In this document: positions 1 to 64,000 of the stretch, in pieces | Numbering within the stretch: the first letter of the stretch is position 1 | How the letters are laid out: each line of letters begins with the position of its first letter | Assembly: GCF_947492555.1 (NCBI RefSeq) | Contig: NZ_CANLNE010000003.1 | Location: 372,001-436,000, forward strand | DNA: 64,000 bases | Reading direction: 5' to 3' | Source: an uncultured Roseobacter sp. | Lineage (GTDB): Bacteria > Pseudomonadota > Alphaproteobacteria > Rhodobacterales > Rhodobacteraceae | Notes under the pieces: generated by a model | The model's database searches: none | What the model saw: the letters and a program-made list of their open reading frames with translations, nothing else | Told to the model about the DNA's origin: nothing | Translations under genes and position numbers: made by a program

Positions 1-249
1 CCCTCCGCGCCCGATCTCACTCCGATAAGCCCGTCGGCTTTTGGTTGTGTGCCGGGGTGTTACTGGTCATCACGATTGAGATTTTCCACCGGTGGTGGAA
101 ATTGTACCCCCGATGCCGGGGTTTTTTGAGTTCGATGGTCTTGCCGCTTTGGGTTTTCACGGAATTTGCGTTAAGCTCTGGGGCGGTGGGTATGAATTTC
201 AACCCGCTGCAGACGCCGCTTGTGCGGCACGTGGTTTAGGGGATTTGAA
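1..249. other. Left-edge non-coding stretch with inverted repeat
   Basis: I see no convincing gene here. It holds a perfect inverted repeat at 83-101 (TTTCCACC, 3-base loop, GGTGGAAA) and then a terminator-like hairpin, so it probably is the 3' end of a transcript coming from the left. The last part carries the ribosome-binding site (AGGGG at 238-242) of the next gene. Confidence 0.5.
106..127 (+). terminator. Rho-independent terminator of an off-window gene
   Basis: A 5-bp stem (ACCCC/GGGGT, 7-base loop) is followed directly by six T residues. It would end rightward transcription entering from beyond the left edge. The stem is short, so strength is uncertain. Confidence 0.45.
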
Positions 250-846
250 GTGAACTGGATTTTTAAATCTGTCGCAGCCGGCATCATAGCGCTTGGCTTG
301 AATGTCAGCGCGGCGAGCGCGGCGGTCATTGAAAGCTGTGGGAACAAGGATTTCTCGGCAACGCAGGACGGCATGGATCTGTCCGTGACGGACCCGGGTT
401 CCATTTGTGGCAATCTCGGTGGTCCGCAGGGGAACTCAACCGGTGCAGCCAGCCCGATCGCGGCCGCCGGCTGGATATCTGGCGCGGAGGTACAGGGCAG
501 CAATCCCGATGGCGCCAGCGGCCAGGGTGACGGTAACCTGTCGTTGGCGATAAGTATCCTCGACAACACGTGGACGATCCTGAACCCTAACAACTACGAG
601 AAAGTCGGTCTGTCGGTAAAGCATGGGAACGGGTTTGCGTTCTACAATCTCGATCTGACCAAGGCCCTGACCGGGACCTGGTTCACCTATGACAATGCAA
701 ATTCCGGCGCTGGCAACGCGTTTTCGCATATCAATGCGTGGTACATGGGGGACCCGGTTTCGCCAGTTCCACTGCCAGCCGCGGGTTGGATGCTGATCGC
801 GGGGCTTGGCGGCTTGGGCGCGATGCGCCGGTTCCGCAAATCCTGA
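250..846 (+). CDS. Exported VPLPA-CTERM sorting-signal protein
   Basis: Predicted exported protein of 198 residues with no recognisable enzymatic domain. The start is taken as GTG 250 because AGGGG lies seven bases upstream and the chain then opens with a clean signal peptide (hydrophobic core IFKSVAAGIIALGLNVSAASA). The C-terminus carries VPLPA, a hydrophobic helix (GWMLIAGLGGLGAM) and a basic end (RRFRKS). This tripartite layout is that of VPLPA-CTERM substrates, which an exosortase-type transpeptidase is thought to process and surface-deliver. The body is rich in Gly, Asn, Asp and Ser, as is common for secreted or matrix proteins. No exosortase gene lies in this window, so the sorting enzyme must be elsewhere. 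A terminator follows immediately, so it is probably monocistronic. The function of the mature domain is unknown. Confidence 0.75.
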   Translation: MNWIFKSVAAGIIALGLNVSAASAAVIESCGNKDFSATQDGMDLSVTDPGSICGNLGGPQGNSTGAASPIAAAGWISGAEVQGSNPDGASGQGDGNLSLAISILDNTWTILNPNNYEKVGLSVKHGNGFAFYNLDLTKALTGTWFTYDNANSGAGNAFSHINAWYMGDPVSPVPLPAAGWMLIAGLGGLGAMRRFRKS

Positions 847-868
847 CCATAGCCGAGACGCATTAGGT

Positions 869-895
869 AAAGGCCCCTTCGTGGGGCCTTTTTTA
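869..895. terminator. Terminator between convergent genes
   Basis: A 9-bp stem AAAGGCCCC/GGGGCCTTT with a 5-base loop is followed by T residues on the plus strand and flanked by A residues on the left, so it can act in both directions. It serves the VPLPA-CTERM gene and possibly the end of the converging pyruvate carboxylase transcript. Confidence 0.8.
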
Positions 896-953
896 GTTTT
901 TGGCCCCCCGCGCGCATCCAGGCGCGGGGAGGCCAGTCAAAGTGCGCTTTGGA

Positions 954-3900
954 TCAATCCAGTTCCACCAGCAGGTCCTTGGCGTCAATCTGGCCACCCG
1001 GCGTGACATGCACCGCCTTGATCACCGCATCGCGTTCGGCATGTATCCCGGTTTCCATCTTCATCGCCTCTATCGTCAGCAGCAGGTCGCCCGCCTTGAC
1101 CTTGCCGCCGACACTGGCCGCAACCGAGGCGACGACACCGGGCATCGGCGCGCCGATATGATTGGCGTTGCCAACTTCCGCCTTGGGCCGCTGCGCCGTG
1201 CTGGCCTTGACCAGACGGTTGGGCACGCGGATCACGCGGGGTTGGCCGTTGAGCTCGAAGAACACCTTGACCTCGCCATCCTCGTTGGTGTCGCCCACCG
1301 CCTGCAACCGGATTTCCAGCGTCTTGCCGGGATCGATCTCGGCAGAGATTTCCTCGCCCGGTTCCATGCCGTAGAAAAACGTTTTCGTCGGCAGCGCGCG
1401 CACGGGGCCATAGGTGCGATGCCGTCCCATGTAGTCGAGGAAGACCTTGGGATACATCAGGTAGCCGCTCAGATCCTCATCATCGACCTCGCGGCCTTCC
1501 ATTGCATCCGATGCTTCCTTGCGCAGTGCTTCCAGATCGGCGGGCGGCAGGTGCTTGCCCGGGCGTTCGGTGTTGGGTTTTTCGTCCTTCAGCACTTTTT
1601 CCAGAATGCCAGCCGGGAAACCGCCGGGAGGCTGGCCAAGGTTGCCGCGCATCATATCGACAACGCTGTCGGGGAAGGCGACATCGGTCTGAGGGTTCTC
1701 CACGTCTGCGCGGGAGAGGTTCTGCGACACCATCATCAGCGCCATGTCACCCACCACCTTGGATGAGGGTGTCACCTTCACGATGTCGCCGAACATCTGG
1801 TTCACATCGGCATAGGTCTGCGCCACCTCGTGCCAACGGTCTTCCAGACCCAGACTGGCAGCCTGCGCCTTGAGGTTGGTGAACTGCCCGCCGGGCATCT
1901 CGTGCAGATAAACCTCGGAGGAGGGGGCCTGCATGCCGGTCTCGAAGGCCGCATAGTGGCTGCGCACCTCTTCCCAGTAATCCGAGATTTCGCGCACCGC
2001 CTGCATGGACAGCCCGGTGTCGCGATCCGTATGCTTGAGCGCCTCCACGACCGAGCCAAGTGTCGCCTGGGACGTGTTGCCCGAGAGCGCGTCCATAGCG
2101 CAATCCACTGCGTCCACGCCTGCTTCGGAGGCTGCGAGGATTGTGGCGCAGGCTACGCCTGCGGTGTCATGCGTGTGGAAGTGGATGGGCAGGCCAACTT
2201 CGGATTTCAGCGCCTTGATCAACTGACGGGCGGCGGCGGGCTTCAGCAGCCCCGCCATGTCCTTGAGGCCCAGCACATGGGCGCCCGCGTCCCGCAGCTC
2301 TTTGCCCATATCGACGTAGTATTTCAGATTGTACTTGGCGCGATCCGGATCATTGATATCGCCGGTGTAACAGATCGTGCCCTCGCAGACCTTGCCGTTC
2401 TCGATCACTGCGTCCATCGCGACGCGCATGTTTTCGACCCAATTCAGGCTGTCGAAGACGCGGAAGACATCGACGCCAGTTCTGGCCGCCACCCGTACGA
2501 ATTCCTGCACCACATTGTCAGGGTAGTTGGTGTAGCCAACGCCGTTGGAGGCGCGCAGCAGCATCTGGGTCATCAGGTTGGGCATGGCGGCGCGCAAGTC
2601 ACGCAGGCGCTGCCAGGGGCATTCCTGCAGGAAGCGGTAAGCCACGTCAAAGGTCGCGCCACCCCAGCATTCCACGCTGAAAAGCTGCGGCAGATTGGCG
2701 GCATAGGTCGGGGCCACCTTGATCATGTCATGGCTGCGCATCCGTGTCGCCAGCAGGGATTGGTGCCCGTCCCGCATGGTGGTGTCGGTGATCAGCAATT
2801 GCCGCTGCTGCTTCATCCAGTCGGCAACCGCTTGGGGCCCCTTCTGTTCCAGCAGGTTGCGCGTGCCCATCATTGGCTCTGCCTTGAGCGCGGGCGGCTT
2901 GGGGTTCCGCACATGGGCTGCGGGGCGCGGGTGGTCCTTGGTCTCCGGGTGCCCGTTCACCGTGATGTCCGCGATATAGGTCAAGACCTTGGTGCCGCGA
3001 TCCCGGCGGCGGGTGAACTGGAAGAGATCCGGCGTCTCGTCAATGAACTTGGTGTGGTAGGTGTTGTCGAGGAACGTCGGATGCTTCAGCAGGTTCTCGA
3101 CAAAGGCGATATTGGTGCTGACGCCCCGGATACGGAACTCGCGCAAGGCCCGGTCCATCCGGGAAATTGCCGCCTCCGGCGTCTGCGCCTTGGCGGTCAC
3201 CTTGACCAGCAGGCTGTCATAATACCGCGTGATCACCCCGCCCGAATAGGCCGTGCCCCCATCCAGACGAATGCCCATGCCGGTGGCCTCACGAAAGGCG
3301 GTGATGCGGCCATAGTCGGGGATGAAGTTGTTCTGCGGGTCCTCGGTGGTGATCCGGGTCTGCAGCGCGTGGCCGTTCAATTGCACGTCTTTCTGCGTGG
3401 GCTTGCCCGTCGCCTCGGCAATGCTCTTGCCCTCCGCGATCAGGATTTGCGCCTGCACGATGTCGATGCCGGTCACCTCTTCGGTCACGGTGTGTTCGAC
3501 CTGCACCCGCGGGTTCACTTCGATGAAGTAGAATTTGCCGTCGTCCATATCCATCAGGAATTCGACGGTGCCCGCGCATTCGTAATTCACATGCTTGCAG
3601 ATTTTGTAGCCCAGCTCGCAAATCTCTTCGCGCTGCTTGTCGGTCAGATAGGGGGCAGGGGCGCGTTCCACGACCTTCTGGTTGCGGCGCTGCACCGAGC
3701 AATCCCGCTCGTAAAGGTGATACATCCCGCCGTGCTTGTCGCCGAGGATCTGCACCTCCACGTGGCGCGCCTTGAGGATCATCTTTTCCAGATAGCCCTC
3801 GCCATTGCCAAAGGCGGCCTCTGCCTCGCGGCGACCCTCCAGCACCTTCTCTTCCAGCTCATCTTCGCCTTGGATCGGACGCATGCCGCGCCCGCCGCCG

Positions 3901-4394
3901 CCCCAGGAGGCTTTGAGCATCAGGGGGTAACCGATCTCTTTCGCCTCCGATTTGATGGCCTTCATGTCGTCGCCCAGCACTTCCGTGGCGGGGATGACCG
4001 GCACACCGGCCTCCATGGCCACCCGACGGGCGCTGGCCTTGTCACCTAGGGCACGCATGGTCTCCGCGCGCGGACCGATGAAGGTGATGCCGTTCTGATC
4101 ACAGGCATCGACAAAATCGGGGTTCTCCGACAGCAGCCCGTACCCTGGGTGGATCGCATCCGCGCCGGACGCCTTCGCGACCCGGATCATTTCATCGATC
4201 GACAAATATGCAGCGACGGGCCCCAACCCCTCGCCAATGCGATAGGCCTCATCCGCCTTGAACCGGTGCAGGCCAAGCTTGTCCTCTTCCGCATAAACGG
4301 CCACCGTTTTCTTGCCCATCTCATTGGCGGCGCGCATGATGCGGATGGCAATCTCACCGCGGTTGGCGATCAGGATTTTGCGGAAGTCAGTCAT
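954..4394 (-). CDS. pyc: Pyruvate carboxylase
   Basis: Biotin enzyme that carboxylates pyruvate to oxaloacetate with ATP and bicarbonate, an anaplerotic cytoplasmic step. The 1146-residue length is the full size of the single-chain enzyme. Domains run in the usual order: biotin carboxylase with ATP-grasp core (about residues 5-450), carboxyltransferase beginning near 535 with DTTMRDGHQSLLATR, the PYC/OADA region, and a biotinyl domain whose EAMKM motif places biotin on about Lys1112. GGAG lies six bases before the ATG. The gene stands alone: its neighbour on the same strand is 358 bp upstream. With malate synthase later in the window it fits a C4-replenishing metabolism. No odd features are seen. 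Confidence 0.97.
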   Translation of the reverse strand: MTDFRKILIANRGEIAIRIMRAANEMGKKTVAVYAEEDKLGLHRFKADEAYRIGEGLGPVAAYLSIDEMIRVAKASGADAIHPGYGLLSENPDFVDACDQNGITFIGPRAETMRALGDKASARRVAMEAGVPVIPATEVLGDDMKAIKSEAKEIGYPLMLKASWGGGGRGMRPIQGEDELEEKVLEGRREAEAAFGNGEGYLEKMILKARHVEVQILGDKHGGMYHLYERDCSVQRRNQKVVERAPAPYLTDKQREEICELGYKICKHVNYECAGTVEFLMDMDDGKFYFIEVNPRVQVEHTVTEEVTGIDIVQAQILIAEGKSIAEATGKPTQKDVQLNGHALQTRITTEDPQNNFIPDYGRITAFREATGMGIRLDGGTAYSGGVITRYYDSLLVKVTAKAQTPEAAISRMDRALREFRIRGVSTNIAFVENLLKHPTFLDNTYHTKFIDETPDLFQFTRRRDRGTKVLTYIADITVNGHPETKDHPRPAAHVRNPKPPALKAEPMMGTRNLLEQKGPQAVADWMKQQRQLLITDTTMRDGHQSLLATRMRSHDMIKVAPTYAANLPQLFSVECWGGATFDVAYRFLQECPWQRLRDLRAAMPNLMTQMLLRASNGVGYTNYPDNVVQEFVRVAARTGVDVFRVFDSLNWVENMRVAMDAVIENGKVCEGTICYTGDINDPDRAKYNLKYYVDMGKELRDAGAHVLGLKDMAGLLKPAAARQLIKALKSEVGLPIHFHTHDTAGVACATILAASEAGVDAVDCAMDALSGNTSQATLGSVVEALKHTDRDTGLSMQAVREISDYWEEVRSHYAAFETGMQAPSSEVYLHEMPGGQFTNLKAQAASLGLEDRWHEVAQTYADVNQMFGDIVKVTPSSKVVGDMALMMVSQNLSRADVENPQTDVAFPDSVVDMMRGNLGQPPGGFPAGILEKVLKDEKPNTERPGKHLPPADLEALRKEASDAMEGREVDDEDLSGYLMYPKVFLDYMGRHRTYGPVRALPTKTFFYGMEPGEEISAEIDPGKTLEIRLQAVGDTNEDGEVKVFFELNGQPRVIRVPNRLVKASTAQRPKAEVGNANHIGAPMPGVVASVAASVGGKVKAGDLLLTIEAMKMETGIHAERDAVIKAVHVTPGGQIDAKDLLVELD

Positions 4395-4752
4395 AGGGGG
4401 CTCCGGTCTTTCGCGCTATTGTGCAGGTGCAGCAACGTGTATGACGTTTGGGTAACTGCAACAACACGTAGTAGTGGGTATATCGCAAGAATCCGTGTTT
4501 GAACGGCGTTTTGCGAAGGTTGAACCCTCTGTAAACGCCGTTGGAGCAGGGATATTCCCTGCTGATTGAGCTTCCCGGTAACTTCCCTGACGTCTGGACA
4601 GCGTGCATATTGGCCGGGGTGCCAACGTCATGTGATCCCTTCTGACACAGAGTTCGAGATGGTTAGATATGTCCTGGCCGCTCGGGGTGGGGGCGTGCAC
4701 GACCGGGACTGCTCGCACGGAACACGCATGTCACTGTTGGGGTCGATCCAGG
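4395..4752. other. Intergenic region upstream of pyc
   Basis: This 358-bp gap separates pyc from the alpha-hydroxy-acid dehydrogenase gene, both on the minus strand. It must hold the pyc promoter. I found no ORF with a ribosome-binding site, no RNA gene and no strong hairpin in it. Confidence 0.4.
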
Positions 4753-5892
4753 TTAAGAGAGGACGATGGGGGGCGGCAGGCTTGCCAGATTCTGCGCGCC
4801 CAATTGTCCCATATTGGCGATCAGATCCTTCCGCAGAATATCGACGAGGTGATCGACGCCTGAAGGGCCGAGGGCGGCAAGGGCAAAGTGGAACGCGCGG
4901 CCCAGCATGACGAAATCCGCGCCGCTTGCCAGTGCCCGCAGGATGTCGAGCCCGCCCTCAATCCCGGAATCGAAGATGATCGGCAGGTCCGTTTCGGCGC
5001 GGACGTGCGGCAGCGCTTCGATTGAAGCGGGCGCACCGTCGAACTGGCGCCCCGCATGATTGGACACCCAAAACCCGTCCACACCGATCTTTTCACAGGC
5101 GGGCACGTCGTCGGCGCGCAGAACGCCCTTGATCAGCAAGGGGCCGTCCCACGCATCACGCAGCCAGGCGACATAGTCCCAATCGGGCGAGGTGCGCAGC
5201 AGATAGCCCACATGCGCCGTGGACGAGAGTGCCGTGGTGGCCTCGCTGGCGTATTTCTCCAGCGTGCGCATCCGGGGCAATCCGCGCCGCGCCATTTCAA
5301 ATGCCCAGCGGGGGCGCAGGGCGACCTGGGCCAGCAGGCGCGGCGTCAGCCGGGGCGGCAGCGTCAGACCAGAGCGCGTCTGGCGCTCGCGGCGCGAGGC
5401 AACCGGCACGTCTACCGTCAACACAAGCGTTGAGAAACCCGCGGCACGGGCGCGGTTCAGCATATCGGTGCGAATGGTCTCGTCGCGTGGTGGATACATC
5501 TGGAACCAGCCATCCGCGGCGAGGTGTGGGGCGATGTCTTCGGGGGTCTGGGTGGCCACGGTAGACAGGCTGTAGGGGATGCCCGCCCGACCCGCGGCGC
5601 GGGCCAGATGCGCTTCGGCATCCGGCCAGATCATCCCCGACATGCCAACGGGCGCGATGCCGAATGGCAGGGGCAGGGTGTCCCCAAAGAGCGGCGTGCT
5701 CAAGTCAGGATCGAATTCGCCGTGCAGGATGGAAGGGACAAAGCCAATGCGGTCCAAGGCCTTGCGATTGCGCGCCTTTGTGGCTTCCTGCCCGGTTCCG
5801 CTGTCAAGGTATTCCCAGACAAATTTCGGGATGCGCTGCTGGGCGCGCTGGCGCAGATCGACGAGGCCGGGGTAGGTATTGTGCAGGTCCAT
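4753..5892 (-). CDS. lldD: FMN-dependent alpha-hydroxy-acid dehydrogenase (L-lactate dehydrogenase type)
   Basis: Member of the FMN-dependent alpha-hydroxy-acid oxidase/dehydrogenase family, which oxidises L-lactate, glycolate or similar acids to the 2-oxo acid. The 379-residue length is typical. Visible signatures are the N-terminal helix with VWEYLDSGTG, the FMN-binding GIAPVGMSGMIW and WFQMYPP stretches, and the catalytic loop SNHAGRQFDGAP, which contains the active-site His and Arg; most relatives have Gly rather than Ala in SNHGGRQ. The C-terminal segment IIFDSGIEGGLDILRALASGADFVMLGR forms the phosphate site of the FMN barrel. L-lactate specificity is inferred only; glycolate or another 2-hydroxy acid is equally possible. 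It lies downstream of the GGDEF gene but a strong hairpin separates them. Confidence 0.85.
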   Translation of the reverse strand: MDLHNTYPGLVDLRQRAQQRIPKFVWEYLDSGTGQEATKARNRKALDRIGFVPSILHGEFDPDLSTPLFGDTLPLPFGIAPVGMSGMIWPDAEAHLARAAGRAGIPYSLSTVATQTPEDIAPHLAADGWFQMYPPRDETIRTDMLNRARAAGFSTLVLTVDVPVASRRERQTRSGLTLPPRLTPRLLAQVALRPRWAFEMARRGLPRMRTLEKYASEATTALSSTAHVGYLLRTSPDWDYVAWLRDAWDGPLLIKGVLRADDVPACEKIGVDGFWVSNHAGRQFDGAPASIEALPHVRAETDLPIIFDSGIEGGLDILRALASGADFVMLGRAFHFALAALGPSGVDHLVDILRKDLIANMGQLGAQNLASLPPPIVLS

Positions 5893-5920
5893 GGCGCGAA
5901 GCTAGCAACCAATGGGCGGC

Positions 5921-5949
5921 GCGGAAAGCGTCCTTTGCCCGCTTTCCGC
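5921..5949. terminator. Stable hairpin, possible terminator after the GGDEF gene
   Basis: A perfect 10-bp stem GCGGAAAGCG/CGCTTTCCGC with a 9-base loop lies 19 bases past the stop of the minus-strand GGDEF gene and 28 bases before the next start. No clean T-run follows, so it may be a processing or attenuating hairpin rather than a strict terminator. Confidence 0.45.
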
Positions 5950-5968
5950 ACGCGCCATTCGGTGGCGT

Positions 5969-7870
5969 TCAACTGGCCGCCGGAAGGGTCCCGACCTTGG
6001 CGTGTTCCTCAAAGGCACGGTCCGCCTCTGCCTCGGCGTCCCCGTCAAAGGCGTCGACCTCGGTGCTGCCCAGGACCACCCGGTTGCGGCCCTGCGCCTT
6101 TGCCTCATACATGGCGTCATCGGCGACGCGCAGCAGGTCCTGCGGCATGTGCCCGTGATCGGGGAAAAGCGCCACGCCGACCGACACCGTGATCCGGGGC
6201 AGGTTCTTTTCGCCGTAGCGCAGCGTGATCGCCTCAATCGCCCGGCGCAGCTTTTCCGCCCGGCTTTCGGCGGTCTTCCGATCCGTGCCTGGCAGCAGGA
6301 GCATGAACTCCTCGCCTCCCATCCGGCAGGCGATTTCATCGCCATCGCAGGCCCGCTCCAGCGCCTCGCCAACCGTGCGCAGCACCATGTCACCCGCATC
6401 ATGGCCGTGGTTGTCATTGAATTTCTTGAAGTGGTCGACGTCGAGGTACAGCATGCTGAATACTTCTTCGGTTCGCTGCGCGCTCTGGATCATCTTGCGC
6501 AGATAGTCCGTCATGTGGCGGCGATTGAAGAGCCCCGTCAAGGGATCGCGCACGGACCGTTCCTGCAACTGATCGCGCATCTGAACGTTGGCAATGGCCA
6601 GACTGATCTGTTCTGCGCACATCTGCGCCAGCTTCTGATATTCCTTGAAGGCATCGACAGACATCATCGTCTTCGCTTTCAGATGCATCAGGCCAACGGT
6701 TTCCCCATGCGCAAGGATCGGGAAGCAGAAGTAAGGCCGGTCATCATGTGGTTCGGCATGCTCACAGACAAAATCAATGCTGGACGTGCCGTAAACATAG
6801 GTCCGGCCCCGGCGCAGCCCCCAGCATTCTTCGGGATGGATATGGGCCTTGTGGTCGCCCTCGTTCCAGGAAATCGCACCATCCAACACGTCGCGGGAGT
6901 TGGAGTAGACATACACACTGCCCTCGCAGTCAGGCAGCATATGCGTCATGAAACGCGCGACCATTTCGAACAATTCGTCCAGTGACCGGCTTGACTGCAG
7001 CCACTCGTTCAGCTCACCCAGCAGGCTCACTTCGCGGGCCAATTGCATCTGACGCTCCAGACTTTTGCGTTCCTTGGTGGTGCGCGTCTCAAGCTCGTGC
7101 ATCTGACGCCGTCCGCGTCGCAGAACGGACAAAACGATGATGGAAAAAATCGTCATGAAGATGGTCGAGACAATCATCATCAACCACTCGATACGCCACG
7201 CAAACGTGTCACGCTTTTTCGTGATGTCGGTGTAAAACTCGATCGCCCCGATCACCGAGCCGTTGAGGACGACGGGCGTATAGACCTCGGCCACTTCGCG
7301 CGTCATTTCATTGGTATCGGCTAGGGCGTGCAGCTCAAAGTCATCTACTTCGGATGCCGGTTTCATCTCGTGTTTGTAGTAAGATTCGCCATTCATCACC
7401 TCGCCGATGAAGTAGGGTTTGGTGTTGATTGCCCCGATATCGGACGGGCGGCTGGACCAGAAAACCCGACCCTCGGCGTCGAACATCTTGAAGCGGTAGA
7501 TGTCCGAGGCGCGCGTGATCTGGCTGAGAAAGGAAATGTCCAGATCGGTGAGGCCGTGCTGATTGCCGCCGACACCGCCATAGGCGCTCAAGTCTTCGCC
7601 CGAGGGGTCTGCTTCGGTGGTCAGCTCGAACGTCTCTGCGCCGTGACTGAGTTGGTCCAGAACGCGTTTGCGCCAAAGCTTGGCTTCCTCCTTGATGTCG
7701 GCCTCCAGCATGCGGTCGACAATCGGGTAGGGAAGTTTGATGTTCGCAAAGATGTTGGCCGCCGCCATGACGATCAAAAGCGCCACCACGCCATACTTGC
7801 GGGTTTTGGCGCTGGCATTTTCCTGCGTCACGATTTCCGCAAGCTTCTTAGTCTGTTCTGCGGTTTCCAC
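5969..7870 (-). CDS. Membrane diguanylate cyclase (periplasmic sensor, GAF, GGDEF)
   Basis: Predicted inner-membrane enzyme making cyclic di-GMP from two GTP. The start is GTG 7870: AAGGAG sits seven bases before it, whereas the in-frame GTG two codons earlier would be only one base from that site. Of 633 residues, TM1 is about 26-46, a periplasmic PAS/Cache-like sensor about 50-225, TM2 about 229-250, then a coiled linker, a GAF-like domain about 280-430 (containing CEGSVYVYS and a Pro-Tyr-Phe-Cys core), and a C-terminal GGDEF domain. The catalytic signature is GGEEF at 518-522 with DPLTGLFNRRHM at the domain start, so it should be active. The inhibitory RxxD I-site expected five residues before GGEEF is absent (Asp and Glu occupy its positions). 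No EAL domain is present. Confidence 0.9.
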   Translation of the reverse strand: METAEQTKKLAEIVTQENASAKTRKYGVVALLIVMAAANIFANIKLPYPIVDRMLEADIKEEAKLWRKRVLDQLSHGAETFELTTEADPSGEDLSAYGGVGGNQHGLTDLDISFLSQITRASDIYRFKMFDAEGRVFWSSRPSDIGAINTKPYFIGEVMNGESYYKHEMKPASEVDDFELHALADTNEMTREVAEVYTPVVLNGSVIGAIEFYTDITKKRDTFAWRIEWLMMIVSTIFMTIFSIIVLSVLRRGRRQMHELETRTTKERKSLERQMQLAREVSLLGELNEWLQSSRSLDELFEMVARFMTHMLPDCEGSVYVYSNSRDVLDGAISWNEGDHKAHIHPEECWGLRRGRTYVYGTSSIDFVCEHAEPHDDRPYFCFPILAHGETVGLMHLKAKTMMSVDAFKEYQKLAQMCAEQISLAIANVQMRDQLQERSVRDPLTGLFNRRHMTDYLRKMIQSAQRTEEVFSMLYLDVDHFKKFNDNHGHDAGDMVLRTVGEALERACDGDEIACRMGGEEFMLLLPGTDRKTAESRAEKLRRAIEAITLRYGEKNLPRITVSVGVALFPDHGHMPQDLLRVADDAMYEAKAQGRNRVVLGSTEVDAFDGDAEAEADRAFEEHAKVGTLPAAS

Positions 7871-8021
7871 TAACACACTCCTTGTGCACCCTCATGCCAA
7901 GGGATGAAGTGGTAACATTTCCAATTCCTTAAACTTTGAGGGGCGGTAGCCTGCATGTGATTGGTTTTTAAGTCCAGTTTTCGTCAGATTGAGCCGTTTT
8001 GGATCCGATGTGCAGATTATT

Positions 8022-8036
8022 GAACATTATAAGAAC
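8022..8036. promoter_or_regulatory. LexA SOS box (GAAC-N7-GAAC)
   Basis: The site is GAAC ATTATAA GAAC, i.e. GTTC-N7-GTTC on the other strand, the direct-repeat LexA box known for alphaproteobacteria. It ends 40 bases before the UvrD/PcrA start, where a repressor would block transcription. The diverging GGDEF gene starts 152 bases away on the other side and might be touched too. Confidence 0.75.
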
Positions 8037-8076
8037 ATAGCTTTAAATCGCCGCCTGACTTCGGTACGATATCGCC

Positions 8077-10488
8077 ATGAGCAGTTACGATGAAATGGAC
8101 GCCTTTGATGGCGCATCGCTGTCGGCGCGGGCGATGGCCGCGCGACCGCAACCTTATCTGGACGGGTTGAACCCGGCGCAGCGCGAAGCGGTGGAGAAGC
8201 TGGACGGGCCGGTCCTGATGTTGGCCGGGGCGGGGACAGGCAAGACGCGCGCGCTGACCGCCCGCATCGTGCATCTGCTGAACACCGGGTCTGCCCGGCC
8301 CAACGAAATCCTGGCCGTGACCTTCACAAACAAGGCCGCGCGCGAGATGAAAAAGCGCGTAGGCCAGATGCTGGGCCAGCAGATCGAGGGGATGCCCTGG
8401 CTGGGCACCTTCCATGCGATCTGTGTGAAGCTGCTGCGCCGCCATGCGGAACTGGTGGGGCTGAAATCCAACTTCACCATTCTGGATACGGACGATCAGC
8501 TGCGGCTGCTGAAACAGCTGGTGGCGGCCGACGGGATCGACGACAAGCGCTGGCCTGCGCGGCAATTGGCGAGCATCATTGACGGCTGGAAGAACCGCGC
8601 TCTCACGCCCGAAAAAGTGCCTGCCAGTGATGCGGGGGCGTACAATCACCGCGGTGTCGCGCTCTATGCGCAATACCAACGGCGCCTGATCGAGCTGAAC
8701 GCCACGGATTTCGGCGATCTGCTGCTGCATATGGTCACAATTTTCCAGACCCACCCGGATGTGCTGGAGCAGTATCAGCGCTGGTTCCGTTACATCCTCG
8801 TGGATGAATATCAGGATACCAATGTTGCGCAGTACCTGTGGCTGCGCTTGCTGGCAGGCGGACACAAGAACATCTGCTGCGTGGGCGACGATGATCAGTC
8901 GATCTATGGCTGGCGCGGGGCCGAGGTTGGCAATATCCTGCGGTTTGAAAAGGATTTTCCGGGTGCCCATGTGGTCCGGCTGGAACAGAATTACCGCTCC
9001 ACCCCGCATATTCTCGCCGCGGCCTCCGGCGTGATCGAGGGCAATGAGGGCCGGTTGGGTAAAACGCTTTTCACCGATCTCACCGAGGGCGAGAAGGTGC
9101 GTCTGATCGGCCATTGGGATGGCGAGGAAGAAGCCCGCTGGATCGGCGAGGAAGTGGAGGCGGCGCAGCGCGGTACGCGGGGCATGAAACCTTTTGGCCT
9201 CGACCAGATGGCCATTCTGGTGCGCGCCTCCCACCAGATGCGTGCCTTTGAGGATCGGTTCCTGACCATCGGGCTGCCTTACCGCGTCATCGGCGGTCCG
9301 CGGTTCTATGAGCGGATGGAGATCCGCGATGCGATGGCTTATTTTCGCATCACTGTCAGCCCTGATGACGATCTGGCCTTTGAACGGATCGTGAATACGC
9401 CCAAACGCGGCCTCGGCGACAAGGCGCGGCAGACCATTCAGCGCATCGCCCGTGAAAACGGGGTTTCCCTGCTGGAAGGCGCGCGGTTGGTGGTGGAAAC
9501 ACGCGCCATCGGCGGTAAAGGCGGCGCGGCGCTGGCGCAGCTTGTTGACGGGATCGACCGCTGGGGCCAGATGACGAAGGGTCGCTTGATCTCCGTCTCT
9601 GAGACCGACGATGTGATCGACGAGGGCCCGGTCGAGCTGGAGTATGGGCCCCCCGATGTAAGCCATGTGGAGCTTGCCGAAATCATCCTCGATGAAAGCG
9701 GCTACACCGCCCATTGGCAGAACGACAAGACGCCCGAAGCACCGGGGCGGCTGGAAAACCTCAAGGAGTTGATCAACCAGCTGCACAACTTCGAGAACCT
9801 GCAGGGGTTCCTGGAACACGTCAGCCTGATCATGGACAATGAAACCGATGACGGCGGCGAAAAGGTGTCCATCATGACGCTGCATGCGGCCAAGGGGCTG
9901 GAATTTCCCGTGGTCTTCCTGCCGGGCTGGGAAGACGGTCTTTTTCCCTCGCAACGGTCGATGGATGAAAGCGGCATGAAGGGCCTCGAAGAAGAGCGCA
10001 GGCTGGCCTATGTGGGCATCACGCGGGCCGAAGAGGTCTGCACGATCTCCTTTGCCGCCAACCGTCGGGTGTTTGGCCAGTGGCAATCCTCCATGCCCTC
10101 GCGCTTTATCGATGAGTTGCCCGAGACCCATGTGGAGGTGCTGACCCCGCCGGGCCTTTATGGTGGCGGCTATGGCGCGGCGGCACCGACATCGAACCTG
10201 CACAATGCGGCCGCCGAGGCAAACGTCTACAACTCACCGGGGTGGCGCCGCCTGCAGGCGCGCAGCCAGGACCGCCCGGTCAGCCAGCCCCGCGAAAGCA
10301 AGAACACCGTGATCGATATGTCAGCGGTTTCAAGTTTCGCCGTCGGCGAGCGCGTTTTCCATCAGAAATTCGGCTACGGTGCCATCCAGGGCATCGAAGG
10401 CGACAAGCTGGAGATTGCCTTTGAAAAGGCAGGCGTAAAGAAGGTCGTGGCGAAATTCGTGACCGGCTGCGACGATATCCCGTTCTGA
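8077..10488 (+). CDS. uvrD: ATP-dependent DNA helicase UvrD/PcrA
   Basis: Superfamily 1A 3'-5' helicase for nucleotide-excision repair, mismatch repair and removal of RecA or stalled polymerase from DNA. Its 803 residues carry the whole motif set: the Q-motif LNPAQREAV, Walker A AGAGTGKT (50-57), TFTNKAAREMKKR, DEYQDTN (Walker B), DDDQSIYGWRGAE, EQNYRST, and late motifs VSIMTLHAAKGLEFPVVFLPGWEDGLFP (motif V) and EERRLAYVGITRA (motif VI). The C-terminus has the PcrA/UvrD Tudor-like fold (VGERVFHQKFGYGAI...), which contacts partners such as RNA polymerase. The alphaproteobacterial SOS box just upstream implies damage induction. UvrD versus PcrA naming cannot be settled from motifs alone. Confidence 0.95.
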   Translation: MSSYDEMDAFDGASLSARAMAARPQPYLDGLNPAQREAVEKLDGPVLMLAGAGTGKTRALTARIVHLLNTGSARPNEILAVTFTNKAAREMKKRVGQMLGQQIEGMPWLGTFHAICVKLLRRHAELVGLKSNFTILDTDDQLRLLKQLVAADGIDDKRWPARQLASIIDGWKNRALTPEKVPASDAGAYNHRGVALYAQYQRRLIELNATDFGDLLLHMVTIFQTHPDVLEQYQRWFRYILVDEYQDTNVAQYLWLRLLAGGHKNICCVGDDDQSIYGWRGAEVGNILRFEKDFPGAHVVRLEQNYRSTPHILAAASGVIEGNEGRLGKTLFTDLTEGEKVRLIGHWDGEEEARWIGEEVEAAQRGTRGMKPFGLDQMAILVRASHQMRAFEDRFLTIGLPYRVIGGPRFYERMEIRDAMAYFRITVSPDDDLAFERIVNTPKRGLGDKARQTIQRIARENGVSLLEGARLVVETRAIGGKGGAALAQLVDGIDRWGQMTKGRLISVSETDDVIDEGPVELEYGPPDVSHVELAEIILDESGYTAHWQNDKTPEAPGRLENLKELINQLHNFENLQGFLEHVSLIMDNETDDGGEKVSIMTLHAAKGLEFPVVFLPGWEDGLFPSQRSMDESGMKGLEEERRLAYVGITRAEEVCTISFAANRRVFGQWQSSMPSRFIDELPETHVEVLTPPGLYGGGYGAAAPTSNLHNAAAEANVYNSPGWRRLQARSQDRPVSQPRESKNTVIDMSAVSSFAVGERVFHQKFGYGAIQGIEGDKLEIAFEKAGVKKVVAKFVTGCDDIPF

Positions 10489-10966
10489 CCAGCGCTGTCC
10501 GGGTCCTGCTGTAACCAAGCTATTTTGGATTCAGGTCACGCAAACAGACGCTTCTGTAAACAGAATGAATAGGCAAGAGTGTCTGATCTATGCTGCTGCT
10601 GGCTCCGAAGATCGCTCAGGTCAGCTTGATACCCTTAATATGAGTGACTTCACTGCGAGTTTTTTGGTCCCTAGACATAAATGGCGAGTAGCTTCCCGCA
10701 TTATTTTCGACCATATGAAAGAGGATAGAAACCAACTTCGGCCAACCAAGCCGCGACAATTCGCGCTTTTTATTTCTGGATCGCAACCGGAGCTTTTGGC
10801 GACACTCAACAATACTCCTTAGAGTCAGCGGTAATATGCCGATGGGTTGCGGATAGTTTCTTGAATCCTGCTAACATACAGAAAAAAAGTCAGAAATTAT
10901 CGGCAAGATTTAGCCTATATTAACCAGAGCTATCGATACCAAGGTGAAGGCAGCTGGAAAGAGACC
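10489..10966. other. AT-richer intergenic stretch without a supported gene
   Basis: These 478 bases between uvrD and the LuxR-type gene are visibly AT-richer than the flanking helicase gene. A short ORF at 10565-10822 exists but has no ribosome-binding site and no recognisable features. The 3' part presumably carries the promoter of the LuxR-type gene. I found no convincing lux-box dyad. Confidence 0.4.
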
Positions 10967-11896
10967 ATGTCGCACTGGGTAAGAGCAGTTCTGGAAGAAG
11001 CCATCGGTAATGATGCACAGCGACCATCCCAAGTTATGGAGGGGCTGAAAAGGATTTCGCATATCATCGAAGAGTCTGATGCCATCCAGTTTCGCACGGA
11101 TGACATGGAGGAACTGGCCAACTCGATCAGTGTGTGCGACAACCTTACCGAGCTTTCGCAGCTTCTATGGCAGGCCGCAACCAACTCAGGATTCCAGCAT
11201 TTTTCTCTGTTTGTTGTCGAGCAGGGACGATCCGCAAACTTTTCATCGCGCATGTGTACGTCATACGGGCAAAATTGGCTTCGGCGACACGAGGAGAAGT
11301 CATATCAATTCGTCGATCCAGTCTTTCTGGAAGCAAAGTCCGGAAATGACAGTTTTCTGTTTAGCGATCTGAGTACGTCATCTCCACTTGTAAGAGAGTT
11401 TTGGGATGACAGGGAAGAGCACAATGTCGGGACCAAGGGAATGTGCTATGCGAGCACACGGCCAAATGGCGCACGTATCGCAGTCACGTTTTCATCTTCG
11501 GACAGCGAAGAAAAGTTTAGCGAGAATATCCGGTTCAACCGTTCGGACCTAGAAGCCGTGGCTCAGCTCGCAATAGAAGGTTTCCAACACTGCGCCTCTT
11601 TGACGAACTTAGACGACAATACTCTGTCAGCGCAGGAACTCCGGTTTCTGCACACTTTGGCTACAAGTTCGCACCCGGCCAGCGCGCTGACCATGAGTTC
11701 GCCATATGGAGGGAATAACTCCCTGCAGGTATCAATCCGGCGAAAACTGAATGTGGAAACGATCTTTCAAGCGCTGGCAACGGCAAGCGCGAACGGTTGG
11801 TTCGACAATTTGCCATTTTACTCAGACGACGTTGTGACGCCATTTCCCAAGCTGGTAGGTTGGGAAGCTGCAGAAATGGCAGAAACCGACACATGA
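10967..11896 (+). CDS. LuxR-type autoinducer-binding regulator (solo), degenerate HTH
   Basis: Cytoplasmic regulator of 309 residues with an N-terminal autoinducer-binding domain (about 50-180) and a C-terminal LuxR-like helix-turn-helix (about 219-281). Counting against TraR, the conserved acyl-homoserine-lactone residues Trp (104), Asp-Pro (117-118) and a Gly near 155-158 are present. The usual Tyr is His108 and the second Trp is Phe132, so the ligand pocket is altered. The HTH keeps its length and the frame (LSAQELRFL ... IRRKLNVETIFQALATASANGWF), but the recognition-helix residues (normally S-x-x-T-V-x-x-H) have diverged. No luxI-type synthase lies in the window, so it is a solo. Base composition is AT-richer than the surroundings, suggesting transfer or fast evolution. 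The DNA target is unknown, and weak DNA binding is possible. Confidence 0.7.
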   Translation: MSHWVRAVLEEAIGNDAQRPSQVMEGLKRISHIIEESDAIQFRTDDMEELANSISVCDNLTELSQLLWQAATNSGFQHFSLFVVEQGRSANFSSRMCTSYGQNWLRRHEEKSYQFVDPVFLEAKSGNDSFLFSDLSTSSPLVREFWDDREEHNVGTKGMCYASTRPNGARIAVTFSSSDSEEKFSENIRFNRSDLEAVAQLAIEGFQHCASLTNLDDNTLSAQELRFLHTLATSSHPASALTMSSPYGGNNSLQVSIRRKLNVETIFQALATASANGWFDNLPFYSDDVVTPFPKLVGWEAAEMAETDT

Positions 11897-12117
11897 AACG
11901 GTCCTGGCGCCAAAGTACTTCGCAGTAATTGAAGAGGCCGTCATTGTCTCTACGTTCTTGAGGTCTGGCGTCAAGGGCAGGACCGCGCTGGATGGTCCCC
12001 GTGGCGCAAGGTTCCCAGACCTGGGGTCCAGTCACCTCAATCGCGAGATTTTGAGCTATTTTCGGCCAGCGGTCCTTGCCCCGGTCAAAGGGTTGCAGCC
12101 GAGGCCGGAAAAGGAAA
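11897..12117. other. Spacer between the LuxR-type gene and the sRNA array
   Basis: I see no gene in these 221 bases. The minus-strand sRNA array ends into its right side with a T-rich tail, and the plus-strand LuxR-type gene ends at its left. Confidence 0.4.
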
Positions 12118-12193
12118 AAGGCGGCACCCGGGAGGAGGGAGCCGCCTTCTTTGTCCGCTGCAGCGACTAGGGAGGAGGAAAGCCCCTGCAGCG
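12118..12193 (-). ncRNA. CcsR-like sRNA unit 3 (two anti-SD hairpins, terminator-like last stem)
   Basis: Two hairpins read on the minus strand. The first (12156-12193) has an 8-bp stem CGCTGCAG/CTGCAGCG. The second (12118-12148) has an 8-bp stem AAGGCGGC/GCCGCCTT. Each loop displays CCTCCTCCC on the minus strand (complements of 12170-12178 and 12130-12138), which is complementary to a Shine-Dalgarno sequence. The last stem is followed on the minus strand by TTTTTCCTTTT, so it doubles as the intrinsic terminator of the whole array. The layout matches the CcsR/cuckoo sRNA family described in Rhodobacter. Confidence 0.8.
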
Positions 12194-12229
12194 TATGACA
12201 ACAAGCCATCTCGGCTTGGGTATTAGGGA

Positions 12230-12303
12230 CAGCGGCATCCGGGAGGAGGATGAATGCCGCTGCCTGGTCACAGACGCCCCAGGGAGGAGGAAAGGTGCGT
12301 CTG
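12230..12303 (-). ncRNA. CcsR-like sRNA unit 2 (two anti-SD hairpins)
   Basis: Hairpin 12271-12303 (7-bp stem CAGACGC/GCGTCTG, with an outer GGTCA/TGACC pairing) is followed on the minus strand by hairpin 12230-12262 (perfect 9-bp stem CAGCGGCAT/ATGCCGCTG). Both loops carry CCTCCTCCC on the minus strand (12282-12290 and 12241-12249). Stem sequences differ from the other units while the loops are conserved, the pattern expected for selection on structure and on the displayed anti-SD motif. Confidence 0.8.
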
Positions 12304-12374
12304 ATCTGGTGACCTGTCCCGGCTGCCCGATGGGCTGGAGGGAGAGGCGCGCAATTTCATGCGCTTTTGTAAGG

Positions 12375-12445
12375 GCGACGACATCCGGGAGGAGGATGAA
12401 TGCCGTCGCATGTTACAGACACTCTAGGGAGGAGACGAATGTCTG
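12375..12445 (-). ncRNA. CcsR-like sRNA unit 1 (two anti-SD hairpins)
   Basis: The first unit starts 14 bases past the CcaF1-like stop. Hairpin 12416-12445 (stem CAGACA/TGTCTG, outer TTACAG/CTGTAA pairing) displays TCTCCTCCC, one base off the consensus. Hairpin 12375-12409 has a 10-bp stem with one G-U wobble in the RNA and displays CCTCCTCCC in a loop identical to that of the matching hairpin in unit 2. In Rhodobacter sphaeroides such sRNAs are co-transcribed with and processed from the ccaF1 mRNA and respond to oxidative stress. The same is inferred here. Confidence 0.8.
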
Positions 12446-12459
12446 ATCTGTAAACAGGT

Positions 12460-12696
12460 TCACTTACCTGCGTGTTTCTCCGCTGCTTCGAGCGCCAGGC
12501 CGCGGATCATCGACCGGGACAGGCCCAGATCGTTCAGGTCGCGGTCGTTCAGCTGTGCCAACTCGTTATACGTCTCGCGGTACACGCGATATGTCGCATA
12601 GCGCTGCGCGGCAGCCTGAAGCAGGTTTGCGGTTGCAGCCAGCGCCCGTTCGATCAGGCTGGTGGATGCTGAATTCGTCTGTGTGTAGTAGGCCAT
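12460..12696 (-). CDS. ccaF1: DUF1127 protein, CcaF1-like RNA-binding small protein
   Basis: Small basic protein of 78 residues with the DUF1127 signature in its C-terminal half (YRETYNELAQLNDRDLNDLGLSRSMIRGLALEA). In Rhodobacter the homologue CcaF1 (about 71 residues) is an RNA-binding protein encoded immediately upstream of the CcsR sRNAs and influences their maturation. Here the same order is seen: the gene is followed after 14 bases by three CcsR-like units on the same strand. That context, more than the short sequence itself, supports the name. Expression under an RpoH-type heat/oxidative-stress sigma factor is known for the Rhodobacter locus and is only inferred here. DUF1127 proteins are numerous, so orthology rests on synteny. 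Confidence 0.8.
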   Translation of the reverse strand: MAYYTQTNSASTSLIERALAATANLLQAAAQRYATYRVYRETYNELAQLNDRDLNDLGLSRSMIRGLALEAAEKHAGK

Positions 12697-12919
12697 TTGC
12701 TGTGCCTCATCTTTCGTTCGTCGTTTTGTTGTGTCCCATATTTATGCTTATGCTGCGACTGCACAATAGACAGCTAAACAATGCTGCTATGCAGCAAATG
12801 CATGGGCGACCTAGCGTAAATTTATGCGTGTTGCTATAGGGTTAAGCAGTTTTCGACCCTAAATACTGTTAGCGGAAACAGGCGCTTATCTAAGTGGCGC
12901 ATATGAGGAGAAATTGAGC
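12697..12919. promoter_or_regulatory. Divergent promoter region ccaF1-like / mrp with inverted repeat
   Basis: This 223-bp region must hold the promoters for the DUF1127-sRNA operon (leftward) and for mrp (rightward). It contains an inverted repeat TGCTGC-TAT-GCAGCA at 12782-12796, a possible operator or hairpin. On the minus strand TTGTGC, 16 bases, TAAATA could serve as -35/-10 for the DUF1127 operon, but I cannot tell a sigma-70 from an RpoH promoter by eye. Confidence 0.4.
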
Positions 12920-13993
12920 ATGTCTGTCACGAAGGCCGAAATAGAGGCAGCGCTGGCCCGTGTTGCGTTACCCGATGGCAAGAGCCTCATTGCGCATGAT
13001 TTGATTCGTGCCCTGATCATTGACAGTGGCACCGTGAAATTCGTGATCGAAGCGCCCAGCCCCGAGGTCGCACGCCAGATGGGGCCGCTCCGCGATGCCG
13101 CGGAAAAGATCGTGCGGGAGCTGCCGGGAGTTGAGACAGCCTCGGTCGCGCTGACCGCGCACGGCCCGGCAGAGAAAAAGCCCAGCCCCCCCAGCCTCAA
13201 GATCGGCGGGCACCCGAAACCGCAGGCAGGGCCAACCAAGCCCAGCGGTGTGAAACGCATTCTCGCCATCGGCTCCGGCAAGGGCGGGGTGGGCAAATCT
13301 ACCGTGTCCTCGAACCTCGCCGTGGCGCTGGCGCGGGCGGGCCGCAAGGTGGGGCTGCTCGACGCTGATATATACGGTCCTTCTCAGCCGCGCATGATGG
13401 GGGTGAACAAACGCCCCGCGTCCCCCGACGGCAAGACGATCATTCCCCTGCACGCCCATGGGGTCACGCTGATGTCCATTGGCTTCATGCTGGAGGAGGG
13501 CAAGGCCGTGGTCTGGCGCGGGCCGATGCTGATGGGCGCGCTGCAGCAGATGCTGGGGCAGGTGGAGTGGGGGGAGCTGGACATCCTGCTCGTTGATTTG
13601 CCACCGGGCACGGGGGATGTGCAGCTGACGCTTTGTACCAAGTCTGAACTCACCGGGGCGATTGTCGTCTCCACCCCGCAGGACGTGGCCCTTATAGATG
13701 CCCGCAAGGCGCTCGACATGTTTGATACGCTGAAGACGCCGGTGCTGGGGCTGATCGAGAACATGTCTATGTTCGTCTGCCCTGATTGCGGGTCTGAGCA
13801 CCAAATCTTCGGGCAGGGTGGTGTGGCCGCCGAAGCAGAGAGGCTGGGTGTGCCTCTCTTGGGCGCACTGCCGATCGATCTGGACACACGCCTTGCGGGC
13901 GACGGTGGCACACCCGTGGCTGCGGGTGACGGGGCGATGGCTGAGGCCTACGCGCGTATCGCCGAGGGCCTGATCAAGGGAGGCATGGCCTGA
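12920..13993 (+). CDS. mrp: Mrp/ApbC-family iron-sulfur cluster carrier ATPase
   Basis: P-loop NTPase of the Mrp/NBP35 group that carries and transfers Fe-S clusters in the cytoplasm. ATG 12920 is chosen because GAGGAG ends nine bases before it; an in-frame TTG two codons earlier is too close to that site. Of 357 residues, a DUF59/MIP18-like domain occupies about 1-85, then a Pro/Lys-rich linker, then the ATPase with the deviant Walker A GKGGVGKS (120-127), [12 protein letters not shown], and the cluster-binding CPDC motif ([10 protein letters not shown]). It ends 9 bp from the converging membrane-protein gene. No other Fe-S assembly gene is adjacent. Confidence 0.93.
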
Positions 13994-14002
13994 TTTGGCG
14001 GG

Positions 14003-14764
14003 CTACGCCAGTTCCCGTTTTTCGACCAGGTACCCGTAGAGCGTGCTGAGTAGGCTGAGTGTGACCAGTATCTGGAAAAAGGACAGCAGGACCTGAACCG
14101 CGATTCCCGTCATCGGCATGGCCCACACAAACTGAACCAGGGCCATGTTCAACAGGATATTCAGCACGGCGATGATGAGGATCACCCGGATCAATACAAA
14201 TGAGACGGATGCTGTTGCTTTCCAACTGTCGATCATGCTCAGTCGTGCGTTGATCGCTATTGCGGGCAGGATCAAGCCAATCCGTATCAAGATCCAGGAT
14301 ATCAGAAGTGTCAGGATCAGACCAATCGCGATCCCGGCTCCAAGTCGCCCCTGCGCAAAGGGGTCGAGGAGGGCTGTTGTTGTCGAGCCAATGATAAAGC
14401 CCACGGCCAAGTACAATGGCAAGACGATCAGGACTATGAAGATCGTAGCAAAAAAGTAGCGGCCAAAAGCGGATGGTTTTGGCCGCATGATAAGGGCTCT
14501 GTCATCGCCCTGCAGGAGAGCATAGCGATGCCACATGACAGCGATCAGAATACTGGCAAAAATCGTTGCCACGAACTGTAGCAGTAGTGCGAGCGAGAAA
14601 AACGAACTTGACTGCATGGCGGCATCCGAAAAGACCAGACGACCGAAAAGAAGAAATGCTGCAACGAAGGTGAGTGTTCCCGGGGCTGTGACTACCAGGG
14701 TCTGCCAGGGGTTCGAAAAAATCAGCCCGAAGGTGTGGCGCAAGATAGCGATGTCAGTTTTCAT
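14003..14764 (-). CDS. Polytopic inner-membrane protein of unknown function
   Basis: Integral membrane protein of 253 residues with about six hydrophobic helices (for example TLVVTAPGTLTFVAAFLLF, ALLLQFVATIFASILIAVM, FFATIFIVLIVLPLYLAVGF) and short basic loops. ATG 14764 is used because GAGGA lies seven bases upstream; an upstream in-frame start adds 22 hydrophilic residues without support. I recognise no family motif. The overall look resembles Yip1-like or glycerophosphodiesterase-type membrane domains, but that is only an impression. It converges on mrp and is separated from the dcw leader by an AT-rich gap. Confidence 0.6.
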   Translation of the reverse strand: MKTDIAILRHTFGLIFSNPWQTLVVTAPGTLTFVAAFLLFGRLVFSDAAMQSSSFFSLALLLQFVATIFASILIAVMWHRYALLQGDDRALIMRPKPSAFGRYFFATIFIVLIVLPLYLAVGFIIGSTTTALLDPFAQGRLGAGIAIGLILTLLISWILIRIGLILPAIAINARLSMIDSWKATASVSFVLIRVILIIAVLNILLNMALVQFVWAMPMTGIAVQVLLSFFQILVTLSLLSTLYGYLVEKRELA

Positions 14765-15144
14765 ACTAGAATCCTCGTGACCGGTTTCACACGTTGTCCC
14801 GCGCTTTCTGCCGGGCGTCTGGATTGCCATGGGACATCATGGGACATGATGCGTCTGCGCGGTCAGTAGGGTCTGGCACGACGTTGGAGGAGATCGCGAA
14901 TCAAAAAAAAAGTCTTGATATCAGGAAATTTTATGGAACAAAAAGGCAACAAAAAAAGAGTGTGAGGCAGAATTGCAAAATTGTTGGGATATTAGGGGAA
15001 ATTTTTATGAAGCAAGGAGGCTACTATATATAGTGGCTTCATGTGTCGTATTGTCAATTTGTGGAAGGTTTTGCCTGCTAGCTCCTCTTATGTCTGTTGT
15101 TTGTTAACGCCAAAAGAGGAAAATTAGAGATTTGCTAACTAAAA
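14765..15144. other. AT-rich non-coding region upstream of the dcw cluster
   Basis: This stretch has long A- and T-rich tracts (for example 14902-15006) in a GC-rich genome. An ORF at 14794-15033 lacks a ribosome-binding site and its 5' part overlaps the start region of the opposite-strand gene, so I do not call it. A nested inverted repeat lies at 15007-15042. A possible promoter for the mraZ leader falls at its right end (TTGTTA 15101, TTAGAG 15124). Confidence 0.45.
15007..15042. repeat. Nested inverted repeat in the AT-rich region
   Basis: The outer arms ATGAAGC/GCTTCAT enclose a perfect 12-base palindrome ACTATATATAGT (15023-15034). It is not followed by a T-run, so a protein-binding site or cruciform is as likely as a terminator. 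Confidence 0.5.
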
Positions 15145-15179
15145 ATCCCTTGCTATCCCATGGTTTCCCGCTGTATCCC
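15145..15179. promoter_or_regulatory. MraZ-type operator: four repeats at 10-bp period
   Basis: Four copies of (A/T)TCCC start at 15145, 15155, 15165 and 15175, exactly one helical turn apart. On the other strand they read GGGA(T/A). E. coli MraZ binds TGGGN direct repeats separated by five bases in front of its own operon. The same core and the same 5+5 spacing make this the probable MraZ autoregulatory site. It lies about 280 bases before mraZ, so the leader RNA must start near or just after it. Confidence 0.75.
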
Positions 15180-15183
15180 TATT

Positions 15184-15404
15184 GCATCAGATGGGAACGA
15201 GACCGGGGCAGCAAACGACCCCACGCAAATAAAAAACTCTAGCAGGTTTCATACAGGCACCTCGCTTTCATCCGACCAAGAGATCCGGCGCGCGAGCGAG
15301 CAGACATCCCCCCAGGTGGCGCGCGCAGCTGGACTTCCCCGCAGACGCGGGACGAGGGCGGCGGGTTGATCAGTGGCAGCAGATCAACCCGCCGTTTCCA
15401 TTTC
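15184..15404 (+). ncRNA. UpsM-like leader RNA of mraZ (5' UTR sRNA)
   Basis: Between the MraZ boxes and mraZ there is no ORF, but a leader of about 220 bases ends in a strong hairpin. In Rhodobacter sphaeroides the mraZ 5' UTR yields the abundant sRNA UpsM (about 206 nt) by partial termination and RNase E cleavage. Position, length and the terminator all match. The 5' end is an estimate: a weak -35/-10 pair (TTGCTA 15150, TGTATC 15172) overlaps the operator. Past the terminator a second hairpin (CAATCTT/AAGATTG, 15426-15451) lies just before the mraZ ribosome-binding site. Confidence 0.6.
15359..15404 (+). terminator. Terminator/attenuator in the mraZ leader
   Basis: A perfect 13-bp stem CGGCGGGTTGATC/GATCAACCCGCCG with a 10-base loop is followed by TTTCCATTTC. 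The stem is very stable while the T-tract is interrupted, which fits partial termination: some transcripts stop (leader RNA) and some read into mraZ. Confidence 0.8.
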
Positions 15405-15459
15405 ACGGCAGGGGGATAAGCGTCAATCTTAAAGTGGCGTCAAAGATTGGGATAAGGCA

Positions 15460-15963
15460 GTGAGCCGCAGGTTCAGAGGCGAAAGCCATCACAAGGTCGA
15501 CACCAAGGGGCGGGTCTCTATCCCAGCCTCTTTTCGCCGTGTGATCGAGGCCGCCGATCCCAATTGGTCCTCCGGCGACGCCCCGGAGCTGGTCATCGTC
15601 TATGGCGATCACCGCCGCAACTACCTGGAATGCTACACGATCGAGGCCATCAACGAAGTGGACGACAAGATCGATGCGCTGCCGCGCGGCGCGATGGAGC
15701 GCAAGATGCTCCAGCGTCTCTTTCATGGACAGTCTTTCCCAACCTCTGTCGATGAAACCGGGCGTCTGGTCCTGCCTGCCAAGCTGCGCAACAAGATCGA
15801 GCTGGACGGCGAGGCGTTTTTCATCGCCGCCGGTGACACCTTCCAGATCTGGAAGCCCGAGACCTACGAGGCGGAGGAAGCGGCCAAGACCGAGGCCTGG
15901 CTCGATGAATTGCCGGATGATTTCGATCCGCTGGTCTTCCTGGATTCCAAGCAAGGGGAGTGA
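15460..15963 (+). CDS. mraZ: Transcriptional regulator MraZ
   Basis: DNA-binding repressor of the dcw operon, with two AbrB-like MraZ domains. Its 167 residues are slightly longer than the usual ~145-150 because of a C-terminal acidic tail (ELPDDFDPLVFLDSKQGE). The first domain has the family opening FRGESHHKVDTKGRVSIPASFR and the second the repeat SFPTSVDETGRLVLPAKLRNKIEL, with the D-x-x-GR-hydrophobic-PA/PS signature in both. The start is GTG 15460 after GGGATAAGG. It is the first gene of the operon; rsmH starts 3 bases after its stop. Autoregulation through the four-repeat operator upstream is likely. Confidence 0.96.
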   Translation: MSRRFRGESHHKVDTKGRVSIPASFRRVIEAADPNWSSGDAPELVIVYGDHRRNYLECYTIEAINEVDDKIDALPRGAMERKMLQRLFHGQSFPTSVDETGRLVLPAKLRNKIELDGEAFFIAAGDTFQIWKPETYEAEEAAKTEAWLDELPDDFDPLVFLDSKQGE

Positions 15964-15966
15964 GCC

Positions 15967-16959
15967 ATGGCTGCTGCGGCTCCCTCTGACACATCCGCCC
16001 CGCATATTCCCGTCCTGCTGCCCGCCATTCTGAAGACGGTCGCGCCGGTCACCGGTGTCTGGCTGGACGGCACCTTTGGTGCCGGTGGTTACACGCGAGG
16101 CTTCCTTGAGGCGGGCGCTGAACGGGTGATTGCGGTGGACCGCGATCCGCTGGCGTTCGAGATGGCTGCGGATTGGGCGGCTGACTACGGGGGTCGGCTG
16201 ACGCAGCAGCACGGTGTTTTCTCGAAAATGGACGAATATTCCAGCGATCTCGATGGGATCGTGCTCGATCTGGGCGTGTCCTCGATGCAGCTGGATCAGG
16301 CCGAGCGGGGATTTTCCTTCATGCGCGACGGACCTTTGGACATGCGCATGAGCCAGGATGGCCCGTCCGCCGCCGACATTGTGAACGAGGCGGATGAAGC
16401 GACCCTGGCCAACATCCTTTTCCAATACGGCGAGGAACGCGCCAGCCGCCGGATTGCAAAAGCCATTCTGCGCGAGCGCACACAGGACCCAATCACGACG
16501 ACCTTGCGCCTTGCGGGCATCATCGAGGGCTGTCTGCCGCGCGCCAAGCCCGGTCAGTCGCATCCGGCCACGCGCAGTTTCCAAGCGCTGCGGATCGCTG
16601 TGAACAACGAGTATGACGAGCTTTTTCAGGGCCTTATGGCCGCAGAACGCGCGCTCAAGCCCGGCGGGCAGTTGGCCGTCGTGACCTTTCATTCGGTCGA
16701 GGACCGTATGGTCAAACGCTTCCTGACAGCGCGGGCAGGGATGGGTGGCAATGCCAACAGATACGCCCCGCAACAGGAGAAGGTCCCACCGGCCTTCACG
16801 CTCAAATCGCGCAAGGCCATCGCTGCGGATGCTGAAGAGATTGCGCGTAACCCGCGGGCCCGGTCGGCCAAGCTGCGGGTGGCAACCCGTACCGAGGCCC
16901 CGGCGGGTGAGATCGACGCAAAATCCATCGGCATGCCGATGGTCAAGGAGGTGAGTTAA
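15967..16959 (+). CDS. rsmH: 16S rRNA m4C1402 methyltransferase RsmH
   Basis: SAM-dependent enzyme (formerly MraW) that N4-methylates C1402 of 16S rRNA. The 330 residues show [11 protein letters not shown] at the N-terminus, the SAM site [45 protein letters not shown] with DMRM, and the late motifs [15 protein letters not shown] and [15 protein letters not shown]. It sits between mraZ and ftsL, the invariant place for this gene, and its stop overlaps the ftsL start by one base, implying translational coupling. Confidence 0.97.
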
Positions 16960-17321
16960 TGCGAACGGTTCTGTACATTCTGACCACCTTGGCCGTGATT
17001 GGGCTCGCGTTCTGGGCCTATCGGGAAAACTATGCCACACAGGCAGCGCTGGCGGATACCCGCACGCTGCGGCAGGACATCCGCGAGGCGCACGAACGGC
17101 TGGCGGTGCTGCGCGCCGAATGGGCCTATCTCAACCGGCCCGACCGTCTCCGTGATCTGGCAGAGATCAACTTTGACCGGCTTGGCCTGTTGGAATTGCG
17201 CCCAGAGCAGTTCGGCCTCGTGGGCCAGGTGGCCTATCCGCCCGATCCGCTGCTGCCGATCACCAATCCGGTGGATGTCTCCAGCCTCGCCGGTGATGTG
17301 ACCGAGGAGAGCCGCCCATGA
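16959..17321 (+). CDS. ftsL: Cell division protein FtsL
   Basis: Small bitopic inner-membrane divisome protein of 120 residues. TM helix at about 3-22 (TVLYILTTLAVIGLAFWAY), then a periplasmic coiled-coil segment (about 28-75). FtsL proteins are poorly conserved, so the call depends on the topology and on its place between rsmH and ftsI. It would form the FtsQLB-type subcomplex that activates FtsWI. The start overlaps the rsmH stop (TAATG) and its stop overlaps the ftsI start (ATGA). Confidence 0.9.
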   Translation: MRTVLYILTTLAVIGLAFWAYRENYATQAALADTRTLRQDIREAHERLAVLRAEWAYLNRPDRLRDLAEINFDRLGLLELRPEQFGLVGQVAYPPDPLLPITNPVDVSSLAGDVTEESRP

Positions 17322-19099
17322 TCCGGACACCCCTGCGCCCGCTGGCGCGCATTCTCGATGCCCGCGCCAAGGGCGAAAACCCCGATGCGATCGAGCGGGA
17401 AAACATCCGCATCCGGCACGAGCAGATGCGCGATCAGTCCCGTCAGCGCGCCGAGGGACGTCTGCTGGTGCTGGGGCTGTTCTTCGTGGTGGCCTTCGGC
17501 GTCATCGGTGCCCGCATGGGGCTGCTGGCGACCGCTGAACCGATGGAGCCGCGTGTCGAGGCACCGGGCGCCCGCATCCACGCCAGCCGCGCCGATATAG
17601 TGGATCGGCACGGGCGTCTGCTGGCCACGAATTTCGAGACGCATTCCCTGTATGCGCAACCGCCCCAAATGGTCGATCCGGCGCATTCGGCGCGCGAGTT
17701 GGCGCGTGTCTTCCCGGATCTCGATGAAAAGGATTTGCTGGAGGATTTCACCGGAAAGCGCAAATTCATCTGGATCAAGCGCAAGATCAGCCCCGAACAG
17801 ATGCAGGCGGTGCATGAGATTGGCGATCCGGGCCTGCTCTTTGGTGCGCGCGACATGCGGCTCTATCCCAATGGTCGCCTGGCCGCGCATGTGCTGGGCG
17901 GCGCCAGCTATGGGCGCGAAGGGGTGCATGCTGCCGAGGTGATTGGCGTCGCCGGTGTCGAGAAGTATTTTGACGATCATCTGCGCGATCCTGCCAATGG
18001 CAACCAGCCGCTGGAACTATCGCTCGACCTGACCGTTCAGGCGGCGGCCGAGCGTGTGCTTTATGGTGGCATGAAGCTGATGAACGCCAAGGGTGCGACC
18101 TCCATCCTCATGGACGTCCACACCGGCGAAGTCGTCAGTGTTGTGTCCCTGCCCAGATTTGATCCCAACAACCGCCCGCGTCCGGCGGTCACTGGCGATG
18201 CCTCGGACAGCCCGCTTTTCAACCGGTCGGTACAGGGCGTCTATGAGTTGGGCTCGACCTTCAAGATTTTCACCGTCGCACAGGCGCTTGATCTGGGGCT
18301 GGTGAGCCCCGATACGGTGATCGACACCAAAGGCCCATTGCGCTGGGGCAAGTTCCGCATTCGTGATTTCCGCAACTACGGCAATGCGATGACAGTCAGC
18401 AAGATCATCGAGAAGAGCTCCAACATTGGCACCGCGCGCCTTGCCCAGCAGATCGGCGTGGCGCGGCAGCGGGAGTTCATGGGCACCATGGGCATGCTGG
18501 AGGCCACGGGTTTCGAGATTGTCGAGGCGGCGACGGGCAAACCCCTACTGCCCAAGAACTGGTCCGAGCTGAGCACCATGACCATTTCCTATGGCCACGG
18601 GCTGTCAACCTCCCCGATGCATCTTGCGGTGGGATATGCGGCGATTGCCAATGGCGGGTTGAAGGTGAAACCGACGATCCTCAAGCAGGACGGGCCGCAG
18701 GTGGGGGAACGGGTGATTTCCGAACGCTCTGCCGGTGCTGCGCGCAAGATGCTGCGCCGGGTGGTGACCGAAGGCACCGCCAGCTTTGGCGACGTGGCGG
18801 GTTATGCCGTGGGCGGCAAGACCGGGACGGCGGATAAACCGCGCCCTCAGGGCGGGTATTACGAGGATAAGGTGATCGCGACATTTGCCTCGATCTTCCC
18901 GGCGCATGACCCGCGCTATGTGCTGATCGTGACGCTGGACGAGGCGGTGGACACCACCGGTGAAAAGCCGCGCCGCACCGCAGGCTGGACCGCCGTGCCC
19001 GTGGCGGCGGAGATGATCAAACGCATTGCTCCGCTGCTGGGTCTCAGGCCAACCGTTGAACCTGCTGTGCTTACCGATGTAAAGCTCACCCGGAACTGA
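17318..19099 (+). CDS. ftsI: Peptidoglycan D,D-transpeptidase FtsI (PBP3)
   Basis: Septal class B penicillin-binding protein that cross-links peptidoglycan with FtsW as partner. Of 593 residues, a cytoplasmic basic N-terminus is followed by one TM (about 47-66), a dimerisation/pedestal region with RADIVDRHGRLLATN, and the transpeptidase domain. Catalytic motifs are present: STFK (GSTFKIF, nucleophile Ser), SSN (KSSNIGTARL) and KTG (GGKTGTADKP). It is translationally coupled to ftsL. Length is normal for the family. Confidence 0.96.
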   Translation: MIRTPLRPLARILDARAKGENPDAIERENIRIRHEQMRDQSRQRAEGRLLVLGLFFVVAFGVIGARMGLLATAEPMEPRVEAPGARIHASRADIVDRHGRLLATNFETHSLYAQPPQMVDPAHSARELARVFPDLDEKDLLEDFTGKRKFIWIKRKISPEQMQAVHEIGDPGLLFGARDMRLYPNGRLAAHVLGGASYGREGVHAAEVIGVAGVEKYFDDHLRDPANGNQPLELSLDLTVQAAAERVLYGGMKLMNAKGATSILMDVHTGEVVSVVSLPRFDPNNRPRPAVTGDASDSPLFNRSVQGVYELGSTFKIFTVAQALDLGLVSPDTVIDTKGPLRWGKFRIRDFRNYGNAMTVSKIIEKSSNIGTARLAQQIGVARQREFMGTMGMLEATGFEIVEAATGKPLLPKNWSELSTMTISYGHGLSTSPMHLAVGYAAIANGGLKVKPTILKQDGPQVGERVISERSAGAARKMLRRVVTEGTASFGDVAGYAVGGKTGTADKPRPQGGYYEDKVIATFASIFPAHDPRYVLIVTLDEAVDTTGEKPRRTAGWTAVPVAAEMIKRIAPLLGLRPTVEPAVLTDVKLTRN

Positions 19100-19118
19100 G
19101 CCGGAAAGGGCGGAGCCG

Positions 19119-20600
19119 ATGAGCACAGACGCAAAGACACTTTCCTCCCTCGGCCTGACGGCCAAAGCCGGGCGCAATCCGGAGGTCACCGGGCTGGCCG
19201 TGGACAGCCGCGACGTGCAGGAGGGGTTTCTCTTTGCCGCCATGCCGGGCGTCAAGATGCACGGCGCGGAGTTCATCCAATATGCGCTGCGTATGGGGGC
19301 GGCGGCTGTGCTGACAGATGCCGACGGGGCCAAGATCGCCGCGGAGGAACTAAGCACCAGCGAAGCTGCCCTGGTCGTGACGTCCGAGCCGCGCGAGGCT
19401 CTGGCACGCGCCGCCTCGCTCTGGTTTGGTCGGCAGCCGCCGGTGATGGTGGCGGTCACGGGGACCAACGGCAAAACCTCGGTCAGCACCTTCGTGCGGC
19501 AAATCTGGACGCTGCTGGGCCACGCCGCGATCAACCTTGGCACCACCGGTGTGGAAGGCGCGTGGACCGCGCCGCTGATGCACACCACGCCCGAGCCGAT
19601 CACTCTGCACCGCGCGCTCGCCGAGGCCGCTGAGCACGAGGTTACCCATGCGGCCATGGAGGCCTCCAGCCACGGGCTGGATCAACGACGTCTGGACGGC
19701 GTGACCCTCAGGGCTGCTGGCTTCACCAACTTTTCGCAGGACCATCTCGACTACCACGAAAGCTTCGAGGCCTATTTCGATGCCAAGGCAGGGCTGTTCG
19801 CGCGGGTGCTGCCCGAAGAGGCCAAGGCCGTGATCAACATCGAGGAGGAGCGTGGCGTCGATATGGCCGCGATTGCTAACGCGCGCGGCTGCCCGGTGGT
19901 CTCCGTCGGGCGGGACATCGGCGATTTTCACCTCGGCAATATTCAGGTCGATGCCACCGGCCAGACGGTCCAGTTCTTTCATCTGAGCAAATCCTACGTG
20001 CGCCGCATCAACCTGATTGGGGATTTTCAGGCCGAAAACGTCTTGCTGGCCGCCGCACTGGTGATCGCCTGCGGCGAAAAGCCCAACGTGGTGTTCGACA
20101 CCTTCGAGGATCTCAGGACCGTGCGCGGTCGGATGCAACTGGCGGCGACACGCGACAATGGCGCCACGGTCTTTGTGGATTACGCCCACACGCCGGGGGC
20201 CGTTGCCACCGCCCTCAAGGCGCTGCGCCCGCATGTTGTCGGGCGGCTGATCGCAATCGTCGGCGCAGGCGGGGACCGCGATGCCACCAAACGTCCCTTG
20301 ATGGGGCAGGCAGCGGCGGAGAACGCCGATCTGGTCATCGTGACCGATGACAACCCCCGCTCCGAGGACCCCGCGACGATCCGTGCCTCCGTCCTGCTGG
20401 GCGCGCCCGACGCACAAGAGGTGGGCGACCGGGCCGAAGCCATTCTGCGCGGTGTGGACGCGCTGGGGCCGGGGGATGCGCTGCTGATCGCGGGCAAAGG
20501 CCACGAGACCGGTCAGACCGTGGGCGACGATGTTCTGCCCTTTGATGATGCTGAACAGGCCAGCGTCGCAGTGGCGGCCCTGGACGGGAGGTTCGCGTGA
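19119..20600 (+). CDS. murE: UDP-MurNAc-L-Ala-D-Glu:meso-DAP ligase MurE
   Basis: Adds the third stem-peptide residue in the cytoplasm. 493 residues with substrate-binding N-domain (LAVDSRDVQEG), P-loop VTGTNGKTSVSTF, central motifs SSHGLDQRRL and NFSQDHLDYH, and the C-terminal DNPRSE motif. The Arg in DNPR is the known determinant for meso-diaminopimelate rather than lysine, so the wall should be DAP-type. GCGGAG precedes the ATG. Its stop overlaps the murF GTG start. Confidence 0.97.
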   Translation: MSTDAKTLSSLGLTAKAGRNPEVTGLAVDSRDVQEGFLFAAMPGVKMHGAEFIQYALRMGAAAVLTDADGAKIAAEELSTSEAALVVTSEPREALARAASLWFGRQPPVMVAVTGTNGKTSVSTFVRQIWTLLGHAAINLGTTGVEGAWTAPLMHTTPEPITLHRALAEAAEHEVTHAAMEASSHGLDQRRLDGVTLRAAGFTNFSQDHLDYHESFEAYFDAKAGLFARVLPEEAKAVINIEEERGVDMAAIANARGCPVVSVGRDIGDFHLGNIQVDATGQTVQFFHLSKSYVRRINLIGDFQAENVLLAAALVIACGEKPNVVFDTFEDLRTVRGRMQLAATRDNGATVFVDYAHTPGAVATALKALRPHVVGRLIAIVGAGGDRDATKRPLMGQAAAENADLVIVTDDNPRSEDPATIRASVLLGAPDAQEVGDRAEAILRGVDALGPGDALLIAGKGHETGQTVGDDVLPFDDAEQASVAVAALDGRFA

Positions 20601-22033
20601 CGCTTTGGACCGCGCAGGACGCGGCGGCGGCGACAGGCGGGCAGGTTACCACCGATTGGACCGCCACGGGCGTATCCATCGACACCCGTAGTATCGAAAC
20701 GGGTGACCTTTTCGTAGCCCTCGAGGACCAGCGTGACGGGCATGAATTTGTGGCCCAGGCGCTGGAAAAAGGTGCGGCGGCTGCCCTTGTCACGCACCGG
20801 CCTGATGGCGTGGCAGACGATGCGCCCCTCTTGATTGTTCCGGACGTGCTGGCCGGGCTGGAGGCTTTGGGACAGGCGGCGCGGGCACGGATGGGTGGCA
20901 AAGTTGCAGCTGTGACTGGCAGCGTCGGCAAGACGTCGACCAAGGAGATGCTGCTCGAAATGTTGCGCGTGCAGGGGCGCACCCATGCCTCTGTGGCCAG
21001 CTACAACAACCATTGGGGCGTGCCGCTGACGCTGGCGCGGATGCCTGCCGACACCGAATTCGCCGTGATCGAGATCGGCATGAACCACCCCGGCGAAATT
21101 GCGCCGCTTTCTAAAATGGCACAGCCGCATGTGGCGCTGGTCACCACCGTGGCCGCCGCGCATCTGGAGGCTTTCGACGACATCACCGGCATTGCCGTGG
21201 AAAAAGCCTCGATTTTCGACGGCGTTGTCCCGAACGGTGTTGCGGTGCTGAATTCGGATGTCGAAACCGCGGCGATCCTGATGGCCAAGGCGCAGGATTG
21301 CAAGCTGCGCGACATCAGCTTTGGCGAAAACGGCTATGATTTCAAACTGATCCGGGCCGATCTGCGGGAGGACACCACGGTCGTTCAGGCGCAGATGGGG
21401 GCGGAGCCGCTGCTTTACAAAATCGCTTCTCCCGGACGTCACTTTGCCATGAACGCGCTCGGCGCGCTGGCGGTGGTGGCAGCCCTTCATGCCGATATCG
21501 CGCTGGCCGTCGCCGCCCTGGGTCGATGGAAGCCCTACAAGGGCCGGGGTCAGCGCGAACGCATACATCTTGATGCTGTTGAAGTGGGCATGACGCTGGA
21601 TCTGATCGACGACAGCTACAACGCCAACCCCACGTCGATGGCGGCGGCGCTGGACGTGCTGGCCGCAGCCCCGGTGACCAACGATATCGGGCGTGTCTCG
21701 CGCGGGCGGCGGATCGCTTTTCTGGGCGACATGAAGGAATTGGGGCCGGATGAGATTGCCCTGCATGCTGGTCTCGCGCACTTGCAGGCGATGCAATCGC
21801 TGGACGTTGTGCATTGTATCGGACCCCTCATGCGATCGCTCTACAATGTTCTGCCCGAGGCGCAGCGCGGGGCGTGGTTCGAGACCGCCGAGGAGGCGCT
21901 GCCGGGTCTGAAACGCAGACTCGACAGTGGCGATGTGGTGCTGGCCAAGGGGTCGCTGAGCATGAAGCTGGGTCTCATCGTTGACGCCATCCGCAAAATG
22001 GGACATGCCCCGCTGGATGTGGAAGAAGGATAA
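20597..22033 (+). CDS. murF: UDP-MurNAc-tripeptide:D-Ala-D-Ala ligase MurF
   Basis: Adds D-Ala-D-Ala to complete the UDP-MurNAc pentapeptide. 478 residues; the start is GTG in the overlap GTGA with the murE stop. Motifs: VSIDTRSIETGDLFVAL in the N-domain, P-loop TGSVGKTSTKEM, YNNHWGVPLTL, EIGMNHPGEI, and DDSYNANPTSMAAAL in the C-domain. Substrate D-Ala-D-Ala comes from Ddl, encoded later in this cluster. mraY follows after 3 bases. Confidence 0.97.
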   Translation: MTLWTAQDAAAATGGQVTTDWTATGVSIDTRSIETGDLFVALEDQRDGHEFVAQALEKGAAAALVTHRPDGVADDAPLLIVPDVLAGLEALGQAARARMGGKVAAVTGSVGKTSTKEMLLEMLRVQGRTHASVASYNNHWGVPLTLARMPADTEFAVIEIGMNHPGEIAPLSKMAQPHVALVTTVAAAHLEAFDDITGIAVEKASIFDGVVPNGVAVLNSDVETAAILMAKAQDCKLRDISFGENGYDFKLIRADLREDTTVVQAQMGAEPLLYKIASPGRHFAMNALGALAVVAALHADIALAVAALGRWKPYKGRGQRERIHLDAVEVGMTLDLIDDSYNANPTSMAAALDVLAAAPVTNDIGRVSRGRRIAFLGDMKELGPDEIALHAGLAHLQAMQSLDVVHCIGPLMRSLYNVLPEAQRGAWFETAEEALPGLKRRLDSGDVVLAKGSLSMKLGLIVDAIRKMGHAPLDVEEG

Positions 22034-22036
22034 TCG

Positions 22037-23158
22037 ATGCTTTACTGGCTCACGCTGCTGTCGGACGGGGGGGATTTTTACAACCTCTTTCGCTACATCA
22101 CCTTCCGCGCTGGCGGCGCCTTTCTGACGGCCTTGGTATTTGGGTTCCTCTTTGGCAAACCGCTGATCGCCGTGCTGCGCAAGCGTCAGGGCAAGGGCCA
22201 GCCCATCCGCGACGACGGTCCCGAGACGCATTTCGCCAAGGCGGGCACGCCGACCATGGGTGGTCTGCTGATCGTTGGGGCGCTGGTGACCTCCACGGCG
22301 CTCTGGGCGCGGCTCGACAACCCCTTTGTCTGGATCGTGCTCTGCGTGACGCTCAGCTTTGCCGCTATCGGCTTTGCCGATGACTACGCCAAGGTGTCAA
22401 AGGGCAACCACAAGGGCGTTCCGGGCAAGGTGCGGCTGCTGTTGGGGTTCGTCATCGCCGGGATTGCAACCTATTGGGCCATGTCGATACATGCCTCAAA
22501 TGATGTCGAACTTGCGGCGCGGGTGGCGGAGTATGATCCGCTCGCCGGGCGGCTTGCCCTGCCTGTGTTCAAGGATGTGTTGATCAATCTGGGGATGTTC
22601 TTCATCCCCTTCGGCATGATTGTAATCGTTGGGGCGGCCAACTCGGTGAACCTCACCGACGGGCTGGATGGGCTTGCCATCATGCCGGTCATGATCGCGG
22701 CCAGTACACTGGGTGTCATTGCCTATGCGGTGGGCCGGGTCGATTTCACCGAGTACCTCGATGTGCACTATGTGCCCGGCACCGGCGAGATCCTGATCTT
22801 CTGCGCCGGTCTCTTCGGCGGCGGCCTCGGGTTTTTGTGGTACAACGCGCCCCCGGCAGCCGTTTTCATGGGTGACACCGGCAGCCTTGCTCTGGGCGGT
22901 GCTTTGGGTGCCATCGCCGTCAGCACCAAGCACGAGATCGTGCTGGCCATCGTCGGCGGGCTTTTCGTGGTCGAGGCGCTGTCGGTGATCATTCAGGTCC
23001 TCTATTTCAAACGTACCGGGAAACGCGTTTTCCTGATGGCCCCGATCCATCACCACTATGAGAAAAAAGGATGGGCCGAGAGCACCATCGTGATCCGCTT
23101 CTGGATCATTTCCCTGATCCTGGCGATGATCGGGCTGGCCACGCTGAAAGTGCGTTGA
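22037..23158 (+). CDS. mraY: Phospho-MurNAc-pentapeptide transferase MraY
   Basis: Integral membrane enzyme making lipid I from UDP-MurNAc-pentapeptide and undecaprenyl phosphate. 373 residues (usual about 360) with ten hydrophobic helices. Key motifs: GTPTMGGLL, the Asp pair in [40 protein letters not shown] and [16 protein letters not shown]. The preceding genes are tightly packed, but after mraY the run is broken by about 1.2 kb holding an opposite-strand gene, so murD probably needs its own promoter or read-through. Confidence 0.97.
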
Positions 23159-23415
23159 CCGACTCGTTATGAACAGAAGTCAGCCGCCGGCTGGGTCTTC
23201 TATATCGGCTTAGCGCTAGTAGCCTTGCGATATCCGCTGGCGTGCGGTGACCCCTGTCAGCCCAAAGCGGACCAATGTCCTCTGACGAGAAGTGTAGTCG
23301 CCGCCTACACTGTTCTGATCTTTTAAGCCAGAGTCCCTTGCTTAAGCGAATTGCGCGTCAGTCATTTCGCGCCAGTCTTTTAAATTTTGCTGGCTAAGGA
23401 TTGAATAATCCAGTG

Positions 23416-23910
23416 TCAGGCACCTTTTGAGCAGTAAGCTTCGACGTAATCGCGTAAATCATTCGCGATAGTTTCTCGGTCAGGAAGCGGAATAAACAGG
23501 TTCAGTGTCAGGTTTTCGACCGATTCAAATTTTTTCCCATCCCGCCTTTCTGAGTATGTATGCGCTTTCATATCTTCGAGCGGACGAAAGATACTGCCAA
23601 AGCCATACGCATATAGTTCAACTAGATAAAGACCACGGAACTCGCTTTGCTCAATTCGCCCGACCCGAGTTAGATCGATTGTCAAGATCTGCAGCTTTAC
23701 ACCAATTGGCTGCGGGTCCGGAGAACTATATTCAGTTTCCATTTGGAGTTCACATCCATTAAGTGTGGTTGAAACTTCTTTGACACGTTCCAAGTCGACG
23801 CCAACGCGTTCGGTCCAAGACAGCATTTGTTCTATTCGTGCAACCTCATCGGCGGAGGCTCTTTCTAACGCAACGAATGTCGTGCAAACTATTAGTGCTG
23901 GAAAGGTCAT
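23416..23910 (-). CDS. Unknown secreted protein inserted in the dcw cluster
   Basis: Unrecognised protein of about 164 residues on the strand opposite to the dcw genes. From ATG 23910 it opens with a signal peptide (MTFPALIVCTTFVALERASA, then DEVARIEQ). A TTG ten codons upstream would add basic residues before the hydrophobic core and is a possible alternative start; neither has a strong ribosome-binding site. The mature part is acidic with two Cys (in LNGCELQ and EAYCSKGA) that could form a disulfide. Composition is AT-richer than the flanking mur genes. No domain is recognised. It lies in a 1.2-kb patch between mraY and murD, where many bacteria have the genes nearly touching, so recent insertion is plausible. 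Confidence 0.5.
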   Translation of the reverse strand: MTFPALIVCTTFVALERASADEVARIEQMLSWTERVGVDLERVKEVSTTLNGCELQMETEYSSPDPQPIGVKLQILTIDLTRVGRIEQSEFRGLYLVELYAYGFGSIFRPLEDMKAHTYSERRDGKKFESVENLTLNLFIPLPDRETIANDLRDYVEAYCSKGA

Positions 23911-24406
23911 CAGCCTGAGAGCTGATTTCAAAAAAGAACTCAATGACAGTGCGAATTGGCGAGACACGTTTGGACCAATTTTTCTCAAATGAAATCTATC
24001 CTGATGGCTCCAAGCTGGAACACACTCTTTTTGTAAGACTACAAACATTCGCTCAAGCAGTTGGCCTTGTACTTGGCATTTCAAAATCATAGTCGCCGTA
24101 TCCCGATCCTCCGAAAAACCGATCTGCGTGGACTGTATCGTCTCCCGCTATCACATGACAGATTACACGTGTCGTCTCGCTCATACTTCCTGTTTGGCCA
24201 AGCTGAGCTTTAAGGTCTGCTGTCGGGAAATTGTACACACTTTGCAAAGTCTGCTTCCTGCGCAAGCCAGACATCGGTCTCGATAGGGCATCGGCTGTCC
24301 ACCGCGTCATTCACTCCTTAGCGCCCCCGGCGTGCGCCGCGTTAACCGGCTTGCCCCCGGACGCTCCGGGCGGCAATGTCTCCGAAACGTGAAGGGAGAG
24401 CCGTGC
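23911..24406. other. Remainder of the mraY-murD interruption
   Basis: This is AT-richer DNA without a firm gene. A minus-strand ORF (24053-24310, 85 codons) starts three bases after TAAGGAG, an unusually short spacing, and resembles nothing I know. It could be a small gene or a decayed remnant. The right end holds GAAGGGAGAG at 24391-24400, the murD ribosome-binding site. Confidence 0.35.
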
Positions 24407-25798
24407 GTGATTCCGGTTGTAGGTGTGCAAGGTCAGAAAGTTGCCGTTCTGGGGTTGGGTCGCTCGGGGCTGAGCGCCGCGCGGGCACTGGCGGCGGGCG
24501 GGGCGACGCCGCTTTGCTGGGATGACAACCCAGGCGCCAGGGAGCGCGCCGAGGCGGAGGGGTTCACGTGCCAGCCGTTTCGTACGGCGGCTGATTTTGA
24601 CGATATCGCACGGCTGATCGTCAGCCCCGGCATTCCGCATCTCTACCCCACCCCGAACCCGGTTGTTGCGGCGGCGCTGTCGGCGGGGGTGCCGGTCGAC
24701 AATGACATTGGTCTCTTCTTTCAGTCCTTTGCGACGCACGCGTGGAACGGGTTTGATGTGGCGCCACGGGTTGTGGCGGTCACCGGGTCGAACGGGAAAT
24801 CCACAACCTCCGCATTGATCCACCATATTCTGTCGGAGGTTGAGCGTCCCTGTCAGCTGGCCGGGAACATCGGGCGTGGCGTCCTTGATCTGGAGCCGCC
24901 CATTGACGGCGAAGTTGTCGTGCTGGAACTCTCCAGTTACCAGACCGAGCTGGCGCGCAGCCTGACGCCGGACATCGCAGTGTTTACCAATCTCTCACCG
25001 GATCATCTGGACCGGCACGCGGGGATGGGGGGGTATTTTGCCGCCAAGCGGCGGCTCTTTTCCGAAGGCGGGCCGGACCGGGCGGTGATTGGCGTGGATG
25101 AACCCGAGGGACAGTATCTGGCCGGACAGCTCTCCGAGGGGCGCAGGGATGACCGGGTCATCCGCGTCTCTGTCGCTGGAAAGCTGACCGGGCCGGGGTG
25201 GCAGGTCTTTGCGCGCAAGGGTTTTCTTTCGGAGTACCGCAAAGGCAAACAGGTGGGGTCCATCGATCTGCGCGGGGTTCCAGGGTTGCCGGGGGCCCAT
25301 AACCACCAGAATGCCTGCGCGGCCTATGCCGTTTGTCGGGCGTTGGGGTTGGCGCCGAAGGTGATCGACGCGGCCTTCCACAGTTTCAGCGGGTTGCCGC
25401 ATCGCAGCCAGTTGGTTGGAGAAAAGGACGGCGTGCGTTTTGTCAACGACAGCAAGGCCACGAATGTGGACGCGGCGGCCAAGGCATTGTCGGCCTTCGA
25501 GCGGGTGCGCTGGATCTGCGGCGGGTTGGAAAAAGAGGGCGGGTTGGCGGAGCTTGGCACCGCGTCCTCGGTGCGCAAGGCCTATGTGATTGGTCGGGAA
25601 GCAGCGTCCTTTGCCATGCAGCTGCCGATGGAGGCCGAGGTTTGCACCACGATGGAAAAGGCGGTGGCCTGTGCCGTGGCCGAGGCGGAAGAGGGGGATG
25701 TTGTTCTTTTGGCGCCTGCGGCGGCCAGTTTCGATCAATATGACAACTTCGAGCAGCGCGGTGACGATTTTGTGGCTGCGGTTCGGGCTTATCTCTGA
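24407..25798 (+). CDS. murD: UDP-MurNAc-L-Ala:D-Glu ligase MurD
   Basis: Adds D-glutamate to UDP-MurNAc-L-alanine. GTG 24407 is chosen: GGGAGAG lies six bases upstream and the 463-residue product begins as the family does ([20 protein letters not shown]). An in-frame ATG 25 codons earlier gives an atypical N-terminus. Motifs: Rossmann-like [11 protein letters not shown]-loop [32 protein letters not shown], and the C-domain [22 protein letters not shown]. It is the first gene after the cluster interruption and is followed by an opposite-strand flavoprotein gene. Confidence 0.96.
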
Positions 25799-25861
25799 AT
25801 TCTTTGCTTTTTTCGGACGTTGGGCTGCCTCCGGCGGGCATATTTTCAGAACAATGAAGGC

Positions 25862-27037
25862 TCAGGCATTGAGCGCCCGTGCTGCGGCCATGGCTGATGA
25901 CCACGCCCATTGAAAGTTGTATCCACCCAACCAACCGGTGACATCGACCGCTTCGCCAATGAAATAAAGTCCGCGCACTGACTTTACCTCCATCGTCTGG
26001 GCGGAGAGCGCATCGGTATCGATACCGCCCAGCGTAACTTCCGCCGTGCGGTAGCCTTCGGTGCCGGTGGGTTTCAGCCGCCAGTCGGACAGGTTGTTGC
26101 AGATGCTGCCGAGGTGCTGGTCGGACTGGTCCGCGAGGTTGCCCGTCAGGTCGATTTCGTGCGCCAGATGCTCCACCAGACGCGCGGGCAGGTGGGCCGC
26201 CAGTTCCGTGGTCAGGTTGCGCCGCCCCGACTGTTTACGCTGACTGCGCAGTCTGTCCATGAGGTCAACATCCGGCAACAGATTGACGGAAACCTCGTCA
26301 CCCTCCCGCCAATAGGAGGAAGCCTGCAATATGGCCGGGCCGGAGAGGCCCCTGTGGGTGAAGAGCAGGGCTTCGTCAAAGCTCTGGTGGCCAGCCGTCA
26401 CCCGGGCCTTAGCGGACACCCCGGCAAGGTTGGTGAACCGCTCCTTGGCGAAGGTAAATGGGACCAGCGCGGGGCGGGTTTCGGTAACCGGCAGGCCGAA
26501 TTGCGCCGCCAGATCATAGGCAAGGCCCGTGGCGCCCATTTTCGGGATGGATTTCCCGCCAGTGCAGACCACGAGGTTCTTGGCGGTGATCTGCGTTGTG
26601 GTGCCGTCTGTGTCCAGGATGAATGTGAACCCATCCGGGGATTTTGCAAAACCCTGTGCCGTGGTTTGCAACCGCAGATCGACGCCGTTTTGCTGCATCA
26701 ATCCCCGGAGCATCGCGATGATCTCCTTGGCTGAGGTGTCACAAAAGAGCTGTCCCAGCGTCTTTTCATGCCAGGCGACGCCGTGACGATCCACCAGATC
26801 GATGAAGTCCCATTGCGTGTAGCGGGCCAGTGCGGATTTGGCGAAATGCGGGTTGCCGGACAGGAACGCGCCGGCGTCCGTATGGAGATTGGTGAAGTTG
26901 CATCTTCCGCCGCCGGAGATGCGGATTTTCTCCCCCGGTGACCGCGCGTGATCCACCAGCAGAATGCGCCCTTTTGCGTGGGCGGCACACATCATGCCAG
27001 CGGCACCCGCGCCTATGATTGCCGTATCAATCTGCAT
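25862..27037 (-). CDS. HI0933/BaiN-family NAD(P)/FAD-dependent oxidoreductase
   Basis: Flavoprotein of 391 residues. Starting at ATG 27037 the chain opens with the FAD-binding dinucleotide fold MQIDTAIIGAGAAGMMCA. An upstream in-frame start would put 46 residues before the Rossmann motif and is rejected. The second signature SGGGRCNFTN is diagnostic for the HI0933 (YhiN/BaiN) family, and GGKSIPKMGATG plus the C-terminal GGYNFQWAWSSAMAAARA complete the fold. The physiological substrate of most members is unknown. It sits inside the dcw cluster on the opposite strand, between murD and ftsW, so it is not part of the mur transcript. Confidence 0.88.
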   Translation of the reverse strand: MQIDTAIIGAGAAGMMCAAHAKGRILLVDHARSPGEKIRISGGGRCNFTNLHTDAGAFLSGNPHFAKSALARYTQWDFIDLVDRHGVAWHEKTLGQLFCDTSAKEIIAMLRGLMQQNGVDLRLQTTAQGFAKSPDGFTFILDTDGTTTQITAKNLVVCTGGKSIPKMGATGLAYDLAAQFGLPVTETRPALVPFTFAKERFTNLAGVSAKARVTAGHQSFDEALLFTHRGLSGPAILQASSYWREGDEVSVNLLPDVDLMDRLRSQRKQSGRRNLTTELAAHLPARLVEHLAHEIDLTGNLADQSDQHLGSICNNLSDWRLKPTGTEGYRTAEVTLGGIDTDALSAQTMEVKSVRGLYFIGEAVDVTGWLGGYNFQWAWSSAMAAARALNA

Positions 27038-27173
27038 CGCCGCCAACTGGCGTGAAAACCGAGCAATGGCAAGCCTTGAGGCTGGCGTTGCGAATGATTT
27101 CGCGCTACTGTGACGCCAGCAGACCCCGAAAAGGGGCGCATCGAGGCAGTATAGTAAGTCAAGGCAGGCACCC

Positions 27174-28343
27174 ATGACGGAAATGGTCTATGGCGCAGTT
27201 CCGGTTCGCGATGGTGAACCGATCCTTCCCAAATGGTGGCGGACAATCGACAAATGGGCGATGTCCTGCATTCTGATGCTCTTTGCCGTAGGGCTTTTGC
27301 TGGGGCTCGCGGCGTCCCCGCCACTTGCTGCTAAGAACGGGTTCGAGCCGTTTCACTATGTGCAGCGTCAGGCGGTTTTCGGCATGTTTGCCCTGGTGGC
27401 GATGATCATCACCTCCATGATGTCGCCCGTTCTGGTGCGGCGTCTGGCGGTCCTGGGCTTTATCGCCGCCTTTGTCGCCCTTGCTTTGCTGCCCTTTTTC
27501 GGCACCGATTTCGGTAAGGGGGCCGTGCGCTGGTACGGGCTCGGGTTTGCCTCCGTGCAGCCCTCTGAGTTCCTGAAACCCGCCTTCGTGATCGTGGCGG
27601 CCTGGATGATGGCCGCCTCGACGGAGCTGAACGGTCCGCCCGGCAAGACCTGGTCGCTGGCGCTCTGCGTCGCGATTGCGTCGATGCTGGTGCTGCAGCC
27701 TGATTTCGGTCAGGCCTGTCTGGTGCTGTTCAGCTGGGGTGTGATGTATTTCGTGGCCGGTGCGCCGATGGTGCTGCTGGTGGGCATGGCGGCGCTGGTC
27801 GTCTTTGGGGGCACGCTGGCCTATTCCGGGTCAGAACATTTTGCGCGGCGCATTGATGGGTTCCTGTCGCCGGAAATCGATCCGCGTACGCAGCTTGGCT
27901 ATGCCACCAACGCCATTCAGGAGGGCGGCTTTTTCGGCGTCGGCGTGGGCGAGGGGCAGGTGAAATGGTCGTTGCCCGATGCGCATACCGACTTCATCAT
28001 CGCGGTGGCCGCAGAAGAATACGGGTTGATCCTCGTGCTGGTGATCATCGCGCTTTACGCCACGGTGGTCGTGCGGTCGCTGCTGCGGCTGGTGCGCGAG
28101 CGGGACCCCTTCATCCGCCTTGCGGGCACCGGGCTTGCCTGCACGCTAGGCGTTCAGGCCATGATCAACATGGGTGTCGCGGTGCGCCTGCTGCCTGCCA
28201 AGGGCATGACATTGCCCTTCGTCAGCTATGGCGGGTCTTCGGTCATTGCCAGCGGCATCGCCGTGGGCATGCTGCTCGCCTTCACGCGGACACGACCGCA
28301 GGGCGAAATCAGCGATCTGCTGTCACGCGGGCGCGCCCCGTGA
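27174..28343 (+). CDS. ftsW: Lipid II polymerase FtsW
   Basis: SEDS-family septal peptidoglycan glycosyltransferase, partner of FtsI. 389 residues with about ten TM helices. Family landmarks are [32 protein letters not shown], the acidic periplasmic loop with the catalytic-type Asp region, [33 protein letters not shown], and [14 protein letters not shown] near the C-terminus. It starts a new tight run after the opposite-strand flavoprotein gene, and its stop overlaps the murG GTG. Confidence 0.96.
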
Positions 28344-29443
28344 GCGCGCAACCGCTCCTGCTGATCGCCGCAGGCGGTACCGGCGGGCATATGTTCCCCG
28401 CCCAGGCGCTGGCCGAGGCGATGTTGCATCGCGGCTGGCGGGTGAAGCTCAGCACCGATGCGCGCGGTGCGCGGTATACCCAGGGCTTCCCGCATTCCAC
28501 CGAGATCGAAGAGATCAGCAGCGCCACCTTTGCGCGGGGCGGGTTGCTGGCCAAGGCGGTGGTGGCCCCGCGCCTTGTGCTTGGGACGCTTGCCTCGATC
28601 TGGGGCTTCATGCGGGACAAGCCAGCCGTGGTTGTGGGGTTTGGCGGATATCCGACGATCCCGGCGCTCTCTGCGGCCCATCTGATGAAACTGCCCCGGA
28701 TGATCCACGAACAGAACGGCATTCTGGGCCGGGTGAACAAGGTCTTTGCTCCCCGCGTCGATGCCATCGCTTGTGGGACGTGGCCCACCGACCTGCCCGA
28801 GGGCGTCGAGGGTCAGCACACGGGTAATCCGGTACGGCGTGCCATTCTTGATCGCGCGGAGGCCGGGTACATCGCGCCGGGTGACTATCCCATGGAACTT
28901 TTGGTGATCGGCGGCTCGCAAGGGGCGCGCATCCTCAGTGATGTGATCCCACCCGCCATCGCCGCGCTGCCAATGCAGATGCTGCGCAACATCCGGGTGA
29001 GCCATCAGGCGCGGGAGGAAGATCTGGAGCGGGTCGCGGGTTTCTACGCCGAACACGGGATCAACGCCGACGTGCAGGTTTTTTTCAACGATGTGCCGCG
29101 TCGCATGACCGAAGCACAGCTGGTGATCAGCCGGGCAGGGGCGTCATCCGTGGCTGATCTGTCGGTCATCGGGCGCCCGTCCATCCTCATCCCCTATGCC
29201 GCGGCAACAGGCGATCACCAGACCGCCAATGCCCGCGGATTGGTGCAGGCGGGCGGGGCGATCATGATCCCGGAAAGCCGTTTGAACGTAGATGCCGTTG
29301 CGGAACATATCCTGACGGTGCTGGACAATCCGGATGCCGCCATGCACATGGCGCGCGCCGCTGCCGGATTCGGCAAGCCGGACGCCACGGAGGCACTGGT
29401 GGAGATGGTCGAGCAGCTGGCAGAAAAAGGGCAAAGCACATGA
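28340..29443 (+). CDS. murG: Lipid II synthase MurG (GlcNAc transferase)
   Basis: Peripheral membrane GT28 glycosyltransferase that adds GlcNAc to lipid I. The start is GTG 28340 within the GTGA overlap with ftsW, giving 367 residues. N-terminal glycine loop [37 protein letters not shown], then the C-domain GGSQGAR and the UDP-binding [23 protein letters not shown] followed by TGDHQTANA. An in-frame reading open for 125 codons upstream overlaps ftsW and is not used. Its stop overlaps the murC start by four bases. Confidence 0.96.
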
Positions 29444-30846
29444 GCGCAGCAACCAAACTGCCCGGCGACGTCGGGCCTATCCACTTTGTTGGCATTGGCG
29501 GCATTGGCATGTCGGGCATCGCCGAGGTGCTGCTGAATCATGGTTATACCGTGCAGGGCTCTGATCTCAAATCCTCCCCGATCACCCGGCGGCTCGAAGA
29601 GTTGGGCGCGCATGTCTTTGAAGGGCAGCGCGCCGAGAACATCGCAAATGCCGAGGTTGTCGTGATCTCCAGCGCGATCAAACCCGGCAATGCCGAACTT
29701 GATGCCGCGCGGTCGCAGGGTCTGCCAATTGTCAGACGGGCGGAGATGCTGGCGGAGCTGATGCGCCTGAAATCCAACATCGCCGTGGCGGGCACCCACG
29801 GCAAGACGACGACGACGACGATGGTGGCAACGCTGCTCGATGCCGGTCAATTCGACCCCACGGTGGTGAATGGCGGGATCATCCACGCCTATGGCTCCAA
29901 TGCGCGGGCGGGCGAGGGCGAATGGATGGTGGTGGAGGCCGACGAGAGTGACGGCACCTTCAACCGGCTGCCCGCGACCATCGCCATCGTCACCAACATC
30001 GACCCCGAGCACATGGAGCATTGGGGCGATTTCGACACGCTGCGGCAGGGGTTTCTGGATTTCGTCTCCAACATCCCGTTCTACGGGGTCGCGGTCTGCT
30101 GCACCGATCATGCAGAGGTGCAGGCGCTGGTGGGCAAGATCACCGACCGCCGCGTCGTGACCTATGGGTTCAATGCGCAGGCCGACGTGCGCGCAACCAA
30201 TCTCACCTATAAAAACGGCATCGCGCATTTCGATGTGGCGCTGCAGGCCGAGGATATCCTGATCGAAGGCTGCACCCTGCCGATGCCGGGGGATCACAAT
30301 GTCTCCAATGCGCTTTCCGCGATTGCCGTGGCCCGACATCTGGGCATGAAAGGCGAGCAGATTCGCGACGCGTTAGCCAAGTTTGGCGGCGTTAACCGGC
30401 GCTTCACCCGCGTGGGCGAAGTTAGTGGCGTGACGATCATTGATGACTATGGCCACCACCCGGTTGAAATCGCTGCGGTGCTGAAAGCGGCGCGGCAGGC
30501 GACCGACGGCCGCGTGATTGCCGTGCACCAGCCGCACCGCTACACGCGGCTCTCTGGTCTTTTCGATGACTTTTGTGCCTGTTTCAACGACGCCGACGTA
30601 GTCGGCATTGCCGAAGTCTACGGTGCCGGGGAGGACCCCATCGAGGGCGCCAGCCGAGATGATCTGGTCGCAGGCCTTATTCGTCACGGTCACCGCCATG
30701 CCCGTGCCGTCGTCGGCGAAGACGATCTGGAACGGCTGGTGCGCGAACAGGCGCGGCCCGGGGACATGGTTGTCTGCCTCGGTGCCGGTACCATCAGCAC
30801 ATGGGCCAATGGCTTGCCCGACCGTCTGCGCAAAGGGGCCGCCTGA
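29440..30846 (+). CDS. murC: UDP-MurNAc:L-alanine ligase MurC
   Basis: First amino-acid-adding ligase of the stem peptide. 468 residues with the UDP-binding N-motif [16 protein letters not shown]-loop [35 protein letters not shown], and the C-domain [25 protein letters not shown] and HQPHRYTR. It is coupled to murG (ATGA overlap), and the next small membrane gene begins in its stop codon. Confidence 0.97.
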
Positions 30847-31094
30847 TGCTGCTCTGGGTCTGCATCGCGTGGGTCTTCGCCTCCGCCCTGGTGGCGATGC
30901 TGCCGATGCGCCATCAATACATCCCCGGTGTGGCTCTCCTGATCGCCGCCCCTGGCCTGATCCTCTGGATCGGCTTTGACGTCAGCTGGTGGGCTGCGGC
31001 CCTCGCGCTTTTTGCTTTTGTATCCATGTTTCGTAATCCGCTGCGTTATTTTCTGGCCCGGGCCCGTGGCGAAAGACCGGAGATCCCGAAATGA
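30846..31094 (+). CDS. DUF2484-type small membrane protein (copy 1)
   Basis: 82-residue protein with three predicted hydrophobic helices and a basic C-terminal tail (FRNPLRYFLARARGERPEIPK). The ATG overlaps the murC stop (TGATG), and its own stop overlaps the next gene (ATGA), so it is translationally coupled into the mur operon. It looks like a member of DUF2484, a family I associate with Rhodobacterales. It is similar in layout to its downstream neighbour (an early Leu-Trp with Ala-rich helix, a mid-helix after a Pro, a C-terminal R-x-P-x-x-Y motif), suggesting an old tandem duplication. Function is unknown; the position suggests a wall or division role. Confidence 0.75.
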   Translation: MLLWVCIAWVFASALVAMLPMRHQYIPGVALLIAAPGLILWIGFDVSWWAAALALFAFVSMFRNPLRYFLARARGERPEIPK

Positions 31095-31339
31095 GCTTCC
31101 CCCTCATTCTGGCCGCGCTCTGGGCCGTGGTGGCCAATGTACTGGCCATGACCCCCAGCAAGGACCACCATTGGCGCAACGCCTATATGTTGATCGCCAT
31201 CGGCATTCCGATCGTGGGCTATGTCACGTGGTTGCATGGGCCCTGGCTCGGCTTGCTGGTCATGGCGGGCGGGGTGTCGGTGCTGCGCTGGCCGGTGATC
31301 TATCTGGGGCGCTGGATCAAACGCCGGACCTTGCGTTAG
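31091..31339 (+). CDS. DUF2484-type small membrane protein (copy 2)
   Basis: 82-residue membrane protein with an N-terminal hydrophobic helix (FPLILAALWAVVANVLAM), a conserved-looking TPSKDHHWRNAYMLI segment, a third helix (LGLLVMAGGVSVLRWPVIYLG) and a basic end. It shares the length and C-terminal R-W-P-x-x-Y pattern with copy 1. It is coupled to copy 1 by a four-base overlap and followed by murB after 9 bases. No catalytic motif is seen. Small size and coupling suggest an accessory subunit or scaffold for neighbouring enzymes, but that is inference. Confidence 0.78.
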   Translation: MSFPLILAALWAVVANVLAMTPSKDHHWRNAYMLIAIGIPIVGYVTWLHGPWLGLLVMAGGVSVLRWPVIYLGRWIKRRTLR

Positions 31340-31348
31340 GCTCCCACC

Positions 31349-32266
31349 ATGACAGATATGCCTGACGTCCGCGGCCGCCTGACGCCAAACCGGTCCCTGA
31401 GCGATCTGACATGGCTGCGCGTCGGAGGGCCGGCGGACTGGCTTTTTCAACCTGCCGACCTGCAGGACCTGAGCGACTTTCTGGCCGCCTTGCCACGTGA
31501 GATTAACGTTTTCCCCATGGGTGTCGGCTCCAACCTGATCGTGCGCGATGGCGGGTTGCGCGCCGTGGTGATCCGTCTTGGGCGTGGCTTCAACGGGATC
31601 GAGGTGACGGACGGCCTTGTGATCGCCGGGGCCGCCGCTCTGGATGCCCATGTAGCAAAAAAGGCTGCGGATGCCGGGCGCGATCTGACGTTCCTGCGGA
31701 CAATTCCGGGCAGCATCGGCGGTGCAGTGCGGATGAATGCGGGCTGCTATGGCAGCTACACGGCGGATGTGCTGGTCGAAGCGCAGGCCGTGACGCGTGA
31801 GGGTGAGATCATCACACTGCGGCCAGACGATCTGCGCTTTGCCTACCGTCAGAGCCAGGTGCCCGAGGGCTGCGTCCTGACACAGGCCACGTTTGCCGCC
31901 CACAAGGGCGATCCCGCAGAATTACACGCGCGCATGGCTGATCAGATCGCCAAGCGTGACGCAACCCAGCCCACGAAAGACCGCAGCGCCGGGTCGACCT
32001 TTCGTAATCCGGCGGGGTTTTCGTCCACCGGGCGGGCGGATGACGTGCATGATCTCAAGGCGTGGAAAGTCATTGACGATGCTGGCCTGCGCGGGGCGCA
32101 GCTTGGCGGCGCCCAGATGAGCGAGAAACACTCCAATTTCCTGATCAACACCGGGGGCGCCACCGCGGCGGATCTGGAAGGATTGGGGGAAGCGGTGCGA
32201 AAAAAGGTTTACGCCCAAAGCGGTATCACGCTAGAATGGGAAATCATGCGCGTGGGCGAGAATTAA
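31349..32266 (+). CDS. murB: UDP-N-acetylenolpyruvoylglucosamine reductase MurB
   Basis: FAD enzyme reducing UDP-GlcNAc-enolpyruvate to UDP-MurNAc. 305 residues with [16 protein letters not shown], the FAD-binding [42 protein letters not shown], and the C-terminal SAGSTFRNP (catalytic Ser region) and [14 protein letters not shown]. This is the type II-like short form. A 118-bp gap to ddl holds a small perfect hairpin (TTAAGG/CCTTAA) but no gene. Confidence 0.96.
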
Positions 32267-32384
32267 GGTTTCCTTAACCACGATCCCGCCAGACTGCATG
32301 CAGAAAAAACGACGGTGAACCGGCGCAAAAGTCGGACCAAAACAACGAAGAACGGGCCCCAGAGGTCTGGTAAAGAGGCACCAA

Positions 32385-33305
32385 GTGGGTCAGTCGAGCA
32401 GGACACCCCAACGTGTGGCGGTATTGATGGGCGGCCCTTCGGCTGAGCGCGAAGTGTCTCTGTCAAGTGGGCAAGCCTGTGCTGCCGCGCTGCGGGGAGA
32501 AGGATTTGAGGTGATCGAGGTCGATGCGGGCCGCGATCTCTGTACCGTTCTGGCGGAACTCAACCCGGATGCTGTTCTGAATTGCCTGCACGGGCGCTGG
32601 GGCGAGGATGGCTGCGTGCAGGGGCTGCTGGAGTGGATCGGCATGCCCTATTCCCATTCCGGTGTGCTGTCTTCTGCCCTGGCTCTGGACAAACAACGCA
32701 GCAAGGCGGCCTTTGCCGCGGCGGGTCTGCCGACGGTCCCCAGCATTCTGGTCCCCTCAGCCGAGGTGCGCAGCCGCCATGTCATGCCGCCGCCCTATGT
32801 GGTGAAGCCCAACAACGAAGGCTCGTCTGTCGGCATCTATCTTGTGCATGAAGACAGCAACGGCCCGCCGCAACTGGCAGCAGACATGCCGGAACAGGTG
32901 ATGGTCGAGGCCTTCGCGCCGGGGCGTGAGTTGACGACCACCGTTCTGGGGGATCGGGCGCTGACAGTCACGGATATCCTGACCGATGGTTGGTACGACT
33001 ACGATGCGAAATACAAACCCGGCGGGTCGCGGCACGTGGTGCCTGCGGACGTGCCGAAGGAGATTTTTGACCTCTGCATGGACTATGCCCTGCGGGCGCA
33101 CAGCACGTTGGGATGCCGGGGCGTGAGCCGCACCGACTTCCGCTGGGATGAAAGCAAGGGCACGGCGGGGCTGATCCTGCTGGAAACCAATACGCAGCCC
33201 GGTATGACCGCGACGTCGCTGACACCGGAGCAGGCGCAGGCCTGCGGTATGAGCTTTGGGCAGCTTTGCACCTGGATGGTGGAGGATGCCTCATGCGATC
33301 GCTGA
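32385..33305 (+). CDS. ddl: D-alanine-D-alanine ligase
   Basis: ATP-grasp ligase making the D-Ala-D-Ala used by MurF. 306 residues, GTG start. N-domain VAVLMGGPSAEREVSLSSG, LNCLHGRWGEDG, YSHSGVLSSALALDK, then the ATP-grasp core VVKPNNEGSSVG, DAKYKPGGSRHV, CRGVSRTDFRWD and LLETNTQPGMTATSL. The ftsQ start lies inside its 3' end. A single ddl copy is visible in the window. Confidence 0.97.
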   Translation: MGQSSRTPQRVAVLMGGPSAEREVSLSSGQACAAALRGEGFEVIEVDAGRDLCTVLAELNPDAVLNCLHGRWGEDGCVQGLLEWIGMPYSHSGVLSSALALDKQRSKAAFAAAGLPTVPSILVPSAEVRSRHVMPPPYVVKPNNEGSSVGIYLVHEDSNGPPQLAADMPEQVMVEAFAPGRELTTTVLGDRALTVTDILTDGWYDYDAKYKPGGSRHVVPADVPKEIFDLCMDYALRAHSTLGCRGVSRTDFRWDESKGTAGLILLETNTQPGMTATSLTPEQAQACGMSFGQLCTWMVEDASCDR

Positions 33306-34168
33306 TGTCTCGCAAGCCGGGACCTTGCGATCCCGCACCCTCCCGCTGGGCTTGGCGGATGCAGCGGCTGATGCTCACGCCCGCATTCCTGCTGATGTTG
33401 CGTGCAGGCGTGCCGATGGCGCTGACATTCGGGGCCGCCACATGGTGGCTGTCCGAGGACGCCAACCGCCAGATGATCCGCGACACGGTCGCCGAGGCCC
33501 GCGCCAGTTTCGAGACGCGGCCTGAATTCATGGTGCAGCTGATGGCGATTGACGGCGGCGACGATGCACTTGCACAGGACATTCGCGAGATCGTGCCGCT
33601 GGATTTCCCGATCAGCTCTTTCGACCTCGACCTGACCGATATCCGGAACACGATCGCCGGGCTCGCGCCGGTCAAGACGGTGGGCGTGCGCATCCGTCCC
33701 GGCGGGGTGCTGCAGGTCGATGTCACACCGCGTACGCCGGTTGCCATCTGGCGCAGCCGCGAGGGCCTGACCCTGATCGACATCACCGGCGCGCATTTGG
33801 GCAAACTTGACAAGCGCATGGATCGGCCTGACCTGCTGGTCATCGCGGGCGAGGGCGCGGAAGGCGACGTGAAAGAAGCGCTCAATCTCTACCGGGCGGC
33901 CGCCCCTCTTGGGGTCCGGTTGCGCGGCATCGTGCGCATGGGTGCGCGTCGCTGGGACGTGGTGCTGGACCGGGGTCAGCGGATTCTGCTGCCGGAGCAG
34001 GGGGCGGTTGAGGCGCTCGAACGGGTGATTGCACTGGACGCGGCCGAGGATGTGCTCGGGCGTGATGTGGTGCGGGTTGATATGCGCCTTGGCACGCGCC
34101 CGACGGTGCAGATGAGCGAACAGGCGGCCACGCTGTGGTGGGAAATAAAGAAGGTTTCGGGGCAGTAG
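33293..34168 (+). CDS. ftsQ: Cell division protein FtsQ
   Basis: Bitopic divisome protein. ATG 33293 (13 bases inside ddl) is chosen because GGAGG lies seven bases upstream; an in-frame ATG nine codons earlier lacks such a site. 291 residues: basic cytoplasmic N-terminus, TM about 36-55 (LLMLRAGVPMALTFGAATWWL), a POTRA-type domain about 75-145 (FPISSFDLDLTDIRNTIAGLAPVKTVGVRIRPGG), and the beta domain to the C-terminus. It is expected to recruit FtsL/FtsB-type partners to the septum. ftsA follows within a few bases. Confidence 0.93.
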   Translation: MRSLMSRKPGPCDPAPSRWAWRMQRLMLTPAFLLMLRAGVPMALTFGAATWWLSEDANRQMIRDTVAEARASFETRPEFMVQLMAIDGGDDALAQDIREIVPLDFPISSFDLDLTDIRNTIAGLAPVKTVGVRIRPGGVLQVDVTPRTPVAIWRSREGLTLIDITGAHLGKLDKRMDRPDLLVIAGEGAEGDVKEALNLYRAAAPLGVRLRGIVRMGARRWDVVLDRGQRILLPEQGAVEALERVIALDAAEDVLGRDVVRVDMRLGTRPTVQMSEQAATLWWEIKKVSGQ

Positions 34169-34170
34169 GA

Positions 34171-35505
34171 ATGATGGACTTATACGAAAGCCAGCGCCAG
34201 ATGCGCAACATGCGCAAAGCGGCCATGCAGCGCGGTGTGGTGGCCATTCTGGACGTGGGCAGCTCCAAAATCTCCTGTCTTGTGCTGCGCTTTGACGGCA
34301 CCGGCGATCTGGGTGAAGAGGGCGAAATCGGGTCGCTCGCCGGGCAGTCGCAGTTCCGGGTGATCGGTGCGGCCACCACCCGTTCGCGCGGCGTGCGTTT
34401 CGGCGAGATCCACGCCATGCAGGAGACGGAGCGGGCCATTCGCACCGCCCTGCAAGGCGCGCAGAAGATGGCGGGCATCCGGGTCGATCACGTCATCGCC
34501 TGCTTTGCCGGGGCCGATCCCCGGTCTTACGGGCTTGATGCTCAGGTCGATCTCGACGGGCAGGCAGTGGATGAACAGGACGTGGCGCGGGCGCTTGCTG
34601 CCTGCGATGTGCCTGACTACGGCGTGGGTCGTGAAGTGCTGCACGCGCAGCCGGTGAATTTCGCGCTGGATCATCGCTCGGGCCTCAGCGATCCGCGCGG
34701 CCAGCTGGGCAATGCACTGTCTGTCGATATGCACATGCTGACGGTCGATGGCTCGGCGGTGCAGCACCTGGCGCATTGCATCAAACGCTGCGATCTGGAA
34801 CTCGCAGGCATCGCCTCGTCGGCCTATGTCAGCGGCATCGCGGCGCTGGTGGAGGATGAACAGGAGTTGGGTGCCGCCTGCATCGATCTCGGCGGCGGCG
34901 CCACGGGCGTGTCGATCTTCATCAAGAAGCACATGATCTTTGCGGATACCGTGCGGATGGGCGGGGATCATGTGACGGGTGACATTTCCATGGGCCTCCA
35001 GGTGCCCATGTCCATGGCCGAACGGATCAAGACCATGCACGGCGGTGTGCATGCGACCGGTATGGACGACCGTGAGATGATCGAGATTGGCGGCGACACC
35101 GGCGACTTCGAACATGACCGTCGCACCGCCAGCCGTGCCGAGGTCATCGGCATCATGCGTCCCCGTGTCGAGGAAATTCTCGAAGAGGTGCGGGCCCGTC
35201 TGGACGCGGCCGGGTTTGATCATCTGCCCAGCCAACAGATTGTGCTGACAGGTGGGGGCAGTCAGATACCCGGACTCGACGGGTTGGCCAGCAAGATCCT
35301 TGGGCAACAGGTGCGTCTGGGCCGTCCTCTGCGGGTGCACGGGCTGCCGCAGGTCGCGACCGGCCCCAGCTTTGCCTCGGTGGTTGGCCTCACACTTTTC
35401 GCCGCCCACCCACAAGACGAGTGGTGGGATTTCGATATCCCGGCGGAACGCTATCCGAACCGGTCACTCAAACGCGCGGTCCGCTGGTTTCGCGATAACT
35501 GGTAA
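34171..35505 (+). CDS. ftsA: Cell division protein FtsA
   Basis: Actin-fold ATPase that anchors FtsZ to the membrane. The start is taken at ATG 34171, just after the ftsQ stop, with a second ATG next to it; an upstream ATG inside ftsQ is less likely. 444 residues with the phosphate loop LDVGSSKISC, a 1C domain, DLGGGATGVSIF, and VLTGGGSQIPGLDGLASKIL. The C-terminus SLKRAVRWFRDNW is the amphipathic membrane-targeting helix. A 367-bp gap then precedes ftsZ. Confidence 0.95.
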   Translation: MMDLYESQRQMRNMRKAAMQRGVVAILDVGSSKISCLVLRFDGTGDLGEEGEIGSLAGQSQFRVIGAATTRSRGVRFGEIHAMQETERAIRTALQGAQKMAGIRVDHVIACFAGADPRSYGLDAQVDLDGQAVDEQDVARALAACDVPDYGVGREVLHAQPVNFALDHRSGLSDPRGQLGNALSVDMHMLTVDGSAVQHLAHCIKRCDLELAGIASSAYVSGIAALVEDEQELGAACIDLGGGATGVSIFIKKHMIFADTVRMGGDHVTGDISMGLQVPMSMAERIKTMHGGVHATGMDDREMIEIGGDTGDFEHDRRTASRAEVIGIMRPRVEEILEEVRARLDAAGFDHLPSQQIVLTGGGSQIPGLDGLASKILGQQVRLGRPLRVHGLPQVATGPSFASVVGLTLFAAHPQDEWWDFDIPAERYPNRSLKRAVRWFRDNW

Positions 35506-35872
35506 GGGCACGGCAATACGAATCACGGTGACGTAGCCCATGCGCTATGGTACCTTTCAAGCAAGGCCCGCGAGAGGCCCCAAGGCGACCGAGCAGTCGT
35601 CAGACATTGTGAGAATTGGCGCGCGAGTCGCGCATCGGGTGCTTCGCACCCGACCGAATCCTTTACGCGTTTTCTAGTGTTGGTTGCGCGCTGTTGCGCG
35701 ACATCTTGCCAAAGACTACCGCTAGCAGGGGTTTGACGCCGTTTTCAGCCCATATTTTGTGTCGAAATGATGTTTTTTACGTGACGCTTCGGCGCTCAAA
35801 GGGTAGTGTCAGCCCTGAATAGGCACCAAAAACACCCGTGAATGCGGGGCAGCAGCACAGGCGGATTGTATT
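35506..35872. promoter_or_regulatory. ftsA-ftsZ intergenic region with paired hairpins
   Basis: There is no gene in this 367-bp gap, which probably carries a dedicated ftsZ promoter. Two hairpins lie back to back: GCGCG/CGCGC (35621-35633) and a perfect 8-bp TCGGGTGC/GCACCCGA with TTC loop (35635-35653). Neither is followed by a T-run, so processing or weak pausing is more likely than full termination. Two GANTC sites (GAATC at 35519 and 35656), the CcrM methylation sequence, occur here, but such sites also arise by chance. Confidence 0.45.
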
Positions 35873-37486
<1,614 letters not shown>

Positions 37487-37504
37487 TCTCTTCACGAATT
37501 TGCA

Positions 37505-37540
37505 AAAACGGGTCGCTTCTTTGCGGCCCGTTTTCTTTTG
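37505..37540 (+). terminator. Terminator of the dcw cluster after ftsZ
   Basis: The stem AAAACGGG/CCCGTTTT, with an inner CGC/GCG pairing, is followed by CTTTTG. It starts 18 bases past the ftsZ stop and closes the mur-fts transcript, so lpxC needs its own promoter. Confidence 0.88.
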
Positions 37541-37693
37541 TAATCAGCATCTTAACGTGGTGCAGGCGCCTTTGTGCCTAAATGTAACAGATGTGTTTCA
37601 GTCCGTTGCAAAGATTGAGTTGAGCCTCATAGGTTCAATCCATAGGTACGGGTTCAACAGGACCGGAGGGTCCGTGGGTTTTGTGGGGCTATT

Positions 37694-38617
37694 GTGCAGA
37701 CTACGATCAAATCAGCGATCAGCTTTTCGGGCTGTGGCCTTCATACAGGTCACAAGGCGACGGTCACGATCAGACCGGCGACCGCAGAGCATGGCATCTG
37801 GTTTTCCCGCACAGACGTCGCCGTCGGGGATCGCCTGATCCCCGCACGCTGGGACGCCGTTCTGCGTTCCCCTCTCTGCACAAAGATTCAGAATGCAGCC
37901 GGTCTGCAGGTTTCTACTGTAGAACACATCATGGCGGCGCTCGCGGGTTGCGGCGTGCACAATGCGCTGGTTGAAATTGACGGTCCGGAAGTGCCGATCC
38001 TGGATGGTTCCGCCGTGCCCTTCGTGCGCGGCATCATGCAGCGCGGTCTGCGGACACTACCCGCACCGGTGCGGGCGCTGGAAGTTCTGAAAACTGTGAC
38101 CGTAACTGATGGCGAAGCGTCTGCGACGCTGGCACCTGCGGACACGTTGCAAATCGACTTCGAGATTGATTTCGCCGATGCGGCAATCGGTCACCAGAAA
38201 AAGTCGCTGGTGATGAACAATGGCAGTTTCGCGCGCGAACTCTGCGATAGCCGCACCTTCTGCCGTCAGGCGGATGTGGACGCGATGCGCGCGAACGGTC
38301 TGGCGCTCGGTGGAGCACCAGGCGAGAACGCGGTTGTTTTCGATGGTGATCGTGTCTTGAGCCCGGGCGGATTGCGGCACAGGGATGAACCTGTACGCCA
38401 CAAAATGCTGGATGCTTTGGGCGATTTGGCATTGGCCGGTGCACCACTGATCGGGCTGTATACCGGGGTGCGTGCAGGGCACTCTCTGACCAACACGTTG
38501 CTGCGCAACCTTTTCGCGACACCGGGCGCAGTGCGCATGGTGGTCTGCGACAAGACCGTGGCATCGCGCCTGCCGGGCTACGGCCTGATCTGGGACGAGA
38601 TTCCAGCCGTCGCCTAA
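37694..38617 (+). CDS. lpxC: UDP-3-O-acyl-GlcNAc deacetylase LpxC
   Basis: Zinc deacetylase for the committed step of lipid A synthesis, cytoplasmic. 307 residues, GTG start. Zinc ligands are visible in VSTVEHIMAAL (His) and RHKMLDALGDL (His and Asp); further motifs are SGCGLHTGHKATVTI at the N-terminus, EIDGPEVPILDGSA and RTFC. The gene is separated from ftsZ by a terminator. A possible promoter is TTGCAA (37606), 17 bases, ATAGGT. As in many Gram-negatives it lies just after ftsZ. Confidence 0.96.
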   Translation: MQTTIKSAISFSGCGLHTGHKATVTIRPATAEHGIWFSRTDVAVGDRLIPARWDAVLRSPLCTKIQNAAGLQVSTVEHIMAALAGCGVHNALVEIDGPEVPILDGSAVPFVRGIMQRGLRTLPAPVRALEVLKTVTVTDGEASATLAPADTLQIDFEIDFADAAIGHQKKSLVMNNGSFARELCDSRTFCRQADVDAMRANGLALGGAPGENAVVFDGDRVLSPGGLRHRDEPVRHKMLDALGDLALAGAPLIGLYTGVRAGHSLTNTLLRNLFATPGAVRMVVCDKTVASRLPGYGLIWDEIPAVA

Positions 38618-38789
38618 CCCGATGACGCGCCTCTTCATTCCCGGTGGTGCCTTTTCTCAAGCAAGCTTTATAAGACGTGCGCGCACAAAGGGCGCAATGG
38701 GCGTTTTGCACAGGAAATTTCTGTGCTAGGACCTCTCAGAGTTCGCGCAAATTGCGTCGTGCGGGGGTACGGAATAAAGGTGGCAGAGC

Positions 38790-39659
38790 ATGAGTAAGCT
38801 TGGGTCGCGAAAGCGGGTAATCACGGCACTGCTGGTGGCGGCAACGCTGGCGGCATGCGGCGGCAGGGACTCGGGGCGCTCGGGTGGTAACTTTTTCAAC
38901 CCCGAAGAGATTCCGCTGGAGACCTATTCAGCAGAGCAGATTTTTGAACGCGGCGAGTTTGAATTGAACCGCAGCAGGCCTGATGATGCCGCCTTCTTCT
39001 TTTCCGAAATCGAAAGGCTTTATCCCTATTCCGACTGGGCCCGCCGCGCGCTGATCATGCAGGCGTTTTCCTATCATCGGGATCAGGACTACCCCAACAG
39101 CCGGTCTGCGGCGCAGCGGTTCATCGATTTCTACCCCGAGGACGACGATGCGGCTTATGCACAGTATCTTCTGGCGCTCAGCTACTATGACCAGATTGAT
39201 GAGGTCGGGCGGGATCAGGGGCTGACGTTTCAGGCCCTGCAGTCGCTGCGCGAAGTGATCGAGCGTTACCCGGATAGCGACTATGCCCGCTCCGCAATCC
39301 TGAAATTCGACCTCGCCTTTGACCATCTGGCAGGTAAGGAAATGGAAATCGGGCGCTACTACCTGCGCCGGAATCACTATACGGCGGCGATAAATCGCTT
39401 CCGGGTGGTGGTTGAGGATTTCCAGACCACCACCCATACGCCCGAAGCTTTGCACCGGTTGGTGGAAGCCTATTTGTCGCTGGGGCTGACCGATGAAGCC
39501 CAGACGGCGGGCGCCATTCTGGGCTTCAACTACCGCTCCACCGACTGGTACGAGGACAGCTTTGCGCTGCTGACCGGGCAGGGGTTGACGCTGGAGGCCG
39601 CCGGAGACAGCTGGTTGCGGCAGGTGTATCGCCAGACGGTGAAGGGCGAATGGCTCTGA
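38790..39659 (+). CDS. bamD: Outer-membrane assembly lipoprotein BamD
   Basis: Lipoprotein subunit of the BAM complex that inserts beta-barrel proteins. 289 residues with a lipoprotein signal ending in LAAC, so Cys23 is the acylated first residue of the mature protein. The mature part is built of TPR-like repeats (YSAEQIFERGEFELNRSRPDDAAFFFSEIERLYPYSDWARRA is the first) as expected for ComL/YfiO. AAGGTGG precedes the ATG. recN follows after 29 bases and may be co-transcribed. Confidence 0.93.
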   Translation: MSKLGSRKRVITALLVAATLAACGGRDSGRSGGNFFNPEEIPLETYSAEQIFERGEFELNRSRPDDAAFFFSEIERLYPYSDWARRALIMQAFSYHRDQDYPNSRSAAQRFIDFYPEDDDAAYAQYLLALSYYDQIDEVGRDQGLTFQALQSLREVIERYPDSDYARSAILKFDLAFDHLAGKEMEIGRYYLRRNHYTAAINRFRVVVEDFQTTTHTPEALHRLVEAYLSLGLTDEAQTAGAILGFNYRSTDWYEDSFALLTGQGLTLEAAGDSWLRQVYRQTVKGEWL

Positions 39660-39688
39660 TCCGACAGCCATGACAAGCGGGGCGATAT

Positions 39689-41338
39689 ATGCTGCGCGGG
39701 CTTGATATCTCCGACATGTTGATCATCGACCGGCTGGAACTGAGTTTCCAGCCGGGTCTGAACGTTCTGACCGGCGAAACCGGGGCGGGTAAGTCAATCC
39801 TCTTGGATTCCCTGGGCTTCGTACTGGGCTGGCGCGGCCGTGCCGATCTGGTCAGGCAGGGCGCGGCGCAGGGCGAGGTGACGGCCTGGTTCGATCTGCC
39901 TGACGGTCATCCTGCGCATGCGGTGCTCGAGGAGGCGGGATTGCCGGGGGGAGACGAGTTGATCCTGCGCCGGATCAATACCTCGGAGGGGCGCAAGACG
40001 GCCTGGGTCAATGACCGGCGCTGCTCGGGTGATGTGTTGCGGCAGCTCTCGGACACTTTGGTGGAACTGCATGGCCAGCATGACGATCGGGGGCTGCTGA
40101 ACCCGCGGGGGCATCGACTGATCCTCGACAGTTTTGCCGGGCTGGAGGCGGCCATCACAAAATGTCGCGCGGCCTGGGCGGAGAAGGGCAAGGCAGCAAA
40201 GGCGCTGGCGGTAGCAGAAGCCGCCATGGCCGCAATCCGCGACGAAGAAGAGTTTTTGCGTCATGCAGTTGCCGAGCTGGATGCTCTGTCGCCCGAGCCG
40301 GGAGAAGAGGCCACGCTGGACGTGCGTCGCAGGACCATGCAGGGGGCCGAGAAAATCCGCAGCGATGTGATCCGCGCGCATGAAATCCTGGGCCAGCAGG
40401 GTGCGGAAGCGGCGCTCAGCGACGCGTTGCGGTGGCTGGATGGTGCTGCAGAGCAAGCGGAGGGAGCGTTGGAAGCCCCTATGGCATCGCTGTCCCGCGC
40501 CTTGGTGGAACTCGATGACGCGATGGGCGGGATTACCGCTGCTATTGACGGGCTGTCCTTTGATCCAACAGAGCTTGAGGACACCGAAGAACGGCTCTTT
40601 GCCATCCGGGCGCTGGCTCGCAAGCACGACGTCCTCCCCGATGATCTGGCCGGTTTTGCGGGAACCCTGCGGGACAAGCTTGCGGCCCTCGATGCCGGTG
40701 ATGCCGATCTGGCGGCGCTGCGCCAACAATGCGAGGCAGCGGAAGCGCGCTATGCATCTGCTGCGGCAGGTCTGACCGAGGCGCGCCGCCGGGCGGCCAA
40801 AGAGCTGGACAAGGCCGTGAGCGCAGAGCTGGCCCCCCTCAAGATGGAACGTGCCGTCTTCGAGACGCAGATCTCCGAGGACACACCGGGACCCGAAGGC
40901 GCCGATGCCGTGGCCTTTACCGTGGCGACCAACCCCGGCGCGCCCTCCGGGCCGCTCAACAAGATCGCGTCAGGTGGAGAGCTCAGCCGGTTCCTGTTGG
41001 CGCTCAAGGTCTGTCTGACCAAGGGCCAAACTGGCTTGACGATGATCTTTGACGAAATCGACCGGGGTGTCGGCGGGGCCACGGCAGATGCCGTCGGGCG
41101 CAGACTGGCGGCTCTGGCCAGCGAGGGGCAGGTGCTGGTGGTGACGCATTCGCCGCAGGTCGCCGCCTTGGGCGCGCATCACTGGCGGGTGGAAAAACAG
41201 GTGTCGGGTGGCATGACAACCTCCACAGTGACGCCACTGCCGACGCCGGACCGGGTCGACGAAATTGCGCGCATGCTCTCCGGCGATACGATCACGGAAG
41301 AGGCACGTGGCGCTGCGCGTGCACTCCTCGCGGGATAG
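39689..41338 (+). CDS. recN: DNA repair protein RecN
   Basis: SMC-like ATPase used in double-strand-break repair. 549 residues: Walker A GETGAGKS (29-36), then a coiled-coil arm region (about 150-380) and the C-terminal ATPase half with the ABC signature IASGGELSRFLLALK, Walker B TGLTMIFDEIDRGVGG and the His-switch VLVVTHSPQVAALG. In many bacteria recN is SOS-regulated. I found no GTTC-N7-GTTC box directly upstream, where it probably shares the bamD transcript. Confidence 0.96.
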   Translation: MLRGLDISDMLIIDRLELSFQPGLNVLTGETGAGKSILLDSLGFVLGWRGRADLVRQGAAQGEVTAWFDLPDGHPAHAVLEEAGLPGGDELILRRINTSEGRKTAWVNDRRCSGDVLRQLSDTLVELHGQHDDRGLLNPRGHRLILDSFAGLEAAITKCRAAWAEKGKAAKALAVAEAAMAAIRDEEEFLRHAVAELDALSPEPGEEATLDVRRRTMQGAEKIRSDVIRAHEILGQQGAEAALSDALRWLDGAAEQAEGALEAPMASLSRALVELDDAMGGITAAIDGLSFDPTELEDTEERLFAIRALARKHDVLPDDLAGFAGTLRDKLAALDAGDADLAALRQQCEAAEARYASAAAGLTEARRRAAKELDKAVSAELAPLKMERAVFETQISEDTPGPEGADAVAFTVATNPGAPSGPLNKIASGGELSRFLLALKVCLTKGQTGLTMIFDEIDRGVGGATADAVGRRLAALASEGQVLVVTHSPQVAALGAHHWRVEKQVSGGMTTSTVTPLPTPDRVDEIARMLSGDTITEEARGAARALLAG

Positions 41339-41404
41339 AGAGGTCAAGGGGCTTCCCCCCATCGGCGGCTTGGCCTAGACAGGATGTAGCCAGAGTACGA
41401 AGTG

Positions 41405-43084
41405 ATGTCCAAGCGATCCATCTTATCCCAGCAGCTCGACGTAGCGCTGACCACCTGCCGGGATGGGTTGCGGTTGCTGCGTCACCGGGGCCCCAACCAA
41501 ATCCAGTTCTGGTTCATCGCGCTGCTTATCGGGATCGCCGCGGGGTTTGCCGCGCTGTTTTTTCGCAAGGGCGTCAATGCCTTGCAAACCTATCTTTATG
41601 GGACCGAAGATGTCCGCCTGTTGCATAGTTTCGCGGAATCCCTGCCGTGGTATCTGGTGCTGATCATCCCGATTTGTGGCGGGTTGGTCGTGGGCGTGAT
41701 CCTGCATGTTTTCACCAAGGACGGTCGGGCGCGGTCGGTGGCGGATGTGATCCACGGTGCCGCGATGCACAATGGCCGCGTGGAAACCCGCGCAGGCCTG
41801 GCCTCGGCACTGGCCTCGATGATCACGCTGGGGACTGGCGGCTCAACCGGGCGGGAAGGGCCGGTTGTCCACCTCGCTGCCGTGATCTCCACCTGGGTCA
41901 ACCGGCGCATGCACGCGAATGGGATCACCGGGCGCGATCTTCTGGGATGTGCCGTGGCCGCGGCCGTGTCGGCCAGTTTCAACGCACCAATTGCCGGGGC
42001 GCTCTTTGCCCTTGAGGTGGTGCTGCGTCACTTTGCGGTGCACGCCTTTGCCCCCATCGTGATCGCCAGTGCAGCGGGGACGGTGATCAACCGGCTGGAA
42101 TTTGGCGGGGTGACCGAATTCACCCTCACAACCGTGAACGAAGTGCAATTCTATCAGGAAATGCCGGCCTACCTGATCCTGGGCCTGGTTTGCGGGCTTG
42201 TCGCCGTGGCCTTGATGAAGGCGATTTTCTGGGCAGAGGATTTCGGCAACCGCCTGCAGGATCGGACGGGCTTGCCGCGCTGGCTGCGTCCTGCCGTCGC
42301 GGGTGCCATGCTTGGGACAATCGCTATTTGGTTCCCGCATATCATTGGCGTCGGGTATGAGACGACGTTCCTGGCCATGGACGGTCAACTGCTGCTGCAC
42401 GAGGCCGTGATCTTCGCGGTTCTGAAGGCCGTCGCCGTGGCGATCACCATGGCCGGGCGCATGGGGGGCGGCATCTTCTCACCCTCACTGATGGTCGGCG
42501 CGCTCACGGGGTTGAGTTTCGGGCTGATCGCAACCAGCATTTTCCCCGATGTCTCAGGCTCCATATCCCTCTATGCGCTGGCAGGGACAGGCGCGGTTGC
42601 GGCAGCCGTCCTGGGTGCCCCTATCTCGACGACATTGATCGTCTTCGAGCTGACCGGGGACTGGCAGACCGGGCTCGCCGTGATGGTGGCCGTTTCGATG
42701 TCCACCGCGCTGGCTTCGCGCCTCGTTGACCGTAGTTTCTTTCTGACGCAGCTTGAGCGCCGGGGCATTCATCTGGCTGCGGGACCGCAAGCCTACCTGT
42801 TGGCGATGTTCCGGGTCGGCACGGTCATGCGCCCGATGGATGACGAACGGGCCGCCAGCGAAGATGCCTGCTGGGAAATGATCGGCGATGGGGTCTACAT
42901 CGATACCAACGCCACGCTGGAATCCGCCATGCCCATTTTCGAGACTGGCGTGCGGTTCATCCCCGTGGTCACACTGAGCGCGGATGCGTCACCCCCTGAG
43001 TTACAAGGGGCGTTATTCCACGTGGATGCGCTGAAGGTCTACAATCGCGCTCTGGCGGCCACGGCGGCGGAAGAGCACTCCTGA
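41405..43084 (+). CDS. ClC-family chloride channel/transporter
   Basis: Polytopic ClC protein, 559 residues from ATG 41405 (a GTG codon precedes it directly). The gating glutamate motif GREGP is present (Glu151), with SFNAPIAGALFALE and GGGIFSPSLMVGALTG. The GSGIP-type chloride-selectivity motif is not conserved (VIHGAAM at its place). At the position of the internal proton glutamate of E. coli ClC (Glu203) there is Val205, as in channel-type ClCs, so proton coupling may be lost. The C-terminal cytoplasmic part (about 440-559) looks like a reduced CBS-like region. Its stop abuts the stop of the converging DUF427 gene. Confidence 0.88.
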   Translation: MSKRSILSQQLDVALTTCRDGLRLLRHRGPNQIQFWFIALLIGIAAGFAALFFRKGVNALQTYLYGTEDVRLLHSFAESLPWYLVLIIPICGGLVVGVILHVFTKDGRARSVADVIHGAAMHNGRVETRAGLASALASMITLGTGGSTGREGPVVHLAAVISTWVNRRMHANGITGRDLLGCAVAAAVSASFNAPIAGALFALEVVLRHFAVHAFAPIVIASAAGTVINRLEFGGVTEFTLTTVNEVQFYQEMPAYLILGLVCGLVAVALMKAIFWAEDFGNRLQDRTGLPRWLRPAVAGAMLGTIAIWFPHIIGVGYETTFLAMDGQLLLHEAVIFAVLKAVAVAITMAGRMGGGIFSPSLMVGALTGLSFGLIATSIFPDVSGSISLYALAGTGAVAAAVLGAPISTTLIVFELTGDWQTGLAVMVAVSMSTALASRLVDRSFFLTQLERRGIHLAAGPQAYLLAMFRVGTVMRPMDDERAASEDACWEMIGDGVYIDTNATLESAMPIFETGVRFIPVVTLSADASPPELQGALFHVDALKVYNRALAATAAEEHS

Positions 43085-43429
43085 TCAGATCTGCTCTACC
43101 GTCACATCTCCATTTGCATAAAATGCAAGGTGATCCTTGATCCGCGCCACCCCGTCCTTGGGTTGCTCATAGGACCAGGCGACATCCGTCAGCGTCGTGC
43201 TCTTGGTCACCACGGAATAGTAGCTGGCATCGCCTTTGTGCGGGCAATGGGTGGATTTCTCTGTTCGGTCCAGAAAGGCCATTGCGATATCGCCACGCGG
43301 GAAATAGATCACCGGCGGGTAGTCGCCCTCGACCAGTTCCAGCGCCTCAGTGCTTTCCCCCAGCACGGCACCGCCAGCGCGCACGCTCCACGTGCCTTCC
43401 GCCTTCCGTATGGTGATATGATCTGCCAT
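43085..43429 (-). CDS. DUF427 family protein
   Basis: Small soluble protein of 114 residues with the DUF427 pattern: an early GTWSVRAGGAVLGES, YFPRGDIAMAFLDRTEKSTHCPHKGDASYYSV in the middle (the CPxKG segment is the hallmark) and AWSYEQP near the end. The family forms a beta-tent fold with no established reaction. It converges with the ClC gene, the two stop codons being adjacent, and is 75 bp downstream of pepP on the same strand. Confidence 0.88.
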   Translation of the reverse strand: MADHITIRKAEGTWSVRAGGAVLGESTEALELVEGDYPPVIYFPRGDIAMAFLDRTEKSTHCPHKGDASYYSVVTKSTTLTDVAWSYEQPKDGVARIKDHLAFYANGDVTVEQI

Positions 43430-43504
43430 GGCCAGCGTCTCCCCCTCTTGACGTCAAACTCTATCCGCGCCGCCTGTAACAGGACGATGACGCCGCAACG
43501 GGCG

Positions 43505-45295
43505 TCAGATGGGCGCAGTTGCGGCATCCAACCACGTTTTCGCAGCGGGCGATAGGCGGGGCCCGATTTTTTCTGAAACCTCAGCGTGATAGGCATTGAG
43601 CCAGTCGCGCTCGGCCACAGTCAACCGGTCAGCGACGATCAGGCGCCGGTCGATCGGCGCAAAGGTCAGCGTGCGCCAGTTCAGCATCTTGCGGTGATTG
43701 TCGCCGCCGGGTTTGTCCGGCGCCTCCTGGGCCACGATCAGGTTTTCAATGCGGATGCCGAATGCGCCCTCCCGGTAGTATCCGGGCTCATTGGACAGGA
43801 TCATTCCGGCCTCAATGGGCACATGGCTCACCCGGCTGAGGCGCTGCGGTCCTTCATGCACGCTGAGATAAGCGCCAACGCCATGGCCCAGCCCATGGTC
43901 GAAATCCTGCCCCGCCAGCCAAAGCGGCATCCGCCCGATGGCCTCGATGTCGCGCCCGGCGAGCCCTATAGGCCAGCGCAGGCGGCTCATCGCGATCATG
44001 CCCTGCAATACGCGGGTGAAAGCCTCGCAGGCCTCCTCAGGCGGGGCACCAATGGCGATGGTACGCGTGATATCCGTGGTGCCGTCCAGATATTGCCCGC
44101 CGCTGTCCAGCACGATCAGCTGACCGTCTTCGAGAAGGCTGTCGGTCTCTTCGGTCACGCGGTAATGCATAATCGCGCCATTGGGCCCGGTGCCCGCGAT
44201 GGTCTCGAAACTGATATCCTGCAGCGCGTTGTCCGTGCGGCGCAAGCCTTCCAGCTTGGTCACCACCTGAGTTTCACGCAGGCTGCCCACAGGTTGCGCG
44301 TCAAGCCAGGCCAGCAGTTCCACCACGGCCGCGCCGTCGCGCAGGTGGGCGGCAGCGGCGCCCTCGATCTCGGCATCATTCTTGCGCGCCTTGGGCAGGG
44401 CGCAGGGGTCCCCGTCAAAGACCGCGCGGTCTCCCAGAATTTCCGCCAGCGCAAAGGGCAGGGTGCCGCGATCCACGCGGATCTGCCCGTCGAGCGCATC
44501 CACCGCCGCCGTCAGATCGCCTGGCGTGTGCTGCGTCACATCCGGGCCCAGATGATCGCGCACATCCGTGAGCTTCTCTGCCGCCATGAACAAATCCACC
44601 GCGCCGGTATCGTGCAGGATGGCAAAGCCCTGCGCCACCGGGTTGCGTGGAATATCCGACCCACGAACATTGAGCAGCCAGCACAGCGAATCCGGCAGCG
44701 TGATCACCGCCGCCTTGTGCCCATCCGCGCGAAGCTCTTCGGACAGCCGGGCGCGCTTCTGATCATGGCTCTCCCCGGCAAACTCAAGCGGATGCACCTT
44801 GACCGCGCCCAAAGGCGCCTCGGGCTGATCCGACCAGATGCGATCGACGAGATTGTCGCAGGCCCGCATCTCCACGCCGGTATCCTGAAGCGCCTTGCGC
44901 AGGGTCTCGATCTGCCCGGCGCTATGCAACCAGGGGTCAAACCCGACCACACCCCCCTCTGGCAGCTGCTCCGGCAACCACGCTCCCAGCGACGTCTCGG
45001 GCCAGGGCACCGGCGTGAATACCTCCGCCACCTGCGCCTTGACCTGCGTCCGGTAGCGCCCATCAATGAAAACCCCGGCCACCTCCGCCAGTGCCGCGCA
45101 AAATCCGGCAGACCCTGTGAACCCGGTCAACCAGGCCAGCCGCTCATCACGCGCAGCTACGTATTCGCCCTGATGCGCATCTGCGCGCGGCACCAAAAAC
45201 CCATCGAGCCCTTCGCCCGCGATCATCTCCCTCAGGGCCTTCAGCCGGGGCGGCCCTTGCTCGGGCCGTGCGGTGACTTCAAAGCTCTGAAACAT
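43505..45295 (-). CDS. pepP: Xaa-Pro aminopeptidase (M24B, aminopeptidase P)
   Basis: Metallopeptidase that removes N-terminal residues before proline. The 596 residues match the long, three-domain aminopeptidase P form: two creatinase-like N-domains (about 1-310) and a pita-bread catalytic domain. Metal-ligand motifs are seen in LIVLDSGGQYLDGTTDITRT (two Asp), GLGHGVGAYLSVHEGP (His), ILSNEPGYY (Glu) and GIRIENLI (Glu). No signal peptide, so cytoplasmic. Confidence 0.93.
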   Translation of the reverse strand: MFQSFEVTARPEQGPPRLKALREMIAGEGLDGFLVPRADAHQGEYVAARDERLAWLTGFTGSAGFCAALAEVAGVFIDGRYRTQVKAQVAEVFTPVPWPETSLGAWLPEQLPEGGVVGFDPWLHSAGQIETLRKALQDTGVEMRACDNLVDRIWSDQPEAPLGAVKVHPLEFAGESHDQKRARLSEELRADGHKAAVITLPDSLCWLLNVRGSDIPRNPVAQGFAILHDTGAVDLFMAAEKLTDVRDHLGPDVTQHTPGDLTAAVDALDGQIRVDRGTLPFALAEILGDRAVFDGDPCALPKARKNDAEIEGAAAAHLRDGAAVVELLAWLDAQPVGSLRETQVVTKLEGLRRTDNALQDISFETIAGTGPNGAIMHYRVTEETDSLLEDGQLIVLDSGGQYLDGTTDITRTIAIGAPPEEACEAFTRVLQGMIAMSRLRWPIGLAGRDIEAIGRMPLWLAGQDFDHGLGHGVGAYLSVHEGPQRLSRVSHVPIEAGMILSNEPGYYREGAFGIRIENLIVAQEAPDKPGGDNHRKMLNWRTLTFAPIDRRLIVADRLTVAERDWLNAYHAEVSEKIGPRLSPAAKTWLDAATAPI

Positions 45296-45343
45296 GGATG
45301 CCCTTTCATTGTTCCGATCAATATGCCCCCCGGAGGGCCGGGA

Positions 45344-47221
45344 TCAGCTTGCGCGCTTTATCCCCATGACACGCGCCCGCGCTCGGGGATCGCTGTCAAA
45401 AAGGGCCGCCAACTGCTCGGTCATGGCACCCGCCAGCTGATCCACATCGGTGATCGTCACGGCACGGTCATAGTACCGCGTCACGTCATGCCCGATCCCG
45501 ATGGCCAGCAATTCGACCGCCCGGCGTTTCTCCACCATGGCAATCACATCGCGCAGGTGTTTCTCCAGATAATTCGCAGGGTTCACCGACAGGGTGCTGT
45601 CATCCACAGGCGCCCCGTCCGAGATCACCATCAGTATCTTGCGCGCCTCGTGCCGCATCAACATCCGTCGGTGCGCCCATTCCAGCGCCTCACCGTCGAT
45701 ATTCTCCTTCAACAGCCCCTCTTTCATCATCAGCCCCAGATTGGGCCGGGTCCGCCGCCACGGCGCGTCTGCGGATTTATAGATGATGTGGCGCAAATCG
45801 TTGAGCCGCCCCGGTTGCTGTGGGCGTCCGTCGTTGAGCCAGGCCTCGCGCGCCTGTCCGCCTTTCCACGCCCGTGTGGTAAAGCCGAGGATTTCAACTT
45901 TCACGTTGCAGCGCTCCAGCGTGCGCGCCAGCACATCGGCACAGATTGCGGCAATCGAAATCGGTCGCCCCCGCATGGAACCGGAATTGTCCAGCAGCAG
46001 GGTCACAACCGTATCCCGGAACTCGGTGTCCTTCTCGACCTTGAAGGAAAGCGGCGTCGTCGGGTTGGCCACCACCCGCGCCAACCGCCCGGCATCCAGC
46101 ATGCCTTCTTCCAGATCGAACTCCCAGGACCGGTTCTGTTGCGCCTGCAGACGGCGCTGCAGCTTGTTGGCCAACCGGCTCACGGCGCCTTTCAAAGGCT
46201 CAAGCTGCTGATCAAGGTAAGCCCGCAGCCGCTCCAGCTCGACGGGCTCGGCAAGCTCTTCGGCACCGATCTCTTCATCATGATCGTTCAGGTATACAAG
46301 GTAATTCGGGTCTGCGTCCGAGGCAGGGGGCGGGGCTGGCGGCTCCATCGGAGCCTCCCCTTCCGGCATTTCCGCCTCATCGCCCATTTCCTGATCGGCC
46401 ATGTCATCCATGGAAACCTGGGCCTGGCTGGCGTCCTGCTGCTCTTCCTGGCTCTGCTCGGGCGACCCCTCCGCTTCCTCTTCGTCCTGATCGTCCTGTC
46501 CGGTGCTGTCAGGCTCGCTGTCGTCTTCGGAACCTTCTTCAGCCTCGTCTTCCTGATCCTCGTCGATCTGGTCGGGATCGTCACCCAGCTGATCGCCATA
46601 CCCCAGATCGGAAATCATCTGGCGGGCAAATTTCGCAAAGGCCGACTGGTCGCTCAGCGTCTCATCGAGATTATCCAGCGTCCCGCCGCATTGATCCTCG
46701 ATGAACCCGCGCCAAAGCTCCATCACGTTCTGCGCGCCCGCCGGCAGGTCACGGCCCGTCGCAAGATGACGGATCAGATATCCCGCCGCCGTTGCCAGTG
46801 GCGCATCCGCCGCCTGCGTGACCTGATCATAACCCTTGCGCATCGCCTCATGGGCGATCTTGGCATCGATATTGCCCGCCGTCCCCGGCATATCGCGCGC
46901 GCCCATCGCCTCGCAGCGGGCGGTCTCCATCGCTTCGTACAGATCGCGCGCCATGTCGCCCTGCGGCTGATACTTCGCATGGGTCTGACCGTTGTGATAC
47001 CGCCGGTTCAGCGCCAGCGCATCCGCTGTGCCCCGCGCCAGCATCACCTCGTCCCGCGTCATCCGGCGGCTGACCTGCGGCAGGCGCATGGCATCGCCCG
47101 ACAGGCCCGCGGGGTCCACGGAATAGGACACCGTCAACTCCGGGTCATGCGCCATCACCTTGGTCGCCTCGGACAGCGCTTTCTTGAACGCGTCTGCCGG
47201 ATTGTCTGACGGTTTGCTCAT
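45344..47221 (-). CDS. cobT: Aerobic cobaltochelatase subunit CobT
   Basis: Subunit of the CobN-CobS-CobT chelatase that inserts cobalt into hydrogenobyrinic acid a,c-diamide in the aerobic B12 pathway. 625 residues: N-terminal CobT domain, a very acidic middle (about 205-300, dense in Asp, Glu, Gln and Ser), and a C-terminal VWA domain with the MIDAS motif LDNSGSMRG. The ATG overlaps the stop of the racemase-like gene (ATGA), so cobS, that gene and cobT are probably one operon. CobN, the large subunit, is not in the window. Confidence 0.94.
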
Positions 47222-47925
47222 CCTTGGGTGCCTCCCGTTGGGTGCGGCAGGGCCGCCTTGCCCGTGGCCAGATCGGCCAGGAGCGCAACATGCACATCCA
47301 GCGCATCAATCACTTTATACCCCGGATCGTGCCCGTCAAATGCCAGGTTCAAATCCGTCCCGGCCAGAACCACGGCATCGGCACCCTGGTCCGCAACCAT
47401 CCGGCGTCCGGCCTCGAAGAAGAGCGCGCGATCCTCTTCGGCGCAGTCGCCGCGCACGGCCATGTTCCGGTAAGCGGTGCCGACCTCTTCCATGTTGCCG
47501 TCGGGCGCCACGGCATGTGTCTGGTTCAACTGCCCGTAGAGCCTTGTGCGCATGACGACCTCGGTGCCCAAAAGCCCAATCGTCTTGACACCTTGCTCCG
47601 CAAAATACGCATCAAGAGGGGCCACGCCGCTGATCAGAGGCAGGGACGAGAGCGCTTCGGTCTCGGCGAAACAGAAATGCCCGCCCAAAGAGGTGATCGC
47701 CGCGCAATCGGCTCCCGCTGCCTTCAACCGATCAATCAGAACCGCATAGGCCTGTGCCTGTTCCTGCCGCAGATCGGCAAGGTTGTTGCGGACCAATTCA
47801 TCCACATCCGCATGCACAATCGTCAGCTCCAGCCGATGCCCCCTAGATCGCACAAGAGAGGTCAGCCGCTGATAATAAACGACGGTCGCGGCGGGGCCGA
47901 TGCCTCCGATCAGCCCCAGGTGCAT
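47218..47925 (-). CDS. Asp/Glu racemase-family protein lacking both catalytic cysteines
   Basis: 235-residue protein of the aspartate/glutamate racemase fold. Starting at ATG 47925 it opens with [19 protein letters not shown], the family N-terminus; longer in-frame starts run into cobS. Active racemases use two cysteines, in a C-N-T-x-H motif and a G-C-T-E motif. Here the corresponding segments read ITSLGGH (77-83) and AGTDLNL (188-194), so both cysteines are missing. It may be a racemase-fold protein with another reaction or a non-catalytic role. It lies between cobS and cobT on the same strand, overlapping cobT by four bases, so a link to cobalt chelation is conceivable but unproven. Confidence 0.72.
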
Positions 47926-47947
47926 GGTTCTGATCCCCGCATGCAGA

Positions 47948-48934
47948 TCACCCCAGACTGACGCTGGCCGCGCTCTCCGGCAGCTCCTCATCAAAGAGAC
48001 GCTGGTAGAATTCCGCGACGGTTTGTCGCTCCAGCTCGTCACATTTGTTGAGAAAGCTCAGACGGAACGCATAGCCGACATTGCGGAAAATCTCAGCGTT
48101 CTGCGCCCAAGCAATCACCGTCCGCGGCGACATTACGGTCGACAGATCGCCGTTCATGAAGGCGGTGCGCGTCAGGTCCGCCACGGTGACCATCTGCTTG
48201 ACGATCTTGCGGCCCTTCTCGGTGTTGTAGTGCGGGTTCTTCGACAGAACGATGGCGGTTTCGGCATCGATGCTGAGGTAGTTCAGCGTGGCGACCAGCG
48301 ACCAGCGGTCCATCTGACCCTGGTTGATCTGCTGGGTGCCGTGATAGAGGCCGGTGGTGTCGCCGAGGCCCACGGTGTTGGCGGTTGCAAAGATGCGGAA
48401 GTATGGGTGCGGCGTGATCACCTGATTCTGGTCGAGCAGCGTCAGCTTGCCGTCCACCTCCAGCACCCGCTGGATCACGAACATCACATCCGCCCGGCCC
48501 GCATCATATTCGTCAAAGACAATTGCCGTGGGGTTTCGCAGGGCCCAAGGCAGGATACCTTCCTGAAAATCAGTGACTTGCTTGCCGTCTTTCAACTTGA
48601 TCGCATCCTTGCCGATCAGGTCAATCCGGCTGATGTGACTATCGAGGTTCACGCGCACGGCGGGCCAGTTGAGGCGCGCGGCCACCTGTTCGATATGCGT
48701 GGACTTGCCCGTGCCGTGGTAACCCTGGATCATCACGCGGCGGTTGTGCGCAAAACCTGCCAGAATCGCGAGCGTCGTGTCGGGGTCGAACTTATATGTC
48801 GTGTCCAGATCAGGCACACGGTCGCTGCGGTCTGCAAAGCCTTTGACGACCATATCCGTATCAATGCCAAAGACGTCGCGGACGTGGATCTCTTCGGTGG
48901 GCTTTGTGTTGATGTCCAGTGCGCCGTCGGCCAT
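47948..48934 (-). CDS. cobS: Aerobic cobaltochelatase subunit CobS (AAA+ ATPase)
   Basis: MoxR-like AAA+ ATPase that works with CobT to drive cobalt insertion by CobN. 328 residues with Walker A GYHGTGKS (71-78), Walker [10 protein letters not shown], sensor-1 FRIFATANT and an arginine region near [11 protein letters not shown]. First gene of the cobS/racemase-like/cobT group, preceded by a terminator that isolates it from the J-domain gene. Magnesium chelatase BchI-like relatives exist, but adjacency to cobT settles the call. Confidence 0.94.
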
Positions 48935-48949
48935 GAGGTCATACCCCTT

Positions 48950-48983
48950 TACAAAAATGCGAAAAGCGGGCCGCGCAGGCCCG
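48950..48983 (-). terminator. Terminator after the J-domain gene (minus strand)
   Basis: Read on the minus strand, the stem CGGGCC/GGCCCG (5-base loop) is followed by CTTTTCGCATTTTTG. It lies between the J-domain gene stop and the cobS start and separates the two transcripts. Confidence 0.75.
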
Positions 48984-49058
48984 GATCATCTGGTGCAACA
49001 TATATTGCGCAGGTGCAAGGGGAAGGGGCGGTCCAGTTGGGCGAAAGTGATGGTGCCA

Positions 49059-49685
49059 TCAATCCTTGAAGTTGCGGCTGCCCTTGATCTGATCCCAGGC
49101 CCAGACAACTTCCTGAAGCTGTTCTTCCTGGCTGCGGTCACCGCCATTCATATCCGGGTGCAACACCTTGATCAGCGCCTTGTAAGCCTTGCGCACTTCC
49201 GGCTTGGTCCAGGTGTCCTTGGCCTCAAGAATCTCCAGCGCGCGCCGTTCGGTGGGCGGCAGGCGGCGGCCCGCCTGTGCGCCGCGTCCCGGGTTTTGCG
49301 TGGCATTCGCGCCCAGCACCTGATGCGGGTCTTCGATGCCCAGACGCGCCCAGGCGCGTGCCTCCGGGTCGCCCATCGGTTTTGTATTCCGTTCCCAAAC
49401 CTTGTCCTTTGACATCTGGGCGTTGAGCTCGGCCTCGGTGGTGCCGTCAAAGAAGTTCCACTTCAGATTGTACTCACGCACATGGGCCTGACAGAACCAG
49501 AAGAAGTCATCCAGAACATCGGGTGCTTTTGGCGCGCGATACTTGCCCGGCTCGTTGCATCCCTCGTGATCGCAGACGCGTGTCGACGTCTCCGAGGCAC
49601 CGGACATGCCACGCCGACCACGTGGGTTTTTCTTCTTGGAAGAAGAGACGGACATATCGAATCCAAAGGGATCTTGTTTTGGCAT
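49059..49685 (-). CDS. C-terminal J-domain protein
   Basis: Co-chaperone-like protein of 208 residues with the J domain at the C-terminus (about 150-205) rather than the N-terminus. The HPD tripeptide that stimulates DnaK is at 176-178 (LIKVLHPDMNGGD). The N-terminal half has a possible metal site: CDHEGC (Cys38, Cys43) with FCQAH (Cys65, His68). In this order such a protein often sits beside cobS. A specific client is unknown. The start at ATG 49685 follows AGGTG. Confidence 0.85.
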   Translation of the reverse strand: MPKQDPFGFDMSVSSSKKKNPRGRRGMSGASETSTRVCDHEGCNEPGKYRAPKAPDVLDDFFWFCQAHVREYNLKWNFFDGTTEAELNAQMSKDKVWERNTKPMGDPEARAWARLGIEDPHQVLGANATQNPGRGAQAGRRLPPTERRALEILEAKDTWTKPEVRKAYKALIKVLHPDMNGGDRSQEEQLQEVVWAWDQIKGSRNFKD

Positions 49686-49759
49686 ATTGGCACCTATACG
49701 AGTCGAGGCCGCTTAGTTTAGACTGCACACGGAAAGAGTGAAGGGGTCTGGGCAAAAAA

Positions 49760-50017
49760 ATGTCGAAACGACAAGAGATTGAAGATCGGTTGCGTGAAGC
49801 TTTTGCGCCCCACATGTTGGAAGTTGTCGATGACAGCGAGAGCCACCGCGGCCACGCAGGGTATCCGGAGGGTGGTGAAAGCCATTTTAACGTGGCGATC
49901 CGGGCAGATCAGTTCAAGGGCATGACCCGGGTGGCGCGCCATCGGGCGATTCATGCAGCGCTCGGGCCACAGCTTATCTCGGAAATCCACGCCCTGGCGA
50001 TTGACGCAGACGTTTAA
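49760..50017 (+). CDS. bolA: BolA family protein
   Basis: 85-residue BolA-fold protein. The signature is ESHFNVAIRADQFKGMTRVARHRAIHAAL, with SHRGHAGYPEGGESH giving the His-rich loop before it. BolA proteins pair with monothiol glutaredoxins around a [2Fe-2S] cluster and affect stress morphology. Diverges from the J-domain gene across a 74-bp promoter region and converges on the DUF4177 gene 9 bp away. Confidence 0.92.
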   Translation: MSKRQEIEDRLREAFAPHMLEVVDDSESHRGHAGYPEGGESHFNVAIRADQFKGMTRVARHRAIHAALGPQLISEIHALAIDADV

Positions 50018-50026
50018 GGTCGCCGG

Positions 50027-50485
50027 TCAGCTATCTGATTTTTCTTCTTTTCTGACGGCTGCCAGTTTTTTCAGCGAGCTGGTCATACCAGAGACTTCAC
50101 TGGCCTCCTCAACGCCATTGTCGCTGAGCATCCGGCTGGCGCCTGCGCTTTGAGAGGCGTCGTCTTCCGGTGTCTGGGGCGTGGCGAGCGGCGGTTCCGC
50201 GCGTTCTGCCGCGACTGGCACAATGATGCTGGCGGGGTCGGGCAAAGCTTCGTCCAGCGGTTTGCGGAAGACCAGGACATTGCGCCAGTTCGTGGTGGTC
50301 GAGGCCAGCCCGGAGCGTTCGACAGAGGGCAGGGTTTCGGCACGCTGATATTCCCAGCCCTCGGCGGCCATCTGGTTCATGACGTCTTCCAGCGCATGGG
50401 AAAACCGGTCCTCTGGAGACTTGATCCCCTTTGCCTTCACGCCCCGGTTAGGGGCGCTGATCACCCGGTACTGATACTGTGGCAT
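50027..50485 (-). CDS. DUF4177-containing protein
   Basis: 152-residue protein from ATG 50485, chosen because GGGAGA precedes it by about nine bases. The N-terminal half (about 1-75) matches the DUF4177 pattern: YQYRVISAP..., then ALEDVMNQMAAEGWEYQRAETLP and NVLVFRKP. The rest is a low-complexity Pro/Ala/Glu tail ending in a basic helix. Function is unknown. No signal peptide or membrane helix. Confidence 0.72.
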   Translation of the reverse strand: MPQYQYRVISAPNRGVKAKGIKSPEDRFSHALEDVMNQMAAEGWEYQRAETLPSVERSGLASTTTNWRNVLVFRKPLDEALPDPASIIVPVAAERAEPPLATPQTPEDDASQSAGASRMLSDNGVEEASEVSGMTSSLKKLAAVRKEEKSDS

Positions 50486-50613
50486 TTGGCCGGTCTCCCG
50501 CATTGTGATCTGTTTTATAGCAAGTCGGTCCGGCGCCGCCAATTGAATGTCGGCGGGCGCCCATTTGGTCACTGATTTTTAGTGGTACCGCGTCGCGTTT
50601 GCGCAGGTCGCGA

Positions 50614-52125
50614 TCAGCCCTTCAGTTTCTGCGCCACCAGTTGGTTCACGGCTTTGGGATTGGCCTTACCGCCCGTGGCCTTCATCACCTGTCCCACGAA
50701 CCAGCCCGCGAGCTTGGGGTTTTCCTGTGCCTTGGCAACCTGGTCTGGGTTGGCCGCGATGATCTCATCCACGGCGGCTTCGATGGCACCGGTATCGGTC
50801 ACCTGCTTCATGCCGCGCGCCTCGACGATCTCTGCCGGGTCGCCCCCTTCGGTGTAGACGATTTCAAAGAGGTCCTTGGCAATCTTGCCGGAAATCGCGT
50901 CAGACGCGATGAGGTCGATGACCCCCCCAAGCTGCGCTGGGGAGACAGGGCTGTCGGTGATGTCGGTGTCGTCTTTCTTGAGGCGACCAAAAAGCTCGTT
51001 GATCACCCAGTTCGCCGCCATCTTGCCGTCACGGCCTGCAGCTACGGCTTCGAAGTAACCTGCGGAGTCGAGATCGGCAGTCAGTACTGACGCGTCATAA
51101 TCCGACAGACCGAAATCGCTGATAAATCGCGCCTTCTTGGCGTCCGGCAGTTCCGGCAGATTTGCGCCGATCTCATCAACCCAGGCTTGTTCGATCACCA
51201 GGGGCAGTAAATCGGGGTCCGGGAAGTACCGGTAGTCATGCGCCTCTTCCTTGGACCGCATGGAGCGCGTTTCGTTCTTGTCCGGATCATAGAGTCGGGT
51301 TTCCTGATCCACGGTGCCACCCGCTTCGACAATCGCGATCTGGCGGCGTGCCTCTACGTCGATTGCCTGCTGGATGAAGCGCATGGAGTTCATGTTCTTG
51401 ATCTCGCAGCGGGTGCCCAGATGGCTGAAATCCTGTGTCGCCTGATATTTTTCATACTGGCCCGGACGGCAGATCGATACGTTCACATCCGCACGCATTG
51501 CGCCTGATTGCATGTCACCGTTGCAGGTGCCGAGATAGCGCAGGATCTGGCGCAGCTTGCTTAAGTAGGCGGCGGCCTCTTCGGGGCCGCGAATGTCAGG
51601 GCGGCTGACGATCTCCATCAGCGCAACGCCGGTCCGATTGAGGTCCACAAAGGACATATTCGGGTCCATGTCGTGGATGGATTTGCCTGCGTCCTGTTCG
51701 AGATGGATGCGTTCGACGCGGACCAGCCGCGCGGTACCGTCACCCATTTCCACCAGCACTTCCCCTTCGCCCACGATGGGGTGATAGAGTTGCGAAATCT
51801 GATAGCCCTGCGGCAGGTCGGGGTAGAAATAGTTCTTGCGATCGAAGGCGCTCTCCAGATGGATTTCCGCTTTCAGCCCCAGCCCGGTGCGCACCGCCTG
51901 TTCGACGCAGTATTCATTGATCGTGGGCAGCATGCCCGGCATGGCCGCGTCGACGAAGGACACATTGCTGTTGGGCTCCGCGCCGAACCTGGTGGAGGCT
52001 GCGGAAAAGAGTTTCGCCTTGGACGTGACCTGCGCATGCACCTCCATGCCGATGACCAGCTCCCAGTCGTGTTTCGCGCCGGAAATGACTTTGGGTTTGG
52101 GGGTGTCGTAGGTCAGATCCAGCAT
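50614..52125 (-). CDS. gatB: Asp-tRNA(Asn)/Glu-tRNA(Gln) amidotransferase subunit B
   Basis: B subunit of GatCAB, which converts mischarged Glu-tRNA(Gln) and Asp-tRNA(Asn). 503 residues: kinase-like cradle domain with [59 protein letters not shown] and RCEIKNMNS, and the C-terminal tail/YqeY-like domain ([23 protein letters not shown]). GAGGG precedes the ATG. gatA and gatC are not in the window. Confidence 0.97.
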
Positions 52126-52211
52126 CGTGGTCCCTCATGCGGCAGGTCTCGGTGTGGAACCGGGTTTAGGCCAGCATGCGCAGTGCTGCAAGCCCCCGTC
52201 GCGGGTGTCCA

Positions 52212-52697
52212 TCAATGGGTGCTTGGGAGATCGCGCCAGCGCAGTTGCACGGTATCTCCCGCGCTGTCTGGCAGGGCGTCGGCTGGCACCATGCGGGCTT
52301 CGCTGGTAAAGTTATCCTTGATCCGTACGACAATCAGACAACAAAACGGGAGCGACATATCAACACTGACGACATCGTGGGGTCCGTGTGGTGCGATGGT
52401 GATCAGTTGAGCAGGTTTGCAGTCATCGTGACAACGAACCGGTCCTCGCGTCGGCAAATCAAAGGCGATGGCGACGTGCAGGCGGGCGATGCCCTCGTAT
52501 ATCGGCAGATGCTCGCCCGTTAGCTCGAAATAGGCGCGGGCAGACTGTAGCAGGCGCATGTACAATGTGTGCAGCCGGGCCGCAGGGTCATCGGAGGGCG
52601 CGGTGCACGTATCTCCATGCGGCGGCGTGCCCTTGCGATGCCAGTCAATCCAGTCTCCACTGTCCCAGTGGGTGGCGTCTGCGGGTATCGTGCCCAT
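52212..52697 (-). CDS. Unknown soluble protein
   Basis: 161-residue protein from ATG 52697, preceded by AAGGAAG; a longer in-frame reading would run into the neighbouring gene. It has Trp-rich N-terminal segments (HWDSGDWIDWHRKG), several Cys (HGDTCTAP, RCHDDCKP, FCCLIVV) and no signal peptide or membrane helix. I recognise no family. It starts 20 bp after the stop of the next upstream gene on the same strand, so the two are probably co-transcribed. Confidence 0.55.
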   Translation of the reverse strand: MGTIPADATHWDSGDWIDWHRKGTPPHGDTCTAPSDDPAARLHTLYMRLLQSARAYFELTGEHLPIYEGIARLHVAIAFDLPTRGPVRCHDDCKPAQLITIAPHGPHDVVSVDMSLPFCCLIVVRIKDNFTSEARMVPADALPDSAGDTVQLRWRDLPSTH

Positions 52698-52717
52698 GAT
52701 GCTTCCTTTCGACGGGT

Positions 52718-53992
52718 TCAGGTTGGTTCGGTCACGGGACCGTTGGCGGTGAAAATGATGCGTTTGCCCTGCGCGATCTCCCGGCGAAAGAGATCGGCGA
52801 TGATGCGCAGAGCTTCGGCTTGGCCTGCCGCCGCGAAGCCACGCGGGGAATGCACCCGCAGATTGTTGTCGAAGCCGGTCGCGGCGTGGGCCCATATCAG
52901 CGGATGCAATTCGGTCATATGCGTGCGCACGATCCAATCGGCACAGGCCGCGATTTGTGATCGCGCCTGATCGGCGGGATCGTAGCCGCTGAAATTGCTG
53001 CCGACGGTATTGGCGCAATAGGCGGCGAGCAGGTTGACGGTGTATTGATGTGGCTTGCGATCCAGGATGTCGTGCAGCCCTTCAACGAAAAACTCGAGAT
53101 CCAGTTCCGCGCAGGCTGTGTCATCCCCTGAGAGAGCGTCAAACATAACCCAGGTGTAAGCCCCTGCGCCCCAGGTCGCCTGGGTACGGGCCGCAGTCCG
53201 CCGGGCTTCAAGCTCAAGCCGGGCATGGGTGCCGAACCAGCGTGGGCTGAGGTAGTTGCCAAGCGCCCGCATTGGGCCAGGGTTGCCCGGATCAAGATCA
53301 ATCAATGTTTCGTAGTCGCGGGCCAGATCATCCGGCGTGCCGCGCCCGGCACCATGCAGCGCACATTTTGCGGCGGCCAGAACAGGCGAGAATATCTCTC
53401 GCATATCGAACGGCATAAGGATGTCACGTGCACGGTCGAAATGCGCATTAAAGGCCTCGCGGTTGCGATGCGGTATCTGGCTGTCCCATCCCGTGCCACG
53501 CCACGCCCATGCGATGTCCATATGCGCCTGGGCCACGATAGTGGCTAGGGTCACGTCATTCTCAGCGTCCGAGAGCATCAGCTCCAACGCTTCGATCCCG
53601 CTCAACAACGGGGCGCCGCGCGCAGGCCGTCCATCGAAGAGGGCATGCTCCACCGCGAGCACAACATCCGAGCGCGCGCCATAGCTCAGTAGATCGGCAA
53701 CCGGCATGCCGCCCGGCGTGGCCCGCCGCACGGTTTCGGCGAGGCGAATGCCCTCGGCCAATTCCATCCATCGATCCTGACGTGCGAGAAACTGGCCGCG
53801 CAACTGATGCGTGTCGCGGGCATTCTCTTCTTCGGTCGGATTCGGACAGGCGATCATGAGAGCACTTTCCGGGCGGGTAGGTCTTTGCAGGCCCGCATGG
53901 ATCGGCCTGTCCATACTCTGTTCAGCAGGGGTAGGCGCAGATCGACGCAAATGGGCCAAGGCAGTTTTGGCGTAACGGTGCAGCAGCGACAT
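52718..53992 (-). CDS. Unknown protein, helical, possibly TPR-like
   Basis: 424-residue soluble protein. The ATG follows GGAAG with six bases spacing. The sequence is Ala/Arg-rich and mostly helical in pattern, with segments reminiscent of tetratricopeptide repeats (DYETLIDLDPGNPGPMRALGNYLSPRW). Two Trp-rich helices follow (AHMDIAWAWRGTGWDSQ, MTELHPLIWAHAATGFDN). No catalytic motif, signal peptide or membrane helix is seen. It is paired with the 161-residue gene downstream. Function unknown. Confidence 0.6.
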   Translation of the reverse strand: MSLLHRYAKTALAHLRRSAPTPAEQSMDRPIHAGLQRPTRPESALMIACPNPTEEENARDTHQLRGQFLARQDRWMELAEGIRLAETVRRATPGGMPVADLLSYGARSDVVLAVEHALFDGRPARGAPLLSGIEALELMLSDAENDVTLATIVAQAHMDIAWAWRGTGWDSQIPHRNREAFNAHFDRARDILMPFDMREIFSPVLAAAKCALHGAGRGTPDDLARDYETLIDLDPGNPGPMRALGNYLSPRWFGTHARLELEARRTAARTQATWGAGAYTWVMFDALSGDDTACAELDLEFFVEGLHDILDRKPHQYTVNLLAAYCANTVGSNFSGYDPADQARSQIAACADWIVRTHMTELHPLIWAHAATGFDNNLRVHSPRGFAAAGQAEALRIIADLFRREIAQGKRIIFTANGPVTEPT

Positions 53993-54236
53993 TTAAAACT
54001 TCCAACTTGGTACGCTGTGAAGGATGCCGGTTGTTTGGGGCTGAAACATGGCACCGGCACGGAGATATCTCGTTGATTGCGCCGGGACGCAGAGACAATG
54101 AAGTGCGGTTGTTTATCATTTGGTAACGATGATTTTGTCTGGTTTCACGCGGGGGTTGAGCGGATTTGTGACTGCGCTGTTTGATGCACGGCAGAGGTGC
54201 TTGCACCTTGGGCCAGTCTCGTCGCATAGAGGCTGA

Positions 54237-54899
54237 ATGAAGATGATCCTGACCTTTGTTGCGGGCCTGATGTGCCTGCCGACGAGCCCGGTCTTTGCAC
54301 AAGCTACCCAGGCGGCAGAGGCGCGTGAACCACTGCCAAGTATGCGGTGGAGCCACATGGAAAACCACACCCTGTGGAACGCGGCGGCCCTGCGCGCATT
54401 GCAAAGTCATGGCCAGGCGCTGGTGAATATGGTGCCTGCGGATATCGCCGACTGGTGTCCTTATTATGAAGTGGCAGGTACCGCTGGGCGCGAGGCTTTC
54501 TGGGTAGGGTTCATGTCCGCGCTTGCGAAACATGAAAGCACCTACAAACCCTGGGCCGTCGGGGGCGATGGCAAGTGGTATGGGTTGTTGCAGATCGCCC
54601 CGGCGACTGCACGTGGCTACGAATGCCGCGCTGGCAGCGGTGAGGCGTTGAAGGATGGCGGTGACAACCTCAGCTGCGCCATCCGCATCATGGCGGTTAC
54701 GGTACCGCGTGACGGGGTGATTGCGGGCCGGGATACCAAATGGCGCGGCGTGGCAGCGGATTGGGGTCCGATGCGGGTGCCGTCCAAACGCCGCGACATC
54801 GCCGCCTGGGTCAAGGAGCAGCCCTATTGCGCGGCGCCGCCAACACCGGTCCGGGCCGCGCGCAGCAGGCCCCGTCAAACCCACGGGGAAGATCGCTAG
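54237..54899 (+). CDS. Exported lytic transglycosylase (SLT-like)
   Basis: Periplasmic peptidoglycan-cleaving enzyme candidate of 220 residues with signal peptide about 1-21 (LTFVAGLMCLPTSPVFA). The SLT core is visible: the catalytic Glu100 in LAKHESTYKPWAVG and the GLLQIAPATARGY motif after it, which pair as E-S and G-L-x-Q-I in the family. Cys74 and Cys residues near 130 and 143 could form disulfides. Its stop is two bases from that of a converging gene. The C-terminus is basic and Pro-rich. Confidence 0.8.
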   Translation: MKMILTFVAGLMCLPTSPVFAQATQAAEAREPLPSMRWSHMENHTLWNAAALRALQSHGQALVNMVPADIADWCPYYEVAGTAGREAFWVGFMSALAKHESTYKPWAVGGDGKWYGLLQIAPATARGYECRAGSGEALKDGGDNLSCAIRIMAVTVPRDGVIAGRDTKWRGVAADWGPMRVPSKRRDIAAWVKEQPYCAAPPTPVRAARSRPRQTHGEDR

Positions 54900-54900
54900 A

Positions 54901-55368
54901 TCAGCCGATCAGCGAAAAATGATGCCGTTCGGTTCGGATGCCAAACGCCTGCAGGGCGTCCTCGAAACGCTGGTGAGGTGGCGTGCATTCATAAGGCAGA
55001 CGGATTTTGCGCCCCGAGGTCAGCACCGCCGTTGCCCGGACCGAAAAATCGAGACGGGTGTCGAGCCTCATGTGATCCACCTCCGACCAGCTTAGTGCAG
55101 CCTCTCGCCTGCCGGTGGACCAGTAGATGCCCTCCGTGTCCATGGTCAGCCCGGCGGCGGGGTTGGCGTAAAGCTCCCAGAGCGCGGGCAGTGTAAAAAG
55201 CGCCACGATCCCCATCAGCCAGGGCGCGGCCTCGACCCAGAGGATGGCGAGCAGCAAGACCGTCCAGACGCCAAGAACCGCCCAGAGCGTTGCCCGATTG
55301 CGGCCCTGACGTTGATAGCTGAACGGCTCAGCGGCCACCCGTGACGTCCAGCGTCGATCCGGTGACAT
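54901..55368 (-). CDS. Small membrane protein with PH-like soluble part
   Basis: 155 residues from ATG 55368, preceded by GAGG at six bases; it overlaps the end of the SDR gene by 41 bases. Two adjacent hydrophobic helices (LWAVLGVWTVLLLAILWV and WLMGIVALFTLPALWELYA) are followed by a beta-rich segment (GLTMDTEGIYWSTGRREAALSWSEVDHMRLDTRL) of the kind seen in bacterial PH/YcxB-like domains. That resemblance is a pattern impression only. Likely co-translated with the upstream SDR. Confidence 0.55.
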   Translation of the reverse strand: MSPDRRWTSRVAAEPFSYQRQGRNRATLWAVLGVWTVLLLAILWVEAAPWLMGIVALFTLPALWELYANPAAGLTMDTEGIYWSTGRREAALSWSEVDHMRLDTRLDFSVRATAVLTSGRKIRLPYECTPPHQRFEDALQAFGIRTERHHFSLIG

Positions 55369-56068
55369 AGCTGGCCTCATCCGTGAGCAGCCAGACGGCT
55401 GCCTGCGCCACTTCTTCGGCGGAGCCCTTGCGCTTCATTGGCACCATATGCGCCAGCCGGTCCGCACGGCCCGGTTCGCCGCCCTTGGCGTGCAATTCCG
55501 TTTCGATCAACCCGGGACGGATCGCCATGACGCGGATGTTGTCCGCTGCAACTTCGTCGGACAAGCCCTTGGTAAAGCAGTCAATTGCGGCCTTGGAGGC
55601 CGCGTAGTCCACATATTGGTTACCCGACCCCAGACGTGCGGCGGCGGAGGAGATGTTGACGATCACACCGCCGTCGCCCTGCGCCTGCATCCGCAGCACC
55701 GCCTCCTTGGCGACCAGCATCGCGCCGATCACATTGATGTCGAACATCCGTCTCAGCCGGGCGTGATCCATATCGGTCAGCTTGGCGGTTTGATCGACCA
55801 CACCGGCGTTGTTGATCAGCGCGTCGAGACGACCGAATTCGGCATCAACCTTGGTATAGACATCCGCGATGGCCTCGGGGTCCGACACATCGCCGGGGCA
55901 CAGGATGACCTTTGCGCCTGCCGCACGGCACTCTGCGGAGACGGCTTCGGCCCCGGTGGTATCGGTGCGGAAGTTCAGTGCCAGATCATAACCTTTTTGG
56001 GCCGCGATACGCGCGCAGGCGGCACCAATGCCGGCAGAGCCGCCGGTAATGAGCAGGACAGGTTTCAT
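55328..56068 (-). CDS. SDR-family oxidoreductase
   Basis: Classical short-chain dehydrogenase/reductase of 246 residues. NAD(P)-binding TGGSAGIG (8-15), NNAG, catalytic Ser in NISSAAARLG and the Tyr-x-x-x-Lys pair in YVDYAASKAAID. The C-terminus YVTGSTLDVTGGR is typical of FabG-like members. Substrate is unknown; no fatty-acid genes are nearby, so FabG itself is unlikely. It starts 3 bp after the pepN stop on the same strand. Confidence 0.9.
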   Translation of the reverse strand: MKPVLLITGGSAGIGAACARIAAQKGYDLALNFRTDTTGAEAVSAECRAAGAKVILCPGDVSDPEAIADVYTKVDAEFGRLDALINNAGVVDQTAKLTDMDHARLRRMFDINVIGAMLVAKEAVLRMQAQGDGGVIVNISSAAARLGSGNQYVDYAASKAAIDCFTKGLSDEVAADNIRVMAIRPGLIETELHAKGGEPGRADRLAHMVPMKRKGSAEEVAQAAVWLLTDEASYVTGSTLDVTGGR

Positions 56069-56071
56069 AGG

Positions 56072-58621
56072 TCAGGATCCTCGAATTCGGGTCAGCATTT
56101 CGGTGGTGTCGCGGGAGAGGTCGGGCAGGGCCAGAATATGATCAAGTTCGGTCGCAATCAGCGCCTGACGGTCGGCATCATAGCGTTTCCACGTCTGGAA
56201 GGCGGAACACATGCGCGCGGTCGTCTGCGGGTTCAGCGGATCCAGTTTGATCAACCAGTCCGCCAGCAGCCGGTAACCAGCGCCACTGGCATGGTGGAAC
56301 CCGGCGTGATGTGTGGCAAGCGCGCCCAGAACAGCGCGGAACCGATTGGGGTTTTTCCAGTTGAAATCCGCGTGACCGGTCAGCGCTGCGGCGGTCGATG
56401 CCACGGCGTCCGGTTCGGCCTGCATCACCTGCAGACCGAACCATTTGTCCATCACCAGCCTGTCGTCTTTCCATTGAGCTTCAAAGGATTGAAGGGCGCT
56501 CTTGCCAGCTTTTTGGCGCAGCAGCACGGCAAGGCCCGCAAGCTGCTGGGTCATATTGTCAGCGGCATCGAATTGCCCCTGCGCGCGTTCGGGACCCTCC
56601 AGACGGCCAAGCAGCGAGAGCGTGGCATTGGCGAGGCTGCGGCGGCCCGATTGTGCGGCACTGGGCGCGTAGCTCTCCGTGACCTGATGGTCGGCGTAGA
56701 GCCCTGGCAAGAGATCGGCGAGGTGCTGCGCAAGCGTGTCCCGCATCGCCTCGGAGGCCGCCCAGATTGCGGCCGGGTCCGGGGTCTCGCCTGCATCGTG
56801 CAGCGCCGTCGCAAGATCGGATTGGCTGGGCAGGCTCAGCATCAGCGCGCGATAGGCCGGGTCAAGCTCTGCTTCCCCAAGGACCGCCCGAATGCCATCG
56901 AGGTATTTGTGATCGGGGGTGCTGTCCTCGCGGATCATCGCCAGCAGGCTGGCCCTTGCCAATCCGCGCCCGGCCTCCCATCGGTTGAATGGGTCGGTGT
57001 CATGGGCCAGCAGGAAGGCCGCGTGATCATCCGACAGCTCACTTTCCAGCACCACCGGCGCGGAAAATCCGCGCAGAACCGATGGGATAGGCCGTTCCGG
57101 CAGCCCTTCGAAGGTGAAGGATTGCGTCGCCTCCGTCAGCTCCAGCACCTGACTGGGCACCAGTTCCTCGCCCGATGGCGACAGCAGTCCGGTCACGATC
57201 GGGATCACCTGCGGCTGCGGGTCGGGCGTGGTTGCCGATGGTTTAAGAGTTTGCGTGAAGGTCAGGATGTAATTTCCCGCATACCAAGCATCTTTTACGG
57301 TCACACGCGGCGTGCCAGCCTGGCTGTACCAGCGTTTGAACTGGGTTAGATCGCGCCCGGTGGCATCCTCGAACACCTGTAACCAGTCTTCGATGGTACA
57401 GGCCTGACCGTCGTGGCGGTCGAAGTAGAGATCAAGCGCCTTGGCGTAGGCATCAGCGCCCACCAGCCGGCGCAGCATGCCGATGACCTCGGCGCCTTTT
57501 TCATAAACCGTTGCCGTATAGAAATTGTTGATCTCCTGAAAGCTCTCAGGCCGGACGGGATGCGACAGCGGACCCTGATCCTCCGGAAACTGCCGTCCGC
57601 GCAAATCAATCACGTCTGATATGCGTTTCACCGCAGCAGAGCGCATGTCGGAGGTGAACTGGCTGTCGCGGAAGACGGTCAGCCCCTCCTTGAGGCAGAG
57701 CTGGAACCAGTCGCGGCAGGTGATGCGGTTGCCGGTCCAGTTGTGGAAGTATTCGTGCGCGATGATTGCCTCGATCCGCTCGAAATTTCCATCCGTGGAG
57801 GTCTCGGGTGAGGCCAGCACGGCGGCGGAGTTGAAGATGTTCAGCCCCTTGTTCTCCATCGCGCCCATGTTGAAATCGTCCACGGCCACGATGTTGAAGA
57901 TGTCCAGATCGTATTCGCGCCCGTAGACGTCCTCATCCCACTTCATCGAATCCTTGAGCGCCTGCATGCCGAAGGCGCATTTGCCCTCATCCCCGGGACG
58001 GACGTAGAGATTGAGATGCACGGTGCGCCCAGATTGCGTGGTAAAGGTGCCGGGGTGCGCCACCAGTTCACCAGCAACGAGAGCAAAGAGATAGGCGGGT
58101 TTGGGCCAGGGATCGTGCCATTCGGCGTGACCGTCGGACGCGCTGACCGGATTGCCATTGCTCAGCAGCACCGGATGCGGGCCGTTTATGGTAACAGTGA
58201 AGACACTCATCACGTCCGGGCGATCGGGGTAGTAGGTGATCTTGCGGAACCCTTCGGCCTCGCATTGCGTGCAATACATGCCATTCGACATGTAGAGCCC
58301 TTCGAGGGCAAGGTTGTTCTGCGGGTCGATCTCCACCTCGGCTTCCCAGGTGAAAGGTGCATCCGGAACGGCGCAGGTCAGACCTTCGTCACTCAGTTCC
58401 GGCGTAACAGACGCCCCGTCTATCTTGGCAGATATCAGTTTCAACTTTTCACCGTGCAGGAACATGCGGCCCCCGGCGTCCGGCTTTGGCACAAAGGCAA
58501 TGCGGCTTTTCACGCGGGTTGCGGTCGGATGCAGGTCAAAGGTCAGGGAAACGGAGGTGACCTCAAGCCCGAATGGCTTGTAGTCGCTCAGATAGATGGT
58601 TTGCGGGGCGGCGTCTGGCAT
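56072..58621 (-). CDS. pepN: Aminopeptidase N (M1)
   Basis: Zinc aminopeptidase for peptide turnover, cytoplasmic in Gram-negatives. 849 residues (family about 870). The zinc site is HEYFHNWTGNRITCRDWFQ with the downstream Glu in LKEGLTVFRD, and the exopeptidase motif GAMENKGLN precedes it. The C-terminal helical domain is complete. The neighbouring SDR follows after 3 bp and likely shares its mRNA. Confidence 0.96.
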   Translation of the reverse strand: MPDAAPQTIYLSDYKPFGLEVTSVSLTFDLHPTATRVKSRIAFVPKPDAGGRMFLHGEKLKLISAKIDGASVTPELSDEGLTCAVPDAPFTWEAEVEIDPQNNLALEGLYMSNGMYCTQCEAEGFRKITYYPDRPDVMSVFTVTINGPHPVLLSNGNPVSASDGHAEWHDPWPKPAYLFALVAGELVAHPGTFTTQSGRTVHLNLYVRPGDEGKCAFGMQALKDSMKWDEDVYGREYDLDIFNIVAVDDFNMGAMENKGLNIFNSAAVLASPETSTDGNFERIEAIIAHEYFHNWTGNRITCRDWFQLCLKEGLTVFRDSQFTSDMRSAAVKRISDVIDLRGRQFPEDQGPLSHPVRPESFQEINNFYTATVYEKGAEVIGMLRRLVGADAYAKALDLYFDRHDGQACTIEDWLQVFEDATGRDLTQFKRWYSQAGTPRVTVKDAWYAGNYILTFTQTLKPSATTPDPQPQVIPIVTGLLSPSGEELVPSQVLELTEATQSFTFEGLPERPIPSVLRGFSAPVVLESELSDDHAAFLLAHDTDPFNRWEAGRGLARASLLAMIREDSTPDHKYLDGIRAVLGEAELDPAYRALMLSLPSQSDLATALHDAGETPDPAAIWAASEAMRDTLAQHLADLLPGLYADHQVTESYAPSAAQSGRRSLANATLSLLGRLEGPERAQGQFDAADNMTQQLAGLAVLLRQKAGKSALQSFEAQWKDDRLVMDKWFGLQVMQAEPDAVASTAAALTGHADFNWKNPNRFRAVLGALATHHAGFHHASGAGYRLLADWLIKLDPLNPQTTARMCSAFQTWKRYDADRQALIATELDHILALPDLSRDTTEMLTRIRGS

Positions 58622-58722
58622 GGGTCACTTCATCTTTCATGGAACGGAACAGACAGCGCAGACGTTAGGAGGATGAGAAGCAAGTCGCAAGTCGGCTTGC
58701 ACAGCCGTGAAAAGGAGAGACC

Positions 58723-58893
58723 ATGTCCGCGCCTGACACAAACATCGAACGCCAGAAGAAACGCCATAAACCGGCCATTTGGGGCCTGTGGGGTGGGCTG
58801 TTTCTGGCGGTGATCGTGATTGCCATCTTCGTTTGGCTGATGAGTGGAGACGAGGTCGCTGCCGCTGTTGAAGCGCTGCATCTGGTCATCTGA
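58723..58893 (+). CDS. Single-TM small membrane protein
   Basis: 56-residue protein with a strong ribosome-binding site (AAAGGAGAG) before the ATG. A hydrophilic basic N-terminus (NIERQKKRHKPAI) is followed by one TM helix (LWGGLFLAVIVIAIFVWLM) and a short acidic-to-hydrophobic tail. No family is recognised. It is followed after 3 bases by a DUF2256 gene and probably forms a bicistron with it, diverging from pepN. Confidence 0.65.
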   Translation: MSAPDTNIERQKKRHKPAIWGLWGGLFLAVIVIAIFVWLMSGDEVAAAVEALHLVI

Positions 58894-58896
58894 GTT

Positions 58897-59046
58897 ATGC
58901 GCCGCAAAGGGGATCTGCCGCAAAAGATTTGCGTGGTCTGCGGGCAGCCCTTTGCGTGGCGCAAGAAGTGGGAAAAGGTCTGGGCAGAGGTCCGCTATTG
59001 CTCTGAACGGTGTCGCCGCGACCGGTCTCGCAGCGCAGGCCGCTGA
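58897..59046 (+). CDS. DUF2256 zinc-finger-like protein
   Basis: 49-residue protein with the complete DUF2256 pattern: [16 protein letters not shown], then [15 protein letters not shown]. Four cysteines arranged C-x2-C and C-x3-C suggest a zinc ribbon. The function of the family is unknown; it is often found near photolyase or cryptochrome genes, which are not seen here. A palindromic site for the next gene begins right after its stop. Confidence 0.85.
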
Positions 59047-59067
59047 TTGGTAAAATAACATTACCAA
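59047..59067. promoter_or_regulatory. Palindromic operator candidate upstream of glcB
   Basis: Perfect dyad TTGGTAA-N7-TTACCAA, 77 bases before the malate synthase start. The TTGGT/ACCAA half-sites resemble operators of GntR/FadR-subfamily regulators such as GlcC or PdhR, although those usually have a 3-base centre. It could control glcB and the glcG-like gene in response to glycolate or acetate metabolism. The regulator gene is not in the window. Confidence 0.5.
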
Positions 59068-59143
59068 CTTTGTTGCCTATCGGAAACATTCCTCTTACAC
59101 CTTCCGGCATAAGCCAGAATGTCGAGAGCGAGGAGTGTAACGC

Positions 59144-61285
59144 ATGACCGGTTTTCAGCAAAAGGGTGACCTGAGTGTCGCCGATACACTTGTCGCATTT
59201 CTCGAGGAGCGGGCATTGCCCGGCACCGGTGTTAATGCGGCAGCATTCTGGTCAGGGTTTTCCGACCTCGTACACGAGACGGCGCCCGGGAATCGCAAGC
59301 TGTTGACCCTCCGCGAAGAAATTCAGGCCAAAATCGATGCATGGCATATAGAGCGGCGTGGCAGCCCGCATGACCATGAGGCCTATTGCGCCTTCCTGCG
59401 CGAGATTGGCTATCTGGTTGAAGAAGGGGACGCTTTCGAGATCGACACGGCACATGTCGATGACGAGATCGCCCATGTGCCCGGGCCGCAGCTGGTCGTG
59501 CCGATCACCAACGCACGCTATGCGCTCAACGCGGCAAACGCCCGGTGGGGCAGCTTGTATGACGGGTTTTATGGCACCGATGCCATGGGCAGTGCTGCGC
59601 CGAAAGGCGGCTATGATCAGGGCCGCGGTGCGCGGGTCGTTGCCCGAGCCCGCGTTTTCCTGGATGAAGCCTTCCCGGTTGAGAAAACCAGCCACGCCGA
59701 TGCGCGGCGCTACTATATTCACAATGGCGCTTTGCTGATTGACGATCAGCAGTTGATGCAGCCCGAGAAATTCATCGGCTACACCGGCCACCCGAAGGCA
59801 CCGGACAGTGTGGTTCTGCGGAACAACGGCCTGCATGTGGTGCTGGTCTTTGACCGGACACATGCGATCGGCAGCCGGGATCAGGCGGGGCTTGCGGATG
59901 TGCAGATGGAGAGCGCGGTCTCCGCGATCATGGATTGTGAGGATTCAGTCGCCTGTGTCGATGCCGAGGATAAGGTCGTTGCCTATGCCAATTGGCTGGG
60001 TCTGATGAAGGGCGATCTGCAGGACACCTTCGAGAAAGGTGGCCAGCAGGTGATCCGCGCGCTGAACCCGGACCGGGTCTTTACCGGGCCGGATGGGGCG
60101 GAGGTCACGCTCAAGGGGCGCGCGTTGATGCTGGTGCGCAACGTTGGCCACCTGATGACGAACCCGGCCATTCTGGACAAGGACGGTAATGAGGTTTTCG
60201 AGGGCGTGATGGATGCGATGATCACCACGCTGATCGCGATGCATGATCTGCAAAGGGATGGGGGGAATTCGCTGAAGGGCTCGGTCTATGTGGTCAAACC
60301 CAAGATGCATGGGCCCGAAGAAGTGGCCTTTGCCGACCGGACGTTTGCGCGGGTTGAGAAGATTCTGGGGCTGTCGCAATACACGGTGAAGCTAGGGATC
60401 ATGGATGAGGAGCGGCGCACCTCCGTCAATCTCAAGGAATGCATCCGGGCGGCGAAATCGCGGGTGGCGTTTATCAACACCGGGTTTCTTGATCGGACGG
60501 GTGACGAAATCCACACCTCGATGGAGGCGGGACCGTTCAGCCGCAAGGATTTCATCAAGCGCAAGGCCTGGATCGGCGCCTATGAGAACCAGAACGTGGA
60601 TATCGGTCTGGAATGCGGCCTCTCGGGACGGGCGCAGATCGGCAAGGGCATGTGGGCGATGCCCGACCTGATGGCTGCGATGCTGGAGCAGAAGATCGAA
60701 CACCCCAAATCCGGTGCCAACTGCGCCTGGGTCCCGAGCCCGACGGCTGCGACCCTGCATGCGCTGCACTATCACAAGGTCGATGTCTTTGCGGTGCAGG
60801 AAAAGCTGAAGGCGGGCGGGCGGCGCGCTTATGTGGATACGGTGCTGAACATCCCGCTCGCTGAATACCAGAAGTGGAGCGACGATCAGAAGACCCGCGA
60901 AGTGGAGAATAACGCGCAGGGCATTCTGGGCTATGTCGTGCGTTGGGTCGACCAGGGCGTGGGCTGTTCCAAGGTGCCGGACATGAACGATGTGGGCCTG
61001 ATGGAAGACCGCGCCACCTGCCGGATTTCGGCGCAGCATATTGCCAACTGGCTGCACCACGGTGTTGTGGATGCCCAGCAGGTGATGGCGGTGATGCGCA
61101 AGATGGCCGCTGTGGTGGACGGGCAGAATGCGGATGATCCGCTCTACCGTCCGATGGCACCGGGTTTTGACGGGATCGCTTTCCAGGCGGCGTGTGATCT
61201 GGTGTTCAAGGGGCGTGTTCAGCCGTCAGGCTATACGGAGCCGGTCCTACATGCGCGACGTCTGGAATTGAAAGCCAGCGGGTGA
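59144..61285 (+). CDS. glcB: Malate synthase G
   Basis: Condenses glyoxylate with acetyl-CoA to malate, for glycolate/acetate growth. 713 residues, the G isoform length (A isoforms are about 530). Recognisable stretches: [22 protein letters not shown]..., [16 protein letters not shown], the catalytic barrel [54 protein letters not shown] and [21 protein letters not shown] lies eight bases before the ATG. A glcG-like gene follows, the usual glc context. Confidence 0.97.
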
Positions 61286-61371
61286 CACCGGCGCGGATCA
61301 CGGGGCTGTCCGGCACTTTGCCGGCGCCGCACCAGAGCATACTTTTAGGAACAATGAAACGAGGAGGTGTC

Positions 61372-61797
61372 ATGACCATCAGCCTTAGAAAAGCCCGTAC
61401 CATCGTCCACAAGACTTTTGAGAAGGGGCGCGAACTGGACTTGAAACCGCTGTCCGTGGTGGTGCTGGATGCCGGTGGCCATGTGCAGGCGTTCGAGCGT
61501 GAGGATGGCGCCGCACCCGGGCGGTTCGAGATTGCCTTTGGCAAGGCCTACGGGTCCGTCATGTTGGGTATTCCGGGCTCGGCGCAAATGGCGCGGGCGG
61601 AACAACAGGCCTATTTCATGACCTGTGTGAACGGCGCCTATGGCGGCAAGGTTATCCCGGTCCCGGGAGGTATCCTGTTGCGCGACAAGAAGGGCGTGGT
61701 GATTGGTGCGGTTGGCGTGACAGGTGACACATCGGACAACGATGTGATTGCGGGGCTTGCGGGGATCGAGGCCGCGGGGCTGAGTGCCGAAAGTTGA
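61372..61797 (+). CDS. glcG: GlcG/HbpS-like haem-binding family protein (DUF336)
   Basis: 141-residue protein of the DUF336/Haem_degrading family, named GlcG where it accompanies malate synthase G. The ATG is preceded by AGGAGG at five bases; a longer in-frame start is rejected. Family segments: SVVVLDAGGHVQAFEREDGA, FGKAYGSVMLG, GGILLRDKKGVVIGAVGVTGDTSDNDVIAGLAG. It presumably belongs to the glcB transcript (86 bp downstream). Biochemical role unclear. Confidence 0.85.
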   Translation: MTISLRKARTIVHKTFEKGRELDLKPLSVVVLDAGGHVQAFEREDGAAPGRFEIAFGKAYGSVMLGIPGSAQMARAEQQAYFMTCVNGAYGGKVIPVPGGILLRDKKGVVIGAVGVTGDTSDNDVIAGLAGIEAAGLSAES

Positions 61798-61896
61798 GGC
61801 ATTTTGCAATTCTGCACAGGTTTCTGCGCGGTCATGGACTGTTAACCTGCGCCATGCAAAGCTATATCTGCGGGAAGTGAACCGAAGGGAACATCC

Positions 61897-62673
61897 ATGG
61901 CGCGGCCGGTCATTGGCATCATTTGCAATCAATATCTGATCAATGATGAATACCCGGTGCATGCGGGTGGCAAGATGAATTCGGACGCGGTCTCCGCTGT
62001 GTCAGATTGCGTCCCGATGATCATTCCATCTGACCCGGATTATGTGTCCATCAATGATCTGCTGGAGACATGCGACGGTTTCCTGTTGACCGGCGGGCGC
62101 CCGAATGTGCATCCCGAGGAATATGGGGAAGAGGCAACGGAGGCGCATGGCGATTTCGACCGTGCCCGTGATGCGATTGCCTTGCCTCTGGTGCGGGCCT
62201 GCGTTGAGCGCGGTCAGCCGTTTCTGGGCATTTGCCGCGGGTTTCAGGAAGTGAACGTGGCGATGGGCGGCTCTCTGCATCCCGAGATCAGGGATTTGCC
62301 GGGGCGGATGAACCACCGCATGCCGCCTGACGGGACTCTGCAGGAAAAGTTCGAGAACCGACATACTGTTTCCTTTACCAAGGGGGGCGTCTTTCATCGT
62401 TTGATGGGCGCGCAGGAGGTAGTTACCAATACTCTGCACGGGCAGGGGATCAAGGTCGCCGGACCGCGGGTGGTTGTCGACGGGGTTGCACCCGACAACA
62501 CGCCGGAGGCGATTTTCATCAAGGACGCTCCGGGGTTCACTCTGGCGGTTCAGTGGCACCCTGAGTACGAAGCAGCCAAGGACCCGGTGTCGCAGCCGCT
62601 GTTCTCAGCCTTTGGCCGTGCGGCGCGTGCGTGGTCGAATGGACGTAAGCTCACGCCCGCTCAGGTCGCTTAG
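61897..62673 (+). CDS. Class I glutamine amidotransferase-like peptidase C26 (PuuD-like)
   Basis: 258-residue hydrolase related to gamma-glutamyl-gamma-aminobutyrate hydrolase. The nucleophile Cys113 lies in FLGICRGFQEVNVAMGGSL and the His/Glu pair in VQWHPEYEA (221, 223). DGFLLTGGRPNVHP forms the oxyanion region. AAGGGA precedes the ATG. It could cleave gamma-glutamyl bonds in polyamine or other pathways; no putrescine genes are adjacent, so the substrate is open. Its 3' end overlaps the converging RAYT gene by four bases. Confidence 0.88.
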   Translation: MARPVIGIICNQYLINDEYPVHAGGKMNSDAVSAVSDCVPMIIPSDPDYVSINDLLETCDGFLLTGGRPNVHPEEYGEEATEAHGDFDRARDAIALPLVRACVERGQPFLGICRGFQEVNVAMGGSLHPEIRDLPGRMNHRMPPDGTLQEKFENRHTVSFTKGGVFHRLMGAQEVVTNTLHGQGIKVAGPRVVVDGVAPDNTPEAIFIKDAPGFTLAVQWHPEYEAAKDPVSQPLFSAFGRAARAWSNGRKLTPAQVA

Positions 62674-63218
62674 GCGTCGGCGGGCGTTATTGTCTTGAGG
62701 CCCATCGTGCTGAAGCGCACGGGTTGCGACGCATTCTCACTTGCATTTGATGTGGCCAATTCCCGGTGCAGCGACGTCCAGCTCCAGTCCGACGGCCGGT
62801 CCACGAGACCTGCCTGAACCGGGGCTGTGTGAATCAGCGTGCGGTGCAAGGCAAGATCATGTGCAGAGCGGATGCGGTGTTCCCAGAAGCGGCGCTGCCA
62901 TATCCCTTTTTCGCTGCGTTTGAATTGTGTCGCTGTACGACCGGGTGGCTCCGGAAGTGCGCGTGAGAACCGCGATTTGAGAAAACTCCACCGCGTACTG
63001 AAATCCGCATCGCCCTCCGGCAGCGTCCAGAGGGTATGGATCGCGGCAGGCAGGATCACGATTGCGTCGATTGCGAAGGGGTAGCGCGTGATGGTCTCTC
63101 GCACACAGCGCCGCAGTAAGTCGACCTCATCCGTCAGCAAGGTGCTGCGGCTGTCTGCTAGGCGCGCGGTGAAGAAATACGTGGCGCCGGGTGTTTGGGA
63201 CCGGATGTATTTGGACAT
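62670..63218 (-). CDS. REP-associated tyrosine transposase (RAYT) homologue, catalytic residues lost
   Basis: 182-residue Y1 (TnpA-REP) family protein. The family frame is clear: GATYFFTARL at the N-terminus, HTLWTLPEGDADFSTRW, GIWQRRFWEHRIR and PVQAGLVDRPSDWSWTSLHREL. The His-hydrophobic-His metal motif normally in P-D-H-x-H is P-A-A-I-H here (Ala59, His61), and the nucleophilic tyrosine before N-P-V is replaced by Leu128 (TLIHTAPV). So the reading frame is intact but catalysis should be lost. A long palindrome lies just upstream, as expected for a REP/RAYT pair. It could be domesticated or decaying. Confidence 0.8.
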   Translation of the reverse strand: MSKYIRSQTPGATYFFTARLADSRSTLLTDEVDLLRRCVRETITRYPFAIDAIVILPAAIHTLWTLPEGDADFSTRWSFLKSRFSRALPEPPGRTATQFKRSEKGIWQRRFWEHRIRSAHDLALHRTLIHTAPVQAGLVDRPSDWSWTSLHRELATSNASENASQPVRFSTMGLKTITPADA

Positions 63219-63261
63219 AGGGCAAGCGTATCAACCCTATGGTTAAGAAATCCCAAACAAA

Positions 63262-63335
63262 GGTGGCCTGAAAGCCCACCTTACCTGCTGGGCGCACCGG
63301 TTGAGATAGGCAGGTAGGGTGGGCTTTAGGCCACC
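63262..63335. repeat. Long imperfect palindrome, REP-like, beside the RAYT gene
   Basis: The left arm GGTGGCCTGAAAGCCCACC (63262-63280) continues with TTACCTGC, and the right arm (63310-63335) is its reverse complement apart from one indel and one mismatch. The 21-base centre would form the loop. The GTAGGGTGGGC core resembles widespread REP-type palindromes mobilised by RAYT proteins. It lies 44 bp before the RAYT start and ends 4 bp from the SDR stop, so it may also work as a terminator. Confidence 0.7.
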
Positions 63336-63338
63336 CGG

Positions 63339-64000
63339 CTACATTTGCCCGCCGGCGATTTCAATCGCTTGTCCGTTGACGCTTTCCGATCCCGGCGATA
63401 CCAGCCAGCGCACTGCGGCGGCCACCTCCTCGGGGGAAATCAACCGGTTATGACGGTTGGCGGAGATCATCATGGCGCGCGCCTTTTCTTCACTCACGCT
63501 CGCGCGTTTCGCGATGGAAGAAGTGTTGCGTGCGATGATCGGCGTGTCCACATAGGCGGGGCACAGGGCGTTGAACGTGATGGGTTTGCCCAAGTAGTCC
63601 TCGCTCAGCGCGCGAATGAGACCTATCATCCCGTGTTTCGACGCCGTGTAGCAAGACGCCCCCTGCAATCCGCGGAGCCCGGCAATCGAGGATACTGCAA
63701 TCACCCGGCCCCAGTCTGTCGTGCGCATGGAGGCCAGAGCTTCCCGGATGGTCAGGAAGGCACCGTCGAGATTGGTGGACATCATGTCGCGCCAGAATGC
63801 CAGATCGGTTTTGTGCAGGGCGCGACCCTCGGCGATCCCGGCGTTGGCCACGCATATCTGTACCGGTCCGCGCGCAGCGACTGCAGCGCTGATGGTCTCC
63901 ACCACCTGGGCCTCGTCCCGCACGTCCATGGCCATGCCGAAAATCCCGTGACCGGCCACCTCGTCCAGAACCGCCTGCCGTCTGCCGGTGATCGTGACTT
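63339..64000 (-). CDS. SDR-family oxidoreductase, N-terminus cut by the window edge
   Basis: Partial short-chain dehydrogenase; at least 220 residues are visible and the glycine-rich NAD(P) motif lies beyond the right edge, since the last codons inside the window read VTITGRRQAVLDEVAG, the second beta strand of the Rossmann fold. Visible motifs: VANAG, catalytic Ser in AVSSIAG and Tyr-x-x-x-Lys in CYTASKHGMIG, ending VNGQAIEIAGGQM. It resembles 3-hydroxybutyrate dehydrogenase and related 3-oxoacyl reductases, but the substrate cannot be decided. An internal ATG at 63959 is not the true start. Confidence 0.88.
   Translation of the reverse strand, partial: VTITGRRQAVLDEVAGHGIFGMAMDVRDEAQVVETISAAVAARGPVQICVANAGIAEGRALHKTDLAFWRDMMSTNLDGAFLTIREALASMRTTDWGRVIAVSSIAGLRGLQGASCYTASKHGMIGLIRALSEDYLGKPITFNALCPAYVDTPIIARNTSSIAKRASVSEEKARAMMISANRHNRLISPEEVAAAVRWLVSPGSESVNGQAIEIAGGQM

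Follow-up and report, generated by a model that had tools for sequence, protein, structure and literature searches.

A cuckoo/CcsR-type RNA array behind a DUF1127 gene in an uncultured Roseobacter sp. and its candidate PhaR sites

The locus and its closest described relatives

The closest described systems are the CcsR1-4 RNAs of Rhodobacter sphaeroides (RF02791), which, according to the accessible portions of the published accounts, are co-transcribed with ccaF1 from an RpoHI/RpoHII promoter, end at a terminator and are processed by RNase E (PMC10253847; PMC8625941; a further source on the system is PMC8307010). CcaF1 is described there as an RNA-binding protein with a part in CcsR maturation (PMC10253847). 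The ar14 RNAs share the CcsR loop motif and, in the excerpts available, are described as pairing with translation starts (PMC10746234; PMC7143759). One of them, NfeR1 of Sinorhizobium meliloti (RF02344), resembles the present locus in displaying an anti-Shine-Dalgarno (aSD) motif in every loop, in its variable stems and in a TGC-rich upstream regulator site; as far as the available descriptions go, it differs in having three hairpins and a sigma-70 promoter of its own with LsrB and NtrC sites. A third system, MmgR (ar8) of S. meliloti, offers a likeness at the level of the promoter: this small RNA is preceded by a PhaR site, CAATTGTGCACCGCAGCATTA, that closely resembles promoter site 2 here. 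However, MmgR belongs to another RNA family, its PhaR site has three central bases as against four here, and a DUF1127 gene goes unmentioned in the accessible text.

The window, by which we mean the whole stretch of 64,000 nucleotides that was analysed, carries on its minus strand an ordinary locus of the cuckoo/CcsR type (CIN1), a well-supported member of this known family (Table 1). Four features that characterize CIN1 are found: two-stem-loop units with CCUCCUCCC loops, stems that diverge, a DUF1127 gene and a Rho-independent terminator. The preliminary description had already read the locus in this way, and the DUF1127 neighbour, the paired aSD hairpins, the variable stems and the 3' terminator indeed agree with what the accessible text says of CcsR1-4 and CIN1 (PMC10253847). 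The DUF1127 protein has no match in NCBIfam, and is 99, 97 and 80% identical to proteins of Roseobacter-named records. With CcsR1-4 and ccaF1 the locus shares the DUF1127 gene, the tandem units, the CCUCCUCCC loops, the variable stems and the terminator at the end; it departs from them in having three units rather than four, a 71-nt gap with a hairpin of its own, Rfam scores below the gathering threshold, and PhaR- and LysR-type promoter sites that the accessible CcsR descriptions do not mention. Convergent with the array, on the plus strand at 10967-11896, lies a gene for an autoinducer-binding (LuxR-type) protein (PF03472, 65.3 bits).

The array itself is thus one further member of a widespread family, with clear covariation; the new part is the promoter. 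We favour, at a probability of roughly 0.7, a DUF1127-cuckoo RNA operon that would yield aSD small RNAs from a PhaR-repressed, RpoH-compatible promoter, which would give a testable regulator to RNAs that have hitherto been linked with RpoH (Rhodobacter) and LsrB (Sinorhizobium).

Table 1. Features of the locus, with positions in the window
Feature	Position	Strand	Evidence
Promoter site 1, ATGCATTTGCTGCATAGCAGCATTG, PhaR-type dyad CTGC-N3-GCAG	12779-12803	-	Top N3 dyad of window; genus PWM
Promoter site 2, ATTGTGCAGTCGCAGCAT, dyad TGC-N4-GCA over -35-like TTG	12750-12767	-	Top N4 dyad of window; site-2 PWM
Putative -10-like element, CATAAATA	12739-12746	-	C.TA..TA conserved in genus alignment
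DUF1127 gene, 78 aa, resembling ccaF1 in position and domain	12460-12696	-	PF06568, 51 bits (cut-off 23.3)
Hairpin 1 (H1), unit 1, class A, loop TCTCCTCCC at 12427-12435	12416-12445	-	Fold; helix 1, both-side changes in 8 of 9 pairs
Hairpin 2 (H2), unit 1, class B, loop CCTCCTCCC at 12387-12395	12375-12409	-	Fold; helix 2, 99.3% of cells paired
Spacer hairpin lacking an aSD motif, 71-nt gap	12349-12364	-	Fold; helix 3, 94.2% of cells paired
Hairpin 3 (H3), unit 2, class A, loop CCTCCTCCC at 12282-12290	12271-12303	-	Fold; helix 4, 99.1% of cells paired
Hairpin 4 (H4), unit 2, class B, loop CCTCCTCCC at 12241-12249	12228-12264	-	Fold; helix 5, 98.2% of cells paired
Spacer hairpin in the H4-H5 gap	12202-12218	-	Fold, z = -3.45; absent from genus consensus structure
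Hairpin 5 (H5), unit 3, class A, loop CCTCCTCCC at 12170-12178	12156-12193	-	Fold; helix 6, both-side changes in 9 of 10 pairs, 80.5% of cells paired
Hairpin 6 (H6), unit 3, class B, CCTCCTCCC at 12130-12138, doubling as terminator stem	12118-12148	-	Fold; motif
T-rich tail TTTTTCCTTTT, likely intrinsic terminator	12109-12119	-	Sequence

Structure, covariation and distribution of the array

Both strands of the window together contain five exact copies of CCTCCTCCC, all of them in the array, where 0.64 would be expected, and none of 100 shuffles reached five; the remaining loop, read directly from the sequence, differs from this motif by a single change. The 355-nt 3' UTR that holds the array folds at -154.8 kcal/mol (z = -7.96; none of 100 shuffles folded equally well), and all six aSD motifs fall in the loops of predicted hairpins, albeit with two bases of the motif paired in H6. 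Taken singly, H2, H4, H5 and H6 are exceptionally stable (z between -3.7 and -5.3), and H1 and H3 are unexceptional (z = -1.48 and -1.61, with 16 and 17, respectively, of 200 shuffles equally stable). The loops alternate between CCC-T(A/G) in H1, H3 and H5 and CCC-GG in H2, H4 and H6. The picture first drawn of this array, with six minus-strand hairpins behind the DUF1127 gene, five exact loops and one altered, three tandem two-hairpin units with two alternating loop classes, and a T-rich tail after the last hairpin, is therefore upheld throughout. The 3' side of H6 runs on into that tail, of which two T residues are paired in the predicted fold; the combination was absent from the output of a simple pattern scan for terminators. 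The gap between units 1 and 2 had been put at about 70 nt, and this length is confirmed, but the gap is not empty: it contains a small hairpin whose stem recurs across the genus. The H4-H5 gap, which is shorter, also contains a hairpin.

Conservation was followed in a genus set of 19 genomes, including the genome of origin (4.44 Mb). A DUF1127 homologue (E 0.001) is present in 18 of them, the genome of origin included, and in all 18 the best match is followed by aSD hairpins, six in 13 genomes and four in five; in the remaining genome, G015, the covariance model detects three units. Three units, as was noted at the outset in comparison with the four of Rhodobacter, are accordingly the commonest state in the genus (13/18). 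The 13 six-hairpin arrays were aligned to examine covariation over 70 pairs and 903 cells; 94.6% of the cells are paired, a value that falls to 37.5-50.6% when the partners are slid, and both sides have changed in 35 of the 70 pairs. None of 500 shuffles reached the observed values, with the caveat that the structure was predicted from the very alignment tested, a bias in its favour. The hairpin structure is under selection, and the earlier argument from stems that vary between units while pairing is kept holds; the stems also covary among relatives, where a lack of stem conservation would have counted against the array. Moreover, when the cells are read as minus-strand RNA, G-U combinations far outnumber A-C ones (102 versus 13), and the minus strand is consequently favoured as the RNA.

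A covariance model with given structure (R2), built from 43 units of 16 genus genomes in place of a first model (R1) that caught one hairpin only, detects units in all 19 genus genomes, 16 of which were sources of the model, and in 210 of 248 family genomes (a single genome for each genus, the genome of origin included), with between 1 and 10 matches per genome. In the genome of origin, the three array units score 93.7, 75.8 and 62.3 bits, and there are two weaker matches. Rfam returned nothing in the 64-kb window at gathering scores; in a permissive search, which yielded CcsR1 and ar14, the three units align end to end with CcsR1 (RF02791) at 40.5, 38.0 and 27.9 bits (gathering score 65.3), and the best match to ar14 (RF02344), at 40.4 bits, is likewise below its cut-off of 58.8. 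Across 120 family genomes the CcsR1 gathering score is reached in seven and missed in 113, and a match at E 0.001 is present in 99; one family genome has four units with CcsR1 scores of 104.1, 65.6, 65.3 and 64.3 bits. Since the Rfam cut-off is usually missed in the family, we file the locus as cuckoo/CcsR-type and not as Rfam CcsR1 or ar14. The covariance search proposed in the preliminary description thus bears it out as regards the full-length CcsR1 alignment and the breadth of matches to the genus model, but not as regards the Rfam gathering score.

Promoter sites and candidate regulators

The 18 genus regions upstream of the DUF1127 gene share, with few exceptions, the pattern ATGCA..TGCTGCAT(A/G)GCAGCATTG, followed after about ten bases by ATTGTGCAnnnGCAGCAT and then by C.TA..TA. 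The wider conservation of these blocks was assessed at 109 family loci, namely arrays whose positions were listed or fetched, among which strong matches are over-represented (G062, with its array match at a contig start, was left out). A position weight matrix (PWM) trained on the 25-base first block in the genus alone outscores all controls in 94 of these 109 arrays from other genera; the controls peaked at 14.0 (545 shuffles) and 1.6 (reversed sequences). The count is kept as computed even though G184 was mis-anchored in it (-10.5; 34.2 when properly placed); the site-2 PWM exceeds its control maximum in 99 of the 109 loci. A screen of 2304 palindromes, made without prior assumptions, also placed TGC-rich ones at the top (69, 49 and 47 of 109 loci, against a mean of 1.27). 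Its promoter windows may have been misplaced in the 32 of 109 loci without a detected DUF1127 gene, and our conclusions are therefore drawn from the PWM and PhaR-matrix scans instead.

In 12 of 94 arrays no DUF1127-like ORF was found between site 1 and the array, the distance being 57-202 nt (G134, G110, G066, G158, G080, G112, G233, G131, G225, G146, G130 and G143); distances and ORFs were obtained by regular expression, and a further six of the 18 loci without such an ORF have room for one. The promoter thus appears linked to the RNA and not to the protein. Separately, DUF1127 relatives in L017 (Fluviibacterium sp. MJW13) and L021 (Rhodobacteraceae DSL-40) are followed by no exact aSD motif within 1 kb; in L017, site 2 is kept and site 1 is absent at a threshold of at least 12/15.

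The genus alignment conserves a TTG as well as the C.TA..TA element. The accessible part of PMC3441632 gives TTG as the -35 triplet that is conserved for either RpoH protein, and the sequence before the DUF1127 gene is compatible with an RpoH promoter. The accessible R. sphaeroides descriptions name only RpoHI and RpoHII for the CcsR promoter.

One likeness of the promoter is to sites of PhaR. The R. sphaeroides protein is reported to bind CTGCNNNGCAG (PMC12542648), a dyad of which type is contained in site 1, and PhaR is reported, again in accessible excerpts, to repress the small RNA MmgR (PMC12542648; PMC8401924). A half-site matrix was built from the 16 of 20 S. meliloti sites marked as efficiently bound (PMC12542648, Table 3), that is, without the four exoH sites, and scores were recomputed with all 20; the training sites themselves score 13.4-22.6 with the 16-site matrix. 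Over the 64 kb, the 16-site matrix ranks site 1 as the top dyad with three central bases (N3; 20.2) and site 2 as the top dyad with four (N4; 21.3), the next N4 dyad, at 18.2, lying just upstream of the gene at 954-4394. The 20-site matrix keeps this ranking (site 1, 19.9; site 2, 20.6; the third dyad, 17.1). An N3 dyad also occurs in the phaP promoter of the own genome (21.4, 16-site matrix). At the 109 loci, dyads above every shuffle (one shuffle per locus, preserving base composition alone) number 87 for N3, 100 for N4, one for N2 and none for N5 with the 16-site matrix, and 82, 72, none and none, respectively, with the 20-site matrix, whose higher N4 shuffle maximum (15.8) lowers the N4 count. 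Site 2 has four central bases, one more than the motif of S. meliloti and the consensus of R. sphaeroides; the N4 form is known as a PhaR-bound site in Paracoccus. The gene at 954-4394 (minus strand) is that of pyruvate carboxylase (pyc) by NCBIfam, and the dyad upstream of it, TTGTGCAGGTGCAGCA at 4419-4434 (region 4416-4437), resembles site 2 and lies about 25-40 nt before the gene; pyc is named among PhaR-affected genes in S. meliloti in the portion of the literature accessible to us.

The presence of phaR in the family allows a comparison. The gene is found in 240 of 248 family genomes and, in a second draw (completeness at least 95%), in 386 of 395; six of the nine genomes lacking it in that draw have units, and these are complete genomes from four genera. 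None of their six array promoters has a dyad above 8.3 (16-site matrix) or 9.1 (20-site matrix). The site-2 PWM passes in none of the four phaR-less genera as against 98 of 104 phaR-positive genomes (Fisher 3.9e-5, site 2 having been picked for this test after the data were seen), and the site-1 PWM in one of four (G322, 20.4) as against 92 of 104 (Fisher 0.008); the phaR-less genera are few, and may differ from the phaR-positive ones in other ways. G053 and G097 possess phaR and have neither promoter site. The comparison excludes three incomplete assemblies (71-89%) in which phaR is absent, G116, G241 and G184. Site 1 is retained in each of them, and site 2 in G116 and G184; the site-2 score of G241 (9.1) is below the control. 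The other two exact TGCTGCNNNGCAGCA sites of the own genome do not adjoin pha genes: one (L143, near 2271) is next to a CitMHS/TrkA-C transporter and the other (L144, near 2540) next to a TauE-type exporter.

A different regulator can be read from the same bases. The promoter block could be mainly the operator of a LysR activator of the LsrB/VtlR type, with PhaR playing no role, the recognition site lying upstream and the activation site over the -35 element, as compared with NfeR1, a related ar14 RNA, and with DUF1127 genes of Rhizobiales; we think this rather doubtful. The conserved site-1 block extends past the PhaR dyad, and the reversed VtlR motif (accessible text of PMC12595884) fits it at 12779-12793 in 13 of 15 bases. 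In 101 of the 109 family loci the best VtlR match falls at site 1, with a mean of 12.7/15; 40 shuffled VtlR motifs, run on 19 of the 109 loci, gave a mean of 9.9 (sd 0.22). Even in the phaR-less genomes the best match (10-13/15, where 10 is the level of shuffled motifs) is at the homologous place in five of six, G364 having it elsewhere. The two blocks are about 31 bases apart with the second over the -35 element, a spacing that we take to suit a LysR promoter. As to precedent, NfeR1 is described, in the part of the source available, as depending on LsrB, which is indispensable and acts via a TGC-rich site at -72 to -60 (PMC10746234), and VtlR as driving AbcR2 and three DUF1127 genes (PMC12595884). 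However, a LysR regulator alone leaves unexplained the fit of the PhaR matrix to N3 and N4 but not to N2 and N5, as well as the dyad upstream of pyc and the absence of both dyads in the phaR-less genera. The VtlR-matching bases at site 1 are those of the PhaR-type dyad itself, and the observations would also fit a promoter that PhaR and a LysR protein may share. On this reading of the sequences, PhaR control of the array promoter is likely and LysR control possible.

A literature search for CcsR1 together with PhaR gave no title on bacteria; a connection may be known in the original CcsR, CcaF1 and cuckoo papers. In the PhaR study (PMC12542648), DUF1127 is absent from the main text.

Proposed mechanism and role of the RNAs

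In the PhaR-repressed operon that we favour, a single minus-strand transcript would start near 12732 and run through the DUF1127 mRNA and a 3' UTR with three two-hairpin units to the terminator hairpin. Processing into small RNAs would, on the model of R. sphaeroides, fall to RNase E with the aid of the DUF1127 protein. The CCUCCUCCC loops could then pair with GGAGG-type ribosome-binding sites and lower the translation of a set of mRNAs. PhaR, a repressor titrated by polyhydroxybutyrate (PHB) granules, would bind both promoter dyads, of which site 1 lies about 55-60 bp before the likely start and site 2 reaches from the -35 element into the spacer. On an RpoH-compatible promoter, this would have the RNAs produced on storage-polymer build-up or under stress. 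Among 24 sites for GGGAGGAGG outside the array, three stand at ribosome-binding distance before credible starts, those of DctQ, a receiver-domain protein and an ABM protein; as a perfect Shine-Dalgarno sequence is by itself no evidence of targeting, no target assignment is claimed.

Pairing with mRNAs need not be what the loops are for. The array might instead be a sponge, its many identical loops holding the co-transcribed DUF1127 protein by a CsrB-like logic. The reported RNA binding of CcaF1 and its part in CcsR maturation (PMC10253847, in accessible excerpts) would suit such a role, as would the varying number of model matches per genome. However, in the 12 arrays with no DUF1127-like ORF between site 1 and the array, the RNA would be made without a DUF1127 gene in cis, and for the related NfeR1 the accessible text of PMC7143759 speaks of genetic confirmation of aSD pairing; we consider a sponge improbable. 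That the hairpins act in cis only, stabilizing the 3' UTR of the DUF1127 mRNA, is suggested by their position directly after the stop codon and the likely terminator at their end, but is very improbable, as stability requires stems and not a near-invariant nine-base loop, and some arrays have no preceding DUF1127-like ORF.

Extended to the Rhodobacteraceae as a whole, the proposal would make the cuckoo/CcsR operon a PhaR operon, in which a PHB-granule-titrated repressor stands over an aSD RNA array, with a LysR protein possibly sharing site 1; we put this only a little above even odds. Were it true, there would be a feedback loop from stored carbon to acetyl-CoA supply, because the CcsR RNAs of R. 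sphaeroides affect the pyruvate dehydrogenase complex. The promoter result would connect this RNA family to carbon storage, and predicts misregulation of CcsR in PHB mutants.

Additional matches and arrangements were encountered away from the main arrays. A hairpin between phaP and phaR, with ACTTCCTCCC in its loop and a terminator, scores 36.3 bits with the cuckoo model (L054, about 1501-1578; G000:C1:675903-675980). Weak matches to the cuckoo model occur elsewhere in G011, G016 and G010. In G012 and G005 (L040 and L041), two hairpins with aSD-like loops come after a second pair of DUF1127-like genes that lies separately from the main array.
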